NCBI RefSeq assembly: GCF_011765465.1
Contig: NZ_CP050265.1
Coordinates: 2,068,501-2,132,500 of the forward strand
Length of the DNA: 64,000 nucleotides
Source of the DNA: Erythrobacter sp.
Lineage (GTDB): Bacteria; Pseudomonadota; Alphaproteobacteria; Sphingomonadales; Sphingomonadaceae
Direction of reading: 5' to 3'
The notes below the pieces were generated by a model, which saw nothing but the letters and a program-made list of their open reading frames with translations, made no database searches and was not told the origin of the DNA. Shown here in pieces: positions 1-64,000 of the stretch; the first letter of the stretch is position 1; every line of letters begins with the position of its first letter. The translations under genes were made by a program, and so were the position numbers.

Positions 1-31
1 CGTCTTCCTCGCGGGCGTCGCCTTCAGCCAT
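1..31 (-). CDS. 5' end of the gene following the NodT-type efflux lipoprotein (partial)
   Basis: Only the first ten codons (MAEGDAREED) lie in the window. The ATG at 31-29 overlaps the stop of the upstream efflux channel gene within ATGGCTGA, an 8-nt overlap that implies translational coupling. In this type of operon the next gene usually encodes the periplasmic adaptor (HlyD/AcrA family) or the RND permease. That is inference from position only; the ten residues do not identify it. Confidence 0.55.
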   Translation of the reverse strand, partial: MAEGDAREED

Positions 32-1547
32 CGTCACCCGCCTTCGCCAGCCATTCGCGCTTCCACGCCCCGCCGAGCGAGCGGTGCACGCCGAGCCGCG
101 CCTCGGCCACCGCGCGCTCGGCCTCGACCATCAGGCGGCGCGAGTTCAGCACGTTGAGCCGCGCGTCGAGCCAGTCGGAGTACGCGCCCGTCCCGCGTTC
201 GAAGCGGCGCAGCTGGAGGTCGGCGGCCTGCCGCGCTCCGTCGAGGTCGGCGGCGATCAGACGCACCCGCTCGGCCGCCGCCGCGTGCCGGGCGAGCGCG
301 GTTTCGACCTCGGCGAAGGCGTCGAGCACGGTGTTGCCATAGGCGACCGCGCGCTGGCGCATCTGCGCTTGGCTGATGTCGATCTGCGCGCCGATGCGCC
401 CGGCATCGAAGATCGGCGCGGTCAATGCGCCGAGGAGGTTCACGAACCAGTTCTGCGGATCGAACGCGCCCGACGGCTCATTGCCTTCCAGCCCGCCGCT
501 CGCGTTCAGGGTAAGCTGCGGAAGCCGCGCCGCTTCGGCCGCCGCCACGCCGTAACGCGCCGCGTCAAGCCGCGCGCGCGCCGCCGCGATGTCGGGCCGG
601 GCTTCGAGCAGGCGCGCCGGCAGACCCGCGGGAACCGCCTCCATCGGTAGGGTGACAGTGAGTCGCCCGACACCTGCAAGGAATTCGTCGACCCTGCCCG
701 GATAGTCCCCGATCAGCACCGCAAGCCGGGCCTTGGCACGGGTCAGCGCGGCTTCGAGCCGGGGGACGTTCGCCTCGGCCTCGCGGCGGCTTTCGCGCAA
801 GCTGATGAGCTCGAAGGACGAGCCGATCCCGCGCAGGAAGGCGCGTTCGGCAAGGTCGACCCGCTCGCCGAGGATGTCGGCCTGCTGCTCGGAAAGGTCG
901 CGCAACTGCTCGGTTTCGACGAGGTCGAAATAATTGCGCATGACCTCGCTAGCGATGCGGATGCGGACCGCCTGGAGTTCGGCGCGGGTCGCGCGATAGT
1001 TCGCGTCGGCCGCGCGGGCGCGGTTGGTGAGGCGGCCCCAGATGTCGGCTTCCCACGAGGCCTGCACCTGCGCTGTATAGGTCGAGAAGGAGAAGCGCTG
1101 CGGGCCGGTTTCGGGCGCTTGTCCGGGTGGTTCGCCGCCACCCTCGCCCGGCTGTCCTTCCCCGCCCCGACCCCGCGCCGCATTGCCGAGCGCCGCGCCG
1201 AGCCCGGTGGCGGGCTGGTTGGCGTAATTCGCCTCGGTCGAGGCGTTGACCTGCGGGAAAAGCGCGGCGCGTTCGCGGCGATAGCGCGCCTCGACCTCTT
1301 CGATCCGCGCGATAGCCTCGGCCACGTCGAGATTGGCGGCGAGCGCGCGTTCGACCAGCGCATCGAGCGCGGGGTCATCGTAGCTTCGCCACCAGCGCGC
1401 CGGCTCGTAGTCGCCGCGCGCGCCCGCCGTGCCATAGGCTTGGGGCAGCGCCTGCGCGGCGGGCGGGACCGGCGCCTGCGGGGGAGTGACGGCGCAGGCC
1501 GACAGACAGGCGGCGCCTGCGGCAAGGGAGACTGCGCCGCGCCTCAC
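24..1547 (-). CDS. Efflux RND transporter outer-membrane channel lipoprotein (NodT/OprM family)
   Basis: This is a TolC-like outer-membrane exit duct for a tripartite efflux pump. The 507-residue length fits the NodT/OprM family. The N-terminus is a lipoprotein signal with lipobox LSAC (Cys18), so it should be lipid-anchored in the outer membrane. Two outer-membrane-efflux-protein repeats follow, with the conserved stretches WEADIWGRL, LLEARPDIAAARARL and APIFDAGR. A Pro/Gly/Gln-rich insert sits at about residues 125-150. The start is GTG (1547-1545). The gene overlaps the next one by 8 nt, so it heads a leftward efflux operon. Substrate cannot be inferred. Confidence 0.93.
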   Translation of the reverse strand: MRRGAVSLAAGAACLSACAVTPPQAPVPPAAQALPQAYGTAGARGDYEPARWWRSYDDPALDALVERALAANLDVAEAIARIEEVEARYRRERAALFPQVNASTEANYANQPATGLGAALGNAARGRGGEGQPGEGGGEPPGQAPETGPQRFSFSTYTAQVQASWEADIWGRLTNRARAADANYRATRAELQAVRIRIASEVMRNYFDLVETEQLRDLSEQQADILGERVDLAERAFLRGIGSSFELISLRESRREAEANVPRLEAALTRAKARLAVLIGDYPGRVDEFLAGVGRLTVTLPMEAVPAGLPARLLEARPDIAAARARLDAARYGVAAAEAARLPQLTLNASGGLEGNEPSGAFDPQNWFVNLLGALTAPIFDAGRIGAQIDISQAQMRQRAVAYGNTVLDAFAEVETALARHAAAAERVRLIAADLDGARQAADLQLRRFERGTGAYSDWLDARLNVLNSRRLMVEAERAVAEARLGVHRSLGGAWKREWLAKAGDDG

Positions 1548-1762
1548 GATTCAATAAGGTCTGTAATCAGAGCGCGTTTCTCTGGATAGACGCGGCTATT
1601 TTGGTCACGGAAAGCCTGAATAGATGCTGCTCGATCCCCAAGAGGCACTCAAAGACTCCCGCTGCTCCATTCAGGCGTGACTTGCCGGTTACAGCGGTCC
1701 AACGGGAAAAGCCGCTCGATGGTTCCGGCTGGAAGGGCACATCAACGCAGCCTTCCTGCGGC
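1548..1762. other. Non-coding gap of lower GC between efflux and tam operons
   Basis: This 215-nt gap is close to 50-53% GC by hand count over 1561-1680, clearly below the flanking genes. I see no credible gene in it. It contains an 8-bp perfect inverted repeat, GCCTGAAT at 1614-1621 and ATTCAGGC at 1669-1676. It must hold the promoter of the leftward efflux operon and the end of the tam operon. Confidence 0.5.
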
Positions 1763-1948
1763 TCAACGCTCGGTTTCGCCTTTGGCTTCTTCAGAATCCC
1801 CCGCGAGTTCGGCGTCGATCGCCTCGGCCTTTGCGGAAATTTCCTTCTCCGCCTCCTCGTAGCGCGTGTCGAAATCGGGCTCTTCCGCGCAGGCCCCCGA
1901 AAGGATGTACAAGCTCAACAAGCCGCAAAACCGGAGAGGGCGAAGCAT
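1763..1948 (-). CDS. Small acidic lipoprotein encoded after tamB
   Basis: This 61-residue protein has a signal peptide with lipobox LSGAC (Cys20). The mature part is about 40 residues, very acidic, probably one helix (EEAEKEISAKAEAIDAEL). Its ATG shares one base with the tamB stop (TGATG at 1950-1946), so it is translationally coupled as the third gene of tamA-tamB. No family is recognised. The position suggests a periplasmic accessory of the TamAB system, which is inference. Confidence 0.75.
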   Translation of the reverse strand: MLRPLRFCGLLSLYILSGACAEEPDFDTRYEEAEKEISAKAEAIDAELAGDSEEAKGETER

Positions 1949-4900
1949 CAGTAATCCTTCGAATACTGAACGTTGACATTGGTCGCGCCCGACCCGCCGG
2001 TCTGGCTCAGCACCGACAGGGTCCGGGTGAGGCTGATCTCGATCTGGGTCGCGGTGAAGCCGCGCGCGTCGGTGATGAATTCGACGTAGATGTCGTCGGT
2101 GATGTATTGCCCCGCCGCGACCGCCGTGCCGCGCCCGCTCGCCTCGTCCGAACCGAGAACGCGCAGCCGGTCGATCCCGGTCGCCGAACGCAGGCTGCCG
2201 AGGGGGTTGAACCCGCCGCCCGTCGAGCGCAGCGAATTGAGCGAGGCGGCAAGCTGCACCGCCTGGATCGCGGAGAGGTTGGCGATCGAGGAGCCGAACA
2301 GGATGCGGCTGAGCACTTCGTCCTGCGGCAGCGAGGGCGTGCTCTCGAAGGCGATCTGCGGCTCGAAGGCGCGCCCCGTGGCGCTGACGGTGACGGTCAC
2401 GTCCTCGATCCGCTCGCTCGCCGCGAGGTCGATCGTCGGGTTGATCTCGCGCCCGCCGACGAAGCCCAGCCGGCCCCGCTCGAGATCGAACGAGCGCCCC
2501 GCGAAACCCAGCGTCCCGCGCACGAGGTTGATCGTCCCCGAAACGCGCGGGTCGGCGCTGGTCCCTGCAAGCCTGAGGTCGGCGCTCCATTCGCTTTCGA
2601 GCCCCATGCCCGAGACGTAAAGCTCGTCGGGGGCTCGCAGCGCGACGTCGAGCCGCACCTTGCCGAACAGGCCCGGCCCGGTCGTCGCCGCCTCGTCGCC
2701 GGTGATGCGTTTCGGCCCGGCCTTTTCCTTGAAGCGCACGCCTTCGAGTTCGGGCACTTCGGCCGCGCCCTGCCGGACAATGCGGTAGCGCGTTTCGGGC
2801 AGGCGGATCTCGCCCGACAGCAGTGCCGTCTCACCCGCCGCCTTGGTCAACCGCAACTGGCCGGTGGCGCGGGCCGAGACCGAATCGCTGCGGGCAAGCC
2901 GGGCGTTGTCGAGCGTCGCGGTGAGGTCCATCGGGTAGCCGCTTTCGGACGACAGGCTGACGAAGCCTTGTGCCGAAACGCGCCCCTCCCCCGCGTCCGC
3001 TGCGAGCCGCTCGATCTCCAGCCGCGAGCCGTCGAACCGGGCCGCAATCGCCATGTCGGTGAGGCGCGTGCCGTAAAGCTGGTTCGAATATTGCAGCGAC
3101 TGCGCGCGCACGATGCCGGCCAGTTCGGGATTGTCGACCCGCCCGCCGAAATCGGCCGCGACGCCGATCGTGCCCTGAAGCGTCTGGTTGGGCTGGCCGG
3201 CGAAGGAGAACAGGGTCGCCGCCGGGCCGTTGTAGCGCAAGCCCCCTCCGAGCGGGGCTTCAAGCAGGCGCTCGGTCCACGGCCCCGCGCCGGGGCCGAG
3301 CGGGCGCAGCGAGGCGATCATGCGCCCGATCACCGCCCCCCGCCGCCTCGCGACGGCGCGCGCCTCCCCCCCGTCGGCGAGCAGCTTGCCGACGAAATTG
3401 ATCTCGATCGGCTCGCTCACCGCGGCGGCGGTCGCACGGCTGAAATCGGAAATCTTGAGGCGGGCATCGGCGCGCGGAAAGGCATCGGGCGCGCTTTGCG
3501 CGAAATCGAGGCTGCCGCTCGCCGTGCCGCCGAGGCCGAGGCCGGGGACGAAGGCATTAACCAGCGCAATGTCGAGTTCTTCGAGACGGCTCTGTACCAC
3601 CAGCCCCTCGCCATAGCGCCCGGCAAGCCGCAGGCTGCCATCGCCCACCGCGATGCGGGTGGGGAGGAGTTCGTATGTCCCTTCACCCTCTTGCGTGCCG
3701 GGCACGATCCGCGCGGGGCTTGTCGTGCGAAACCGAATGCCGCGCACGCGCCCGTTCAGCGCCGCGCGCCACAGGTCGGGTTTCAGTTCGGCATTGGCGG
3801 CGATGCGGAAAGGCGCGCCGCTCGTCCCCTCGGCGAGGATGCGCGCCGTGCCGGTCCCGCCCGCATAGTCGATCTTGGCCTTGGCGGCGTTGATGTTGAG
3901 CGCGCCGAAATTGGCCCGCGCAATGTCCGCCTCCCCGACGATGCGCGGACTGTCGTAGAGCACGATCCGCGCGTCGACGCGCGCCGCGCCGATCGACAGG
4001 TCGAGCGGGCCGCCGAGATCGGCATTTTCGGCGCGCAGGTTGACGAGCGCCTCCTGGTATTCGCCTTTCGCATCGAGCCGCACGATCCCGTCGATCCCGC
4101 GCCCGCTCGCATCGAGCCGCCCGACGAAAGGCCCCGCCGCGCTCTGTTCGAGCGAGCCCGACAGCGCGATCCCGGCGAAATCGGCGCGGGTTATGTCGAG
4201 CGTCAGCGTCTCGCCCGTGCCGAGCACGAAATCCCCTTCGATCGGGCCGTAGTCGGTGTCCCCGGTCGCGACGAGGCGATAGCCGTCTTCCGCGCCCTCG
4301 ATCTGTGCGTTGAGATTGGCAAGGCCCACGCCGAGGCCGGGTCTTTCGGCGGTGAGGACGGCATTGGGGTCGGCGATCGTCCCGTCGACCGCCAGCGCGA
4401 AGGGGCCGTAGGCCTCGCTCGTCCCGCCGAGGTCGAGCGCAATCCGCCCGTCGAGCGCGTAGAAGCCGCTGCCGCCGGTGACTTCGAGTTCGGGTGCGCG
4501 CAGCTCGAGATTCGACAGCCGCAGCCGCCCGTCCGAAGTGTAGGCGATATCGCTCGCCGCGACCGCCTCGCCGCCGAGAAAATCGCGCACGCCTTCGTTG
4601 AGGATACGCTGCGAGCGGGTGCGCACCCGCCCGCGCACCGCGAAATCGCCCGCGCTGCCCGCGGTCAGTTCGACATCCGCGCCGACGTCGAAAATGCCGA
4701 CGCTCTCGATCCGGTAATCGTCGATCCGTCCGTCGACCGAACCCGAATAGCGCCCTTCGGCAAGGTTCGCGAGCACGGTCCCGCGCGCGTCGATCCGGCG
4801 CGAGGTGAGGCGCAGGTTGTCGGCGAGCAGGCGGTCCCCTTCGAGCGCGAAGGCCCCGGTGAGACGCAGGTTGGCAAGCGGGCCTCCGGCGGCGGTGTCG

Positions 4901-6186
4901 ATCCCGGTGATGCGTCCCGCGCGCGCGTCGAGCGGGATGGTCAGCACCCCGTCCTCGCGCCGGGACACGCCCGAGGCGGCGAGGCCCATGAAGGTGACGC
5001 CCGCAATGCCGAGCCGGTCGGCGGTGACGCGATAATCCACGACCGGAGTGGCGAACGCCCCGTCGAGCACGAGGTCCGCGGCGATATTGCGCCCTGAAAA
5101 GGCATCGGTCAGCGCGGCGGGGCGAAGCAGACGGAAATCGAGCGCGAGTTCGTCGAAAGTGCTCGCCCCGATATCGACCCCGCCCTGCGCAGCGAGACGG
5201 AAGGCATCGCTCGCCAGCGTGCCCTCGATCGCGGCGAGCGAGCCTTCGAGATCAGCCGTGAGGTCGATCGCGACCTCGGGTGCGAGCAGACTGGCCGTGG
5301 TCCCGGCGAACAGGCGACCGGCGCGCGCCGTGCCCGCGATCCCGAAGGTGCCGTCGCGCGCGGTAAGGCCGAGCCGGGCAAGCTCCTCGCCCGCAAGGTC
5401 GGCGGTGAGCTCTCCGTCCCATTTCGCCCAGTCGCCTTCGCCCGAAAGCCGCGCCTCGAGCGGCTGCGACAGGCCCGCGAGCGCGGCGATCACGCCGTCC
5501 TCGGGGGCCGAAAGGTCGAGCGCGAGGTCGAGGCGGTTCTCCTCGGGCACGGCGTCGAGCGTCAGCGCGAGCCTGTCTCCCGCGCGCGCCGGGCCGGGCG
5601 CGCCTTCGACCGGCAGGGTCGCAAGGTCGGCGGAAACCTGCGCGCGGCCCGCCTCGACATGGGCCTCCCCCTTGAGCGTGAGGACCCGCCGCGTGCCCGT
5701 CACCGCCTCGCCGACCACGATACGGTCGATCACCAGCCGGTCGATGTCGATGTCGAAACCGGGCAGCAGCGGCGCGTCGTCCGGCGGGGTCTCGGCGAAT
5801 TCGGGCAGGCGCTCGATCACGACCTCGGGACTGGAGAGCGAGCGGATGTCGAGCCGATTGCCGATGAAGGCGAAGGGCCGCCAGTCGAGCGTCGCGCGCT
5901 CGGCGCTGGCGAAGACGCCCTGCGGGTCGCGCAATTCCAGATCGCGGATGACGAGATTGCCGTAGAGCGAGCCCTCGAGCCGCCCGATGCCGATTTCGAG
6001 GCCGTTCTCGAATTCGAGCCCTTCGACCTGGCGCTTGAGGAAATCCTTGCCCGGCGGGGTGTTGATCCCGATCAGCGCGAGCGCGACCAGCCCCGCCAGC
6101 ACGGCGAGCGCGATTGCCGACCAGCGCGCGATGCGCCTGGGCCACGAGCGGCGATCCTCATCCGGGGCAGCGGCTTCTTCGGCCAT
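1948..6186 (-). CDS. tamB: Translocation and assembly module inner-membrane protein TamB
   Basis: TamB spans the periplasm as a lipid-transfer or chaperone-like beta-taco and works with TamA in outer-membrane protein and lipid homeostasis. The 1412-residue protein has one N-terminal transmembrane anchor (about residues 20-45). A long, repetitive, beta-rich AsmA/TamB body follows, then the C-terminal DUF490 domain (about 1050-1412) with motifs such as ASERIEDVTVTVSATG and LPQDEVLSRILFG. The start ATG (6186-6184) shares one base with the tamA stop (TGATG), so the pair is coupled. The length is typical for alphaproteobacterial TamB. Confidence 0.95.
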   Translation of the reverse strand: MAEEAAAPDEDRRSWPRRIARWSAIALAVLAGLVALALIGINTPPGKDFLKRQVEGLEFENGLEIGIGRLEGSLYGNLVIRDLELRDPQGVFASAERATLDWRPFAFIGNRLDIRSLSSPEVVIERLPEFAETPPDDAPLLPGFDIDIDRLVIDRIVVGEAVTGTRRVLTLKGEAHVEAGRAQVSADLATLPVEGAPGPARAGDRLALTLDAVPEENRLDLALDLSAPEDGVIAALAGLSQPLEARLSGEGDWAKWDGELTADLAGEELARLGLTARDGTFGIAGTARAGRLFAGTTASLLAPEVAIDLTADLEGSLAAIEGTLASDAFRLAAQGGVDIGASTFDELALDFRLLRPAALTDAFSGRNIAADLVLDGAFATPVVDYRVTADRLGIAGVTFMGLAASGVSRREDGVLTIPLDARAGRITGIDTAAGGPLANLRLTGAFALEGDRLLADNLRLTSRRIDARGTVLANLAEGRYSGSVDGRIDDYRIESVGIFDVGADVELTAGSAGDFAVRGRVRTRSQRILNEGVRDFLGGEAVAASDIAYTSDGRLRLSNLELRAPELEVTGGSGFYALDGRIALDLGGTSEAYGPFALAVDGTIADPNAVLTAERPGLGVGLANLNAQIEGAEDGYRLVATGDTDYGPIEGDFVLGTGETLTLDITRADFAGIALSGSLEQSAAGPFVGRLDASGRGIDGIVRLDAKGEYQEALVNLRAENADLGGPLDLSIGAARVDARIVLYDSPRIVGEADIARANFGALNINAAKAKIDYAGGTGTARILAEGTSGAPFRIAANAELKPDLWRAALNGRVRGIRFRTTSPARIVPGTQEGEGTYELLPTRIAVGDGSLRLAGRYGEGLVVQSRLEELDIALVNAFVPGLGLGGTASGSLDFAQSAPDAFPRADARLKISDFSRATAAAVSEPIEINFVGKLLADGGEARAVARRRGAVIGRMIASLRPLGPGAGPWTERLLEAPLGGGLRYNGPAATLFSFAGQPNQTLQGTIGVAADFGGRVDNPELAGIVRAQSLQYSNQLYGTRLTDMAIAARFDGSRLEIERLAADAGEGRVSAQGFVSLSSESGYPMDLTATLDNARLARSDSVSARATGQLRLTKAAGETALLSGEIRLPETRYRIVRQGAAEVPELEGVRFKEKAGPKRITGDEAATTGPGLFGKVRLDVALRAPDELYVSGMGLESEWSADLRLAGTSADPRVSGTINLVRGTLGFAGRSFDLERGRLGFVGGREINPTIDLAASERIEDVTVTVSATGRAFEPQIAFESTPSLPQDEVLSRILFGSSIANLSAIQAVQLAASLNSLRSTGGGFNPLGSLRSATGIDRLRVLGSDEASGRGTAVAAGQYITDDIYVEFITDARGFTATQIEISLTRTLSVLSQTGGSGATNVNVQYSKDY

Positions 6187-8552
6187 CAGAACGCCTGCCC
6201 GATCGAGACATAGACCGCGAAGGAACTCTCGCCCGTGCGCCGGTCGATCGGCACGGCGACATCGACCCTTACGGGGCCGAAATTGGTGTAGTAGCGCCCG
6301 CCGATGCCGACGCCGAAACGGATGTCGTCGAATTGCGGCAGGCTTTCCTGGTAGACCTGCCCGGCATCGACGAAGGCCGCGATGCCGTAATCGCCGAAGC
6401 GGTAGCGCACTTCCGCCGCCGCCTCGAACAGGCTGCGCCCGCCGATAGGGCGAAAGACGAAGGGATCGGGCAGGTCTTCCGGGTCAGTGCCGGGCTCGAT
6501 CTCGCCGGGATCGGGGAAGTTCGGATTCACGACCCGCAGGCGCGGGCCGAGTTCCTGGAATCCGAACCCGCGCACCGACCCGCCGCCGCCCGCATAGAAC
6601 CGCCGCGAGGGCGCGAGACTGAAGCGGTCGATCCCCTGGATCGTACCGAGCCGCACGCGCCCGGCGAGCACCAGCGAATCCCCGGCCGGGTAATAGGCCG
6701 ACCCGTCGAACTGCGCGCGGACATAGGGGGTGAAGTCCTGCTCGAACGAGCCCTCCGGCTCGACCAGCGCGGTCAACCGGAACCCCTCGGTCGGGTCGAG
6801 CAGGCTGTCGGTCGTGTCATAGCCCAATTGCCCCGTCAGGCCGACGATCTTGAACAGCCGCCGCCGCAAAAGGAGCGAGCGGTCGTTGAAATCCTCCTCG
6901 CTCGATATGATCAGCCGCGCGCCATAGGCGTAGGTGATGCGCTTCTGCCAGATCGGGGTGGAATCGTAGCGCACGAGCGCGGCGATGCGGCCGGTGAGCG
7001 CCTGGAACGCTTCGAAATCGGACCGCAGGGCATCGGCGGTGATCTCGAAAGTGCGGTCGCGCCGCCCGGCATTGGACCGCCGGAAACTGGCGCCGACGGC
7101 CTGTTCCTGCGTCCCCGCGAGCGCGCGCACGGACAACGCGCCTTCGGGCGGGAAGAGGTTGCGGTGGGTCCAGCTGCCCTCGACGCTGAAGCCGCGGCCC
7201 GTGCCGAACCCGGCATTGCCCGCGATCGTGCGAGGCGGGCCGGCATCCTGTTCGACCCTGATGCGCGCATATTCGCGGCCCTCCCCAGCTTCCTCTCCGG
7301 TCGGCTGGGGATAGACCGCGACCGTGTCGAACAGGCCGGTCGCCACCAGCGCCTTCCTGAGATCGTTGAGCATCCGGCTGTCATAGGGCTCGCCCCGCTC
7401 GAACCGGGCTATTTCGGCGATGTGCTCCGCGCCGAAAGCGAGGTCGCCGCTGGTCTCGATCCCGCCGAAGACCGAGCGCGGGCCGGGATCGACCGGCAGG
7501 GTGTAAACCCCGCCGCCGGTGTCGCGGTCGAGCAGGATGTCGCGTGTTCCGATCTCGACGAAGGGATAGCCTTCCTGCGGCAGGCGCACCGCGACCCGCG
7601 CCTCGGCGGCCTGGACCTTCGTGGCGACGATCGGCGCGCCGACCTCGAGCGCGAGCGTCTCGCGGATCAGGTCCGGCGGCTCTATCGGCGGGGCATCGAT
7701 ATTGATCTCGGCGAAGCTGTAGCGCCGGCCGGGATCGATCTCGATCCGGGCGACGAGCGGGGATGCGTCGTCCTCCCCCTCGCCGCGCACCAGCCGGGTC
7801 CGCACCCGCGCACCGAACCAGCCCTGCGCAGCGAGCAGGCGCTTCGCCAGTTCCGCGTCCTCGGCGAGCCGGGCGTTGAGCTGCGCGATGTTGGCCGCGT
7901 CCCCGTCCCCCGCTTCGAGGGCGGACAATTCGAAGAAGCGGTCGCGCAGGTTCGCGGCGGTTTCCGCATCGGCCTCCTCCAGTCCGGCCAGCACGATTTC
8001 ATAAGGAATTTCGGCAGGCTCGGCAGGCGGTCCGCCGTCGTCCTCGAAGGTGACGGGTTCGAGCTCGAAGCTTTCGAGCGGCTGGAGCGGGTCGGTCAGC
8101 GCCCTGTCGCTTATCGGGGCGTCGCCGATCGCTTCGATGGGGTCGCCATCGGCAAGGTCCGCCTCGCCCAGCGGAGCGGGCTCGCTCGTGCCGCGCGGCG
8201 GCTCTGCCTGGGCGGGCGCACCGGCCATGCGGCGTTCGAATTCCTCGATCGTCTCGAGCGGTTCGTCGAACGCGGGGTCGTCTTCCGGCGCGAGATCGGG
8301 CACGCGGCGCTCGAATTCCTCCTCGGTGATGATCGGTTCGGGCTCGGGCAATTGCGCACCGGGCGGCGGCGGCGGAATCTCGATCGGCTCATCGCTTCCG
8401 ATCGTCGGTTCGGGCGCGGGATCGGCCTGCTGCGCGCAGGCCGGCGAGGCATCGAGCGCGAATCCTCCCGCAAGGGCAAGGGCGAAGCAGGACGCGCCCG
8501 CGAAGCGAGCCCACCGCCTTAGCCTGGCCTGCCGCGACCCTTCCGGGCTCAT
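6186..8552 (-). CDS. tamA: BamA/TamA family outer-membrane assembly protein
   Basis: This 788-residue Omp85-superfamily protein starts with a signal peptide (cleavage near ACA-QQA). A Pro/Glu-rich linker of roughly 200 residues comes next, longer than in E. coli TamA. POTRA repeats follow, and then a 16-strand barrel (about 470-788) containing the lid-lock motif GGGGSVRGFG. The protein ends in Phe, as barrel substrates of BAM do. It should sit in the outer membrane and bind TamB. It is the first gene of the tamA-tamB-lipoprotein operon. Confidence 0.93.
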   Translation of the reverse strand: MSPEGSRQARLRRWARFAGASCFALALAGGFALDASPACAQQADPAPEPTIGSDEPIEIPPPPPGAQLPEPEPIITEEEFERRVPDLAPEDDPAFDEPLETIEEFERRMAGAPAQAEPPRGTSEPAPLGEADLADGDPIEAIGDAPISDRALTDPLQPLESFELEPVTFEDDGGPPAEPAEIPYEIVLAGLEEADAETAANLRDRFFELSALEAGDGDAANIAQLNARLAEDAELAKRLLAAQGWFGARVRTRLVRGEGEDDASPLVARIEIDPGRRYSFAEINIDAPPIEPPDLIRETLALEVGAPIVATKVQAAEARVAVRLPQEGYPFVEIGTRDILLDRDTGGGVYTLPVDPGPRSVFGGIETSGDLAFGAEHIAEIARFERGEPYDSRMLNDLRKALVATGLFDTVAVYPQPTGEEAGEGREYARIRVEQDAGPPRTIAGNAGFGTGRGFSVEGSWTHRNLFPPEGALSVRALAGTQEQAVGASFRRSNAGRRDRTFEITADALRSDFEAFQALTGRIAALVRYDSTPIWQKRITYAYGARLIISSEEDFNDRSLLLRRRLFKIVGLTGQLGYDTTDSLLDPTEGFRLTALVEPEGSFEQDFTPYVRAQFDGSAYYPAGDSLVLAGRVRLGTIQGIDRFSLAPSRRFYAGGGGSVRGFGFQELGPRLRVVNPNFPDPGEIEPGTDPEDLPDPFVFRPIGGRSLFEAAAEVRYRFGDYGIAAFVDAGQVYQESLPQFDDIRFGVGIGGRYYTNFGPVRVDVAVPIDRRTGESSFAVYVSIGQAF

Positions 8553-8595
8553 TCCTCATGCCTCCCCTCGGCCTCGCGCCGTGTCCCGCATCGTC

Positions 8596-8628
8596 TGTCT
8601 TGCGCGGTGCAAATTCCACCGCAAGACA
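8596..8628. other. Bulged inverted repeat upstream of tamA
   Basis: TGTCTTGC (8596-8603) pairs with GCAAGACA (8621-8628), and GGTG (8606-8609) pairs with CACC (8617-8620). This gives a 12-bp stem with a 2-nt bulge and a 7-nt loop. It lies between the stop of the PKHD gene and the tamA start, both on the minus strand. No U-tract follows, so it may be a weak terminator, a leader structure or an operator. Confidence 0.4.
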
Positions 8629-8714
8629 AATAAGCTGCGCGGGCATGAGGCGGTTCCGAGACGTGCTGTCCGCGCGACAAGGTGTGGCTGGCGTGCGTTG
8701 CGGCACGTCGCGGC

Positions 8715-9383
8715 TCAACGTCGGCCCCACATTCGCAGAAGGTTGGCTATGGTCTTGTCGAGAGTGAGCAATTCGGCGGACTGACGCGGCAGGCTGGCTC
8801 GCAGCGAAACACGCAGGTTCTCGAGGTCGAACAGCATCTCGCGCTGCGAAGGGTCGGCGATCCAGCTCTCGATCCAGCCGACGCAGGCGACCCGCGCGCC
8901 TTTCGTCACCGGACGGACTTCGTGGATGCTGGAGGAGGGATAGAGCACGAGTTCGCCCGCCTGCGGCTTGATCCACTGGGTCATTCCGGCGGCGTAGACG
9001 ACGAGCTCGCCGCCTTCGTAATCCTCGGGCGGTGACAGGAACAGGGTGAAGGAAATGTCGGTGCGCATCCGCTCCTCGCCCGTGCCCATCAGCGCGTTGT
9101 CGACATGGGCGCCGTAATGCCCGCCGTCCTCGGTCCGGCTGAGCAGCAGGCGCGAGAAGCGCCGCGGCTGGGCGGCGGCTTTCACCACCGGGTTGTCGGC
9201 GACGAGGCCCAGGAGGTCGCCATGCAGCGCCTCGCCCTCACGGCCCTTGAGCACGGCCTGCAGGTTGCGCTTGACCGCTTTCGCCGTCGCGCCCGCGGTC
9301 GCCCGCCCATCACGCCATTCGAGCCGCTCGATGCGGGCGGCGAGCGGGGCCGGGTCTTCGACGGCGCGGACAGTGAGGATCAT
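8715..9383 (-). CDS. PKHD-type Fe(II)/2-oxoglutarate dioxygenase (PiuC/YbiX family)
   Basis: This 222-residue protein matches the PKHD-type hydroxylase family over its full length. The metal triad is visible as His93-x-Asp95 (in HYGAHVD) and His154 (in SSIHEVRPV), with Arg164 placed to bind 2-oxoglutarate. Family members are typically iron-regulated and sit beside TonB receptors (PiuC next to PiuA), but their substrate is not firmly established. A Fur-like box (9397-9411) begins 13 nt before the ATG. The gene is divergent from the Gly/Glu-repeat lipoprotein and probably shares that operator with it. Confidence 0.93.
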   Translation of the reverse strand: MILTVRAVEDPAPLAARIERLEWRDGRATAGATAKAVKRNLQAVLKGREGEALHGDLLGLVADNPVVKAAAQPRRFSRLLLSRTEDGGHYGAHVDNALMGTGEERMRTDISFTLFLSPPEDYEGGELVVYAAGMTQWIKPQAGELVLYPSSSIHEVRPVTKGARVACVGWIESWIADPSQREMLFDLENLRVSLRASLPRQSAELLTLDKTIANLLRMWGRR

Positions 9384-9396
9384 GGGCGCTTCAACC

Positions 9397-9411
9397 TGAT
9401 AATGATTTGCA
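9397..9411. promoter_or_regulatory. Fur-like box between the PKHD gene and the Gly/Glu-repeat lipoprotein
   Basis: TGATAATGATTTGCA is a 7-1-7 imperfect palindrome of the Fur type. It is 13 nt upstream of the PKHD start and 54 nt upstream of the lipoprotein start, so one site can repress both divergent genes. It resembles the boxes at 11415, 13781 and 44893. Confidence 0.75.
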
Positions 9412-9465
9412 AAAGCCGCCCTTCGCGATAGAGCGCATCATCGGATTATCGCCAGAGGAGGCAAT

Positions 9466-10293
9466 ATGAAAGTCGAGCTTAAGACATGGGCGGGCCTCGG
9501 CCTTGCGACCGCGCTGGCGGGCGCGGGCCTGGCCGGGTGCGCCGGAGAGGGCGGCGAAGGCGGGGAAGGCGGCGAGGCCGCACAGACCGCCCCCGCAGGC
9601 GAAATGGGCGAAGGCGGCGAAGGAGAGGGCGGCGAAAGCGGCGAAGGCGAAGGAGGCGAGAGTGGCGAAGGAGAAGGCGGCGAAGGCGGCGAATCCGGCT
9701 CCGGCATCGGCGCGCTGCCCGTGCCGCAGCGGCTCGCCTTCATGTCGGGCCATGTCGCGGCCGGCATCGCGCTTTACCGCGCGGGCGAGGCCGAAGCCGC
9801 CGCGCCGCACCTGATGCACCCGGTGTCCGAAGGCTATGAGGCCGAACGCGCGGGGCTCGACCGTCTGGGCTTCGAGCCCGACACCTTCCGCAGCGTTTCG
9901 ACCGCGCTCGAACAGGGGAAACCCGCGGGCGAAGTCGAACCTCAGCTCGAAGCGGCGGAGGACAACCTCGCCGCGATGCGCGAGGCGGCAGGCGGCGACC
10001 CGGCCGAGGTGATCCGTTTCCTGATGGAAGTGACGAGCGAGGAATATGCCGCCGCGCTCTCGAACGGCAAGGTCAGCGATGCTGCGGAATACCAGGATGC
10101 CTGGGGCTTCGTCACCGTGGCGCGCGCGCTGGCCGACGACCTAGAAGGTGAGGCCGCGGGCAAGGTCGCCGCGACGCTGGACCGGATGCTCGGCCTGTGG
10201 CCCGAAGGCGCGCCGATCCCGCCGGCGTACCCCGCCCCGGCCGGGCAGGTGTCCGCCCTCGCCTCGCGCGTGCTGCTCGACCTGCCGCAATAG
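9466..10293 (+). CDS. Gly/Glu-repeat lipoprotein, putative iron-related
   Basis: This 275-residue protein has a lipoprotein signal with lipobox LAGC (Cys25). Residues about 27-81 are an acidic low-complexity tract built of GEGGE/GEGGES units. The remainder (about 85-275) is helical, with clustered His/Glu (SGHVAAGIALYRAG, PHLMHPVSEGYE) and a stretch (YAAALSNGKVSDAAEYQDAWGF) that resembles the periplasmic helical region found before FTR1-type iron permeases. That resemblance is my pattern reading, not a search result. RBS AGGAGG precedes the ATG. A shared Fur-like box and neighbouring TonB receptor suggest a role in iron or haem handling at the membrane. No gene name applies. Confidence 0.85.
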   Translation: MKVELKTWAGLGLATALAGAGLAGCAGEGGEGGEGGEAAQTAPAGEMGEGGEGEGGESGEGEGGESGEGEGGEGGESGSGIGALPVPQRLAFMSGHVAAGIALYRAGEAEAAAPHLMHPVSEGYEAERAGLDRLGFEPDTFRSVSTALEQGKPAGEVEPQLEAAEDNLAAMREAAGGDPAEVIRFLMEVTSEEYAAALSNGKVSDAAEYQDAWGFVTVARALADDLEGEAAGKVAATLDRMLGLWPEGAPIPPAYPAPAGQVSALASRVLLDLPQ

Positions 10294-10309
10294 GCCGGGC
10301 CGAAACGCG

Positions 10310-10349
10310 AAAAGGGCGGGATGCGGTGGAGTCCGCATCCCGCCCTTTT
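10310..10349. terminator. Strong bidirectional terminator
   Basis: A perfect 17-bp stem (10310-10326 with 10333-10349) has a 6-nt loop. It begins AAAA and ends TTTT, so it is a rho-independent terminator in both directions. It serves the convergent lipoprotein gene (+) and DUF6607 gene (-). Confidence 0.93.
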
Positions 10350-10373
10350 TCGTGCGCATGGTGGCGCGGGAAG

Positions 10374-11381
10374 TCAGCCGCCGCTGCGCGCGGTGCCTTC
10401 CTCGATCAGCGCGACCGCCTTGGCGCTCGCTTCGTCGGAAGCCATTTCGCCCTTCTTGATCGCGTCCGCCATCTTGAGCAGGTCGCCCGCCATGGTCGTG
10501 CCGACTTCGGGGTTCTGCGGGATGCGGATGCCGCCGTTCTCCGCCGCGACCCGGTCCCAGGCATCGCGGATCGCTTCCCAGTAGTCCTTGGTCTTGGACC
10601 AGTATTCCTCGGCCGCGGCGACTTCGTAACCGTCATAACGCTCATAGGTGTTGAGCACGTATTCCTGCACCACCGGGACGAGTTCGCCCGAACCGTCCTC
10701 GGCGGGCATCATCTTGGTGTTGTCCTGCCAGTGGATCCAGCCCTCGGGCGTGATCTGGTGGCGGTTGATGCCGACATAGCGGTCGTAGATCGGGTCGCGC
10801 ACCGCATCGCGGCGAGCGAGCGGACGGGCGGTCCAGTTCGAACGCCAGCGCTTGACGCCGTGGGTCTCCTCCCACTGGCCCCAGCCGGCATAGCGCGGGC
10901 TGTCGTCGACCTGATAGACGGTCTGCGACCAGCGGCCATTGCGCATGGCCTCGGGCACTTCTTCCATTTCCCAGGTATCGCCGCCCTTGAAGACGAGGAT
11001 TTCCTCGGGCTCGTACTGCCAGTCCTGCCGCCAGTGCTTCACGACATAGGGCCCGTCCTTGGTGTCGACCACCAGGAGATGCTGGAGAACGATTTTCTCG
11101 CCCGTATCCTCGATCACCCGAACCGATTCGTAGCCGCTCGACACCTTGCGATCGAGCGGCTCGTAGCCTTCCATCCAAGGGGTCGATTCCTGCATATCGA
11201 AAACGACCGCGTAATCGCCCGCCATCGACAGGATGGTTTCGCGGTCGGCTTCGAACGCGGCCTTGTCGGCGGCTTCGCTGCGCACGATCGGGTCGTCGGC
11301 GAGCGCGGGCGCGGCGGGAACGGCGACAAGAGCGATGGCCGCAAGGCCGCTCGCAAGCATGGTCCGGGTGAGTCTTTGCAT
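10374..11381 (-). CDS. DUF6607 family secreted protein
   Basis: This 335-residue protein has a Sec signal peptide (cleavage near ALA-DDP) and a Trp/Tyr-rich beta body (KHWRQDWQYEP, GWGQWEETHGVKRWR, GWIHWQDNTKM). I recognise it as DUF6607, an uncharacterised family commonly encoded beside TonB receptors. The start at 11381 is chosen over the in-frame ATG at 11399 because GGAG lies 7 nt upstream and the signal peptide begins there. A Fur-like box (11415-11429) lies 33 nt upstream, so the gene can be iron-controlled independently of the receptor gene behind it. Confidence 0.88.
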   Translation of the reverse strand: MQRLTRTMLASGLAAIALVAVPAAPALADDPIVRSEAADKAAFEADRETILSMAGDYAVVFDMQESTPWMEGYEPLDRKVSSGYESVRVIEDTGEKIVLQHLLVVDTKDGPYVVKHWRQDWQYEPEEILVFKGGDTWEMEEVPEAMRNGRWSQTVYQVDDSPRYAGWGQWEETHGVKRWRSNWTARPLARRDAVRDPIYDRYVGINRHQITPEGWIHWQDNTKMMPAEDGSGELVPVVQEYVLNTYERYDGYEVAAAEEYWSKTKDYWEAIRDAWDRVAAENGGIRIPQNPEVGTTMAGDLLKMADAIKKGEMASDEASAKAVALIEEGTARSGG

Positions 11382-11414
11382 CGAAGGTCTCCGAGTCATG
11401 AGATAATGGTATAT

Positions 11415-11429
11415 TGCAAACGATAATCA
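11415..11429. promoter_or_regulatory. Fur-like box upstream of the DUF6607 gene
   Basis: TGCAAACGATAATCA is a 7-1-7 element whose reverse complement, TGATTATCGTTTGCA, closely matches the box at 9397. It overlaps the stop codon of the upstream receptor gene (11427-11429) and lies 33 nt before the DUF6607 start. Confidence 0.7.
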
Positions 11430-13706
11430 GAATTGGAAGCTTGCAGATAGGCTGAAATTGCGCCCCGGCCTCGTGAAGGCGCCCGCGATCCCCGAATCCG
11501 CCACCGAAAGCCCGCGCACGTCGGACCAGTAGATGTAACGCTCGTCGGTGAGGTTGAAGATACCCGCGCGCAGCTTGATCGCATCGGTCACTTCGACGAA
11601 GGCCGTCAGGTCGACGATCGTGAAGGCTTCGGGCCGGAACAGTTCGCCGCCGCCGGGGGCGGGCGGGGTGTCCTCGGCATCCTTGCGGGCATTGTGGGTG
11701 ACGATCAGCTCGCCCCCGAAGCGCCCTGCCGGATCGCGATAGCCCAGCCCCGCGACGAGGTTGTAGGGATCGATCGTGTCGAGCGGGGTGCGCGTCCCGT
11801 CGGGCGCGATCACGTCGCCCTTGGCATAGGCCATCGCGAAACGCCCGGTGATCCCGTTGTCGAGCTTGAGGTCCGCACGCGCTTCGAGCCCCTCGATCTC
11901 GACGCTGTCGAAATTGACGAACTGAAACACCGCCGGGTCCTGCGGGGTGAAGGACCCGCTGATGACCTGCTGGCTGATGAAATCGTCATAGTCGCCCTTG
12001 AACCCGACCACCTGCACCGAGAACACGTCCGCGGTGTAGCGCGCGCCGGCCTCGAAGCTTTCGCTGGTTTCGGGGCGCAAGTCGGGATTGGGCGCGGAGA
12101 TGTAGCCGCCGGCGGGAAACTGGAAGAAATTGTTCACCTGGCTCGGCGTCGGCGCGAGGAAGCCCTGCGCATAATTGCCGAAAAGCAGGAATTCGTCGGT
12201 CAGGTTCACCGTCACGCCGAGCTTGGGCGACAGGCGGCTGTCGCTCTGGCCTTCGGGCTGGAAGCCGACGAGCAGCGGGTCATCGGTCGGATCGAGGTCG
12301 TAGAAATCGAAGCGCAGCGCGGGGAACAGCTTCACCGCGCCGTCCGCGAAAGTGATCTCGTCCGAAAGGAACAGCCCGCCGAGCGTGAAATCGGTCACCG
12401 GGAAGGCGCGGGTCGGGAACGTCTCGCCACGCCCGGGGAAGGTGCCGTCACGCACGCCCTCCTGCCGGGTAAAGCTGACATCGCCGCCGAAAGCGACCTG
12501 GTGCCGCATCCCGCCCAGCGTGAACGAGCTCCGCGCCTCGCCGACCGCGCCATAGACCCGGTTCTCGAAAGTGTTGAGCCGCTCGCGATCGGGCGCGGGG
12601 ATGAAGCCGAGCTGTGTGCGTTCCTCGAAGGCGAACTGGCGATCTTCGGCATCCTGCCAATAGGCCGAAAGGAAGGCGTATTCGATCGCATCGTCCGCAT
12701 CGCCGTCATAGGTCCAGTCGAGCGAGGCGCGCACGCGCTCGTTCGTGTCGCGGGCATTGAGCGCGTCGACCGTCCAGACCGGCGCGGGGCCGAACAGGAA
12801 GGTCGGGCCGAGCGCGGTAAGAACCTCGGTGCGGACCTCGGCATCGAGATATTCGCCGGTCAGGCGGACGCGGTGCGTTCCGTTGTCCCAGACGAGCTTG
12901 CCGAGCACCGCATCGCTCCGCCCGATCTGCGGGTTCGGCTCGGTCCGCGTTTCACCGACGCCGCCGATCTCGCCCTGGTTTTCGAGCTCCTCGAAATCGC
13001 GGCTGGTATAGGCGATCATGGCGGACAGGTTGCCGCCGATCTTGCCCGCCATGGTCGCGGTCAGGGCGAATTCCTCGTCCTCGCTCGAATATTGCGAAGA
13101 GACGAAGCCGCCGAAATCGTCCGCGCCGATGAGGTCGACCGGGTCCGACGTCGTGAAACTGACCGCGCCGGCGAGCCCGTCGCTGCCGTATAGCGCCGAG
13201 GCGGGGCCGCGCAGGATCTCGACCGACTTGACGAGGCTGACATCGGCGAACCCGCCGCGCCCGGCATCCTGCGCGCCGAAGGCGAAGCCCTGGGGCGAGC
13301 GGATGCCGTCGACCTGGATCAGCACGCGGTTGCCCCCGATTCCGCGGATGACGAAATCCTCGTTGCGCGCGCGGCCCGTGGACCCGAAAGCCGCGCCGAA
13401 GCGTGCGGGCGCGCGGCGGACGGTGACGCCGGGCTCGAAGCGGACGAGATCCTTGATGTCGGTCGCCAGTTGGTCGGCGATCTCCTCGTCGGTGAAGACC
13501 GTGACGGTCGCGGGGACTTCCTGGATTTTGACCGGCGTGCGGGTCGCGGTGACGACGATCGTGGGATCGTCCTTGACCTGCGGAGCGGCTTCTTCGGCGG
13601 TGTCTTCGATTGCGGTGTCCGCGGATGCGGGCGCTGCGGCGAGCAGCGCGACCGCGAGCGCGGCGAGCGAGGTGGTTGCGGTTTGACGCTTCACATTCGA
13701 CCCCAT
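11427..13706 (-). CDS. TonB-dependent receptor, hemoglobin/transferrin/lactoferrin receptor type
   Basis: This 759-residue outer-membrane receptor has a signal peptide (near ASA-DTA), a TonB-box-like stretch (DPTIVVTATRT) and a plug domain with RNEDFVIRGIGGNRVLIQVDG and VEILRGPASALYGSDGLAG. A 22-strand barrel ends in Phe. Architecture and the FLAPTPSQ / NPDLRPETS pair match the haem/haemoglobin receptor family, where FRAP and NPNL motifs bracket a haem-liganding His. Here there is no His between the two motifs, so haem as substrate is uncertain. Two Fur-like boxes lie upstream. Confidence 0.9.
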   Translation of the reverse strand: MGSNVKRQTATTSLAALAVALLAAAPASADTAIEDTAEEAAPQVKDDPTIVVTATRTPVKIQEVPATVTVFTDEEIADQLATDIKDLVRFEPGVTVRRAPARFGAAFGSTGRARNEDFVIRGIGGNRVLIQVDGIRSPQGFAFGAQDAGRGGFADVSLVKSVEILRGPASALYGSDGLAGAVSFTTSDPVDLIGADDFGGFVSSQYSSEDEEFALTATMAGKIGGNLSAMIAYTSRDFEELENQGEIGGVGETRTEPNPQIGRSDAVLGKLVWDNGTHRVRLTGEYLDAEVRTEVLTALGPTFLFGPAPVWTVDALNARDTNERVRASLDWTYDGDADDAIEYAFLSAYWQDAEDRQFAFEERTQLGFIPAPDRERLNTFENRVYGAVGEARSSFTLGGMRHQVAFGGDVSFTRQEGVRDGTFPGRGETFPTRAFPVTDFTLGGLFLSDEITFADGAVKLFPALRFDFYDLDPTDDPLLVGFQPEGQSDSRLSPKLGVTVNLTDEFLLFGNYAQGFLAPTPSQVNNFFQFPAGGYISAPNPDLRPETSESFEAGARYTADVFSVQVVGFKGDYDDFISQQVISGSFTPQDPAVFQFVNFDSVEIEGLEARADLKLDNGITGRFAMAYAKGDVIAPDGTRTPLDTIDPYNLVAGLGYRDPAGRFGGELIVTHNARKDAEDTPPAPGGGELFRPEAFTIVDLTAFVEVTDAIKLRAGIFNLTDERYIYWSDVRGLSVADSGIAGAFTRPGRNFSLSASFQF

Positions 13707-13746
13707 GTGACAGTGTTACAAGTGACGGCAGCCCGACTGCCCTTGT

Positions 13747-13761
13747 TGCGAATGAGAGTCA
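13747..13761. promoter_or_regulatory. Second, weaker Fur-like half-box upstream of the receptor gene
   Basis: TGCGAATGAGAGTCA carries a perfect left half (TGCGAAT) of the 13781 palindrome but a poor right half. It lies between the perfect box and the receptor start at 13706, 19 nt from the perfect box. A tandem arrangement would be usual for a tightly iron-repressed receptor. Confidence 0.45.
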
Positions 13762-13780
13762 ATACCGATGCTAACGCTAG

Positions 13781-13795
13781 TGCGAATAATTCGCA
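13781..13795. promoter_or_regulatory. Perfect Fur-like palindrome upstream of the receptor gene
   Basis: TGCGAATAATTCGCA is a perfect 7-1-7 palindrome, 75 nt upstream of the receptor start (13706). It is the best of the five Fur-like sites in the window and defines the local consensus TGCGAAT-N-ATTYGCA. Confidence 0.8.
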
Positions 13796-13894
13796 TTTTT
13801 GTGGCGCGCTCACGCTCGGGCGCAGCACCGCGCCCGCCCTCGCCCTCGCCCTCGCCGGCCGGCGTGGCGACAGGGACAGCACTTGCAGGTGATG

Positions 13895-14560
13895 TCAGCG
13901 GCGTTCGATGCCCCGGGCGATGAGACGGTTGACCGCGGAGGCGATCTCTTCGGGATCGCCCGCCTCTCCATCCGCTTCGCCCCACACGACGTAGCGCAGG
14001 CCGACGAAGACGTTCATGCCCATGATCGCCCACGCCTCTAGCTCGCCGAGGTCTTCGCGCAGCTCGCCATTCGCCGACCCCGCCTCGAGCCGCGCCCGGA
14101 TGCGCCCGGCGATCGTCTCGTAATGGTCGCGATAGCTTTCCGGATCGACGAATTCGGCCTCGTCGATGATGCGGTAGATCTCCTTGTGCTCGCGCGCGAA
14201 AGCGAGGAAGGCGGCGAGCGCGGCGCGTTCGATCTCGAGCGCGCCCATGCCCTCCTTCAGGGCCGAGCGCGCCGAGGTGCGGACATTCTCGCTCATGTCC
14301 TGCACCAGCGCCCGGAACAGCGCATCCTTGCTGTCGAAATAGGTGTAGAAGCTTCCCAGCGCGACGCCCGCGCGGCGGGTGATCGAGCTCACCGAAGCTT
14401 CATGAAAGCCCTTTTCGCCGAATTCCACCGCCGAAGCGTCGAGCAGCTTGCGCAGGGTCTTGCGCCCGCGCTCGGTCCGCGGCGCCTTGCCCTCGGCCGC
14501 CGCGCCATCGACCCTGGCGCGCGTCCTTTCGCCCATTCCCGAGCCCTTAGAGCCTGCCAT
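13895..14560 (-). CDS. TetR/AcrR family transcriptional regulator
   Basis: This 221-residue repressor has an N-terminal tail of about 30 basic/small residues. The TetR helix-turn-helix follows (about 33-80; ITRRAGVALGSFYTYFDSKDALF). The C-terminal domain is all-alpha and ligand-binding (WAIMGMNVFVGLRYVVWGE). It is divergent from the TonB receptor gene at 14682. A near-perfect palindrome between them (14618-14640) is the obvious operator, so the protein probably controls both itself and the receptor. The ligand is unknown; a substrate imported by that receptor is plausible. Confidence 0.93.
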   Translation of the reverse strand: MAGSKGSGMGERTRARVDGAAAEGKAPRTERGRKTLRKLLDASAVEFGEKGFHEASVSSITRRAGVALGSFYTYFDSKDALFRALVQDMSENVRTSARSALKEGMGALEIERAALAAFLAFAREHKEIYRIIDEAEFVDPESYRDHYETIAGRIRARLEAGSANGELREDLGELEAWAIMGMNVFVGLRYVVWGEADGEAGDPEEIASAVNRLIARGIERR

Positions 14561-14617
14561 GAACGTCTCCCGTCAGCGCATCGGTAGGCATGGCAGAGGA
14601 TTGTGACAAGGAAAAAC

Positions 14618-14640
14618 TTGAAAGTTGGTTCACCTTTCAA
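14618..14640. promoter_or_regulatory. Predicted TetR operator over the core promoter of the receptor gene
   Basis: Half-sites TTGAAAGTTG (14618-14627) and CACCTTTCAA (14631-14640) are separated by 3 nt and match in 9 of 10 positions as an inverted repeat. TTGAAA (14618-14623) can act as a -35 element, with TATTGG (14641-14646) 17 nt further on as -10. A bound dimer would then occlude the promoter. The site lies 57 nt from the tetR start and 41 nt from the receptor start. Confidence 0.75.
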
Positions 14641-14681
14641 TATTGGGCGCATCAGGGACGAAAAAACCGGAGAGAGGGAAT

Positions 14682-17030
14682 ATGACGAATCACGTGTTTC
14701 GCAGCCGCGCGCTGCTGCTCGCGGGCTGTGCGGGCCTCGGGATTGTCGCCGCACCCGCCGCTGCGCAGGACACCGAGGCGGATGTCACGGCCGAAGAGCT
14801 AAGCGAGGACAGCGGCAACACGATCGTCGTCACCGCCCGCCGCCGCGAGGAGCGCCTGCTCGACGTGCCGATCTCGGTCACCGCGCTGAGCGGAGAGACG
14901 CTGCAGGAACAGGGCATCCTCGAGCTGACCCAGATCGGCCAGCAGGTTCCCAACATCACGCTCGAAGTGAGCCGCGGGACCAACACCACCCTCACCGCCT
15001 TCATTCGCGGCGTCGGGCAGCAGGACCCGGTCGCAGGCTTCGAGGCGGGCGTCGGGCTCTATATCGACGATGTCTATCTCAACCGCCCGCAGGCCGCCGT
15101 GCTCGACATCTACAACGTCGAGCGGATCGAGGTTCTGCGCGGGCCGCAGGGCACTCTGTACGGGCGCAACACGATCGGCGGGGCGATCAAGTATGTCACC
15201 GCCGAGCTGCCCGACGAGACGAGCCTGCAGATTCGCGGCGCCTATGGTTCCTATGACCAGGCCGACCTGATCGTCACCGCCTCCACGCCCATCACCGACA
15301 ACCTCAAGATCGGCGCGAGCGGCGCGCGGCTGTCGCGCGGCGGCTTCGGCGAAAACCTGACGCTCGGCACGGAGAACTACAACAAGGACGTGTGGGCCGC
15401 GCGCGGGACGATCGAGTTCGACAGCGGCCCGGTCTTCGTGCGCCTGTCGGGCGACTATGTGAAGGACAATTCGGAAGCCCGCCAGGGCCATCGCCTGATC
15501 CCCGGCCTGCTGACCGGAGCGCCCGTGCTCGACGACGTGTTCGACACGCGCGCGGGGCTCAATGTGGTCGACCAGGAAGTCGAAGCCTATGGCGGTGCGC
15601 TCAACATCGCGGTCGAGCTGTCCGATACGATCACGCTCAAGTCGATCACCGGCTACCGCGAGGACCAGTCGACCACCCCGATCGATTTCGACAGCCTTCC
15701 CGCCGCCGACCTCGACGTGCCGGCGATCTACGAGAACGACCAGTTCAGCCAGGAACTGCAGCTGCTCTACGAAGGCGACAGGCTGTCGGGCGTGGTGGGC
15801 TTCTACTACCTCAACGCCAACGCCTTCACCGCCTTCGACGTGGCGCTGTTCAACACCGGCGCGGCGATCGGCCTTCCGGGGCTGAACGCGCAGACGCTGG
15901 GCGATGTCGATACCGAGACCTGGTCGGTCTTCGCCGATTTCACCTATGACCTCACCGACACGATCAGCGTGTCGCTGGGCGGGCGCTACACCAATGACAA
16001 GCGCACCAGCCGGGTGCTGCGCACGACCTTCATCGGCGGGTTCTCCGACCTGTTCGACGGGGCGGGCGTGCCGATCGCGGTGACATCCGATTTCGAAGGC
16101 AGCGAGACGTTCGAGGACTTCAACCCGCGCGCCTCGATCAGCTGGCAGCCCAATCGCGATCACAACCTCTATTTCACCTATTCGCAGGGCTTCAAGGGCG
16201 GCGGTTTCGACCCGCGCGGGCAGACCACCGCAGCACCCGATCTCGACGGCGACGGGGACGTGGATTTCGACGACCAGTTCGAATTCCTGCGCTTCGCGCC
16301 CGAAACGGTCGACAGCTTCGAGCTGGGCTGGAAGGCCTCGCTGCTCGACAACCGGGTGAACATCTCGCTCGCCGGCTTCCTCAGCCAGTACAACGACGTG
16401 CAGATCCCGGGCTCGGTCGGCGTCGACACCAATGGCGACGGGGTCAACGACAGCTTCATCGGCATCACCTCGAACGCGGCGAGCGCCGACGTCAACGGGA
16501 TCGAGTTCGAAGGCAACGCGCTCGTCGGCAAGGATTTCGCAGGCGCGGGCAGCCGCTTCTCGGTCAACTGGTCGCTCGGCGTGCTCGATGCGCAGTTCAA
16601 CACCTTCATCGACGCCTTCGGAAACGATGTCGCGGACCAGCGGGTGTTCCAGAACACGCCCGACATCACCGGGCACATGGGCTTCAACCTCGGCATTCCC
16701 GCGGGCGACGGGATGTTCGACGTGATCGGCCTTGCCTCGCTGCGTTCGGATGCGAGCCAGTTCGAAGTGCCCAACCCGTTCCTCGACCAGGACGGCTTCG
16801 TGCTGGTCGATGCGAGCATCGTCTACACCGCGGATGACGGGTTCTATTCGATCGGCCTCCACGGCAAGAACCTGTTCGACAAGGAATATATCGTCGCGGG
16901 CTACAATTTCGTGAGCGGCGGCACGCCTCCGGGCACGCCTTTCACCCCGACGCTGGGGCTCGAAGGGACGCTGACCGGCTTCTACGGCGACCCGCGCCGG
17001 ATCTACGTCACCGCGCAGATCAATTTCTGA
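14682..17030 (+). CDS. TonB-dependent receptor under TetR-type control
   Basis: This 782-residue receptor is of the large sphingomonad family. It has a signal peptide (near AAA-QDT) and a TonB-box-like NTIVVTARRREERL. The plug contains LQEQGILELTQIGQQVPN, FIRGVGQQD, and VEVLRGPQGTLYGRN-like motifs. The barrel ends in Phe (AQINF). The ATG at 14682 is chosen because GAGAGGGA precedes it and the signal peptide begins there. Substrate is unknown; receptors of this group take up varied organic compounds, and control by TetR rather than Fur argues against iron. Confidence 0.92.
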   Translation: MTNHVFRSRALLLAGCAGLGIVAAPAAAQDTEADVTAEELSEDSGNTIVVTARRREERLLDVPISVTALSGETLQEQGILELTQIGQQVPNITLEVSRGTNTTLTAFIRGVGQQDPVAGFEAGVGLYIDDVYLNRPQAAVLDIYNVERIEVLRGPQGTLYGRNTIGGAIKYVTAELPDETSLQIRGAYGSYDQADLIVTASTPITDNLKIGASGARLSRGGFGENLTLGTENYNKDVWAARGTIEFDSGPVFVRLSGDYVKDNSEARQGHRLIPGLLTGAPVLDDVFDTRAGLNVVDQEVEAYGGALNIAVELSDTITLKSITGYREDQSTTPIDFDSLPAADLDVPAIYENDQFSQELQLLYEGDRLSGVVGFYYLNANAFTAFDVALFNTGAAIGLPGLNAQTLGDVDTETWSVFADFTYDLTDTISVSLGGRYTNDKRTSRVLRTTFIGGFSDLFDGAGVPIAVTSDFEGSETFEDFNPRASISWQPNRDHNLYFTYSQGFKGGGFDPRGQTTAAPDLDGDGDVDFDDQFEFLRFAPETVDSFELGWKASLLDNRVNISLAGFLSQYNDVQIPGSVGVDTNGDGVNDSFIGITSNAASADVNGIEFEGNALVGKDFAGAGSRFSVNWSLGVLDAQFNTFIDAFGNDVADQRVFQNTPDITGHMGFNLGIPAGDGMFDVIGLASLRSDASQFEVPNPFLDQDGFVLVDASIVYTADDGFYSIGLHGKNLFDKEYIVAGYNFVSGGTPPGTPFTPTLGLEGTLTGFYGDPRRIYVTAQINF

Positions 17031-17058
17031 CCTCTCCCTTGGACGGGAGCTGACACGG

Positions 17059-17096
17059 AAAAGCCCGGAAGGCCATACGCGGTCTTCCGGGCTTTT
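17059..17096 (+). terminator. Rho-independent terminator after the TonB receptor gene
   Basis: AAAAGCCCGGAAG (17059-17071) and CTTCCGGGCTTTT (17084-17096) form a perfect 13-bp stem with a 12-nt loop and a T-run. The A-run on the left arm lets it work for the convergent small gene as well. Confidence 0.92.
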
Positions 17097-17117
17097 CTAT
17101 GCGCACGTCGCGCCGGG

Positions 17118-17432
17118 TCAGTTGACCGCGGGCGGCCTGCCGTTGGTCTTCTTGATCGCGCCCCCGGGCGGGTTGTCGATCACCGTGCCGGTGTCGCTGT
17201 CCGACCCGTCGGTCGGCTTGGCCTTCTTCCCTGCCCCGCCTTCGTCCTTGCGATCGAAATACCGCTTGGCGAGATAGCCGCCCGCGCCCATCGCCAGCAT
17301 GGCCGGGATGCTGATGCGCTTGATGATGAAGGGAGCGGCGCGCGCGGCGACGACCCCGGTGGCCCCGCCGAGCACGGGATAGCGTTTCGCGAGTTTCGAG
17401 CCTGCGGCGGCCCCGATGAGTGATCTGAGCAT
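17118..17432 (-). CDS. Small hypothetical membrane protein
   Basis: This 104-residue protein has two hydrophobic stretches (about 20-38 and 42-56; GGATGVVAARAAPFIIKRIS, IPAMLAMGAGGYLA). A charged Gly/Lys-rich C-terminal tail follows. A good RBS (GGAGGAG) sits before the ATG. No family is recognised. It is divergent from serS and convergent with the TonB receptor gene. Confidence 0.7.
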   Translation of the reverse strand: MLRSLIGAAAGSKLAKRYPVLGGATGVVAARAAPFIIKRISIPAMLAMGAGGYLAKRYFDRKDEGGAGKKAKPTDGSDSDTGTVIDNPPGGAIKKTNGRPPAVN

Positions 17433-17452
17433 CTGTCTCCTCCTTTACCCGA

Positions 17453-17464
17453 CCAACCGGTTGG
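17453..17464. promoter_or_regulatory. 12-bp perfect palindrome between the small membrane protein gene and serS
   Basis: CCAACCGGTTGG is fully self-complementary and sits in the divergent intergenic region, 20 nt from the start of the minus-strand gene. It may be a repressor operator; there is no independent evidence. Confidence 0.3.
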
Positions 17465-17559
17465 CAACGCGCGCGGTTCCGCCGCTGGGGCGACCGGCAC
17501 GGCATTCCGTCGCAAAAAGCGGTTTTCTTGGGGGCCGCGAGCAGGCATAGGCGCTGCCC

Positions 17560-18999
17560 ATGCACGATATCCGCCTGATCAGGGACGATCCCGAGGGCTT
17601 CGATGCCGGCCTCGCCCGGCGCGGCGCGGAGCCGGTCGCTAAGACGCTCCTCGCGCTCGACGAGCAACGCCGCGCGCTCACCACCCGCCTGCAGGAAGCC
17701 CAGAGCCGCCGCAACGAAGCCTCCAAGGCGATCGGCAAGGCGATGGGACAGGGCAACACCGAAGAGGCCGAAAAGCTCAAGGCCGAGGTTGCCGAACTGA
17801 AGCAGGCCATGCCCGAAATGGAAGAGCGGCTGGCGAAGGTTTCGGCCGAACTCGACCACGCGCTTGCGATCATCCCGAACATCCCCGCCGCCGACGTGCC
17901 CGAAGGCGCTGACGAGGAAGACAATGTCGAGGTCTCCCGCTGGGGAACCCCGCGCGAATTCGACTTCGAGCCGAAGGAACACGCCGACATCGCGCCCGCG
18001 CTCGGCATGGAATTCGAGACCGGGGCCAAGCTGTCGGGCGCGCGCTTCACCTTCCTGCGAGGCGACATGGCGCGCCTGCACCGCGCGCTCGGCCAGTTCA
18101 TGCTCGACAGGCAGGTGGGCGAGAACGGCTACACCGAATGCAACCCGCCCGTGCTGGTCAAGGACGAGGCGATGTACGGGACCGACAAGCTGCCCAAGTT
18201 CGCCGAAGACAGCTTTCAGACCGCAATCGAGATCGACCACGCTAGCTTTAAGGCGCAACTAATCGAAATTGCATCAAAACAAGTTGCGGCAAAGCGATTG
18301 GGCGACGATGAATCTGAGATCGAGCTTCTTGATCGGCTAGCGGGTATGGCAGCCGATCAGGCTAAGGAATTGCGAAGCGGAGGCCGCCGCTGGCTAATAC
18401 CCACCGCCGAAGTCTCCCTCACCGCGAGCGTCATGGGCGACATCCTCGACGCCGATGCCCTGCCCATCCGCCTGACCGCGCTCACCCAGTGCTTCCGCTC
18501 CGAAGCGGGCGCGGCGGGGCGCGATACGCGGGGCTTCATCCGCCAGCACCAGTTCGAGAAATGCGAGCTCGTCAGCATCGTGAAGCCCGAGGAGTCCGAG
18601 GCCGAACATCAGCGGATGCTCGCCTGCGCCCAAGGCGTCCTCGAGGCGCTCGGCCTGCCCTATCGCACCATGCTCCTTTGCACCGGCGACATGGGCTTCG
18701 GCGCGCGCAAGACCTATGATCTCGAGGTATGGCTCCCCGGACAGGGCGCATGGCGCGAGATTTCGTCCTGCTCCAACACCGGCGATTTCCAGGCGCGGCG
18801 GATGAAGACCCGCTACCGTCCGGAAGGCGAGACGAAGAAGACCGAATTCGTCCATACCCTCAACGGGTCGGGCCTCGCCGTGGGCCGCACCCTCGTCGCG
18901 GTGATCGAGAACTACCAGGAAGCCGATGGCAGCGTGGCCATTCCCGAGGCACTCCACCCCTACATGGCCGGCACGACCCGGCTGGAGCCGAAATCCTGA
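17560..18999 (+). CDS. serS: Seryl-tRNA synthetase with an in-frame insertion
   Basis: SerRS charges tRNA-Ser (and tRNA-Sec) with serine. The N-terminal coiled-coil tRNA-binding arm (about 25-110) is followed by the class II catalytic domain with motif 2 [14 protein letters not shown] and motif 3 [11 protein letters not shown]. The length is 479 residues against the usual 420-430. The excess lies between SFQT (218-221) and WLIPTAEV (from 278): about 55 residues, rich in Ala/Glu/Lys, coded by DNA of about 51% GC with codons rare here (CTA, ATA, TTG). Motifs on both sides are intact, so the enzyme is probably functional. The stop overlaps the surE start (TGATG). Confidence 0.96.
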
Positions 19000-19763
19000 T
19001 GCGCATCCTTGTCACCAATGACGACGGCTACCATGCCCCCGGCCTTGCCGTGCTGGAGGAGATCGCCGGGCAGTTCTCCGACGACGTGTGGGTCTGCGCC
19101 CCGTCCGAGGAACAGTCGGGTGCGGGCCATTCGCTCACGCTAAACCACCCGGTGCGGCTGCAGAAATTCGCAGAGCGGCGCTATGCCGTGACCGGAACAC
19201 CGACCGACAGCGTGATGCTGGCCTTGCGCGAAGTGCTCGACACGCCGCCCGATATCATCCTGTCGGGGGTAAATCGCGGGGCCAATCTCGGCGACGACAT
19301 CACCTATTCGGGCACAGTTTCGGCCGCGATCGAAGGGGCGCTCGCAGGGGTGCGCTCGATCGCATTGAGCCAGGTCTACAACGGCGAGACGCACGGGACC
19401 GAGGAGGAATTCGCCGCCGCGCGCGAATGGGGACCGAAAGTGATCGCCCCGCTGCTCGACGCGCCGTTTGCCGAGCGCACGCTCGTCAATGTCAATTTCC
19501 CGCCCCGCCCGGCGGGCGAGGTGCGCGGCATCCGGGTCGCGCGGCAGGGCTTCCACGATTACAAGCGCGGCACGGTGGTCGAGGGGCGCGACCCGCGCGG
19601 CAAGCCCTATTTCTGGTTCGGGCTCGACCCGATCGAGCACACGCTCGACCATGGGACCGATCTAGAGGCGATCGACGACGGTTATGTCGCCGTCACCCCG
19701 CTCCAGCTCGACCTCACCCATTACCCGACCATCGGCGCGCTGGCCGACCGGTTCAGCGGATAG
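18999..19763 (+). CDS. surE: 5'/3'-nucleotidase SurE
   Basis: This 254-residue metal-dependent phosphatase acts on nucleoside monophosphates. The metal-binding NDDG (7-10) at the N-terminus and the conserved SGVNRGANLGDDITYSGTV block are present. The ATG shares one base with the serS stop (TGATG at 18997-19001), so serS-surE are translationally coupled, a common arrangement in alphaproteobacteria. Confidence 0.96.
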   Translation: MRILVTNDDGYHAPGLAVLEEIAGQFSDDVWVCAPSEEQSGAGHSLTLNHPVRLQKFAERRYAVTGTPTDSVMLALREVLDTPPDIILSGVNRGANLGDDITYSGTVSAAIEGALAGVRSIALSQVYNGETHGTEEEFAAAREWGPKVIAPLLDAPFAERTLVNVNFPPRPAGEVRGIRVARQGFHDYKRGTVVEGRDPRGKPYFWFGLDPIEHTLDHGTDLEAIDDGYVAVTPLQLDLTHYPTIGALADRFSG

Positions 19764-19786
19764 GCGCGCCGGGGGGCGGCAATATC

Positions 19787-20902
19787 GTGGCGGAGGAAAA
19801 GCCTCGCAAGCTGATGACCGACAGGTCGAAGTCCGAGCCCAAGGCGCGGGCGCGGCGGCGTTTCCAGCCCCTTCGCAGACAGGTAAAGCTGCCCGTCTGG
19901 GGCGATCTCGGCATAAGGCTCGGCCTTGCGCTTTTCCTGATACTCATCGTCATCGGAATCCACTGGTGGGATCGCGAAGGGCTGGTCGACAATTTCGACG
20001 GCCACGTGAGTTTTCTCGACGTCGTCTATTTCACGATGATCTCGATCACCACGACCGGCTTCGGCGACATCGCCCCGATCAGCGACCGCGCGCGGCTGAT
20101 CGAAGCGGTGATCGTCACCCCGGTGCGCTTTGCCGTCCTCTTCATCTTCGTCGGCACGGCCTATAATTTCATCATCAAGCGCAGCTGGGAGAAATGGCGC
20201 ATGGCCCGAATCCAGGAACAGTTGACCGGCCACGTCGTGGTGCTCGGCTATGGCGTTTCCGGCTCGCAGAGCGTCGAGGAACTGATCGCGCGCGGGACCG
20301 ATGCCAGCTGCATCGTCGTGGTCGACCCGAGCGAGGAGCGGCTGGCCGAGGCCGAAAAGCTGGGCGTGAACGTCATGGCCGCCGATGCGACCCGCGACGA
20401 GACGCTGAAGGCGGTGCGGATCGGCAATGCGCAGACCGTGCTGGTTTCCGCGGGACGCGACGACACCTCGATCCTGATCGTGCTGACCGTCCGCCACCTC
20501 GCGCCCAAGGTTCCGATCAGCGTGGTCGTGCGCGCGCAGGACAACGAAGTGCTCGCAAGGCAGGCGGGCGCGAACAACGTCATCAACCCGGTGCGCTTTA
20601 CCGGCCTGCTGCTGGCCGGCAGCGCCAAGGGCGCGCATATCTCGGACTACCTTGCCGACCTCGCCTCGGTTTCGGGCCGGGTCCAGCTGGTCGAGCGAGT
20701 GGTCGACGAGAAGGAATGCGGCCGTCCGATAACCGACCTCGACAGCGGGGGAACGGGCCTCAGGGTTTACCGTAATGGCCGCGCGATCGGCTATTGGGAA
20801 GAGGAATGCCAGAGCCTTCAGAAAGGCGACATCATCGTCGAGATCGTGCCGACCGAGAACGGCACGACCAAGGGCGACGGGCACGGCGACAACCGCGAAT
20901 AG
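19787..20902 (+). CDS. Two-transmembrane potassium channel with RCK (TrkA-N/TrkA-C) domains
   Basis: This roughly 371-residue protein has a basic N-terminus, TM1 (LGIRLGLALFLILIVIGIHW) and a pore loop with selectivity filter TTTGFGD. TM2 (VTPVRFAVLFIFVGTAYNFI) and a cytoplasmic RCK domain follow, with the Rossmann motif VVLGYGVSGSQS and an acidic VVVDPSEE strand end. A TrkA-C-like domain closes the protein. It should be a ligand-gated K+ channel. The start is uncertain: GTG at 19787 has a G-rich stretch 7 nt upstream, while ATG at 19814 has GGAGG but 17 nt away. It follows surE by 23 nt. Confidence 0.9.
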   Translation: MAEEKPRKLMTDRSKSEPKARARRRFQPLRRQVKLPVWGDLGIRLGLALFLILIVIGIHWWDREGLVDNFDGHVSFLDVVYFTMISITTTGFGDIAPISDRARLIEAVIVTPVRFAVLFIFVGTAYNFIIKRSWEKWRMARIQEQLTGHVVVLGYGVSGSQSVEELIARGTDASCIVVVDPSEERLAEAEKLGVNVMAADATRDETLKAVRIGNAQTVLVSAGRDDTSILIVLTVRHLAPKVPISVVVRAQDNEVLARQAGANNVINPVRFTGLLLAGSAKGAHISDYLADLASVSGRVQLVERVVDEKECGRPITDLDSGGTGLRVYRNGRAIGYWEEECQSLQKGDIIVEIVPTENGTTKGDGHGDNRE

Positions 20903-20906
20903 CGCT

Positions 20907-21305
20907 TCAGCGCAGCAGCAGGAAGACGCCGCCCATCGCCGCCATGCCGACGAGGAAATGGCCCGCATCGATCGCGAAGAGCAGCCCGCTCCTGCGCTGG
21001 TAGAGGTAATTGATCCCCACCGCCGGGATCATCACGCCGACAGCAAAGCCCACCGCCATCATCATGACGACGTGCGGTGCCGGGTCGGTCCGCGCGACGA
21101 GGTGCCACAGCACCATCGCGACCAGCATCTCGAACAGGAAGGTGAGGGCGAAGATCACCGCCATGTTGCCCGTTCGCACGTCCGCGTCCGAAAGGCCGGC
21201 CGCGCGCTGCCATGCCTTTCCGAACAGCACGCCGTACCAGACCGCACCGACGGCGAAGAAGGCGGCGGTCCCGGCCAGCACCGGCCACAAGGCGAAATCG
21301 TTCAT
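20907..21305 (-). CDS. DUF1761 family membrane protein
   Basis: This 132-residue protein has four predicted transmembrane helices and the family features WYGVLFGKAWQ at the N-terminus and VGINYLYQRRSG near the end. Function is unknown. It converges with the K+ channel gene (4-nt gap) and diverges from rimO. Confidence 0.85.
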   Translation of the reverse strand: MNDFALWPVLAGTAAFFAVGAVWYGVLFGKAWQRAAGLSDADVRTGNMAVIFALTFLFEMLVAMVLWHLVARTDPAPHVVMMMAVGFAVGVMIPAVGINYLYQRRSGLLFAIDAGHFLVGMAAMGGVFLLLR

Positions 21306-21374
21306 GCCGTGAAACTCCGAAACAAAGCATCCTGCTAGCGCATAAGCCGCTTTGCGTGTAGAGGCGCGCGCCAA

Positions 21375-22763
21375 ATGGACACCGCCACCACTTCCCCTCC
21401 CCGGACGCTTCCCGACCAGAAACGCGTCGGCATGGTCTCGCTCGGCTGCCCCAAGGCGCTGGTCGATTCCGAGCGCATCCTCACCCGCCTGCGCGCCGAC
21501 GGCTACGCGATCAGCCCCGACTATGCGGGCGCGGACGTCGTGCTGGTCAACACCTGCGGCTTTCTCGACAGCGCGAAGGAAGAAAGCCTCGCGGCGATCG
21601 GTGAGGCGATTTCGGAAAACGGGCGGGTGATCGTCACCGGCTGCATGGGCGAGGAGGCCGATGCAATCCGCGCCGCTCATCCGCAGGTGCTGGCCGTGAC
21701 GGGCGCGCACCAGTACGAGCAGGTGGTCGAGGCGGTCCACACCCATGCGCCGCCGTCGCAAGGGCCGTTCGTCGACCTGATCCCCCAGCCGGACATCAAG
21801 CTGACCCCGCGCCACTACAGCTACCTGAAGATTTCCGAGGGCTGCAATCACTCCTGCGCCTTCTGCATCATCCCGCAGCTGCGCGGAAAGCTCGCCAGCC
21901 GCCGGATCGACGCGGTGCTGCGCGAGGCGGAAAAGCTGGTCGCGGCGGGGACGCGCGAACTGCTCGTCATCTCGCAGGACACCAGCGCCTACGGGGTCGA
22001 CATCCGCCACGAACCGCGCGCCTGGAAGGACCGCGAGGTGCGCGCGCACATGACCGATCTCGCCCGCGAACTCGGCCAGCTACGCACCGAAGAGGGCCGC
22101 GCGCCGTGGGTGCGGCTGCACTATGTCTACCCCTACCCCCATGTCGACCAGGTCATCCCGCTGATGGCCGAGGGGCTGCTGACCCCCTATCTCGACATCC
22201 CATTCCAGCACGCGAGCCCCAGGGTGCTCAAGCTGATGAAGCGCCCCGCCAACGAAGCCAAGGTGCTCGACCGGCTGAAGAGCTGGCGCGAGACCTGCCC
22301 CGACATCGCGGTGCGTTCCTCCTTCGTTGTCGGTTTCCCCGGCGAGACCGAGCAGGATTTCGCCTACCTGCTCGACTGGCTCGCCGAAGCGCGGCTCGAC
22401 CGGGTCGGTGCGTTCCGGTTCGAGCCGGTCGAAGGCGCGGCGGCCAATGCCCTGCCCGATCCCGTGCCCGAAGAGGTCAAGGAAGAACGCTACGCCCGCC
22501 TGATGGAGCTCACCGCCCGGATCAGCGCGGAAAAGCTCGCCGCCAAGGTCGGGCGCACGCTGCCCGTCATCATCGACGAGGTCGGCGAGCCCGATGAGGA
22601 CGGCGACGTGGGCGCGACGGGCCGCAGCGAGGCCGACGCGCCCGAGATCGACGGCGCGGTCCACCTGCGCGACGTTCCCCCGGACCTTCAGCCCGGCGCG
22701 ATCGTTGAGGTGACAATCGAGGATGCCGACGAACACGACCTGTTCGGGGTGATCGCCCCCTAG
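21375..22763 (+). CDS. rimO: Ribosomal protein uS12 methylthiotransferase RimO
   Basis: This radical-SAM enzyme methylthiolates the conserved Asp of ribosomal protein S12. The 462-residue protein has the MTTase N-terminal domain with three cluster Cys (SLGCPKA, NTCGF, VTGCMGE). The radical-SAM domain carries CNHSCAFC, and a C-terminal TRAM domain (about 385-462) follows. The Cys context SLGCPK is characteristic of RimO rather than MiaB. Confidence 0.96.
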
Positions 22764-22876
22764 GAGGCGGGTCAAGAAAACGTTATCAACGCCGCATTGC
22801 CGCCCTCCCCGCGATTGGCTAGCATTGCACGAAAGGGCCCCGCGACAGGCGGCCCCTATCGAGCGGAGAGACCGAT

Positions 22877-24343
22877 TTGACCCAGTTCCACGCCGACCGG
22901 CTGCTTTTGTTCGGAGCGACCGGCGACCTTGCGCGACGCAAGCTGCTGCCCTCGCTGTGCGCGCTCGATGCGGACGGACTGCTGCCTGAAAGCCTTGCGA
23001 TCATCGGCACGGCCCGCAGCGAACTCGACGATGCGGGCTTCCGCGACATGGCCCGCAGCGCGCTGGAGGAGCACCTGCCGGCCGAACGGCGCGGAGGCAT
23101 GGCGGATTTCCTCAACCGCTTGCGCTACCAGCCGCTCGACGCCTCGACGCTGGAGGGCTTCGACGACCTTGCCGCCAAGGTCGGTCCGTTGGGCGAAGGG
23201 TCGGACACGGGCCTTGCGATCTTCCTGTCGACCGCGCCCAGCCTGTTCGGCCCGACCATCGCCGGGCTCCAGCACGCCGGGCTGACGGGCGAGAACGTGC
23301 GGATGTGCCTCGAAAAGCCGCTGGGCGACGATCTCGATTCGAGCCGCGCGATCAACGACGCGGTCGCGGAGGCTTTCCCCGAGGACCGCATCTTCCGCAT
23401 CGACCACTATCTCGGTAAGGAGACGGTGCAGAACCTCCTCGCCCTGCGCTTCGCCAACATCCTGTTCGAGCCGATCTGGAACGCCACCTATATCGACCAC
23501 GTCCAGATCACCGTCGCCGAAACCGTCGGGCTCGAGGGGCGGGTCGACTTCTACGACGGCGCGGGTGCGCTCAGGGACATGGTGCAGAACCATATGCTCC
23601 AGCTCCTCAGCCTAGTCGCGATGGAGCCGCCGACGGGCTTCGGCCCGACCGCGATCCGCGACGAGAAGGTCAAGGTCCTTCGCGCCCTTCGCCCCGCCAA
23701 GCCGGGCGAGACCGTCACCGGGCAATACCGCGCAGGCGCGATCGGCGGACAGGCCGTGCCCGGCTACGACGAAGAACTGGGCCGCGAGTCGGACACCGAG
23801 ACCTTCGTCGCGATCAAGGCCCACGTCGACAACTGGCGCTGGAAGGGCGTGCCGTTCTACCTGCGCACCGGTAAGCGGCTGCCCGAGCGCGTGACCGAAA
23901 TCCTCGTCCAGTTCCGCTGCGTCCCCCATTCGATCTTCGACGAGGCCGGGGCCGGCGGGATGGTGACGACCCATCCCAATGACCTGCTCATCGGGATCCA
24001 GCCGGAAGAGAACATCACCCTCACCCTGATGGCGAAAGTCCCGGGACTCGACGAGGACGGGGTGAGCCTGCGCGAAGTCCCGCTCGAAATCGCCATGCCC
24101 GACGCCTTCGTCGGGCAGCATCGCCGGATCGCCTACGAGCGCCTGCTGCTCGACCTCATCAAGGGCGACCAGACCCTGTTCGTGCGCCGCGACGAGGTCG
24201 AGGCTCAATGGCACTGGATCGACGCGATCCGCGCCGAATGGGCGGCGAGCGGCCTCGCGCCGCGCACCTACACCGCAGGAAGCTGGGGGCCGAGCGCGGC
24301 GATCGGCCTCGTCGAACGCGACGGAGTGAGCTGGCATGAGTAA
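22877..24343 (+). CDS. zwf: Glucose-6-phosphate dehydrogenase
   Basis: This enzyme oxidises glucose-6-phosphate to 6-phosphogluconolactone, the entry step of the Entner-Doudoroff and pentose phosphate routes. The 488-residue protein has the NADP-binding [16 protein letters not shown] and the active-site [13 protein letters not shown]. The start is TTG (22877), with AGCGGAGAG upstream and no better ATG before the conserved N-terminus. It is the first gene of zwf-edd-glk and overlaps edd by 8 nt (ATGAGTAA). Confidence 0.96.
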
Positions 24344-26141
24344 GCTCGACGACACGATCCACCGGGTCACGCAGCGCGTGATCGAAAACTCGCGCGATTC
24401 GCGCTCCGCCTATCTCGAACTGATGAAGCGCGAGGCGGACCGCCGCCCGGACCATAAGGACATCGCCTGTTCCAACCTCGCCCACGCCTTTGCAGGCGCG
24501 ATGGAGGACCAGGAGGCGATGAAGAACCGCCGCGGACCGAACATCGGGATCGTGACGGCCTACAACGATATGCTATCGGCCCACGCGCCCTATTACCGCT
24601 ATCCCGAGCGCCTCAAGATCCACGCCCGCGAGGTCGGCGCGACCGCGCAGGTCGCGGGCGGCACGCCGGCCATGTGCGACGGCGTGACGCAGGGCGAGGA
24701 CGGGATGGAGCTCTCGCTTTTCAGCCGCGACACGATCGCCATGGCGACCGGCGTCGCGCTCTCTCACCAGATGTACGACGCCGTCGCCTGCCTCGGCATC
24801 TGCGACAAGATCGTGCCCGGCCTCATGATCGGCGCGCTGCGTTTCGGCCACCTGCCCGCGGTCTTCGTCCCCTCCGGCCCGATGCCCTCGGGCATCTCGA
24901 ACGCGCAGAAGCAGGAGACGCGGCAGAAATACGCCGCCGGAGAGATCGGGCGCGACGAACTGCTCGAAAGCGAGCTCGGAAGCTATCATTCGCCCGGCAC
25001 CTGCACCTTCTACGGCACGGCCAATTCGAACCAGATGATGATGGAGATGATGGGGCTCCACGTGCCCGGCGCGGCCTTCGTCCAGCCGGGGACGAAGCTG
25101 CGCCAAGCGCTCGACCGGGCGGCGGTGCATCGCCTCGCCGCGCTCGCCGGAACGACGGAGCGCACGCTCGCTCAGGTCGTCGACGAAAAGGCGATCGTCA
25201 ACGCCGTCATCGGCCTGCTTGCGACCGGGGGCTCGACCAACCACGCCATCCACATCCCCGCCATGGCGCGCGCGGCAGGCATCCGCATCGACTGGAGCGA
25301 CCTTGCCGAAATCAGCCGCGTCGTGCCGCTGATCGCGCGGGTCTATCCCAATGGCTCGGGCGACGTGAACCAGTTCCACGCGGCGGGCGGCATGGCCTAC
25401 GTGATCGGCGAATTGCTCGATGCAGGGCTCGCCCATGGCGACATCCTGACCGTGTGGGACGAGGGCTTTGCCGCCTATGCCAAGGAGCCCGTCTTCGAGG
25501 AGGGCTCGCTCGGCTGGGCGGGGATCGAGGCGACCCGCGACGACACCATGCTGCGCCCGGTCGCGGACCCGTTCCAGCCGGACGGCGGGATGCGCCTTCT
25601 GACCGGCAATCTCGGCCGGGCCTGTTTCAAGAGTTCCGCCGTCGAGCGCGAACGCTGGACGATCGAGGCGCCCGCGCGCGTGTTTGCCGACCAGTCCGAG
25701 GTTCTCGCCGCGTTCAAGGCCGGCGAACTCAACCGCGACGTGGTGGTGGTGGTCCGTTTCCAGGGCCCGCGCGCCAACGGGATGCCCGAACTCCACGCGC
25801 TCACCCCCTCGCTCGCCGTGCTGCAGAACCGCGGCCACCGCGTCGCGCTCGTCACCGACGGGCGGATGTCTGGGGCGAGCGGCAAGGTGCCCGCCGCGAT
25901 CCACCTCACCCCGGAGGCGAAGGGCGGCGGCCCGCTTGCGAAAGTGCGCGACGGCGACGTGATAAAGGTTTGTGCCGAGACCGGCGAACTGTCGGTCGCA
26001 GCCGACCTCGATACGCGCGAACCCGCCGCGGACCCGCCGACCCAATGGGGCGTCGGTCGCGAACTTTTCCGCATGATGCAGGCTCATGCCGACGGGGCGG
26101 AACAGGGCGCCTCGGCGATGCTGGCGCAGGCCGGGCTGTGA
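24336..26141 (+). CDS. edd: Phosphogluconate dehydratase
   Basis: Edd converts 6-phosphogluconate to 2-keto-3-deoxy-6-phosphogluconate, the signature step of the Entner-Doudoroff pathway. The 601-residue length is typical. The Fe-S cluster region and active site are seen in [47 protein letters not shown] and [17 protein letters not shown]. The start overlaps zwf by 8 nt and the end overlaps glk by 4 nt (GTGA), so the three genes are translationally coupled. Confidence 0.96.
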
Positions 26142-27112
26142 CCGACACGACCGGGGAGATCGCGGTCGCCGACATAGGCGGAACTCACGCCCGCTTCGCC
26201 CGCGCGCGCGTCGATGCGGAGGGGCGCGCGAGCCTCGGCGAACCGGTCGTATTGCGCACCGGCGACTATCCGGACCTTCCCTCGGCTTGGCGCGCTTTTC
26301 TCGAACGCGAACCCGGCTTCACGCCCAACGGCGCGGCCTTCGCGCTGGCCGGGCCGGTGGGCGAAGGTCCGTTCAAGCTGACCAATGCCGACTGGCGTTT
26401 CGACCCCGACGCGCTCCCCTCCGAACTAGGCGTTGCGCACGTCACCCTGCTCAACGATTTCGCCGCAATCGCCCACGCGGTCGCGGGGCTCGGGGCGGGC
26501 GAGCTCGCCCATCTCGCCGGACCCGAGGAACCACTGCCCGAGCAGGGGACCGTCACCGTGATCGGCCCCGGTACCGGGCTCGGCATCGCCCATTTCCGGA
26601 TGCACGAAGGCCGCGCGCTGGTGCAGGCGACCGAGGGCTCGCATATAGACTTCGCGCCGGTCTGCCCGCTCGACGACGCGATCCTCGCCGCGCTGCGTGA
26701 ACGGCACGAGCGAGTCTCGGTCGAACGGGTCATCTCGGGCGAAGGCATCGTCCATATCCAGGCTGCGATCGCCGCGCGCGAGGGCCGCAGCCCTGCGCTC
26801 ACGGAAAGCCTCGACATCTGGACCGCGGGCATGGCGGGCGAGGACGATCTCGCCGCGCAGGCCGTCGCCCACTTCATCGCAACGCTCGGCCGGATCGCGG
26901 GCGACTATGCCCTCGCCCACGGAGCGAGTGCGGTGGTGATCGCGGGCGGGCTGGGCCAGCGCCTCCAACAACACCTGAGCGCCCCGGCGTTTCACGAAGC
27001 CTTCATCGCCAAGGGTCGCTACATCAAGTTGATGAAAGCCATACCCCTCTCGCTCGTGACGCATCCCCAGCCGGGATTGCTCGGAGCGGCGCTCGCGCAT
27101 CGTGTAGGATAG
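26138..27112 (+). CDS. glk: Glucokinase
   Basis: This ATP-dependent glucokinase belongs to the bacterial Glk family (324 residues, not ROK). The phosphate-binding [11 protein letters not shown], catalytic [19 protein letters not shown] and [11 protein letters not shown] (glucose-binding Glu/His) are all present. The GTG start at 26138 lies in the GTGA overlap with edd. It supplies glucose-6-phosphate to zwf from the same transcript. The last codons lie in a 12-nt direct repeat (see 27103-27138). Confidence 0.95.
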
Positions 27113-27138
27113 GCTGTAGGATTTCGTGTAGGATTTGG
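27103..27138. repeat. Three tandem 12-nt units (TGTAGGAT core)
   Basis: TGTAGGAT occurs at 27103, 27115 and 27127, exactly 12 nt apart (units TGTAGGATAGGC, TGTAGGATTTCG, TGTAGGATTTGG). The first copy codes the final Val-Gly of glk and its TAG stop. The pattern looks like replication slippage at the gene end. Confidence 0.85.
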
Positions 27139-27239
27139 CCCGCGAGGCGCTTGTTAAGGATTATCCCTGCGCCGTCCCTGCATCGGACGCGGCGCGCGCA
27201 GCACTGGCGCGCGCGCGTTCAAGGCGGCATAAAGTGCCC

Positions 27240-28109
27240 ATGACGAAACTCGCCCCCCGCCTCGCCGTGTCCGGCCTCGCCGCCGCCCTCGCGTTCGGAG
27301 CGCTTTCTGCCGCAACGGGCCTCGTCGCCGCGCAGGAAAGCGACGCGCGCGCCTCGGCCGACCGCGCGGTGGAAGCCGCCGGCGAAGTGCGCGAAGCGCT
27401 CGGGGAAATCCGCGCGGTCGATCCAGACACGATGGGCCCCTCGCTGGTGGTCGATCCCTCGCTCCCGCAGCCCTATGGGGCCGATCTCGCCCCGGGCGAG
27501 CAGCCGCAGGCCGACCTCCCGCCGATCGCCGGGAACGAGGACCGTTCGCCGCGCGGCCCGGCGACGCGTATGGTGGCGAGCCCCGTGGTGCAGGCGCTCC
27601 CCGCACCCGAAGCGGCTCCCGCCGCCCCCGCTGCCTCGGACGATCCCTTCGTCATCAAGAGCATCCTGCCGATCGAGGGCACGATCCGCTATGGCGAATG
27701 GTTCTGGGACGACAGCGCCGCGCCCGCCGAAGGCCCGCTGGTCATCACCGTCGACCTCGACGCGCGCGTCATCAGCGCCTTTCGCGGCGGTCACGAAATC
27801 GGCACGGCGGTCGCCCTGCTCGGCACGAAGCGCCACCCGACCCCGCTCGGCACCTTCCCGATCCTGACCAAGGAAAAGGACAACATCTCCGAGAAATACA
27901 ACAACGCGCCGATGCCCTGGACGCTGCGGCTGACCTGGGACGGGATCGCCATCCACGGCTCGCCCGTCATCAACGGCTATGCCAGCCACGGCTGCATCGG
28001 CGTGCCCGACCCGTTCGCCAAGAAGCTGTTCGAAGCGGCGAAGCGCGGCGACAAGGTGGTGATCACGCGCGGGCGCTATGTCGGCGTGGGCGACAGGATC
28101 CTGTCCTAG
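27240..28109 (+). CDS. L,D-transpeptidase (YkuD domain)
   Basis: This 289-residue periplasmic enzyme is predicted to form 3-3 peptidoglycan crosslinks or attach proteins to murein. It has a signal peptide (near VAA-QES), an Ala/Pro-rich linker (about 40-135) and the YkuD domain (about 165-275). His239 (IAIHGSP) and the catalytic SHGC with Cys252 are present. The usual SHGCIR reads SHGCIG here, so the conserved Arg is replaced by Gly254. The ATG at 27240 is chosen for the signal peptide. The TAG stop overlaps the convergent tilS stop at CTAG (28106-28109). Confidence 0.93.
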   Translation: MTKLAPRLAVSGLAAALAFGALSAATGLVAAQESDARASADRAVEAAGEVREALGEIRAVDPDTMGPSLVVDPSLPQPYGADLAPGEQPQADLPPIAGNEDRSPRGPATRMVASPVVQALPAPEAAPAAPAASDDPFVIKSILPIEGTIRYGEWFWDDSAAPAEGPLVITVDLDARVISAFRGGHEIGTAVALLGTKRHPTPLGTFPILTKEKDNISEKYNNAPMPWTLRLTWDGIAIHGSPVINGYASHGCIGVPDPFAKKLFEAAKRGDKVVITRGRYVGVGDRILS

Positions 28110-29110
28110 TGAACCCGGCGCGGCGGTTCCGGCCGGAAGCGCCAGACTCTCACCTCAAGCCCGATTTTCTCGAGCCTTTCGCTTCCCGGCACGGCGAGCA
28201 CCCCGCCGAGCGAGGCGTTCTCGAAGCGCCATAGCCGGTCGGCGGCGCGGCCCGCTTCGGCGCGGCTGACCTGCCCGCCGAGCTCGGCGACGATCCGGCG
28301 CACCGTCTCGACCTGGATCGCGCGCGGGACGTTGGCGTAATAGCGATAGGCGGGGCCGTCCGGGACGTCCTCGCGGTGCACCATCTCCTCGAAATCGAGC
28401 TGCGCGTACCATTCGATCGCGCGCCACGCCTCGGCCAGGTGGCCTGCGCTTTCGGCCAGCGCCTGCGGGTCGAGCCAGTCGTGCTGCGCGAGATGGCGGC
28501 GCACGCGGACCCGGTCGAACGCCTCGTCCTCGTTCGAGGGATCGCGCGCGGGCTCGATTCCCGCGGCGGCGACCACGGTTTCGAGGTCGCGCTTACGCCA
28601 TGACAAGAGCGGGCGGACCAGCAGGATCTCGCTGCCCGGAACATGGCCGTGGGCGCGCACCCCGGCGAGGCCCGCGAGCCCGCTCCCCCGGGCAAGGCGC
28701 ATGAGCAGCGTTTCGGCCTGGTCGTCGGCATGGTGCGCGGTGGCGAGCGCGCCGCAACCCTGCTCGCGCACCCAGCGGGCGAGCGCTTCGTATCTCGCCT
28801 CGCGCGCGCGCGACTGGAGATTGCCGCGCGGCACTTCGACGGCGAGCGCGGTGAAGGGAATGCCGCGTTCGGCGCACAGCGCCTCGACCATGGCGACTTC
28901 GCCCGCGGCCTCTGCGCGCAGGCCATGGTCGACGCTGGCGACCGCAATCCGCCCCGGCAGGGCGGCATGGGCAAGCAGCAGGAGTGCGAGGCTGTCCGGT
29001 CCGCCCGAGACGGCCAGACCGAGCGGCCCCTCGCGCTCCTCTTCCGGCCAGATCCGCGCGAGGTCCGCGTCGAAGCGGGCGATCAGGTCGGGATCGATAT
29101 TCCCGGCAAT
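28106..29110 (-). CDS. tilS: tRNA(Ile)-lysidine synthase
   Basis: TilS converts the wobble C of tRNA-Ile(CAU) to lysidine and is essential for AUA decoding. The PP-loop SGGPDS (residues 35-40 from the proposed start), DHGLR and TAHHADDQAETLLMRLARGSG are intact. No ATG, GTG or TTG exists between the upstream in-frame stop (near 29152) and the PP-loop; the first ATG (28891) would remove the ATP site. The best start is ATT at 29110 (IAGNIDPDLIARF) with GGGGGAG about 7 nt upstream. The length is then 334 residues, on the short side for the family. Confidence 0.88.
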   Translation of the reverse strand: MAGNIDPDLIARFDADLARIWPEEEREGPLGLAVSGGPDSLALLLLAHAALPGRIAVASVDHGLRAEAAGEVAMVEALCAERGIPFTALAVEVPRGNLQSRAREARYEALARWVREQGCGALATAHHADDQAETLLMRLARGSGLAGLAGVRAHGHVPGSEILLVRPLLSWRKRDLETVVAAAGIEPARDPSNEDEAFDRVRVRRHLAQHDWLDPQALAESAGHLAEAWRAIEWYAQLDFEEMVHREDVPDGPAYRYYANVPRAIQVETVRRIVAELGGQVSRAEAGRAADRLWRFENASLGGVLAVPGSERLEKIGLEVRVWRFRPEPPRRVH

Positions 29111-29152
29111 GGCGCGTCTCCCCCGAAATCCGGGCCGTCGCGGCGCGGCGGC

Positions 29153-30157
29153 CTATTCGCAGGTCACCTTGCGGCGGTTGCTTTCGTACTGGTCGGCGAG
29201 CCGCCCGGTCGCGATCGCGGGATAGGTCTCCCCGAATTCGGCGAGCGCGATGCAGGCGCGCCGCGTGTCGCCCATTTCGATCATGCTCTCCGCAAGGAAA
29301 AGCAGGCTGTCGGGCGCGCGCCGCGCGGTGCGGTCGGCCTGATAATTGCGCAGGAACCAGCGCGCCGCCTCTTCGGCCATGCCGTCGTCGAGGAAGGCGC
29401 GGCCCAGCAGGTTGCGCCCGAAAGTGATGAGCGGGTGGTCGGGGTAGCCTTCGACGAAGCTAGACAATTGCTGGCGCGCTTCGGGATAGAAGCCGGCGTC
29501 CCACAGTCGGAAGCCGTAGGTGTATTCGTCCTCGCCCGGATCGCCCGTGTCGGGCTTGGTGATGGCCTGCACCGCGGCGAGCCGTTCGGGGCTGGGGCCG
29601 GTCGTTTCGGCACTGGCTGTCGCCGAACCGCTGCTGACCGGTGCGGTTTCGATCCGCTGGTCGCCCTCTGCCGCATCCTCGTCCGTCATCGCGGCAAGAT
29701 TGCTGTCGGTCGCCGCGCTTTCGGCGGGCGCGGGCGTGCGGACGGTCGGCGCGGCCTCGAGCGCGGCGACGCGTTCGTCGAGACGGGACAGGGCGTTGGC
29801 GTTTTCTTCCGTGAGGGCGGTGAGGCGCTGCAATTGCAGCTCGAGTGCGTCGAGCCGGGCGAGGATGTCGGTGATCGCGCTGGTAGAGGGGCGGTCGGGC
29901 CGGCTTGCGGCCTGTTCGCCCCCGGTGATCTGCGGTTCGAAGAAGCGCCCGTCGCCGCCGGGAAAGACATTGCGCTGGAGCGCGCGGATCTCGGCCTCGA
30001 TCTTGCGAAGGCGCGCATCGGTGTTGTCCTGCGCCGCGGCCGGGGCCGGCAGGGTCGCGAGGATCGCGCCGGCGACGAGCACGCCGAACGCCTGCGGGAT
30101 GCGCCGGGCAAAGCGGCGAGGCGCGGGGGCGGCAGCTAGGGCGGGGGCGATTGTCAT
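29153..30157 (-). CDS. CpoB/YbgF-like periplasmic coiled-coil/TPR protein
   Basis: This 334-residue protein has a signal peptide (near AAA-QDN), a heptad coiled-coil (about 45-60 and 90-130; ITDILARLDALELQLQRL) and a Thr/Ala-rich linker. Three TPR-like repeats follow (about 210-325; YTYGFRLWDAGFYPEARQQL). That architecture is that of CpoB, which links PBP1B and Tol-Pal during constriction. No tol-pal genes are adjacent here. It precedes tilS by 42 nt on the same strand, an arrangement often seen in this group. Confidence 0.82.
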   Translation of the reverse strand: MTIAPALAAAPAPRRFARRIPQAFGVLVAGAILATLPAPAAAQDNTDARLRKIEAEIRALQRNVFPGGDGRFFEPQITGGEQAASRPDRPSTSAITDILARLDALELQLQRLTALTEENANALSRLDERVAALEAAPTVRTPAPAESAATDSNLAAMTDEDAAEGDQRIETAPVSSGSATASAETTGPSPERLAAVQAITKPDTGDPGEDEYTYGFRLWDAGFYPEARQQLSSFVEGYPDHPLITFGRNLLGRAFLDDGMAEEAARWFLRNYQADRTARRAPDSLLFLAESMIEMGDTRRACIALAEFGETYPAIATGRLADQYESNRRKVTCE

Positions 30158-30349
30158 GGGTCTTGCGAGCTCCCTCTCTCGTCTCTTTCACATGGGTTCG
30201 CGCGCGGCCCGGCCGCGTCGGCGGGCATCACGCGCGCGCGTCCCTGCGGGAACGCGGATGAACACCATTCCAATCTGTGCCCGCTGCACGCCCTCAAGTC
30301 GAGGGGCGGGTGCTGCCAAAACGGTGGGAAATCGCAGCCCGCAGCGCGT

Positions 30350-31219
30350 TCAATTGGCCGAGGGACCATCCGCCTCGCCGCGCGCGAGCAGGGCGCGTGC
30401 CGAAACCGGTTCGCCGCCCATCGTCTGCGGCCCCTCGGCCAGCGGAGGCACCCTTCGGCCGCCGATGGTGATCGCAAAGGCATCGGGACGCCCGGTGTTT
30501 ATCAGCGGTTCGCGCGCATCGCCCGGCACGGTAAAGCTTTCGCCGCTTTCCATCTGCGCTTCGTAGAGCCGTTCGCCGCCGCGTTCGTAAAAGCGCACCC
30601 AGACACCGTCCTCGGTCGCGGTGAAGACCACTTCGCCCGAAGCGTCGGGTGCGGGGGCCGGGGCGGCATCGGTGTCGGCGGCGGCGACCTGCGGCGCGGG
30701 CTCGGTCGGCGCAGCGGGCGCGGTGTCCTCGCGGGTAAGCGGCGGCAAGTCCGCGCCCTGGCCGAAATAGGAACTGGACAAGGCAACCACCCCGATCACC
30801 AGCACGATCGCGGCGATCGCGCCGAACCAGGCCAGGCCGTTCGACGGCAGCTTGGCCGGGTCACCCGGCTCCATCGCGCCCGCCCCGTGATGGCGGCGCT
30901 CGCCTTCGTCCGACAATTCGGCGCGAACCTTGTCGGCGATCTCTTCCTCGTCCAGCCCGACAACGCGGGCGTAGTTGCGGGCAAAGCCGATGGCGTAGGT
31001 GCGCGAGGGCAGGGTTTCGAAATCGCCCGCCTCGATCACTTCGAGATGGTGCATCGGGATACGGGTTTCCGCGGCGATATGGGCGAGTTCGAGGCGCTTG
31101 CGCTCGCGCGCGGCGCGCAGGGTCGCCCCGGCCCCGACGGGCTCGCCGCCGAGATCCTCCTCGGGCGCGTCGGCGAGCGTTTCGTCGCCGAACCCGCCGG
31201 TCTGTGTGTCGCTGCTCAT
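30350..31219 (-). CDS. RodZ-like helix-turn-helix membrane protein (DUF4115)
   Basis: This 289-residue protein has an N-terminal Xre-type HTH (about 32-100; LRAARERKRLELAHIAAETRI). A basic stretch and one transmembrane helix (about 130-150) follow, then a Pro/Ala-rich linker and a C-terminal DUF4115 beta domain (about 195-285; VWVRFYERGGERLYEAQM). This matches RodZ, the cytoskeletal partner of MreB that supports rod shape. The start at 31219 is preferred to the ATG at 31231. A good sigma-70 promoter lies at 31282-31311. Confidence 0.85.
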   Translation of the reverse strand: MSSDTQTGGFGDETLADAPEEDLGGEPVGAGATLRAARERKRLELAHIAAETRIPMHHLEVIEAGDFETLPSRTYAIGFARNYARVVGLDEEEIADKVRAELSDEGERRHHGAGAMEPGDPAKLPSNGLAWFGAIAAIVLVIGVVALSSSYFGQGADLPPLTREDTAPAAPTEPAPQVAAADTDAAPAPAPDASGEVVFTATEDGVWVRFYERGGERLYEAQMESGESFTVPGDAREPLINTGRPDAFAITIGGRRVPPLAEGPQTMGGEPVSARALLARGEADGPSAN

Positions 31220-31281
31220 GACCCGATCCACGCTATTTGCGGTGTGTGCGCCGGTTTCTGCGCTGGTTTTTGCGTTGCATC

Positions 31282-31311
31282 ATAACAATCGCTGTTGCCC
31301 GGCGCTGTCAA
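31282..31311 (-). promoter_or_regulatory. Predicted sigma-70 promoter of the rodZ-like gene
   Basis: On the minus strand, consensus TTGACA (31311-31306) is followed after 18 nt by TGTTAT (31287-31282) as -10. The predicted leader is about 55 nt. It shows that the rodZ-like gene is not simply read from ptsP. Confidence 0.55.
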
Positions 31312-31373
31312 GGCGTCGCCCCCGGCAATCGCGCGGATTGCCGCAGGCGCGCGGCGGGCTGCCGTATGGCAGC

Positions 31374-33644
31374 TCAATCGGTTTCGATCTCGCGCGCGCT
31401 CGCCCAGGCGGACAATTCTGCCCGGATGTCGGTGGCCGGGTCGGCCAGCCAGGCGGTGAGCGCGGCGGAAAGCTCGTCGAGGTCGATCTTGCGCACCAGT
31501 TCCTTGATCGGGCCGACCGCCGCGGGCGTGATCGAGAGGCGGCGGAAGCCGATGCCGAGCAATGCCAGAGCTTCCAGCCTGCGCCCGCCCATCTCGCCGC
31601 ACACGCCGACATCGACGCCGCTGCCGACGCTCGACTGGATGACGCGCCGCAGGAACCGCAGGATCGACGGGGACAGCCAGTCGTAGCGCTGGGCGAGCTT
31701 GGGATTGGCGCGATCGGCGGCGAACAGGAACTGGGTGAGGTCGTTGGTGCCGACCGAAAGGAAGCTCAGTTTCGGCAGCAACAGGTCGAGCACCTCGGCC
31801 AATGCGGGCACTTCGAGCATTGCGCCGAAATGGATGCGTTCCGGCCCGAGCTTCTTCTTGGTGCGAAGGAAGGCGTGCTGTTCTTCGAAAACGGCCTTGG
31901 CGGCGTCGAATTCCCACACCTCGCTGACCATCGGGAACATGACGTAGAGCGCCCTGCCCCCCGCCGCTTCGAGCAACGCGCGCGCCTGCGCCTTCATCAG
32001 CCCCTCGCGTTCGAGCGCGAGCCGCAGCGCGCGCCAGCCCATCGCCGGATTCTCGTCGTTGCGCGCCACGTCCGAGGCGAGGTAGGGCACCGACTTGTCC
32101 CCGCCGATGTCGACCGTGCGGAAGATCACCGGCTTGTCCCCCGCCGCATCGAGCACGTCGCGGTAGAGCCGGGTCTGCCGCTCGCGCTGGGGGAGCGTCG
32201 CGGAGACGAGGAACTGAAACTCGGTGCGGAACAGGCCGACTCCGTCCGCGCCCGTCATGGCGAGATTGCTCATGTCGTCGCGCAGCCCGGCGTTCATCAT
32301 CACCTGGATGCGCGTCCCGCAGCGGGTGAAGGGTTCGACATCGCGCAGCGAAGCATAGGCCGCCTGGCGCTCCTTCGACTTGGCGAAGCGCGCGTGGAAG
32401 GCATCGGAGACCTGCTGCAGCGGGCGCACGATCGCGTTGCCCGCGGTCGCATCGAGCAGAACCTCGTCGCCTTCGCGGATCACCCCGCGCACGCCCTGCG
32501 CCCGGCCGAGCACCGGCACGCCCATCGCCCGCGCGACGATCACGACATGGGCGGTCAATGACCCTTCCTCCAGGATCACGCCCTTCAGCCGCCGCTTGTC
32601 GTATTCGAGCAGTTCGGCAGGGCCGAGATTACGCGCGATCAGAATCGTGTCGCGCCGAAGCCCCTGCGAGGCCGCCGTGCCCAATTGCCCCGCGACGATC
32701 CGGATCAGCCGGTTGGCGAGATCCTCCAGGTCGTGCATCCGGTCGGCGAGCAGCGGGTCGTCGATCTCGCGCATCCGCATACGGGTGTGCTGCTGGACGC
32801 GCTCGATCGCCGCTTCCGCCGTGAGGCCGGAATCGATCGCCTCGTTGATGCGGCGCGACCAGCCCTCGTCATAGGCGAACATCTTGTAGGTCTCGAGCAC
32901 CTCCTCGTGCTCGCCGCCGACGCCGAATTCGGCCTGGCCTGCAAGATTGTCGATCTGCTCGCGCATCTTGTCGAAGGCGCGGTAGACCCGCTGGCGCTCG
33001 GCCTCGATGTCCTCGGCCATGACCTGCGTGATCTGGACGCGCGGCTGGTGGTAGACCGCCTGCCCCGCGCCGAGCCCCTTGACCATGGGAAGCCCGGAGA
33101 CGTTGGCGGGCGCGGTCTGCTCCTCGGTCAGGCCGCGCGCTTCCTCCTCGTCGACCAGTTCGGCATTGGCGATCAGTTCGGACAGCACCATCGCGGTGGT
33201 CTGGAGCGCCTCGATCTCGACATCCTCGTAGCGGCGCGGATCGACGTGCTGGACGCACAACACGCCCACCGCGCGTTCGCGGTAGACGATCGGTACGCCG
33301 GCGAAGGAATGGAATTTGTCCTCGCCCGTCTCGGGGCGATAGAGAAAGTCGGGATGCGCCTTCGCCTCGGCGAGGTTCAATGTCTCGACATTGGCCGCGA
33401 TTGTGCCGGTCAGCCCCTCGCCCACCGCCATGCGGGTGACGTGGACCGCGCTCTGGTTGAGGCCGCGGGTGGCGAACAACTCGAGCATCCCCTCGCGCAA
33501 CAGGTAGATCGAGCAGACCTCGCTGGTGAGGCATTCGCCGATGATCTCGACCACGCGGTCGAGCTTGCCCTGCGCGTGAAGGCGCGAGGCCATGACCTCG
33601 GTCAGGCGGGTGAGGATCTGGCGGGCGGATGCGGCAGCGGTCAT
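31374..33644 (-). CDS. ptsP: Phosphoenolpyruvate-protein phosphotransferase, nitrogen-type (EI-Ntr)
   Basis: This 756-residue enzyme starts the PTS-Ntr phosphorelay from PEP to NPr. It has an N-terminal GAF domain (about 15-160), EI N-terminal domain, the phosphohistidine domain with His366 in GSLTAHVVI, and the PEP-binding barrel (TGADGVGLFRTEF, FRTVDIGGDK, VCGEMGG). The GAF domain identifies PtsP rather than sugar EI. In alphaproteobacteria this relay affects K+ uptake, stringent response and envelope stress. It is followed 154 nt later by the rodZ-like gene. Confidence 0.95.
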   Translation of the reverse strand: MTAAASARQILTRLTEVMASRLHAQGKLDRVVEIIGECLTSEVCSIYLLREGMLELFATRGLNQSAVHVTRMAVGEGLTGTIAANVETLNLAEAKAHPDFLYRPETGEDKFHSFAGVPIVYRERAVGVLCVQHVDPRRYEDVEIEALQTTAMVLSELIANAELVDEEEARGLTEEQTAPANVSGLPMVKGLGAGQAVYHQPRVQITQVMAEDIEAERQRVYRAFDKMREQIDNLAGQAEFGVGGEHEEVLETYKMFAYDEGWSRRINEAIDSGLTAEAAIERVQQHTRMRMREIDDPLLADRMHDLEDLANRLIRIVAGQLGTAASQGLRRDTILIARNLGPAELLEYDKRRLKGVILEEGSLTAHVVIVARAMGVPVLGRAQGVRGVIREGDEVLLDATAGNAIVRPLQQVSDAFHARFAKSKERQAAYASLRDVEPFTRCGTRIQVMMNAGLRDDMSNLAMTGADGVGLFRTEFQFLVSATLPQRERQTRLYRDVLDAAGDKPVIFRTVDIGGDKSVPYLASDVARNDENPAMGWRALRLALEREGLMKAQARALLEAAGGRALYVMFPMVSEVWEFDAAKAVFEEQHAFLRTKKKLGPERIHFGAMLEVPALAEVLDLLLPKLSFLSVGTNDLTQFLFAADRANPKLAQRYDWLSPSILRFLRRVIQSSVGSGVDVGVCGEMGGRRLEALALLGIGFRRLSITPAAVGPIKELVRKIDLDELSAALTAWLADPATDIRAELSAWASAREIETD

Positions 33645-33816
33645 GTGTCCCGCCCGGTCTACTGCGGAGCGCGCGCAAAAGCAAAGCGCCGCGTGAGCGC
33701 ATGGGCTCGCGCTGCTGGAGGCAGAGTCGAACCCGCCGGTCGCGCAGCCTCGCGGGCGCGCCGGATGCTTGTCGCCGGGTCAATCCGGCCGGATCAGGCT
33801 GACGGGAGCGCGCGCG

Positions 33817-33984
33817 TCAGCCGCGCGCGATCTCCTCCTTCAATCGGAGCTTCTGCTTCTTGAGGAACTGGACCTTTGCAGCATCGGGCGCGGGCCGGGC
33901 CATTTCGTCGCGCAGGCGGGCTTCGATGCCGGCGTGCTTGGACTGGAGTGCCTGGACGTGCGAGGTGGAAGCTGCAGTTGCCAT
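33817..33984 (-). CDS. YdcH/DUF465 family small protein
   Basis: This 55-residue, highly charged single-hairpin protein carries the family core LQSKHAGIEARLRDEMARP and VQFLKKQKLRLKEEIAR. The ATG at 33984 is chosen over an upstream in-frame ATG (34002) because it has GGAGGT-like pairing upstream. Function is unknown. A paralogue lies divergently at 34230. Confidence 0.85.
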   Translation of the reverse strand: MATAASTSHVQALQSKHAGIEARLRDEMARPAPDAAKVQFLKKQKLRLKEEIARG

Positions 33985-34229
33985 AGTCGTTACCTCCTTC
34001 AAGCCGGGGGGCTGCCCCCGAAAGAAGCGACTCGGACCCTTGCGGCCGAGCCGCAGGTTTGAAGCAAACCACAGGTAAGCTATCTTGCAAAGTCGTTAGA
34101 ATGCGTGAATCGGCGTCTGCGCGGATGTGCGCGGTGAATCGTTAACGGGATCGGCACCTCGTTCAGGCCCATCGGCGCATGGCCGAAGGGTCTTCGGCGA
34201 CGGGTTCGGGGAACAGGCAGGCAGGCGGA

Positions 34230-34439
34230 ATGAACGAGGCGGAGCTGCGCAAGAAGCTCGAATTGCTGCGCACCGAACATCGCGATCTCGACGCGGCCAT
34301 CGCCGCGCTGACCGAGGCGGGGGAGCGAACGGGCTTCGTCGACCAGCTCCAGATCGCGCGCCTGAAAAAGCGCAAGCTGCGCCTCAAGGACCAGATCGCG
34401 ATCATCGAGGACGAATTGCTGCCCGATATTATTGCGTAG
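34230..34439 (+). CDS. YdcH/DUF465 family small protein (paralogue)
   Basis: This 69-residue coiled-coil protein has the family core LRKKLELLRTEHRDLDAAIA and LQIARLKKRKLRLKDQIAIIEDEL. GGCGGA precedes the ATG at 34230. It is divergent from the DUF465 gene at 33817 and upstream of the RcdA-type gene. Confidence 0.88.
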   Translation: MNEAELRKKLELLRTEHRDLDAAIAALTEAGERTGFVDQLQIARLKKRKLRLKDQIAIIEDELLPDIIA

Positions 34440-34788
34440 CTTTCTTTGCGATCGCCCATCCGGGCGATCGTCCTCGGTGCTATTGCTCGCTTCGCTCGCG
34501 CACCTGCGGGCGCGCGGTCGCGCTTGCGGCGGCTGCGCCGCCGATCAGCGCTCCCCGGCTCGATCTTCGATTTGCCCCCAAGAAGCGCAGGAACGGCCCG
34601 GAGGGCCGCAAGGGCGACTGCCCGCCCGCAGCGACGCGCCCGCAGGGCGCATGAGCGAGGATGTCGCGCGCCCGGATGGGCGCGCGCCAATAAAAACGTC
34701 CCGCACCGGGACACGTCGATCTTTTACCGGGAAAGTAACCATAGGATAATGGAGCTTCACGCCCCCGCGCCCTAACCCTGTGGGAGTC
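34440..34788. other. Long structured non-coding gap upstream of the RcdA-type gene
   Basis: No credible gene lies in these 349 nt. The gap opens with a perfect hairpin, CGATCGCCC (34449-34457) with GGGCGATCG (34462-34470). Further GC-rich self-complementary segments follow (for example CGGCGGC TGC GCCGCCG near 34531-34547) and a CGCGCCCGGATGG motif near 34671-34683. The last 60 nt are AT-richer and carry GTAACCAT at 34735-34742, a near match to the CtrA half-site, 46 nt before the next start. Confidence 0.5.
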
Positions 34789-35262
34789 ATGGCCCGCACC
34801 AGCGATCTTTCCCGCCCGATCATCGAGGCACTCTACACCGAAGCCCTCGTCCTTGCCGACGAGGTGCGCGCGGTCTTCGCCTCCGGGACGCGGCCTGCCG
34901 AACCCGCCGACCCGATGAGCGGCGAAGGCGCGATGATCCGGCTCGCGCTCTCGACCGAGGGGCTCAAGACCACGACGCGAATGATGCACGTGCTCGCCTG
35001 GCTGCTCAATCAGCGCGCGTTCTTTTCGGGCGAGCTGTCCGCCAGCCAGGTGCGGCGTCACGGCACGCTCCCGCCCGACCGCGAAGCGGATGCCGAAGCG
35101 CTGGCCCGGCTCGAACCGGAAACCCGCGCGCTGATCGAGGAAACGGTCCAGCTGCACCGCCGAATCGCGCGGCTGGATGAAGCATGGCGGCAGGATTTCG
35201 CCATGCAGTCGCCCGCGCGCGCGTTCCAGCAGATGATCGGGCGCGAACTGGGGCGCGGCTAG
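34789..35262 (+). CDS. rcdA: DUF1465/RcdA family protein
   Basis: This 157-residue all-helical protein belongs to DUF1465, the family of Caulobacter RcdA. RcdA is an adaptor that helps ClpXP degrade CtrA and other cell-cycle substrates. Visible features are LSRPIIEALYTEALVLADEVR and LALSTEGLKTTTRMMHVLAWLL. The ATG at 34789 has GGGAG unusually close upstream; GTG at 34780 is an alternative. A CtrA-like half-site lies 46 nt upstream, in keeping with known CtrA control of Caulobacter rcdA. Orthology of function is inference. Confidence 0.82.
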   Translation: MARTSDLSRPIIEALYTEALVLADEVRAVFASGTRPAEPADPMSGEGAMIRLALSTEGLKTTTRMMHVLAWLLNQRAFFSGELSASQVRRHGTLPPDREADAEALARLEPETRALIEETVQLHRRIARLDEAWRQDFAMQSPARAFQQMIGRELGRG

Positions 35263-35266
35263 GGCG

Positions 35267-36739
35267 TCAAGCGGCGGCGAGCGCCTTGCGCCAGCGAGCC
35301 AGCCGCTCCTCGCGCACGTCGTCCGGCATGACCGGTTCGAAGCGGGTGAGCTCGCCCTGCATCGCCTCGGCCGCCGCCGCGAGGTCGGGGTAGAGCCCCG
35401 CCCCGGTCGCCGCCAGCATCGCCGCGCCGAGTGCGGTCGTCTCGACGAAGCCGGGCCGTTCGACCGGCACGCCGAGCACGTCGGCGAGATCCTGCGCCAT
35501 CCAGTCGTTCGCCGCCATGCCGCCGTCGATGCGAAGGCTCGCCCAGGCGGTCCCGTCGGCGGCGAAGGCTTGCGCGAGGTCCCATGTCTGGTGCGCCATC
35601 GCTTCGAGCGCCGCGCGGGCGAGCTGTGCCTTGCCGCTGGCGAAGCTGAGCCCCGCTATCACCCCGCGCGCATCCGCCCGCCAATGCGGCGCGCCCAATC
35701 CGGCGAGCGCGGGCACGATCGTCACCCCGCCGCTGTCGGGGATCGACCGGGCGAGCGCCTCGGTCTCTTCGGCGACATCGACGATGCCGAGCGAATCCCT
35801 CAGCCACTGGACGAGGCTCCCCGCGACGAAGACCGAGCCTTCGATCGCGTAGGTCCGCTGGCCCTCAAGCTGGGTCAGCACGGTCGAGAGCAGGCGGTGC
35901 GTCGAACGCGGCACGGCGCCGCCCTGGTTGGTCAGGATGAAGGCCCCCGTCCCGTAGGTCGCCTTGGTCTCGCCCGGCGACAGGCAGGCCTGCCCGATGG
36001 TCGCCGCCTGCTGGTCGCCCGCGCAGCCGGTGATCGCGATCGGTCCGCCGAACAGGCGCGGGTCGGTCCGGCCGAGTTCACCCGCCATGTCGATGACTTC
36101 GGGCAGCGCGGCGCGGGGTACGCCGAAAAGCTCGCACAGCCCTTCGTCGAACTGCGCGCTTTCGAGGTCCATGAGCAGCGTGCGACTGGCATTGCTGGCA
36201 TCGGTCACATGGCGCTTGCCGCCGGTAAGCTTGAAGATGAGCCAGCTTTCGACCGTGCCGAAGGCGAGCGTCCCCGCCTCCGCTGCCGCCTTCACCGCGG
36301 GCACGTTATCGAGCATCCAGCGCATCTTGGTGCCCGCGAAATAGGGATCGAGGACAAGGCCGGTGCGTCGCTGGACCTCCGCCTCGTGGCCCGCTTCGCG
36401 CAGCTCCATGCACAAGGGCTCGGTCCGGCGGTCCTGCCACACGATCGCGCGGGTCAGCGGCTCGCCCGTCTCGCGGTCCCAAGCCACCACCGTCTCGCGC
36501 TGGTTGGTGATGCCGAGCCCCGCGATCATCGCCGCCCCGCCTGCCCTAGGCACGACCTCGCGCGCGCAGGCCAGCGTCTTGTCCCAGATCTCGGCCGCAT
36601 CGTGTTCGACCCAGCCGCCTTGCGGGTAATGCTGCGTCAGCTCGGCCTGGGCGCTCGCGACCATGACGCCGTCGCTGGCGAACAGCATGGCCCGCGTCGA
36701 AGTGGTCCCTTCGTCGAGCACGAGGATATAATCGCTCAT
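35267..36739 (-). CDS. glpK: Glycerol kinase
   Basis: This FGGY-family kinase (490 residues) phosphorylates glycerol to sn-glycerol-3-phosphate. The N-terminal LDEGTTSTRAMLF phosphate loop, QDRRTE, FAGTKMRWMLDN and the C-terminal LRIDGGMAANDWMAQDLAD are present. No glpF, glpD or glpR is adjacent, so it is a solitary gene. It converges with the RcdA-type gene (4-nt gap). Confidence 0.95.
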   Translation of the reverse strand: MSDYILVLDEGTTSTRAMLFASDGVMVASAQAELTQHYPQGGWVEHDAAEIWDKTLACAREVVPRAGGAAMIAGLGITNQRETVVAWDRETGEPLTRAIVWQDRRTEPLCMELREAGHEAEVQRRTGLVLDPYFAGTKMRWMLDNVPAVKAAAEAGTLAFGTVESWLIFKLTGGKRHVTDASNASRTLLMDLESAQFDEGLCELFGVPRAALPEVIDMAGELGRTDPRLFGGPIAITGCAGDQQAATIGQACLSPGETKATYGTGAFILTNQGGAVPRSTHRLLSTVLTQLEGQRTYAIEGSVFVAGSLVQWLRDSLGIVDVAEETEALARSIPDSGGVTIVPALAGLGAPHWRADARGVIAGLSFASGKAQLARAALEAMAHQTWDLAQAFAADGTAWASLRIDGGMAANDWMAQDLADVLGVPVERPGFVETTALGAAMLAATGAGLYPDLAAAAEAMQGELTRFEPVMPDDVREERLARWRKALAAA

Positions 36740-36847
36740 CGTCTCCCCTTTTCCTGCGCCTCTCCCCTAAAGGCTGGCGCGACCCGAAGTCGAGGGGTGC
36801 GGCCGCGACCCTCGACAGGCGCGGCGCGCGCCGCCATATGCCCGGGC

Positions 36848-37738
36848 ATGGCAGAGATCCCTCCCAAGCCCTGGCCCACCGGCGAGGCCGAAGCGGTCGA
36901 ACCGCTGGTCCGCCGCGTGCTCGCCCCCAACCCCTCGCCCTATACCTACACCGGCACACAGACCTATGTCGTCGGCGAGGACGGCGGGCCGGACTGCGCG
37001 GTGATCGACCCCGGCCCGGCGGAGGAAGCGCATCTCGACGCGATCGAGCGCGCAATCGCGGGGCGCAGGGTCATCGCGATCATGTGCACCCACACCCACC
37101 GCGACCACTCGCCCGCCGCCGCCCCGCTGGCGGAGCGGACGGGCGCGCCGATCGTCGGCTGCGCGCCGCTGGTTCTGGAGGCCGACCTGCCGCGCTCGGA
37201 CGAGAGTTTCGACACCACCTATGCGCCCGACCGCGTGCTGGAGGACGGCGAGGCGATGAAGGGCACGGGCTGGACCCTCACCGCTGTCGCGACCCCCGGC
37301 CATACCTCGAACCACCTGTGCTTCGCGCTCGAGGAATCGGGCGCGCTGTTCACCGGCGACCATGTCATGGGCTGGTCCACTAGCGTCGTCGTCCCGCCCG
37401 ACGGCGACATGGGCGCCTATCTCGCCAGCCTCGAAAAACTGCTCGCGCGCGAGGACAGGGTCTACCACTCCGCCCACGGCGCAGCGATCACCAAGCCGCG
37501 CCAATTGGTGCGCGGGATGATCGGCCACCGCCGCCAGCGCGAGAACCAGATCCTGCGCCTGCTTGGGCAGGAGGCCCGCGCGGTCGGCGAGTTCATCCCG
37601 GCAATGTACAAGGGGCTCGACGAACGCCTCGTCCCCGCCGCCGAGATGAGCGTGACGGCGCACCTCCTTGACCTCGAAAAGCGCGGCCTCGTCGCGCGCG
37701 GCGAGGAAGCGGGCGTCGAAATCTGGCGCGGAGCCTAA
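36848..37738 (+). CDS. Metallo-beta-lactamase fold hydrolase (LACTB2-like)
   Basis: This 296-residue protein has the MBL core with metal ligands HTHRDHSP, PGHTSNHL, FTGDHVMGW and HSAHGAAI. A C-terminal winged-helix-like domain (about 225-296; TAHLLDLEKRGLVARGEE) is typical of the LACTB2/RNase-like subgroup. The substrate may be a thioester or nucleic acid and is not determinable here. It is divergent from glpK. Confidence 0.88.
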   Translation: MAEIPPKPWPTGEAEAVEPLVRRVLAPNPSPYTYTGTQTYVVGEDGGPDCAVIDPGPAEEAHLDAIERAIAGRRVIAIMCTHTHRDHSPAAAPLAERTGAPIVGCAPLVLEADLPRSDESFDTTYAPDRVLEDGEAMKGTGWTLTAVATPGHTSNHLCFALEESGALFTGDHVMGWSTSVVVPPDGDMGAYLASLEKLLAREDRVYHSAHGAAITKPRQLVRGMIGHRRQRENQILRLLGQEARAVGEFIPAMYKGLDERLVPAAEMSVTAHLLDLEKRGLVARGEEAGVEIWRGA

Positions 37739-37810
37739 GCTCGCTTTTCGCTCGAAAATCGCGCGTCTGCGCCTATATCGGTCGCTAAAAGGAATAGCGG
37801 GGATCCCATC

Positions 37811-38839
37811 ATGAGCATCGAGACGAAACTTCCCACCGGCCAGGACCTGCTCGCCGAGATCGACCGGCTGCGCAAGGAACGTAACGCCGTCATCCTCGCG
37901 CATTACTACCAGACCGCCGACATCCAGGACATCGCGGACTTCGTCGGCGACAGCCTCGAATTGTCTCGCAAGGCGGCGGACACCGATGCCGACGTGATCG
38001 CGTTCTGCGGGGTCAAGTTCATGGCCGACACCGCCAAGATCCTCTCACCCGAAAAGACGGTGATCCTGCCCGACATGGACGCAGGTTGCAGCCTCGAAGA
38101 CAGCTGCCCGCCCGAAAAGTTCAAGGCTTTCCGCGAAGCCCACCCCGATCACATCGCGCTGACCTACATCAACTGTTCGACCGAGGTGAAGGCGCTCTCC
38201 GACATCATCGTCACCTCCTCCAGCGCGGAGACGATCCTCCAGCAGATCCCCAAGGACCAGCCGATCATCTTCGGCCCCGACCGGCACCTCGGCGGGTGGC
38301 TCAGCCGCAAGTTCGACCGCGAGATGCTGCTTTGGCCGGGTGTGTGCATCGTCCACGAAGCCTTCAGCGAGACCGAGCTCCTCAAGCTCAAGGAACAGCA
38401 CCCCGGCGCGCCCATCGCCGCGCACCCGGAATGCCCGCCGACAATCCTCGACCACGCCGACCATGTCGGATCGACGTCCTCGATCCTGAAATACGCGCAG
38501 GAATTCGAAGGCGACACGCTGATCGTCGCGACCGAGCCGCACATCATCCACCAGATGGAAAAGGCGCTCCCGGAAAAGAACTTCATCGGCGCGCCCGGCG
38601 CGGACGGCAACTGCGCCTGCAACATCTGCCCCTACATGGCCTTGAACACGATGGAGAAGCTCTACGTCGCCCTGCGCGACCTCGAACCACGTATCGAGAT
38701 CGACGAGGACATCCGCCTCAAAGCCAAGAAGAGCCTCGACCGGATGCTGGAGATGGCAAGCGGGACCGTGGGCAAGGGCGACCTCGGCAGAGTCGAGATC
38801 GAGGAAATGCCCAAGGGCGAGGTGCCCAGCGGGGATTAA
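37811..38839 (+). CDS. nadA: Quinolinate synthase A
   Basis: NadA condenses iminoaspartate with dihydroxyacetone phosphate to quinolinate in NAD synthesis, using a 4Fe-4S cluster. The 342-residue protein has LAHYYQTADIQDIADFVGDS, the cluster Cys in FCGVKFMAD and CNICPYMALN, and NCSTEVKAL. nadB and nadC are not adjacent. The TAA stop overlaps the convergent transporter gene at TTAA (38836-38839). Confidence 0.96.
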   Translation: MSIETKLPTGQDLLAEIDRLRKERNAVILAHYYQTADIQDIADFVGDSLELSRKAADTDADVIAFCGVKFMADTAKILSPEKTVILPDMDAGCSLEDSCPPEKFKAFREAHPDHIALTYINCSTEVKALSDIIVTSSSAETILQQIPKDQPIIFGPDRHLGGWLSRKFDREMLLWPGVCIVHEAFSETELLKLKEQHPGAPIAAHPECPPTILDHADHVGSTSSILKYAQEFEGDTLIVATEPHIIHQMEKALPEKNFIGAPGADGNCACNICPYMALNTMEKLYVALRDLEPRIEIDEDIRLKAKKSLDRMLEMASGTVGKGDLGRVEIEEMPKGEVPSGD

Positions 38840-39768
38840 TCCCTTCTGGGAGCGGGGGCGACCTTACGCTGGCTCGCCCGCGCCACCGCAAGAGCGCTTC
38901 CCAACAGCACCATCCCCGCAACGTCGAGCGCGGTGAGCATCTCGCCGAACACGCTCCAGCCGATCAGCGCGGCGACCGCCGGCTGGGTCAGCAGGGCGAG
39001 GCCGATCACCAGCGGCGGGAAATGGCCGAGCGAATAGACCAGCAGGCCCTGTCCGACGAGCTGGCTCGATACGAACAGGATCAGGATCGGCGTCCAGTCG
39101 GTCGGCCAGACCGGTTCGCCCAGCGCCAGCGCCAGCGCGAGCAGGGTCGGGCAGGCGAACAGGCTCACCCAGACGAGCAGGCTCCACCCGCCGAAACCGC
39201 CCCGCGCCCCTTGCAGGTTGAGCAGATAGACCGCGTAGAGCAGCCCCGCGGCGAGGCAGAACAGGTCGCCCACGAAGGTTTGCTGCGAAATCTCGAGACT
39301 GCGCCCGAGCAATATCCCGGCCCCTGCGAGCGCGCAGAAAATGGCGAGCCATTCCGCCCCGCGCGGCAGGCTGCGCGCGGCGATGAAGCCCCAGAACAGC
39401 AGCACGATGCTGCCCGAATTGCCAAACAGGGTCGCGTTGGCGAGCCGTGTCATGCCGATGCCGGTGTGCCAGCTGGCAAGGTCCAAGGCGAAGGCGGTCG
39501 CCCCGATCGCCACCGCGACAAGCGTGCGGCGCGGCATCCCGCCGAGCCGCTGGCCCGCGACCCGCGCGAACACCGCGAGGAAGGGGAGCGCCAAGAGCAG
39601 CCGCCAGAACGCCGCCGAGACCGGCCCCGTGTCCGCCAGCCGCACCAGCCACGGCCCCGTCGCAAGCGCGACATTGCCCGCCAGCAGCGCCGCCAGCAGC
39701 ACCCACCCGCGCGCCCGCCCGAGCGCCTGCGGTGCAAGATTTTCTGTCCCGGCCCCCTCTTTTTCCAT
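38836..39768 (-). CDS. EamA/DMT family transporter
   Basis: This 310-residue protein has ten predicted transmembrane helices in two EamA repeats (for example FWRLLLALPFLAVFARVAG in repeat 1 and GQGLLVYSLGHFPPLVIGL in repeat 2). Members export amino acids or other metabolites, but the substrate is unknown here. Its stop is shared with nadA at TTAA. Confidence 0.88.
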   Translation of the reverse strand: MEKEGAGTENLAPQALGRARGWVLLAALLAGNVALATGPWLVRLADTGPVSAAFWRLLLALPFLAVFARVAGQRLGGMPRRTLVAVAIGATAFALDLASWHTGIGMTRLANATLFGNSGSIVLLFWGFIAARSLPRGAEWLAIFCALAGAGILLGRSLEISQQTFVGDLFCLAAGLLYAVYLLNLQGARGGFGGWSLLVWVSLFACPTLLALALALGEPVWPTDWTPILILFVSSQLVGQGLLVYSLGHFPPLVIGLALLTQPAVAALIGWSVFGEMLTALDVAGMVLLGSALAVARASQRKVAPAPRRD

Positions 39769-39836
39769 GCTTGCGCCCTAGCTCCATCACCGCCAAGTGA
39801 ACAGCCAAGCGATACGCAACAGGAGGATTTCACGCG

Positions 39837-40952
39837 ATGCACGACGCCCTTTTCCAGCCGCTCACCATGGGCGCGCTCACGGCGAGGAACCGCATCTTCA
39901 TGGCCCCGCTCACCCGCGGGCGCGCGGCCGAGCCGATGTTCGTGCCGAACGAACTGATGGCGACCTATTACCGCCAGCGCGCGGGCGCGGGCATGATCCT
40001 GACCGAGGCGACCGGCATCAGCCGCGAAGGGCTCGGCTGGCCGAGCGCGCCCGGCATCTGGTCAGACGAACAGGTCGAGGGCTGGAAGCTCACCACCAAG
40101 GCCGTGCATGACGAAGGCGGGCTGATCGTCATGCAGTTGTGGCACATGGGCCGACTGGTCCACCCCTGGTTCCTCGACGGCGAACCGCCCGTCTCGGCAA
40201 GCGCGACACAGGCACCCGGACAGGCCCACACCCCGGTGGGCAAGCAGGACTACGCGCTTGCCCGAGAGCTTTCCAAGGAAGACATCGCCCGTGTCGTCGC
40301 CGACTATCGCCACGCCGCCGAAAACGCCAAGAAGGCGGGCTTCGACGGGGTCCAACTGCACGGCGCGAATGGCTATCTCGTCGACCAGTTCCTGCGCGAT
40401 TCCTCGAACCTTCGCACCGACGAATACGGCGGCAGCCCGGAAAACCGCACCCGCTTCATGCGCGAAGTTCTCGAAGCGCTGGTCGATGTCTGGGGCGCGG
40501 ACCGCGTCGGCATTCGCCTGTCGCCCAACGGCGAGACGCAAGGGGTCGACGACAGCGACCCGGCGGCGACCTTCGGCGCGGCGGCGAAGGTGTGCGAAGA
40601 GCTCGGCCTCGCCTTCGTCGAACTGCGCGAGCCCGGCCCCGACGGGACTTTCGGCGCGACCGACGTGCCCAAGCAGAACCCGGTCATCCGCGCGGCCTAT
40701 TCGGGCGCGCTGATTCTCAATTCGGACTACACCGCCGAAGCCGCCGAAGAAGCCGTCACCAGCGGCGTGTGCGACGCGGTGAGCTTCGGGCGGCCCTATA
40801 TCTCGAACCCCGACCTCGAGACCAGGATCGCGCGGGGCGCGCACTGGAACCCGAACAAGGACGTGCCCAAGAGCTGGTATTTCCCAATCCCCGAAGGCTA
40901 TGTCGATTACCCGACGCTCGCCGAAGAAGAGGCGGAAGGCGCGGCGGCCTAG
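39837..40952 (+). CDS. Old Yellow Enzyme family alkene reductase
   Basis: This FMN-dependent ene-reductase (371 residues, TIM barrel) is of the NemA/OYE type. Visible features are NRIFMAPLTRGRA, QLWHMGRLVHP (ligand-binding region), GVQLHGANGYLVDQFLRDSS, NLRTDEYGGS and the phosphate-binding end VSFGRPYISNPDL. It reduces activated C=C bonds with NAD(P)H; the physiological substrate is unknown. The TAG stop overlaps the convergent lipoprotein gene at CTAG (40949-40952). Confidence 0.93.
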   Translation: MHDALFQPLTMGALTARNRIFMAPLTRGRAAEPMFVPNELMATYYRQRAGAGMILTEATGISREGLGWPSAPGIWSDEQVEGWKLTTKAVHDEGGLIVMQLWHMGRLVHPWFLDGEPPVSASATQAPGQAHTPVGKQDYALARELSKEDIARVVADYRHAAENAKKAGFDGVQLHGANGYLVDQFLRDSSNLRTDEYGGSPENRTRFMREVLEALVDVWGADRVGIRLSPNGETQGVDDSDPAATFGAAAKVCEELGLAFVELREPGPDGTFGATDVPKQNPVIRAAYSGALILNSDYTAEAAEEAVTSGVCDAVSFGRPYISNPDLETRIARGAHWNPNKDVPKSWYFPIPEGYVDYPTLAEEEAEGAAA

Positions 40953-41317
40953 TCCTCGACCGGCGGCGCGACCGGAAGTCCGGTCGCGGCCGGCGAGGGA
41001 GAAGGCTGCGGCGCGGGCACGGGCGCGGGTGCGGGGGTCTCATCCCCCTCCTGCGCCCCATCCGCTTCGACCGCATCGCCTTCATCCCCGCCCTCGGCCC
41101 GATCGCCTGGGCTCGTCTCGCGTTCCATCGGCGGGGATTGCGAGCGCAGCCGCTCGAGCGGGAGCATATCGTCGCTGATCGTCCCGCCGAGCACCTCGCC
41201 CGCTGCTTCGCCCCCCTGCGCGGTCTCGCGCGGGGCTTCGGCCTCCTCCTCGCAGGCCGACAAAAGCAGCAGCGCGCCCAGCGCCGGGGCTGCGAGTTTC
41301 GTGAAAGTCAGCGGCAT
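40949..41317 (-). CDS. Small acidic, proline-rich lipoprotein
   Basis: This 122-residue protein has a signal peptide with lipobox LSAC (Cys22). An acidic low-complexity region ([18 protein letters not shown]) and a Pro/Ala/Ser tail ([13 protein letters not shown]) follow. No domain is recognised. Its ATG lies 10 nt inside the end of lipB, so it is coupled to that gene, and its stop is shared with the ene-reductase at CTAG. Confidence 0.7.
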
Positions 41318-42009
41318 GAATTGCGTCCCGTGCGGTCCAAGGTGTCGAGGAAATCCTGCGCCCGAGCGATCAGCGCGGCGTCCCAGTCCTCGCGCGACAC
41401 CTCCTTGCCGAGCCGGGCGAGGCTCGTCACCCCGAATTCCTCGATCCCGCACGGCACGATGCCGGAAAAGTGCGAGAGGTCCGGGTCGAGATTGACCGAG
41501 AAGCCGTGCATCGTCACCCAGCGCCGCACGCGCACGCCGATCGCGCCGATCTTCGCCTCGCGCCCGTCGATGTCCCGGGTCCAGATGCCGACGCGCCCCT
41601 CGCTGCGCCAGGCCTCGACCCCGAAATCGGACAGGGTGTCGATGACCCAGCCCTCGATCGCATGGACAAAGCAGCGCACGTCCTTGCCGCGGCTGTTGAG
41701 GTCAAGCATCAGGTAGCCCACCCGCTGGCCCGGCCCGTGATAGGTGTAGCGCCCGCCGCGCCCGGCCTCGACCACCTCGAAGCGCGGGTCGGTGAGCTCC
41801 TTCGGGTCCGCGCTGGTCCCGGCGGTGTAGACCGGCGGGTGTTCGAGCAGCCAGACCATCTCGCGCGCCTCGCCCGCGGCCACGGCGGCATTGCGCGCCT
41901 CCATCTCCGCAAGCGCCTCCGCATAGGGCACGAGCGTGTTGGATACGCGCCATTCCACTGCGGGATCGGGCGCGATGCCTGTGGCGGAGTCGGGCGCTGT
42001 GCTTGCCAT
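41308..42009 (-). CDS. lipB: Lipoyl(octanoyl) transferase
   Basis: LipB moves octanoyl from ACP to lipoyl domains of 2-oxoacid dehydrogenases. The 233-residue protein shows [31 protein letters not shown], the Lys of [13 protein letters not shown] and the catalytic Cys in [15 protein letters not shown]. It overlaps the downstream small lipoprotein gene by 10 nt. Confidence 0.95.
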
Positions 42010-42086
42010 GGCGACTGCGTGGGGGCATTAGCAGCGCATATCAAGAGGCAAGCGAAGGGGCTTGCCGCGAGCCGACGGGGATCGAC

Positions 42087-42950
42087 ATGGCCAAGAACGG
42101 GGCGGGACAGCCGATGAAGCTCGACATGGGACGCGCGTGGAACGACGCGATGGGCCTGCTTTCGGCCAATTTCGCGGTGATCGCCACGGTCCTCGGCCTG
42201 TTCTACTTCCTCCCTCAATTCGCGATCGCGCTGTTCGCGCCGGATGCCAGCGCGACAGCCGCGCCGGACCTGCCGCCCGATGCCTCGCCCGAAATGGTGA
42301 TGGAGGCGCTGAACGAGACCTTCAGCGCGGCCTATGCCGATATCTGGCCCTACATCCTGCTGACCGCGGTGCTCGGCTATGTCGGCGCGCTCGCGGTGCT
42401 CGCCCTGCTGCGGCGCGAGGGCAACCCGACCGTTGGCGAGGCGCTCAAAGCAGGGATCATCGGCACACCGAGCTATTTCGCAACGCAACTCCTGTTCGGC
42501 CTTGGCGCGGGCCTGTTCATCGTGCTGCCGGTTGCGCTGGTCGGAGCCATCGCGCCGATCGCGGCGGTCCTCGTCGGGCTGCTGCTCGTCGTGGTGCTGG
42601 TCTATGCCGCATTCAAGCTGCTGCTGGTTCCCGCCGTCATCGGTATCGAGGGCGACCTCAACCCCTTCGCGGTCATGGCCCGTTCGTGGCGGCTGACCAA
42701 GGGCAACACTTTGCGCATCTTCACCTTCGTTGTGCTGCTGTTCGTCGTGCTCATCATCGTCACGATCATCGTCTCGCTGGTCGCGGGCCTGATCTTCGCG
42801 GCAATGGGCGATGAGGCGGTGCGGATCGGCGGCGGCTTCATCAGCGCGCTCACCAATGCGGCGGTCGGTGCAATCTACCTCACCGTGATCGCGGCGATCC
42901 ACCGGCAGCTTTCGGGCGACCGCGAGAGGGTCATCGAGACGTTCGAGTAG
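42087..42950 (+). CDS. Multi-pass membrane protein, GPDPase membrane-domain/YciC-like
   Basis: This 287-residue protein has about six transmembrane helices. The N-terminus MGRAWNDAMGLLSANFAVIA and the motif FAVMARSWRLTKGNTLRIF match glycerophosphoryl diester phosphodiesterase membrane-domain/YciC-type proteins. These lack the phosphodiesterase catalytic part, and their function is unknown. The start at 42087 follows GACGGGGATCG. It is divergent from lipB. Confidence 0.8.
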   Translation: MAKNGAGQPMKLDMGRAWNDAMGLLSANFAVIATVLGLFYFLPQFAIALFAPDASATAAPDLPPDASPEMVMEALNETFSAAYADIWPYILLTAVLGYVGALAVLALLRREGNPTVGEALKAGIIGTPSYFATQLLFGLGAGLFIVLPVALVGAIAPIAAVLVGLLLVVVLVYAAFKLLLVPAVIGIEGDLNPFAVMARSWRLTKGNTLRIFTFVVLLFVVLIIVTIIVSLVAGLIFAAMGDEAVRIGGGFISALTNAAVGAIYLTVIAAIHRQLSGDRERVIETFE

Positions 42951-43000
42951 CTGCAGGCGCGATTGCACGAATCCGCCGCCTCGCGTAGCGCGAGGCAGCC

Positions 43001-44344
43001 ATGGCCGATGCCGATCCCCCGTCCCTGACCACTCGCCCCGGCACGATTTCGCGCGGGCGCATGGCGCTGCTTTTCACCGTCATGCTGGTGACCGCGGCGG
43101 GCAACACCGCGATGCAATCGGTCATGCCATCGATCGGCACGGCGCTGGGGGTCGAGGACGTCTGGATCAGCCTCGCCTATTCGTGGTCGGCGCTGCTGTG
43201 GGTGGTGTGCGCCCCCATCTGGGCGCGGCGTTCGGACCGGCGCGGGCGCAAGGCGATGATGGCGCTGGGCCTGTCGGGCTTCGCCGTGTCGATGACGCTG
43301 TGCGGGCTCGTGCTCTATGCCGGGCTGTCGGGCTGGCTCGGCGCGCTGTGGACGCTCCTCGCCTTCGCCGCCGCGCGCAGCCTCTATGGCGGGTTCGGCA
43401 GCGCCGCGCCCCCGGCGGTGCAGGCCTATGTCGCCTCGCGCACGCCGCGCGCCGAGCGGACGCAGGCGCTTTCGCTGATCGCTTCCAGCTTCGGGCTCGG
43501 CACGGTGATCGGCCCGGCGCTCGCCCCGCTGATGGTCCTGCCGTTCCTCGGGCTCGGCCTTGTCGGGCCCTTCCTGTGCTTCGCCGCGCTGGGGCTTGCC
43601 GCGCTCATCGTGCTGCGGCTGCGCCTGCCCAATGACGAACCGCAATTCGCCGCGCGCGGGTTCGCTGCGCCCTATTCGAGCGCCTCGGGCGCACCGAGCG
43701 ATCCCGATGCGAGTTTCGAGGCCGAGGAGACCGGCGAGCCGCCGCGCCTCAGGTGGACCGACCGGCGGCTGCGCCCGTGGATCGTCGCGGGCTTCTTCGG
43801 CGGCCACGCGCAGGCCATGGTGCTCGGCATTTCGGGTTTCCTCGTGCTCGACCGATTGGGTTTGCGCGATACGCCTGCCGAGGGCGCGGGGCCGGTCGGG
43901 CTTGTACTGATGAGCGGCGCGATCGCGACCTTGCTCGCGCAGTGGGGGCTCATCCCACGCTTCGATCTCGGCCCGCGCGCTGCGACCTTGTGGGGACTGG
44001 TCATCGCCGCTTTCGGGACCACGGTGCTGGCATTGGGGGCGACGATCCACACCATCGCGCTCGGTTATGCCATCGCCTCGTTGGGCTTCGGCCTGTTCCG
44101 TCCGGGCACGACTTCGGGCACGTCGCTCGCGGTGACGCGGGCGGAACAGGGGCAGGCATCGGGGATCGTCGCGAGCCTTGCCGGCGCGAGCTACATCTAC
44201 GCTCCGGCGCTGGGCGTGTGGCTCTACAACCACTCCGACTGGCTCGGCTTCGGGCTGATCGTGGCGCTGTGCCTCGGCGTGCTGGTGCACGGCTGGTTCG
44301 CGCTGCAATCCGACCGCGACCTCACCGGCGCGGCGGGCGACTGA
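43001..44344 (+). CDS. MFS transporter
   Basis: This 447-residue major facilitator has twelve predicted transmembrane helices. The MFS signature between TM2 and TM3 is present (APIWARRSDRRGRKAMM), and a hydrophilic central loop lies near 220-250. It resembles drug/H+ antiporters of the TetA/BCR type, but the substrate is unknown. It follows the YciC-like gene by 50 nt. Confidence 0.9.
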   Translation: MADADPPSLTTRPGTISRGRMALLFTVMLVTAAGNTAMQSVMPSIGTALGVEDVWISLAYSWSALLWVVCAPIWARRSDRRGRKAMMALGLSGFAVSMTLCGLVLYAGLSGWLGALWTLLAFAAARSLYGGFGSAAPPAVQAYVASRTPRAERTQALSLIASSFGLGTVIGPALAPLMVLPFLGLGLVGPFLCFAALGLAALIVLRLRLPNDEPQFAARGFAAPYSSASGAPSDPDASFEAEETGEPPRLRWTDRRLRPWIVAGFFGGHAQAMVLGISGFLVLDRLGLRDTPAEGAGPVGLVLMSGAIATLLAQWGLIPRFDLGPRAATLWGLVIAAFGTTVLALGATIHTIALGYAIASLGFGLFRPGTTSGTSLAVTRAEQGQASGIVASLAGASYIYAPALGVWLYNHSDWLGFGLIVALCLGVLVHGWFALQSDRDLTGAAGD

Positions 44345-44354
44345 GAAGGAAATC

Positions 44355-44435
44355 CGGCGGCGTCAGCCGCCGCAAGCGTGGAGTCGAAGCCGGAGGCGCA
44401 GACGTGCGAAGCACACCTGCACGCGCGCCGGATGG
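44355..44435. repeat. Intergenic hairpin and candidate dispersed repeat after the MFS gene
   Basis: A perfect 7-bp stem, CGGCGGC (44355-44361) with GCCGCCG (44366-44372), is followed by a segment containing GAGTCGAA and ending GCGCGCCGGATG. Segment 33721-33767 between ptsP and the DUF465 gene has the same ordered pieces (GAGTCGAA, GCGCAG, GCGCGCCGGATG). No U-tract follows the hairpin. Confidence 0.4.
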
Positions 44436-44445
44436 CGTGAGGGAA

Positions 44446-44790
44446 TCAGAGAATCTCCAGCACCCTGTCCTGAGGGCGGCACAGGCGCACGCCCTTCTCC
44501 GTCTCGACCAGCGGGCGCTCGATCAGGATCGGGTCGGACACCATCGCATCGAGGATGGTGTCGATGTCGGCCTCCGGGAGCCCGCGTTCCTCCGCATCCG
44601 TGCCGCGCAGGCGCAGGCCGTCCTTCGGGCTGATACCGGCATCGATGTAGAGCTGGGCGAGCTTGTCTCGGGTCGGCGGCTCCTTGAGATATTCCACCAC
44701 CGTCAGATCGACGCCCTTGAGGTTCTCGAGAATCGCGAGCGTCTTGCGCGAAGTGCCGCATTTGGGGTTGTGCCAGATCGTCGCCTTCAT
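44446..44790 (-). CDS. arsC: ArsC family (glutaredoxin-type) arsenate reductase
   Basis: This 114-residue protein has the catalytic Cys11 in NPKCGTSRKTL, the Arg of the active site in IERPLVETEKG and the family core VVEYLKEPPTRDKLAQL. It would reduce arsenate with glutathione and glutaredoxin, although some family members are Spx/YffB-like with other roles. No arsR or arsB is adjacent. It is divergent from the siderophore receptor. Confidence 0.9.
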   Translation of the reverse strand: MKATIWHNPKCGTSRKTLAILENLKGVDLTVVEYLKEPPTRDKLAQLYIDAGISPKDGLRLRGTDAEERGLPEADIDTILDAMVSDPILIERPLVETEKGVRLCRPQDRVLEIL

Positions 44791-44892
44791 GCCTGTCCTC
44801 CTGCTGGATCGCCTCGCCGACTAGCCCCGATCCGGCGCGATTGCACGGGCGAAAGGGAGCGGGGCGAAAATAATCACGACTTCGCTTGCTCT

Positions 44893-44907
44893 TGCGAATA
44901 ATTTGCA
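44893..44907. promoter_or_regulatory. Fur-like box upstream of the siderophore receptor
   Basis: TGCGAATAATTTGCA differs by one base from the perfect palindrome at 13781. It lies 65 nt upstream of the receptor start (44973). Confidence 0.78.
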
Positions 44908-44972
44908 TTAGCCGGGCGAGCGAAGGATGCGGGGGCATCCTCGCAAAGACGGAAAACTCCAAAGGAATTCAA

Positions 44973-47144
44973 ATGACCTATCGCCTGACGCGCGCCGCCC
45001 TGATGCTGGGCTGCGCGTCGCTCGCCTTCCCCGCTTTAGCGGATACCGGCTCCGAGACGGACAGCGCCGAAACCGCCGGCGCCAACGCTGTCAGCGCGCC
45101 CGCCGACAACAGCCCGGCGCTCGACAATATCGTGGTCGAAGGCGACGTGCTCTATTCCGACCTCGTCAACGCGCTCAAATCCCCCACCCCGATCATCGAC
45201 GTGCCGCAGAGCCTGTCGATCGTCACCGACGAGGAAATCGAGCGCCGCGGCTTCACCAGCATCGCGCAGATCGCCGACTACACGCCCTCGGTCACCATGT
45301 CGCAGGGCGAAGGCCACCGCGACGCGATCATCATCCGCGGCATCCGTTCGACAGCCGACTTCTTCATCGACGGCGTGCGCGACGACGTGCAGTACTACCG
45401 CGCGCTCTACAATCTTCAGCAGGTCGAGATCCTGCGCGGGCCCAACGCGCTACTGTTCGGGCGCGGCGGAACCGGCGGCATCGTCAACCGCGTCACCAAG
45501 AAAGGCGTCTTCGGCGAGACTTTCGGAAGCGCGCAGGTCGCTCTCGACACTTTCGGCGAATTCGGCGTCTATGCCGATTTCAACCTACCCGCAGGCGACA
45601 ATGCGGCCTTCCGCCTCAATGCGATGTACGAAGGGCTGGATAACCACCGCGATTTCTACGACGGCGAGAGGATCGGGATCAATCCGACCCTGCGCGCCGA
45701 GCTCGGCCCGGACACGGTGATCGACCTCGCCTACGAATACATCGACCACGAACGCTTCATCGACCGCGGCATCCCCACCGGCGCGGATGGCCGCCCGGTC
45801 GAGGCCTTCGAGGACATCGTTTTCGGCGACCCGGAAGAGAACTTCACCGCGCTGAAGGCGCACACCTTCCGCGCGCTGCTGCAGCATGACTTTTCGGAGA
45901 ACCTCAAGGTCAACGCGCAGGCCTTCTACGGCGACTACGACAAGGTCTATTCGAATCTCTATGCAAGCGGCTACGACGCGGTGAACACGCCCGACCAGGT
46001 CACGCTCGACGGCTATGTCGACGAGGTCGAGCGCGAGAACCTCATCCTTTCGGCCAACCTCGTCGGCGCGTTCGAGACCGGCAGCCTCGCACACACGCTG
46101 GTCGCGGGGGTGGAATACATCGACACCTCGTCCGACCAGTTCCGCTTCAACGCCTTCTGGGACACGACGCAGGACGACAACGAGATCTTCACGATCCAGC
46201 GTCCGCTCGCCCTGCGCGGCGGGGTCGGCACGAACGCCTTCGGCCAGCGCACGGTCAATGATTTCACCGTCGATCTCAACGACGACACGCGCGTCAACAT
46301 CGAGGTGTTCTCGGCATACGTGCAGGACGAGGTGAAGGTCGCCGACTGGCTGCGGCTGGTCCTCGGCGCGCGCTTCGACAGTTTCGACATCGGGGTCGAC
46401 GACGTGGTTGCGGGCACGTTCCGCAGCCGCAAGGACGAGGAAATCTCGCCCCGCCTCGGCGTAATCGTCAAGCCGCGCGAGAACGTCTCGCTCTATGCGA
46501 GCTATTCGGAAAGCTTCCTGCCGCGTTCGGGCGAGCAGTTCGACAACATCACCGCGACCGAACAGGCGCTCGACCCCGACCGCTTCAGCAATCTCGAAGC
46601 CGGGATCAAGTGGGACGTCGCCGACCGGCTGAGCCTGACGGCGGCGGTGTTCGAGATCGAGCAGACCTCGCCCCAGCCGGCCGACAACGATCCGGAAACG
46701 CTCGAAGTGATCGATTCGAAGATCCGCGGCTTCGAGATTGCGGCGGATGGTGCGGTGACCGACTTCTGGACCATCTCGGCGGGCTATTCCTATCTCGACG
46801 GGGAACAGGTCGACCGGCTCGGCCCGACCGGCCTTCGCCCGCGCGAACTGCCCGAGCACATGGTCTCGGTGTGGAACGACTTTACGATAGGCGACCGGCT
46901 CGGGCTCGGCCTCGGCCTCACGCACCAGTCCTCGAGCTTCGCGGACAACGGCAATAATGCGATCCTGCCCGCCTACACCCGGTTCGACGCGGCGGCATGG
47001 TATGACGTGACCGACAGCGTGCGCGTGCAGGTGAATGTCGAGAACCTGACCGACGAGCTTTACTTCCCCAATGCCCACGCGGTGCATCAGGTGACGGTCG
47101 CGCCGCCCCTGAACGCGCGCTTCGCGGTGACGGCGAAGTTCTAG
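44973..47144 (+). CDS. TonB-dependent siderophore receptor
   Basis: This 723-residue receptor has a signal peptide (near ALA-DTG), a TonB-box-like NIVVEGD and a plug with TPIIDVPQSLSIVTDEEIE, RGFTSIAQIADYTPS and VEILRGPNALLFGRGGTGG. Its barrel ends in Phe (VTAKF). The plug signatures are those of the TonB-siderophore family (Fiu/FhuE-like), so the ligand is probably a ferric siderophore. The start at 44973 is chosen for the signal peptide and the upstream AAGGA. No siderophore biosynthesis gene is present, so the cell may use exogenous siderophores. Confidence 0.93.
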   Translation: MTYRLTRAALMLGCASLAFPALADTGSETDSAETAGANAVSAPADNSPALDNIVVEGDVLYSDLVNALKSPTPIIDVPQSLSIVTDEEIERRGFTSIAQIADYTPSVTMSQGEGHRDAIIIRGIRSTADFFIDGVRDDVQYYRALYNLQQVEILRGPNALLFGRGGTGGIVNRVTKKGVFGETFGSAQVALDTFGEFGVYADFNLPAGDNAAFRLNAMYEGLDNHRDFYDGERIGINPTLRAELGPDTVIDLAYEYIDHERFIDRGIPTGADGRPVEAFEDIVFGDPEENFTALKAHTFRALLQHDFSENLKVNAQAFYGDYDKVYSNLYASGYDAVNTPDQVTLDGYVDEVERENLILSANLVGAFETGSLAHTLVAGVEYIDTSSDQFRFNAFWDTTQDDNEIFTIQRPLALRGGVGTNAFGQRTVNDFTVDLNDDTRVNIEVFSAYVQDEVKVADWLRLVLGARFDSFDIGVDDVVAGTFRSRKDEEISPRLGVIVKPRENVSLYASYSESFLPRSGEQFDNITATEQALDPDRFSNLEAGIKWDVADRLSLTAAVFEIEQTSPQPADNDPETLEVIDSKIRGFEIAADGAVTDFWTISAGYSYLDGEQVDRLGPTGLRPRELPEHMVSVWNDFTIGDRLGLGLGLTHQSSSFADNGNNAILPAYTRFDAAAWYDVTDSVRVQVNVENLTDELYFPNAHAVHQVTVAPPLNARFAVTAKF

Positions 47145-47145
47145 C

Positions 47146-47685
47146 TCAATCGCGTGCGGGCTTCAGCGCCGGGACCGCCCTTGCGGCGTCCTCGGCGCTG
47201 ACGCCCGGCGGCGGGGCGGCGCTGATGCTCTCACGGCGCTGCTGGACCCGCCCCGCGCGCTCGACCGCGCGCACCAGCCGAGGATAGACCCCGCAGCGGC
47301 ACATATTGGGGATCGCCTCGAGGATCTCGGCCTCGGACGGCGAGGGGTTGCGCTGGATCAGCGCGGCCGCCGCGATTACGATGCCGGGCGTGCAATAGCC
47401 GCACTGGATCGCCTGTTCGGCGACCATCGCCTGCTGCACCGGGTGCGAGCGGTCGGGCGAGAGCCCCTCGATCGTGGTGATGAAGCGCCCCTCGGCTTCG
47501 GCCAGCGTGATCCGGCACGATCTCAGCGCCGCCCCGTCGACCAGCACCATGCACGCGCCGACGCAGTCGCCTCCGCAGGCTTTCGTGCCGGTGAGGTTCA
47601 TCGCGTCGCGCAGGGCATGGACGAGCGGCATTTCCGGGTCGAGGTCGAACCGCACCGGGCGGCCGTTGACCGTCATGCTCGACAT
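47146..47685 (-). CDS. Orphan (2Fe-2S)-binding subunit of molybdenum hydroxylase type
   Basis: This 179-residue protein has the CoxS/IorA/XdhA-type layout, with an N-terminal plant-ferredoxin domain and a C-terminal helical 2Fe-2S domain (IQCGYCTPG, MCRCGVYPR). The N-terminal cluster motif reads CGGDCVGAC, giving C-x3-C-x3-C rather than the usual C-x4-C-x2-C before the distal Cys. No molybdopterin or FAD subunit is encoded nearby; the next gene is a class II aldolase. It may serve a partner encoded elsewhere. The stop is 1 nt from the siderophore receptor stop. Confidence 0.85.
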   Translation of the reverse strand: MSSMTVNGRPVRFDLDPEMPLVHALRDAMNLTGTKACGGDCVGACMVLVDGAALRSCRITLAEAEGRFITTIEGLSPDRSHPVQQAMVAEQAIQCGYCTPGIVIAAAALIQRNPSPSEAEILEAIPNMCRCGVYPRLVRAVERAGRVQQRRESISAAPPPGVSAEDAARAVPALKPARD

Positions 47686-47723
47686 GGCAGCGGGGCTTTC
47701 CTTTGGCGGCTAGCGGCGCGCGA

Positions 47724-48503
47724 TCAGTGACGCCAGCTGTCGTCGATCCGGTCGATCTTGCGTTTCCACGCCTCGAAATCGAACAGGCCCGCGCCGCCCT
47801 GCCCGGCCATCACAGACAGATCGCGCTGGTGGACGTCGACGACCTCCTGCGGGACGATGTTGGGATTGCCCATGCCGAGCGTCGCGACCTGGATCTCGCA
47901 GGCGCGCTGCAGCGCCCACATCTTCACGAACATCCCAGGAATGGTCTTGTCCATCACGACGGGCCCGTGATTGCGCAGCATCAGGATCGAATGCTCGCCG
48001 AGATTCTCGACCAGCCGCTCGCCTTCCTCGGGCCGCACGGTGACGCCCTCGAAATCGTGGTAGCCGATCTGGCCCTGGAAATTGCAGGCGTAGAAATTGC
48101 TCGCAACCAGGCCGTCCTTGTGGCTGCACACCGCCATCGTCGCGGTGGTGTGGACATGGCAGATCGCCGCCGCGCGCTCGCCCAGGTGCTGGTGGAAATA
48201 GGCGTGCTGGGTGAAGCCCGCCTTGTTCACCATGTAGGGGCTGCCGCCGACATTGTTCCCCTCGACGTCGATCTTGACGAGATTGCTCGCGGTCACCTCG
48301 TCATAGAGCAGGCCGAAGGGGTTGATGAGGAAGGTGTCTTCCTCGCCCGGAACCTTGACCGAAATGTGGTTGTAGATCGATTCAGACCAGCCGAGGTGGT
48401 CGAAGATGCGATAGCACGCCGCAAGGTCGAGGCGGGCCTGCCATTCTTCCTTGCTGCACTGGCCTTCGAGGCTCTGCTGGTTCGGCTTGAGCTGGGTCGC
48501 CAT
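47724..48503 (-). CDS. Class II aldolase/adducin family protein
   Basis: This 259-residue protein has the class II aldolase fold with Zn ligands in ICHVHTTATMAV and the HGPVVMDKT strand-turn. Relatives include fuculose-phosphate aldolase and adducin-like proteins of unknown substrate; the sequence is closer to the adducin-like group. It lies 38 nt upstream of the 2Fe-2S gene on the same strand, so the two may be cotranscribed. Confidence 0.9.
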   Translation of the reverse strand: MATQLKPNQQSLEGQCSKEEWQARLDLAACYRIFDHLGWSESIYNHISVKVPGEEDTFLINPFGLLYDEVTASNLVKIDVEGNNVGGSPYMVNKAGFTQHAYFHQHLGERAAAICHVHTTATMAVCSHKDGLVASNFYACNFQGQIGYHDFEGVTVRPEEGERLVENLGEHSILMLRNHGPVVMDKTIPGMFVKMWALQRACEIQVATLGMGNPNIVPQEVVDVHQRDLSVMAGQGGAGLFDFEAWKRKIDRIDDSWRH

Positions 48504-48628
48504 GGGGAAAGTCCTCTCGTCTCATTGGGCTTTGCGCAGTTTATCGCACGGCTTTGCGCATCGCCGCAAGCGGGCCTTGCATGGTTTGCCTTTGCCAAGC
48601 GCCCGCGCGCCCATTACCTCGACAGGCG

Positions 48629-50047
48629 ATGAGCGCGGCTTCCAAAGCAGACAGCGGCCCGGCACGGGCTCCCGCCGACCCGGCGAGCGCGCCCGCCAGA
48701 CTGGTGACCGGGAGCATCCCGCGCCATCTCGTCGGCCAGACCCTGCCGATGATCGTGGGCGTGGCGGCGATCATGTCGATCGGCCTCGTCGATGCCTATT
48801 TCGTCGGGCAGCTGGGGCCGGACGCGCTGGCGGCGATCTCCTTCATCTTCCCGATCTCGGTCGCGCTCGCCTCGCTGGGTGTCGGCCTGATGGTGGGGAT
48901 CAATTCGGTCGTCGCCCGCGCGCTGGGCGAAGGCGACGCGCACAAGGCCGCGCGGCGGGCCAATTTCGGGATCGCCTTCGCCTGCACCGCGGGGCTCGTC
49001 ATGGGGCTCGGCCTCTTCCTCCTGCTCGATCCCGTCTTCGCGCTGATGAACGCGAGCCCTGAAACGCTGCCGCTGATCACGACCTATATGCAGCCCTTCG
49101 CCCTCGGCTTCCCCATGCAGATAGCAATCATGGGCTTCAACGGCGTGCTGCGGGGACAGGGCGAGGCAAGGAAGACCAGCCTCGTATCGATCACCTATGC
49201 CGCGGCGAACTGGGTGCTCGATCCGATTCTGATCACCGGCGCGTTCGGCTTCGAGGGGCTGGGCATTGTCGGCGCGGCCTATGCGACGGTGATCGGCTGG
49301 GCGCTGGGCGTCGGTGTCGCGGTGCTGCTGGTCAGGCGCGCGGCGATCCCGCTCGACCTGTCGCTGGTCGTCAAGGGCCGGATGCTCGATCCTGCAAAGG
49401 CGATCCTGAGAGTCGGTCTGCCCGCAAGTTTCTCCAATGCGATCAACCCCTTCGGCCTTGCCGTCCTGACCGCGCTGGTCGCGCTCGAAGGCGAAGCGGC
49501 GGTGGCGGGGTTCGGCGCGGCAGGACGGCTGCAGAGCTTCGCAACGGTCCCGCTGCTCGGCCTGTCGGCGAGCATAGGTGCGATCGTCGGGCAGAACTGG
49601 GGCGCGCGCCAGTTCGGCCGGGCGCGCGAGGCGGCGATGCTGGCGGGCGGCTTCTGCATCGCATGGGGCCTGTTCATCGCAGTCGGCATGGTGACGGCGG
49701 GCGACTGGTTCGCCGACCTTTTCACCGACGATCCGCCGGTGATCGCGGAGTTCAAGACCTACCTCAAGATCGCCGCATGGGGCTATGCCGGATTCGGTCT
49801 GCTGATCGTCGGCAACGGAATCATGAACGCGATCGACAAGGCCGGTTACGCGCTCGTGCAGTCGATCGGCCGCGTCTTCGTCGTCATGCTGCCTGTCGCA
49901 TGGCTGCTGCAGGGCGCATGGGGCAGCGAGGCGGTCTATTTCGCCGAGCTCGCCGCCAACGTCTTCGGCGGCGTCTCCGCGATCGGTCTCGTCTGGTACC
50001 TGTTCAAACGCAGGCAGGCGCGAGAGGCGCAGCGGACAGGGCGCTAG
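48629..50047 (+). CDS. MATE family efflux transporter
   Basis: This 472-residue multidrug and toxin extrusion protein has twelve predicted transmembrane helices. MATE features are IGLVDAYFVGQLG in TM1, GVGLMVGINSVVARALG and LRGQGEARKTSLVS, with a second repeat starting at VGLPASFSNAIN. Substrates are unknown. It diverges from the aldolase gene and ends 58 nt before cheA. Confidence 0.92.
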   Translation: MSAASKADSGPARAPADPASAPARLVTGSIPRHLVGQTLPMIVGVAAIMSIGLVDAYFVGQLGPDALAAISFIFPISVALASLGVGLMVGINSVVARALGEGDAHKAARRANFGIAFACTAGLVMGLGLFLLLDPVFALMNASPETLPLITTYMQPFALGFPMQIAIMGFNGVLRGQGEARKTSLVSITYAAANWVLDPILITGAFGFEGLGIVGAAYATVIGWALGVGVAVLLVRRAAIPLDLSLVVKGRMLDPAKAILRVGLPASFSNAINPFGLAVLTALVALEGEAAVAGFGAAGRLQSFATVPLLGLSASIGAIVGQNWGARQFGRAREAAMLAGGFCIAWGLFIAVGMVTAGDWFADLFTDDPPVIAEFKTYLKIAAWGYAGFGLLIVGNGIMNAIDKAGYALVQSIGRVFVVMLPVAWLLQGAWGSEAVYFAELAANVFGGVSAIGLVWYLFKRRQAREAQRTGR

Positions 50048-50054
50048 GCGTTCG

Positions 50055-50062
50055 TTAACCAT
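50055..50062. promoter_or_regulatory. CtrA-like half-site upstream of cheA
   Basis: TTAACCAT exactly matches the half-site commonly bound by CtrA in alphaproteobacteria. It lies 43 nt before the cheA ATG in the short gap after the MATE gene. Near matches lie upstream of the RcdA-type gene (GTAACCAT, 34735) and, on the opposite strand, of the GGDEF-EAL gene (ATGGTTTA, 55486). Confidence 0.5.
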
Positions 50063-50105
50063 CCCCCGGCATAGAGACGCGTGAGCAGCAACTGGGGCGC
50101 GCTTT

Positions 50106-52541
50106 ATGGACGACCTGCTGGCGGATTTCGTCGCCGAGACACGCGAGATGCTGGAAGCGAGCGAGGGCGAGATCATCGCCTGGGAAGCCGATCCGGCCGA
50201 TCGCGCGCGGCTCGACACGATCTTCCGCTTCGTCCACACGGTGAAGGGCAATTGCGGCTTTTTCGATTTTCCCCGCCTCGCCGGGCTCAGCCACGCCGCA
50301 GAGGATGCGCTCGCCGATTGCCGAGCCGGTCGGCGCGAACCCGACAGCGCTCTGGTTTCCGCCGTGCTCGCGATCATCGACCGGATCGCGGCGATGGTGG
50401 ATGCGATCGAGATGGGCGAGGACTTTCCCGAAGGCGGTGACGAGGCGCTGATCGCGGCGCTTGCCGAAGAGCCCGAGATCGAGATCGACGCGCGCGGCGA
50501 AAGCGCGACTGCCGATGGTCCGGAAGGCCCAGGCGACGCACCTGCCGAGCGAAGCGAGGCCCGCTCGGCCTCCTCCGGCACGGCGCAGCGCTCGATCCGC
50601 CTGCCGGTCGAACTGCTCGACCGGGTGATGAGCGGCGTCTCCGACATGGTGCTCGCGCGCAACGACCTCGCCCACCGGCTGCGGCAGGCGGGCAACCAGC
50701 CGACCATCGACGGCCCCTTCGAACGGCTCACCACGATCCTGTCCGACGTGCGCGATGCGATCACCCGGATGCGGATGCAGCGGATCGAGACGCTGTTCTC
50801 CTCGCTCCCGCGGCTCGTGCGCGACCTGTCGAGCGAGCTCGGCAAGCAGGTCATGATCGATCTCGAGGGCGGCGACGTCGAACTCGACCGCGAGATGATC
50901 GAGGTGGTGCGCGACCCGCTCACCCACATCATCCGCAATGCCATCGACCACGGGGTCGAACCGCCGTCCGACCGGCTTGCAGCGGGCAAGCGCGAGATCG
51001 CGCTCCTTTCGATCGCCGCGCGCCAGTCCGGCAACATGATCTCGATCGTGGTCAGCGATGACGGGCGAGGGCTGGACGAGGAGCGGATCGCGGCCAAGGC
51101 CGTCGCGACCGGCCTCGTCAGCGAAAGCGAGCGGCGCGAGATGGGCCGCGACAAGATTCTCCAGCTGATCTTCGAACCGGGCTTTTCGACCGCGGAGAAA
51201 GTCACCGGCGTGTCCGGGCGCGGCGTCGGTCTCGACGTGGTGCGACAGAATCTCGAACGCGTCGGCGGCAGCATCAAGGTGTCGAGCCAGCCGGGTGTCG
51301 GCACGCTCTTCACGCTGCAGATTCCGCTCACCCTTTCGATCATCGCCGGCCTCACGGTCGAGACGGGCGACCAGCGTTTCGCCATCCCGCAAAGCTATGT
51401 CGAGGAGATTGTCCATTCCTCGGCCAAGGCGCTCGATTACACCCGCATGGGCGAGACCGCGCTCATCACCTTTCGCGGCCAGCGCGTGCCATGCCTCTTG
51501 CTGTCGAACGTGCTCGGGCTCCACTGCAGCGACGTGGCCGAGGGCGATCACACAATGGTCATGCTGCGCCTTGCGAGCGGCGACCTCTTCGCGCTCGCGG
51601 TCGACCGGATCCACAGCCACGGCGACCTGGTGGTCAAGCCGCTCGCCCCGGCGGTCATGAAGAGCGGTTTCTATGCCGGCTCCACGCTGCTCGACGACGG
51701 GCGGCCGGTCCTGCTGCTCGACGTGACCAACATCGCGGGGATGTACGATCTCGTCTCGGACGCGCGGACCCGCGTGCTCAAGGCCGGGATGGACGAGGAC
51801 GCGGCGCGCGCGGGCGGCGATATCATGCGCGCCATGCTGTTCACCGATTTCGCCGGTCGTCGCTGCGGTATCCGGCTCGAACTGGTCAAGCGGATCGAGA
51901 CCGCGCCCGCGAGTGCGATCGACCGCAGCGGGGCCTCGCCGCGCGCCGTCATCGACGGGGTGATCCTGCCGCTGGTCGGCCTGCCGGAGGGACCGCTGCA
52001 ATCGGAAAAGCTGCGCCTGCTGCGGCTGTCCGACGGCACCTGCGAACTGCTCCACGCGGTTGCCGAGGTGGACGATGCGGTCGAACTCACCGAACCCTTG
52101 AAGCCCATCGCCGACGACCCGCTGATCGAGGCGGTCACACTGGTCGGCGGACAGACCGTGACGCTCATCGACGGGCACGAACTCTTCGCCCGCCACGGCG
52201 AGCCGCCCGAACCTGCCGCACGGCCGCTCGCCCGCCTGCCCGACAGCGAATGGGCACGCACCATCCTCGCCCCGCTCGTCACCTCCGCCGGATACGAGAT
52301 CGCCGAGCCTAACGCCGCCGAGGACGAGGTCGCGCTCACCATCATGTTCGAGGACGTCTACGAAGTCGCCGCGGCGCTCGAGCGTCCGGTCACTGGGCCT
52401 GTCATCCGCCTGCGCGACCAGCCGGACGGCGGCGATGCTGAGACGATCTACCGCTACGACCGCGCCGCGCTGGTCGAGGCGCTGCATCACGCCCGCACCC
52501 GCCCCGGTCGGCGGATGGGCCAATCGGGAGACGCGGCATGA
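50106..52541 (+). CDS. cheA: Chemotaxis histidine kinase CheA with extra C-terminal domains
   Basis: CheA autophosphorylates and passes phosphate to CheY and CheB. The 811-residue protein has an Hpt domain with His44 (VHTVKGNCGF) and a short P2-like linker. Dimerisation helices (SIRLPVELLDRVMSG) and an HATPase (NAIDHGVE, DDGRGLDEERI, GRGVGLDVV) follow, then a CheW-like P5 (about 415-550). A second CheW-like segment (about 575-690) comes next. A final stretch (about 715-800) has receiver-like order (LAPLVTSAGYEI, PVIRL, YDRAALVEAL) but no phospho-acceptor Asp context. The stop overlaps cheW by 4 nt. Confidence 0.95.
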   Translation: MDDLLADFVAETREMLEASEGEIIAWEADPADRARLDTIFRFVHTVKGNCGFFDFPRLAGLSHAAEDALADCRAGRREPDSALVSAVLAIIDRIAAMVDAIEMGEDFPEGGDEALIAALAEEPEIEIDARGESATADGPEGPGDAPAERSEARSASSGTAQRSIRLPVELLDRVMSGVSDMVLARNDLAHRLRQAGNQPTIDGPFERLTTILSDVRDAITRMRMQRIETLFSSLPRLVRDLSSELGKQVMIDLEGGDVELDREMIEVVRDPLTHIIRNAIDHGVEPPSDRLAAGKREIALLSIAARQSGNMISIVVSDDGRGLDEERIAAKAVATGLVSESERREMGRDKILQLIFEPGFSTAEKVTGVSGRGVGLDVVRQNLERVGGSIKVSSQPGVGTLFTLQIPLTLSIIAGLTVETGDQRFAIPQSYVEEIVHSSAKALDYTRMGETALITFRGQRVPCLLLSNVLGLHCSDVAEGDHTMVMLRLASGDLFALAVDRIHSHGDLVVKPLAPAVMKSGFYAGSTLLDDGRPVLLLDVTNIAGMYDLVSDARTRVLKAGMDEDAARAGGDIMRAMLFTDFAGRRCGIRLELVKRIETAPASAIDRSGASPRAVIDGVILPLVGLPEGPLQSEKLRLLRLSDGTCELLHAVAEVDDAVELTEPLKPIADDPLIEAVTLVGGQTVTLIDGHELFARHGEPPEPAARPLARLPDSEWARTILAPLVTSAGYEIAEPNAAEDEVALTIMFEDVYEVAAALERPVTGPVIRLRDQPDGGDAETIYRYDRAALVEALHHARTRPGRRMGQSGDAA

Positions 52542-52990
52542 ACGACCTTCTCGTCATGACCCAGATCGCCGGGCGGCGCTGCGCGCTCCACGCCCATGAC
52601 GTGAGTTCGGTGATCGAGATCGGCGCGGTCACGCCGGTCCCGCGCACACCGCCCTTCATCGCCGGGATCACCGCCATGCGCAGCCAGGCGCTGACGGTGA
52701 TCGACTGCCGCGTCGCGCTGGGGTTCGGCGAGGAAAGCTGGGCGACCGACCACCGCGCCGCGGTCGTTGCTGTCGCGGGCCATTCCTACGCCCTCAGGGT
52801 CGACGCGATCGAGGACATCACCACGGGCGCGGCCGAACCGGGCCAGGTTCCGGGCGGCTTCGGCCCAGAATGGTCGCGGGTGGCGACCGGCATGATCGAG
52901 ACCGCGATCGGCCCAGCGCTGCTGCTCGACCTTTCCGCGCTGATCGCCGGTCCGGCGCGCGCCGCCGAGGACTTCGGGGCCGCGGCTTAA
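52538..52990 (+). CDS. cheW: Chemotaxis coupling protein CheW
   Basis: This 150-residue CheW/SH3-like coupling protein links receptors to CheA. Features are RRCALHAHDVSSVIEIGAV, VPRTPPFIAGITAMRSQALTVIDCR and the closing ALLLDLSALI. It overlaps cheA by 4 nt (ATGA). Confidence 0.94.
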   Translation: MNDLLVMTQIAGRRCALHAHDVSSVIEIGAVTPVPRTPPFIAGITAMRSQALTVIDCRVALGFGEESWATDHRAAVVAVAGHSYALRVDAIEDITTGAAEPGQVPGGFGPEWSRVATGMIETAIGPALLLDLSALIAGPARAAEDFGAAA

Positions 52991-53046
52991 TCCAAAACTT
53001 ACCTCTTATCCCTATCCCAACATGAGAAACCACGGCCGGGGGTCCC

Positions 53047-53412
53047 ATGAAAACGTGCCTTATCGTCGATGATTCGCGGGTGATCCGAAAGGTCTCGAGG
53101 CATATCCTCGAAACCCTGGGCTTCACCGTCAGCGAAGCGGAGAACGGCAAGGAAGGGCTGGAAGCCTGCGAGGCGGCGATGCCCGACGTGATCCTGCTCG
53201 ACTGGAATATGCCGGTGATGACCGGCATCGAATTCATCACCCAGCTGCGCCAGCGCCCCGGCGGCGAAGCGCCCAAGGTGGTGTTCTGCACGACCGAGAA
53301 CGACGTCGCCCATATCCGCGAGGCGATCTCCGCAGGTGCCGACGAATACGTGATGAAGCCGTTCGACCACGAAACGCTGCAGATCAAGCTCCAGCTGGTC
53401 GGCTTTGCGTGA
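53047..53412 (+). CDS. cheY: Single-domain response regulator CheY
   Basis: This 121-residue receiver has the acidic pair Asp8-Asp9, phospho-acceptor Asp52 (LLDWNMPVMTG), conserved Thr in FCTTEND and Lys in VMKPF. It is the soluble output of CheA. Its stop overlaps cheB by 4 nt (GTGA). Confidence 0.95.
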   Translation: MKTCLIVDDSRVIRKVSRHILETLGFTVSEAENGKEGLEACEAAMPDVILLDWNMPVMTGIEFITQLRQRPGGEAPKVVFCTTENDVAHIREAISAGADEYVMKPFDHETLQIKLQLVGFA

Positions 53413-54551
53413 GCGCCGGGATGAGCGCGCCCCCCTCATCATCGCCTGACCGGACCCACCCTGCGAGCGAAGCGCACGGCGCGATCCGGGTGATGATCGT
53501 CGATGATTCGCTGACCGTGCGCACGGTTTTCAAGCGAATGGTCGAAAGCGACCGGTCGATGGTCGTCACCGGCACGGCGAGCAGCGCTGAACGGGCGATC
53601 GTGCAATTGAAGAGCGAACCGGCAGACGTGGTCCTGCTCGATCTCGAAATGCCGGGCATGGGCGGGCTCGAGGCTCTGCCGCAGATCCTTGCGACGTCGG
53701 ACAACGTGCAGGTTCTGGTCGTCTCCTCGCTCACCCAGGACGGAGCCGAGCACACGCTCGCCGCGCTTTCGACAGGGGCGGCGGACACCATGCTCAAGCC
53801 GCGTCCGGGCGGCTTCAACGAGGACTATCGCAGCCAGCTGCTCGCCAAGATCCGCGCGCTCGGGGGCAGCACCGCCGAAGCGGTCGGGATCGAAGCCGAA
53901 CTCGCACCGCCCGGCAGCACCGTGCGTTCCGACCCTGCCGCGATCAAGCGCCTGCTGCGCGCCAAACGGCCCGAAGTTCTCGCGGTGGGCGCATCGACCG
54001 GCGGAATACACGCCCTGAACCTGATGCTGCGCGGGCTGACGCCGGAATTCGACCTGCCGATCCTCGTCACGCAGCATCTGCCCTCCTCCTTCATGCCGGT
54101 CTTCGCCCGCCAGATCGAGGTCGCGAGCGGACGCCGCGCCCATATCGCCGAGGACGGCACGCCGATCCGCCCGGGCGAGATCGCGGTCGCCACCGGGCAC
54201 GGCCACATGATCGTCGAACGGCGCGGCGAGGAACTCGTAGCGCGTATCAGCGCCGATCCCATGCCGAGCGGCTGCCTGCCGTCGGTCGACCCCATGCTCG
54301 CCAGCCTCGCCAAGGCGTGCGAGGGCCGCGCGCTTGCCGTGATCCTGTCGGGCATGGGCCGCGACGGGGTGGAAGGCGCCGCCGCGCTGCACCGCGCGGG
54401 CGGCACGATCTACGCGCAGGACGCCGAGACGAGCGCGGTCTGGGGGATGCCAGGCGCAGTCGCCAAGGCCGATCTCGCGACTCTCATCGGCCCGCCCGAA
54501 ACGCTGGCCGAGGCGATCATGGCGCTGGTTCCCGCCACGCTCGCCCGATAG
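53409..54551 (+). CDS. cheB: Chemotaxis protein-glutamate methylesterase CheB
   Basis: CheB demethylates or deamidates receptor Glu/Gln after phosphorylation. The 380-residue protein has a receiver with Asp78 (LLDLEMPGMGG), a linker, and the methylesterase domain with Ser196 (GASTGG), His223 (TQHLP) and Asp319 (SGMGRDG). GTG at 53409 overlaps the cheY stop; ATG at 53421 is an alternative start. Confidence 0.95.
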   Translation: MSAGMSAPPSSSPDRTHPASEAHGAIRVMIVDDSLTVRTVFKRMVESDRSMVVTGTASSAERAIVQLKSEPADVVLLDLEMPGMGGLEALPQILATSDNVQVLVVSSLTQDGAEHTLAALSTGAADTMLKPRPGGFNEDYRSQLLAKIRALGGSTAEAVGIEAELAPPGSTVRSDPAAIKRLLRAKRPEVLAVGASTGGIHALNLMLRGLTPEFDLPILVTQHLPSSFMPVFARQIEVASGRRAHIAEDGTPIRPGEIAVATGHGHMIVERRGEELVARISADPMPSGCLPSVDPMLASLAKACEGRALAVILSGMGRDGVEGAAALHRAGGTIYAQDAETSAVWGMPGAVAKADLATLIGPPETLAEAIMALVPATLAR

Positions 54552-54575
54552 GCGGCGAAAGGGATTGCCGACCGC

Positions 54576-55442
54576 ATGATCGATTCCAGCCACGCCTCCC
54601 ACCAGATCGTCGCCGACCTGCTTGCCGAGCGGACCGGCCAGCAGCTTACCGAAAGCCGCCGCTGGCGCGTTTCGAGCGCGCTCGCCGGGGTTTTCCGCGA
54701 ATACGGCATCAGCAATGTCGACCAACTCGTCTGCCTGCTCGACGAGCCGCGCCGCCGTTCGAGCGACCGCGACCTGGCGACCGAGGTGGTGGAAGCGCTG
54801 CTCAACAACGAGACCTATTTCTTCCGCGACAAGCCGACCTTCGACCAGCTGCCCGCCGAAATCCTCCCGCTGCTCGCCGAAAGGCGGGCCGAGACGAAAC
54901 GTCTGACGATCTGGTCGGCGGGTTGTTCGACGGGCCAGGAAGTCCATTCGCTCGCCATGCTGCTCGCCGAACAAAAAGACCGCTGGGCGGGCTGGAGCAT
55001 CGACATCCTCGGCACGGACGTTTCGCACAAGGCGATCCGCGCCGCGCGCAGCGGGCTCTACAGCCAGTTCGAAATCCAGCGCGGGCTCGGCGTCGCGCAG
55101 ATGCTGCGCCATTTCGAGGAGACGCCTGCGGGCTGGCAGATCCTCGAGGAAGTGCGCCGCACCACCCGCTTCCAGCAGCACAACATCCTCACCGAACCGC
55201 CGCTGCGGCAGCCGGTCGACCTGATCCTGTGCCGCAACGTGCTGCTCTATTTCGACGTCGAGACCCGTCGCCGCGCCTTCGCCCGCCTGTCGGGCGCGCT
55301 CGCCCCCGACGGGTTCCTGATGCTCGGCGCGGGCGAAACCGTGGTCGGCCAGACCGATGCCTTCGTCCCGGCCGACAAGCGCGCGAGCCTCTACCAGCGC
55401 GCCCTGCCCGCCCGCCCGGCGAAACTGCTCCACGCCGGCTGA
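54576..55442 (+). CDS. cheR: Chemotaxis protein methyltransferase CheR
   Basis: This SAM-dependent methyltransferase (288 residues) methylates receptor glutamates. It has an N-terminal helical domain and a catalytic domain with NNETYFFRDKPTF, the SAM-binding IWSAGCSTGQEV and LILCRNVLLYFD. It follows cheB by 24 nt. Confidence 0.95.
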   Translation: MIDSSHASHQIVADLLAERTGQQLTESRRWRVSSALAGVFREYGISNVDQLVCLLDEPRRRSSDRDLATEVVEALLNNETYFFRDKPTFDQLPAEILPLLAERRAETKRLTIWSAGCSTGQEVHSLAMLLAEQKDRWAGWSIDILGTDVSHKAIRAARSGLYSQFEIQRGLGVAQMLRHFEETPAGWQILEEVRRTTRFQQHNILTEPPLRQPVDLILCRNVLLYFDVETRRRAFARLSGALAPDGFLMLGAGETVVGQTDAFVPADKRASLYQRALPARPAKLLHAG

Positions 55443-55568
55443 CCGGATAAGGCGCCCCTACGTATTTCCACGGGGCTGGCGGGGCATGGTTTACGCTTCC
55501 TTAGCCCTTCGCTTTTACGAAACTCTCCGCGCGCCCAAGCGAACGGGAAGGCTGACGGGAATGACCTC

Positions 55569-57113
55569 GTGTCGATGACAAACAAGCCCTTGCGACTGAC
55601 CCCGGCCGGGCTTGTGCTGGTCCCGCTTGCAGTGCTCAGCCTCGTTTTCGGGCTGATCACGATGGTCGTGATCGCAAGCGACCGTATTCATTTCCTTGCT
55701 CCCGGCTCGCTGCTCATTTCGGGCGCGCTGGTCTATGCCGCAACGCTCGTCCTGCTCGGCAGCACGGGGATCGCCAATGTCCGCGAACTGGAAGAGCTCT
55801 CGCTCACCGACGCACTGACCGGGCTTGCCAATCGCCGCGCGCTCACTCGCGACATCGAGCAGCACACCGCTACGGGCGAGGAAGTCGCGCTCGCGCTGAT
55901 CGACCTCGACAGCTTCAAGGAAGTGAACGATCATTACGGGCACGCGATCGGCGACGAGCTGATCCGCCGGTGCGCGGAGCTGCTGCAAAGAGCCTGCGGG
56001 GGCGAGGCGAAATGCTACCGCCTGGGCGGCGACGAATTCGCGGCCCTGATGCACGGGCGGGTCGCGGGCACGATCCTCGAAGGGATCTGCCGCAGCCTCC
56101 TCGACACGCTGAAAAGCCCGATCGAACTCGACCTTCCCGCCGGCAGGCGCCAGCTTTCGGTGGGGGCGAGCATCGGCCTTGCCCGGCAGGATACCGACGA
56201 CCGGCTTGCACCTTCGGAGATGCTGCGCCGCGCCGATGTCGCCATGTCCGCCTCCAAGCGCAGCGGCAAGATGCGCTGCACCTGGTTCAACCGCACGTTC
56301 GACCAGCGCCGCGAGGCGGTGCGCGAGATCGAGGACGACCTTCACCGCGCGCTCGCCGAGGGCGAATTCGAAGTCGCGTACCAGCCGCTCGTCAGCGCGC
56401 GCGACCAGCGCATCGTCGCGGTCGAATCCCTGCTGCGCTGGAACCGCACGAACGGCCCCGTGATCGGCCCCAACGTGTTCATCCCGGTGGCCGAGGAATC
56501 CGGCCTCATCAATCCGATCGGCCTGTGGGTCCTGCGCCGCTCCGTCACCGACGCGCTCGGCTGGGACGACATCACCCTGTCGGTCAACATCTCCGCCGCC
56601 CAGCTTCGCAACCCCGAATTCCCGATCAAGCTTGGCGAGATCCTTGAGGAAACGGGCTTCCCACCCGAGCGGCTCGAACTCGAAGTGACCGAGACCTGCC
56701 TCGTGCTCGATCCCGTCGTGGCCGAGCGCACGCTGGACGTGATCCGCGGTTTCGGCGTGCGGATCAGCCTCGACGATTTCGGCACGGGCTATGCCTCGAT
56801 CGGCTTCCTGCGCCAGTTCCGCTTCGAAAAGCTCAAGCTCGACCGTAGCCTCGTCGTGCAGGCGGGCGAGGACGATGGCAGCCGCGCGATGATGCTCTCC
56901 AGCATCGCGGTCGCCCGCGCGCTCGGCATGGGCGTGACCGCCGAGGGCGTCGAAACCGAGCCCCAGGCCGATCTCGTCCGCGCGGCGGGATGCGACCAGA
57001 TCCAGGGCTGGCTCTATTACCGGGCAATGCCGGCTGCCGACATCGACCGGCTCGTCGAAATCCAGAATGCCGATGACGGCGCATACGAAACAAAGGGTGG
57101 TAACGCGGCATGA
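55569..57113 (+). CDS. Bifunctional GGDEF-EAL c-di-GMP enzyme of the che operon
   Basis: This 514-residue protein has two N-terminal transmembrane helices (about 13-35 and 44-64) with only a very short periplasmic loop. An intact GGDEF domain (motif at 153-157) and an EAL domain (about 255-500) follow. The EAL motif reads ESLLRW; the other catalytic positions look intact ([43 protein letters not shown]). No RxxD inhibitory site precedes GGDEF. It may make and degrade c-di-GMP. GTG at 55569 or ATG at 55575 starts it. The stop overlaps the first MCP gene (ATGA). Confidence 0.92.
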
Positions 57114-58918
57114 GCGCGCTCCAGGAACTCGCAGTCGATATCGAAGCCGAACGCAGCGGCGAGGAGCGCCGCGAAGGCCGCGCCGCGCCGACCCTGTCCA
57201 ACCTTGCCGCATGGTTCGGCGCGCTGTCGATCGGGCGCAAGATCTCGCTGTTCTTCTTCGCCAATCTCGGCTTCGCGCTGGTCGCGGGCATTTTCATCGT
57301 GTTCGGCTTCATGCGCCTGTCCGACCGGGCTGAAAGCATCAACGTGATCCACGACCACGCGATCGCCGCGGAGCGGCTGGTGGTCGACCTGTCCGAAGCG
57401 CAGCGCCATGCCGAAATGCTGGTCGCCGAAGGAGAAGCCGAGCGCGCCGAAGCGGCGATCCAGCGCCTTGCCGCAGCCGATACCAAGGCCGACGACCTGC
57501 GCGCGATGCTGCGCAACACCAATGTCGCCGCCTTCGACAAGCTCGCCCTCGTCGAGGAAGCCATTGCCGATTTCCGCCGCCAGCTGGGCCGTTTCGATCC
57601 GGGCGCGACCGACGCGCGGCGCGAAAGCCGCGCCGCCGAAGTGACCGCGACCGGCGGGCTGGTGCTCGAAGAGGCCGCCGAGATGGCCGCAATGCTCGGC
57701 GCGGATGCCGATGCCATGTCGGATTCGGGCGAAGCGCTGATCTCCTCGCTCTTCTTCATCGTCATCGCGCTGGCCGCCGTCCTGACCGTGCTGACGCTGG
57801 TGGTGCAGCGCTATTTCGACCGCAATGTCGGCGGCACGCTCAAGGACATCACGCGCGAGATGACCAAGCTCGCGAGCGGCGATTCCGATGTCACCATTCC
57901 GGCCAAGGATCGCCGCGACGAAGTCGGCGAGATGGCGCGCGCGCTCGAAATCTTCCACCGCGCGGGCAAGCGGCTTGAGAAACTCAGCCGCGAACGTGCC
58001 GAGCGGGCGAAGAAGGAGCTCGACGAACAGGCGCGGCTCCAGCTCCAGCAGGAGGAAGCCCGGCTCGAACGCGAACGCGTGCTGCGCGACATCGCCGACC
58101 AGTTCGAACGGACCGTGGGCGATGTGGTGAGCGGGGTCGCTGCGGCCTCGACCCAGCTGCAATCGACCTCACGCGACATGGCGAACGCCGCCGAGGAAAC
58201 CAGCCGCCGTACGGGCGATGTCGCCGCCTCGATGGAAGAAGCCAATTCGGGGGCGACCGCTGCCGCTGCGGCGAGCGACGAATTCGCCATGTCGATCGGC
58301 GAGATCAGCCGCCAGGCCGCCTCCAGCGCCGAACTCGCGCGGCAGGCCACCTCCTCTGCGACCGAGGCGGACGAGACGATCTCCGCCCTGTCCGACAGCG
58401 CGCAGCAGGTCGGCCAGATCGTCGAGCTGATCCAGACCATTGCCCAGCGCACCAACCTGCTCGCGCTCAACGCCTCGATCGAAGCGGCCCGTGGCGGCGA
58501 AGCGGGCCGCGGCTTCGCCGTGGTCGCGAGCGAGGTCAAGGAGCTCGCCATGCAGACCAGCCGCGCGACCGAGCAGGTGGCCGAACAGATCCGGGCGATG
58601 CAGGACACGACCGGCGCGAGCGTCTCCGCGCTGCGCGCGATCGCGAGCCAGGTGCAGGAGCTCGAAACCACTGCCGTCTCGATCGCCACCGCGGTCGACC
58701 AGCAATCGGTCGCGGGACAGGATCTCGCCCGCAGCATCGACCTCGCCGCGCGCGGGACCGAGAAGGTCGCAGGCCACATCGACGACGTGCGCGATCTCGC
58801 GCTTTCGACCGGCTCGGCCGCGAGCCAGGTCCTCTCGAGCGCGACCAGCCTCGAAGAGCAGGCATCGACCCTGCGCGCGCAGGTCAATTCCTTCCTTGCC
58901 AAGGTCCGCGCCGGCTGA
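57110..58918 (+). CDS. Methyl-accepting chemotaxis protein, first of tandem pair
   Basis: This 602-residue transducer has TM1 (about 45-66), a periplasmic helical sensor region of about 140 residues and TM2 (about 207-230). A HAMP domain ([20 protein letters not shown]), a coiled-coil and the MCP signalling tip [20 protein letters not shown] follow. No CheR/CheB-docking pentapeptide ends the protein (FLAKVRAG). Its start overlaps the GGDEF-EAL stop by 4 nt, tying it to the che operon. The ligand is unknown. Confidence 0.94.
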
Positions 58919-58957
58919 TCCGAAAGCCCCCGGAAAGGGGCGGCGAAAAGGTTTTGG

Positions 58958-58982
58958 AAAGGAATTTCCTTTAGGAATTTCC
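58958..58982. promoter_or_regulatory. Palindrome and direct repeat between the two MCP genes
   Basis: AAAGGAATTTCCTTT (58958-58972) is a perfect 15-bp palindrome. GGAATTTCC recurs at 58961 and 58974. The site lies in the 115-nt gap between the two receptor genes and could be an operator or an RNA hairpin; it has no terminator T-run. Confidence 0.4.
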
Positions 58983-59033
58983 CCTAGTCACGCGCCCGCC
59001 AGGGGGAGCGCACAGGGCTATGGGGATGCGGTC

Positions 59034-60908
59034 ATGAACATGATGTCATTGCAGGAGCAGAGCGAGGAACAGGCGGTTCCCGACCTTCTTTCCGATGCCG
59101 ACGACGTGTTCGACGAGGACCTGCTGGCCGACGCCGCGAACGAGGCTTCGGGCGCACCCCATCGCCGCACCGTGCTCGAGCGGATGGGCTGGTTCCGCAA
59201 TCTCAGCCTTCCGGCCAAGATCCACACCGTCTTCGGCACCTTCTTCGCAGCCGGCTTCGCGATGGCGCTGGTGCTCGCCGCGGGCCTGACCGAACTCTGG
59301 TACCGCTACAACACCTCGGCCGACGTGCAGGATGCCGTGGTCGCCTCGACCGAGCTGCGCAGCACGACCGGAGAGCTGCGCTACAACACCGCGCGCTTCC
59401 TGTTCGAAACCGAACCGGAGATCCTCGTCCGCCAGCGCGAAAGCTACGAGGCCGCGATGGACCAAGTCGAGGCGATCGATGCGATCGTTGCCGAAAAGGC
59501 TCCCGCGATCGAGCCCAAGGTCGCCGCGATGCGCGAGGACATCCGCGACTACAACGCGACCTTCGAACGCACTGTCGCTACCTTACGCACCGAGGGGCGC
59601 AGCGAAGCCGCGATCGCTCTGGCCTACGAGATTTCCGACAAGGGCGATGCGCTCTTCGCCGAATCGCAGGAATTCGCCGCCGACCTGTCGGACTATTCGG
59701 CGAAGCTCGAGAAGTCGGGGATCGACTACTTCTTCACGATGGTCGGCATCGTCGCCGTGCTCGGCGTGTTCGCGGCGGTCGTGCTGCTGTTCGGCCTCGC
59801 CTATCTCTCGCGCGATTTCTCGCGCAAGATCACCGAGATCACCCACGGCATGACCCGCCTCGCCCGCGGCGACCGGCGCTTCGAGATCGAAGGCGCGGAC
59901 CGCAAGGACGAAATCGGCGAGATGCTGCGCGCGCTCGGCAAGTTCAAGCGCGCCAGCCGCCAGCTCGAGGTCTGGGCGCGCGAACGTGCCGAACGCGCCG
60001 ACGAGGAAGTGCGCCTCCAGCAGGAACGCGCCCGCGAACGCGAGGAAGCCGAACAGCGCAAGGCGAGCCTGCTCGCCGAAGTCGCCAAGCAGTTCGAACG
60101 CACCGTCGGCGATGTCGTAACCGGCGTCGCGAGCGCTTCGAGCCAGCTCCAGACCACCGCCTCGCGCATGGCCGAAACCGCCGAGGAAGCGAGCGCGCGC
60201 ACGAACAGCCTCGCGCAGAACATGGAAGAGGCCAATTCCGGCGCGACCGCGGCCGCCGCGGCGAGCGACGAATTTGCCCTCTCGATCGAGGAAATCAGCA
60301 AGCAGGCGACCTCGTCCAGCGAACTCGCCCGCCTTGCCGCCGATGCCACGACCGAAGCCGACACCACGATCTCCGCGCTGTCGAGCTCGGCGGAGCAGGT
60401 CGGCCAGATCGTCGAGCTGATCCAGACCATCGCCCAGCGCACCAACCTGCTCGCCCTCAACGCCTCAATCGAGGCGGCGCGCGGCGGCGAGGCGGGTCGC
60501 GGCTTTGCGGTGGTGGCGAGCGAGGTCAAGGAACTCGCCATGCAGACCAGCCGCGCGACCGAGCAGGTCGCCGAACAGATCCGGGCGATGCAGGATACGA
60601 CCGGGGCGAGCGTCTCGGCGCTGCGCTCGATCGCGGGGCAGGTCCGCGAGCTCGAAGCGACCGCCGTCTCGATCGCCACCGCGGTCGACCAGCAATCGGT
60701 CGCGGGTCAGGACCTTGCGCGCAGCATCGACCTCGCCGCGCGCGCAACCGAGAAGGTCGCCGGCAATATCGAGGACGTGCGCGCCCTGTCGCTCTCGACC
60801 GGCGCGGCGGCGAGCCAGGTCCTTTCGAGCGCGACCAGCCTCGAGGAACAGGCCTCGACGCTCAGCGAACAGGTCCGCGCCTTCCTCATGCGCGTGCGCG
60901 AGGCCTGA
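59034..60908 (+). CDS. Methyl-accepting chemotaxis protein, second of tandem pair
   Basis: This 624-residue transducer has an acidic N-terminal tail of about 45 residues, TM1 (about 68-90) and a periplasmic helical region. TM2 (about 235-260), HAMP ([20 protein letters not shown]), a charged coiled-coil (about 310-355) and a signalling domain follow. The signalling domain is almost identical in protein sequence to the upstream MCP, while the sensor regions are unrelated. The ATG at 59034 follows GGGGAT; the long upstream in-frame extension is a shadow of the first MCP gene. Confidence 0.93.
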
Positions 60909-61030
60909 CCCTTCCCCTCGCCTTTCCAAAGCCCAAGAAAAGGCGTGACATTTTCGCGCTTTGTGAAACAATCGCGCAAGATCGGACGGCGTCTTGAAGG
61001 TGCAGTCCGCTAACAGGGGAAGGACGGCTT

Positions 61031-63877
61031 TTGGCACGCAAGTGGTCGCGCACGGGCATTTTCGGTATTCGCACAAAATTTGCCGCCTTGAAGGGCGCGC
61101 TCGCCGCCTCGACCGGGCTCGCGCTCGCTGCAGCATCGGCACCGGCGCTTGCCGGTGACGAGATCCTCTACGAACCCGCACCCGATTGGGTCGAGGCAAT
61201 AGACCTCGCTTCGATCGAACGCGACCCGGCCAACGGGCAAGTCGTTCAGGACAAGCAGGTCCGCATCGAAAGCGGACGGCTGTGGGAATATTTCGACAAC
61301 GTCTATCGCATCAACTCGCTGCAGGAGATGACGCAGGTCGGCACAATCACGGCGCAATGGCTGCCGGACAAGGGCGACCTCATCGTCCATGAAATCGCGA
61401 TCCTGCGCGAAGGCGAGACGATCGACGTGCTCGCGGCGGGCGAGGAGATGGAAGTGCTGCGGCGCGAGCAATTGCTCGAACGCCAGATCCTCGACGGATC
61501 GCTGACCGCGACCATGTCCGTTCCCGGCCTGCAGGTCGGCGACGAGCTGCGCGTGCGCTATTCGGTGACCAATTCGGACCAGGCACTGGGCGACGAGGTG
61601 CAGACCCAGACCATGCTCTGGCGCGACCCCAACAAGCTCGCCGATTTCGGCCGTGTGCTGGTCTCGTGGGAGGACGGCCTGCCGGTCGAATACCGCGCCG
61701 GGCCCGATTTCGATCTCGCCACCCCCGAACTGCGCGATGGTTTCCGGCGGCTCGAAGTGACCATGCCGCTGCCCGAGGCGGAAGAATACCCCTTCGACGC
61801 CCCGTGGTCCTATCGGCGCCCGCCGATCCTGCAGCTCGGCACTTTCGACGGATGGGGCGAGGTCTCCAGCGTCATGGCCCCCTATTATCGCACCGAGGGC
61901 GCACTGGACGGCCTCGGCGATCTCGCCGCGAAGATCGATGCGATCCGTTCGCGCGAGGACGGCGAACTTGCGCGCGCGGTCGCCGCGCTCGAACTGGTTC
62001 AGGAAGACATCCGCTACCTGATGAACGGCCTCGACGGGGGCAATTACATCCCCCAGACCGTGGCCGAGACGTGGGAGAAGAAATACGGCGACTGCAAGGC
62101 CAAGACGCTGATACTGCTTGCGATACTCGATGAACTGGGGATCGAGGCGGAGCCGGTGCTGGCCTCGATCCAGCGCGGCGCGCTGGTCGAAAGCTCGCTG
62201 CCATTGCCCGGCGCGTTCGACCACGTGCTGGTTCGCGCGACGATCGGGGGCAAGCACTACTATCTCGACGGGACCGGCATCGGTGCCAATCTCGAGATCG
62301 TGGGCAATGTCCCGCCCTTCCTTTACACGCTGCCGATCCGTCCCGAGGGTGCGGCGCTCGAACGGATCGTGCAGGAGGTTCCCCGCGTTCCCGACGTCTC
62401 GATCGAATTCGCGCTCGACGCGCGGCTTGGCGGGGACCTGCCGATGCCGGGGACGATCACGATGAAGCTGCTCGGTGCCGGGGCAGCGCAGATGAACGCC
62501 TCGGCCGACAAGCTCACCGACGACGCCAAGCGCGCGCTCGGCGGGCGCTTCGCGAGTTTCGCCGGGGGCGAGGTCAACGTCGTCGATATGCGGATCGAAC
62601 AGGGTGACGACGACAGCGAGGCAACCGTGGTGGTCGAGGCCCTGTTCCCGAGCCTCGTGAGTTACGATGGTTCGGTGGGCGAGATCGAACCGCAGCTTCC
62701 GACCGGTTCCTTCCGTTTCCGGCCCGACCGTTCACGGCGCAAGTGGCGCGACCTGCCGGTGATCGTGCCGCCGCCGCGCTCCTCGATCGGAACCTATCGC
62801 TTCACCCTGCCCGAGACGCGGGGCGATTTCGAAATTCGAGGCGAGCGCACGCTCGACATCACGGTTGCGAACCAGCGCTTCGAGCGCGAGGTGACGCTAT
62901 CGGATGGCGAACTCGTGATCTCGGAAAAGCAGACCAGCCTCGGCGGGGAAGTCGCGCCCGAGGACATAAGGGGCGAACGACGCAAGGCGCTCGGCCTCGC
63001 GCGGGCCAAGCTCAAGGTGGTCGTGCCCGAGGATATGCCGCGCCGCTGGCGCTTCGCCGAGGGTGCCGATCGGGGCGGACTGGCCGGGATCGAGGCGATG
63101 CTGGCGAAGATGATCGAGCAGCAGCCCGACGAAACGGGTCCGCTTCTAAGGCGCGCCAATTTCCGCTTCGTGACTTATGATTTCCACGGCGCGCTGGCCG
63201 ACATGAACGCCGCGATCGAGATCGAGGCGACAGCGCAGCTGTTCCAGGACCGCGCCTTCGTCCATGCCGAGCTGCGCGATTTCGAGCGCATGGCGACGGA
63301 CCTTGAGGAAGCGTGGCTGCTGGACCCGACCCCGGAACGGGCAATCGCCCTCGCGCGGACCCTGACCGACCTCGGGCGGACGGATGAAGCGCGCGACATC
63401 CTTGGCGAGGTGGACGGAGACGAGGGTGTGCAGCGCTCGCTGGCTTACGCGCTCGCCGATGTCGAAGCGCTGGAAGGCGACGGGCGCGCCGGGCTCGACC
63501 GTTTCGCCGAACTCCTGCTCGATGCGCCCAATGATGGCTCGGTGCTCAATGCGAAGTGCTGGTACATGGGCATCTGGCAGGTCGAGATCGCGGACGCCGT
63601 GGCGACCTGCACGCGGGCGGTCGAAAACAGCGAAAACACGGCAGTGGCACTCGACAGCCGGGCGATGATCTTCCTTCGCAACGGGCGGCTCGAGGAGGCT
63701 CTGGCCGATGCGGAAGCGGCGCTCGACCTTGACCCCGACCAGACCGAGACCCTGCTACTGCGCGGTCTGATCCTGCGGGAGATGGGGCGCGACGAGGCCG
63801 AGGCCGACATCGCCGCAGCCCTCGCCCGCAGCCCGCGCATCCGCGAGGATTACCGGCGCTGGGGTTTCGAGCTGTGA
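61031..63877 (+). CDS. DUF3857/transglutaminase-like protein with C-terminal TPRs
   Basis: This 948-residue secreted protein has a signal peptide (near ALA-GDE), a DUF3857 domain (about 60-230) and a transglutaminase-like core. Its triad is Cys355 (YGDCKAKT), His398 (AFDHVLV) and Asp413 (YYLDGTG). A beta-rich middle and TPR repeats (about 690-945) follow. Such proteins are common in Bacteroidetes and sphingomonads; the likely activity is peptide or isopeptide chemistry, unproven. The start is TTG at 61031 after AGGGGAAGGA. It follows the che operon by 122 nt but shows no functional link. Confidence 0.9.
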   Translation: MARKWSRTGIFGIRTKFAALKGALAASTGLALAAASAPALAGDEILYEPAPDWVEAIDLASIERDPANGQVVQDKQVRIESGRLWEYFDNVYRINSLQEMTQVGTITAQWLPDKGDLIVHEIAILREGETIDVLAAGEEMEVLRREQLLERQILDGSLTATMSVPGLQVGDELRVRYSVTNSDQALGDEVQTQTMLWRDPNKLADFGRVLVSWEDGLPVEYRAGPDFDLATPELRDGFRRLEVTMPLPEAEEYPFDAPWSYRRPPILQLGTFDGWGEVSSVMAPYYRTEGALDGLGDLAAKIDAIRSREDGELARAVAALELVQEDIRYLMNGLDGGNYIPQTVAETWEKKYGDCKAKTLILLAILDELGIEAEPVLASIQRGALVESSLPLPGAFDHVLVRATIGGKHYYLDGTGIGANLEIVGNVPPFLYTLPIRPEGAALERIVQEVPRVPDVSIEFALDARLGGDLPMPGTITMKLLGAGAAQMNASADKLTDDAKRALGGRFASFAGGEVNVVDMRIEQGDDDSEATVVVEALFPSLVSYDGSVGEIEPQLPTGSFRFRPDRSRRKWRDLPVIVPPPRSSIGTYRFTLPETRGDFEIRGERTLDITVANQRFEREVTLSDGELVISEKQTSLGGEVAPEDIRGERRKALGLARAKLKVVVPEDMPRRWRFAEGADRGGLAGIEAMLAKMIEQQPDETGPLLRRANFRFVTYDFHGALADMNAAIEIEATAQLFQDRAFVHAELRDFERMATDLEEAWLLDPTPERAIALARTLTDLGRTDEARDILGEVDGDEGVQRSLAYALADVEALEGDGRAGLDRFAELLLDAPNDGSVLNAKCWYMGIWQVEIADAVATCTRAVENSENTAVALDSRAMIFLRNGRLEEALADAEAALDLDPDQTETLLLRGLILREMGRDEAEADIAAALARSPRIREDYRRWGFEL

Positions 63878-63884
63878 AGAGAGC

Positions 63885-64000
63885 CTAGGCGCGGGAGGCG
63901 AGTTCCTCCATCTCCGCGACCTCGCGCGCGAAGCGGGCGCTCGCCGGGGTAGAGACCCTTTTCGTGAGGATCGCGGCTAGGCTGCGATAATACCAGAGCG
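63885..64000 (-). CDS. 3' end of a convergent gene (partial)
   Basis: The minus strand has an open frame ending in TAG (63887-63885), with the C-terminus RFAREVAEMEELASRA preceded by LWYYRSLAAILTKRV. Codon use is like the neighbours. The product cannot be identified from 37 residues. Confidence 0.55.
   Translation of the reverse strand, partial: LWYYRSLAAILTKRVSTPASARFAREVAEMEELASRA

Follow-up and report, generated by a model that had tools for sequence, protein, structure and literature searches.

The serS gene and its insertion

The window, the whole 64,000-nucleotide stretch of DNA analysed here, carries serS as a single open frame with no interruption. In Pfam the product shows the N-terminal and the class II core domain of bacterial class II seryl-tRNA synthetase (SerRS), with the TxE motif and the core residues conserved, and as the one SerRS gene matched in its genome it probably retains serine-charging activity. 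The features discussed below are as follows.

17560..18999, + strand: serS, class II seryl-tRNA synthetase, stop included (479 aa open reading frame; Pfam Seryl_tRNA_N and tRNA-synt_2b; solved SerRS chains match)
18202..18207, + strand: residues 215-216, directly 5' of the cassette, variable according to whether a cassette is present (column association)
18217..18390, + strand: hypervariable cassette, residues 220-277 (codons Q220 to R277, between F219 and W278), 58 codons in place of 6 (comparison with insertless relatives)
18238..18297, + strand: predicted hairpin helix 1, residues 227-246 (AlphaFold2 model, pLDDT blocks 69-82)
18316..18381, + strand: predicted hairpin helix 2, residues 253-274 (AlphaFold2 model, pLDDT blocks 64-76)
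18403..18411, + strand: TxE motif, T282-A283-E284 (sequence; T282 and E284 invariant in a 69-row alignment)

T282 of the TxE motif, which we take to be serine-binding, is the fifth residue past the cassette. The original prediction of an in-frame insertion in the catalytic domain, ahead of motif 2, was borne out by comparison with the nearest relative among the genomes compared (G358, locus L200), which has 6 codons at this site and no cassette in a serS that is 91–93% identical. The alignment of the two breaks after 18215 and restarts at 18388, leaving an empty site of 16 nt in G358 and a net insertion of 52 codons. Between 8036 and 27773, G358 and the window align throughout except at 18216-18387 and at 13797-13893, the latter being the sole other break across the compared 20 kb. 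Solved bacterial SerRS structures also align in two parts, stopping at residue 221/222 and restarting at 277/278 (three alignments listed), and the two SerRS matches in the genome itself are two pieces of one serS gene. The stop codon of serS shares bases with the start codon of the gene that follows (TGATG, 18997-19001), presumably surE.

The 174-nt cassette has a GC content of 0.54, while segments of the same length elsewhere in serS are all at or above 0.615. Our recount of 18241-18380 gave 50.7% GC, against an original estimate of about 51%, and reproduced the two CTAG sites reported there (18242 and 18337). The original prediction also found no strong internal palindrome, and we likewise observed no repeat or inverted repeat of at least 10 bases in 18180-18430. 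The cassette has no match in Pfam or in Rfam.

We searched for further copies, as had been proposed alongside the insertion. By DNA, the cassette occurs once in its own genome, within serS (E up to 0.001). By protein, a search of 114 genomes of the genus returned, besides the cassette itself, just four matches (E 0.056-0.097), so that none of the 113 other genomes gave a match better than E 0.05. Cassettes of cluster A3 were confined to three expected serS genes in the genus and appeared in 0/298 genomes of the family (none known beforehand as a carrier), and cluster A4 was found in one serS gene with one weak partial match (E 0.008). Small proteins yielded no stand-alone homologue of cluster A3 in a search that requires shared 5-residue words; the same kind of search found none for the window cassette and also missed the related P0010. 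A likeness to the palindromic elements of Rickettsia, suggested at the outset, therefore fails on the palindrome, on the second DNA copy and on protein matches in the genus. A selfish in-frame mobile element of that style, aimed at serS, would suit the patchy, low-GC, in-frame cassettes with their sharp borders. It is nonetheless a very improbable explanation, given that the window cassette has neither palindrome nor repeats nor second copy and that clusters A3 and A4 are confined to serS save for one weak partial match.

A two-state site with patchy occupancy

SerRS homologues (120 matches listed) carry either a short turn or a cassette ahead of the WLIPT motif, and the DNA loci agree. Insertless alleles have a turn of 5-6 residues, mostly TTDDR or TTDGR, and the turn is much alike in insertless alleles of other alphaproteobacterial families. 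Every cassette that was read is bounded by the conserved positions F219 and W278, and the lengths range from 45 to 98 aa. Two of the homologue searches used a cassette-bearing query, which enriches for cassettes, and the sample for the tree described below inherits this bias; frequencies were counted with an insertless SerRS as query.

In the genus, 100 genomes were searched and 96 could be resolved (of the rest, three gave no match and one a partial match). A cassette was present in 18/96, each of the 18 having one SerRS locus among the matches listed. In the family the count was 6/99 genomes (at least 90% complete, the window's own genome included), leaving 93/99 without. Three family members (G051, G053 and G077) gave only a divergent SerRS match, with 36–39% identity to the query. 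Other families of the class had cassettes in 5/110 alphaproteobacterial genomes with a match (112 searched). A draw across the phylum gave 4/32 for other-family alphaproteobacteria, including G442, which is also part of the class count, and 0/98 for resolved genomes outside Alphaproteobacteria (103 searched; four without a match and one partial). Seven of the eight cassettes outside the family were read directly; that of G453 was deduced from a gap between its matches.

Of 161 loci, 157 gave genes readable by a pattern that accepts open frames only, and no locus was lost for a broken frame: among the remaining four, L009 carries a cassette, L111 has none, and L159 (G315) and L160 (G121) are uninterrupted insertless matches. 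We built a tree by a quick method from the flanks, excluding the cassette, for 127 sequences (43 with and 84 without a cassette) after removal of duplicates and of one short cassette-bearing row (L157). The tree requires 29 changes of state, 16 of them forced by well-supported branches. Shuffled states gave a mean of 36.4 changes, and no more than 29 were needed in 0 to 3 of the 500 shuffles. Thus, presence of a cassette is somewhat clustered yet far from clade-like. Among 76 protein pairs with flanks about 95% or more identical (rounded; an ungapped comparison of pairs that are not independent), presence differed in 9, the cassettes differed in 6, the same cassette was shared in 3, and 58 had none.

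The cassette is not an old shared indel of the lineage, since it is missing from the nearest genomes compared. In this respect the original reading is supported. What the comparison shows is not a single captured segment but one allele of a recurrent, hypervariable and patchy cassette at a fixed site, a point invisible from one genome.

Unrelated cassettes selected as protein

The 75 unique cassettes fall into 37 BLASTP clusters (E < 1e-3) with no common core, and the same clusters turn up in different genera. Their ends are more alike, with T at position 2 in 36/44, R as the last residue in 32/44 and R second last in 35/44. Three cassettes of 97-98 aa (L036, L059 and L158) look like a separate class without these T...RR ends. 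GC content is below that of the gene itself in all 44 family cassettes with DNA. GC3 is 0.54 in cassettes compared to 0.81 in the gene and does not correlate with the host (r -0.05); the shift is nearly limited to the cassette, although of the four codons directly 5' of it three are also lower. Outside the family, GC was lower than in the host gene in 6/6 cassettes measured.

Coding of these segments was assessed in three ways. None of the 44 unique cassette DNAs, which come from the window and its family relatives, has a stop in frame 1, compared to a mean of 3.3 stop-free after shuffling, and the other frames are open in just 0-11/44. Pairs from the same cluster have pN < pS in 13/13, a set which leaves out a fourteenth pair (L144/L142) from different clusters. 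Cassette pS also exceeds flank pS in 13/13; it is near saturation (0.62-0.99), so the pN/pS ratios are rough, and weaker codon bias, not older divergence, may be behind the high values. Selection within clusters appears purifying, not positive. Cysteine codons occur once in 2500 in frame, compared to 53 and 94 times in the other frames and 61 expected, and cysteine makes up 2 of 4200 residues across the 75 unique cassettes. TGY triplets are common in both other cassette frames, though cysteine is nearly absent. Together, the open frame, pN < pS and cysteine avoidance show that cassettes are translated and selected as protein.

The number of unrelated clusters agrees with a loop that tolerates any soluble helical hairpin, under selection just for foldability, where cassettes enter by rare illegitimate recombination, drift fast and are lost through recombination with insertless alleles. 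Some support comes from insertion II (G254-N261) of human cytosolic SerRS. It lies close to the loop by approximate alignment, and PMC10817482 places it near the active site and ascribes to it a negligible part in aminoacylation. A merely tolerated hairpin does not readily explain clusters that recur across genera with pN < pS, GC3 near 0.54 regardless of host GC3, near-total avoidance of cysteine, or the many state changes on the tree. We consider it rather unlikely, although it is the main alternative to a role in conflict, set out below.

Conservation of cassette clusters as protein would also suit a docking domain for a host partner, serving regulation, localisation or tRNA channelling, by analogy with the insertions and extensions through which eukaryotic SerRS are described as interacting with partners (PMC10817482). 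Complete variation between close relatives and absence from 93/99 family genomes are unexpected on such a reading, which is improbable.

Predicted fold, probable exchange and a proposed role in conflict

Structure modelling, also proposed at the outset, placed a pair of helices in the window cassette with moderate confidence (AlphaFold2; see the features above). The unrelated cassette of P0099 was modelled with helices at 227-243, 245-250 and 253-271 (pLDDT blocks 83-93). Two unrelated cassettes are therefore both predicted to form helical hairpins just ahead of the TxE loop.

We compared alignment columns between disjoint close pairs with and without a cassette (17 pairs) and pairs both without (19 pairs). 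Residue 216, beside the cassette, differs in 7/17 compared to 0/19. Columns 380, 381 and 407 reached z 5 in an association shuffle that ignores relatedness. Together with column 406, they lie on the active-site side, and all four differ in 0/17 pairs with and without a cassette; the apparent co-change of 380, 381 and 407 is carried by distant rows and was rejected. Separately, the C-terminal columns 473, 475 and 476 (18976-18996, residues 473-479) differ in 7-8/17 compared to 1-2/19.

The constancy of columns 380, 381, 406 and 407 is in keeping with a merely tolerated hairpin, and the constancy of 380, 381 and 407 weighs against a hairpin that reshapes the entry to the active site and protects from albomycin-type small molecules that mimic seryl-adenylate. 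The TxE motif begins only five residues past the cassette, and albomycins are SerRS inhibitors (PMC9032320). Evading a small molecule would presumably need no unrelated, exchanged sequences, and we think such protection quite improbable.

Evidence on how cassettes change comes from close relatives. The proteins P0085 and P0119 show 0 differences at residues 217-296, which include the cassette, and 28 in the rest of 1-418 (82% identical ungapped and 93% gapped overall). An identical cassette with diverged flanks suggests cassette exchange; vertical descent under strong constraint is a possible reading of the same pattern. A second pair, P0026/P0042 (88% ungapped, 97% gapped), appears to favour exchange more weakly still. 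In sister pairs the identity of the flanks stays level right up to the cassette border, and a long imported tract was rejected on that basis. The similar turns across families suggest that replacement of the allele explains a return to the insertless state more easily than a series of exact deletions would.

A phage or plasmid source was also considered and rejected, with no cassette-sized surplus in the SerRS matches listed (the best 20 of 25 phage and 20 of 100 plasmid records). SerRS spans 1218-1272 nt in six viral contigs, which leaves no space for a cassette. Large Brevundimonas phages (records H9 and H13-H18) have a SerRS of their own, which matches without such a surplus.

We propose, at a probability of about 0.4, that the cassette is an allele-swapped, diversifying hairpin on the SerRS surface, offering a changeable shield or docking site against a rapidly evolving protein that would attack the enzyme or hijack it. 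What we observe is that unrelated low-GC sequences occur patchily at a fixed site and are selected at the protein level. The window cassette belongs to one of 37 low-GC clusters that occupy the same SerRS loop in an alphaproteobacterial patchwork, and it is predicted to fold as a helical hairpin close to the serine-binding loop. Strains would likely swap cassettes by recombining across the conserved flanks of serS; we infer that exchange is the main route of change and that conflict drives it. We favour this reading since one site in a conserved enzyme holds unrelated modules, which are apparently exchanged there. It is doubtful, if conceivable, that phage or competitor proteins grip SerRS beside the serine pocket and that the traded hairpins make serS a polymorphic immunity locus.

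Several results weigh against conflict. Selection within clusters looks purifying, presence is somewhat clustered on the tree, and most family genomes lack a cassette. Exchange is argued from one protein pair, with flank identity flat to the junction in sister pairs. The non-family cassette L193 is hardly below its host gene in GC (0.50 compared to 0.51), and its GC3 is higher than the host's. Locus linkage, PADLOC and PHROGs yielded no candidate attacker or partner. PADLOC gave matches no better than E 0.02, all in the coiled coil at the N-terminus, and the best PHROGs match (E 0.0086) paired the 98-aa cassette type with a family without assigned function. For linkage we compared 34 cassette with 56 insertless loci (at least 5.5 kb, same-genome duplicates kept). 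None of the 45 ORF clusters listed marks cassette loci, and a linked partner gene was rejected, the largest excess being just 15/34 compared to 15/56. The gene immediately downstream of serS is present in 32/34 cassette and 56/56 insertless loci; some 3' genes are rarer in cassette loci, for which shorter fetched stretches may account.

Aminoacyl-tRNA synthetases are essential and highly conserved. The complete turnover of a fixed-site module between close relatives, its distinct base composition and its cysteine avoidance suggest a selection on SerRS that has gone unrecognised. Were conflict the driver, there would be an undiscovered class of SerRS-targeting proteins, with the cassettes as a handle to find it; were the cassettes neutral, the loop would be an unusually permissive, naturally used insertion site within an essential enzyme.

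Comparison with known systems

Judged from search results rather than full texts, the literature holds no recognisable account of such a SerRS cassette. Human insertion II resembles it in lying in the catalytic domain near the active site (PMC10817482) and, by approximate alignment ranges, close to the loop. Insertion II is an 8-residue lineage trait of cytosolic SerRS in higher eukaryotes, whereas the cassettes have 45-98 residues and are hypervariable and patchy. The palindromic elements of Rickettsia are likewise short in-frame insertions inside genes (about 150 bp; PMC10969869), palindromic by name, and dispersed over unrelated genes in ten families. The serS cassettes differ in being non-palindromic, at one site and in 37 clusters, and dispersed copies were not found. 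A template repeat, as in diversity-generating retroelements, was not found in the window's genome, where serS holds the only copy at E up to 0.001.

Inteins are domains that carry splice motifs and measure about 130 aa or more; the cassette has 58 residues and matches nothing in Pfam. Translational bypass elements are untranslated and hence free of selection on frame, while cassettes are open in 44/44, avoid cysteine in one frame only and have pN < pS. Conserved signature indels are in-frame indels of conserved proteins that are common to a clade, and studies of them reportedly exist for Spirochaetes and Xanthomonadales. The cassette is also an in-frame indel of a conserved protein but switches between close relatives, with 29 changes on the tree, and is missing from the nearest genomes compared. 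Finally, the target-recognition domains of HsdS are unrelated modules within conserved flanks, of a kind known from restriction and surface systems. The cassettes share this arrangement of unrelated modules between conserved flanks and, unlike the HsdS modules, sit in an essential enzyme of translation.
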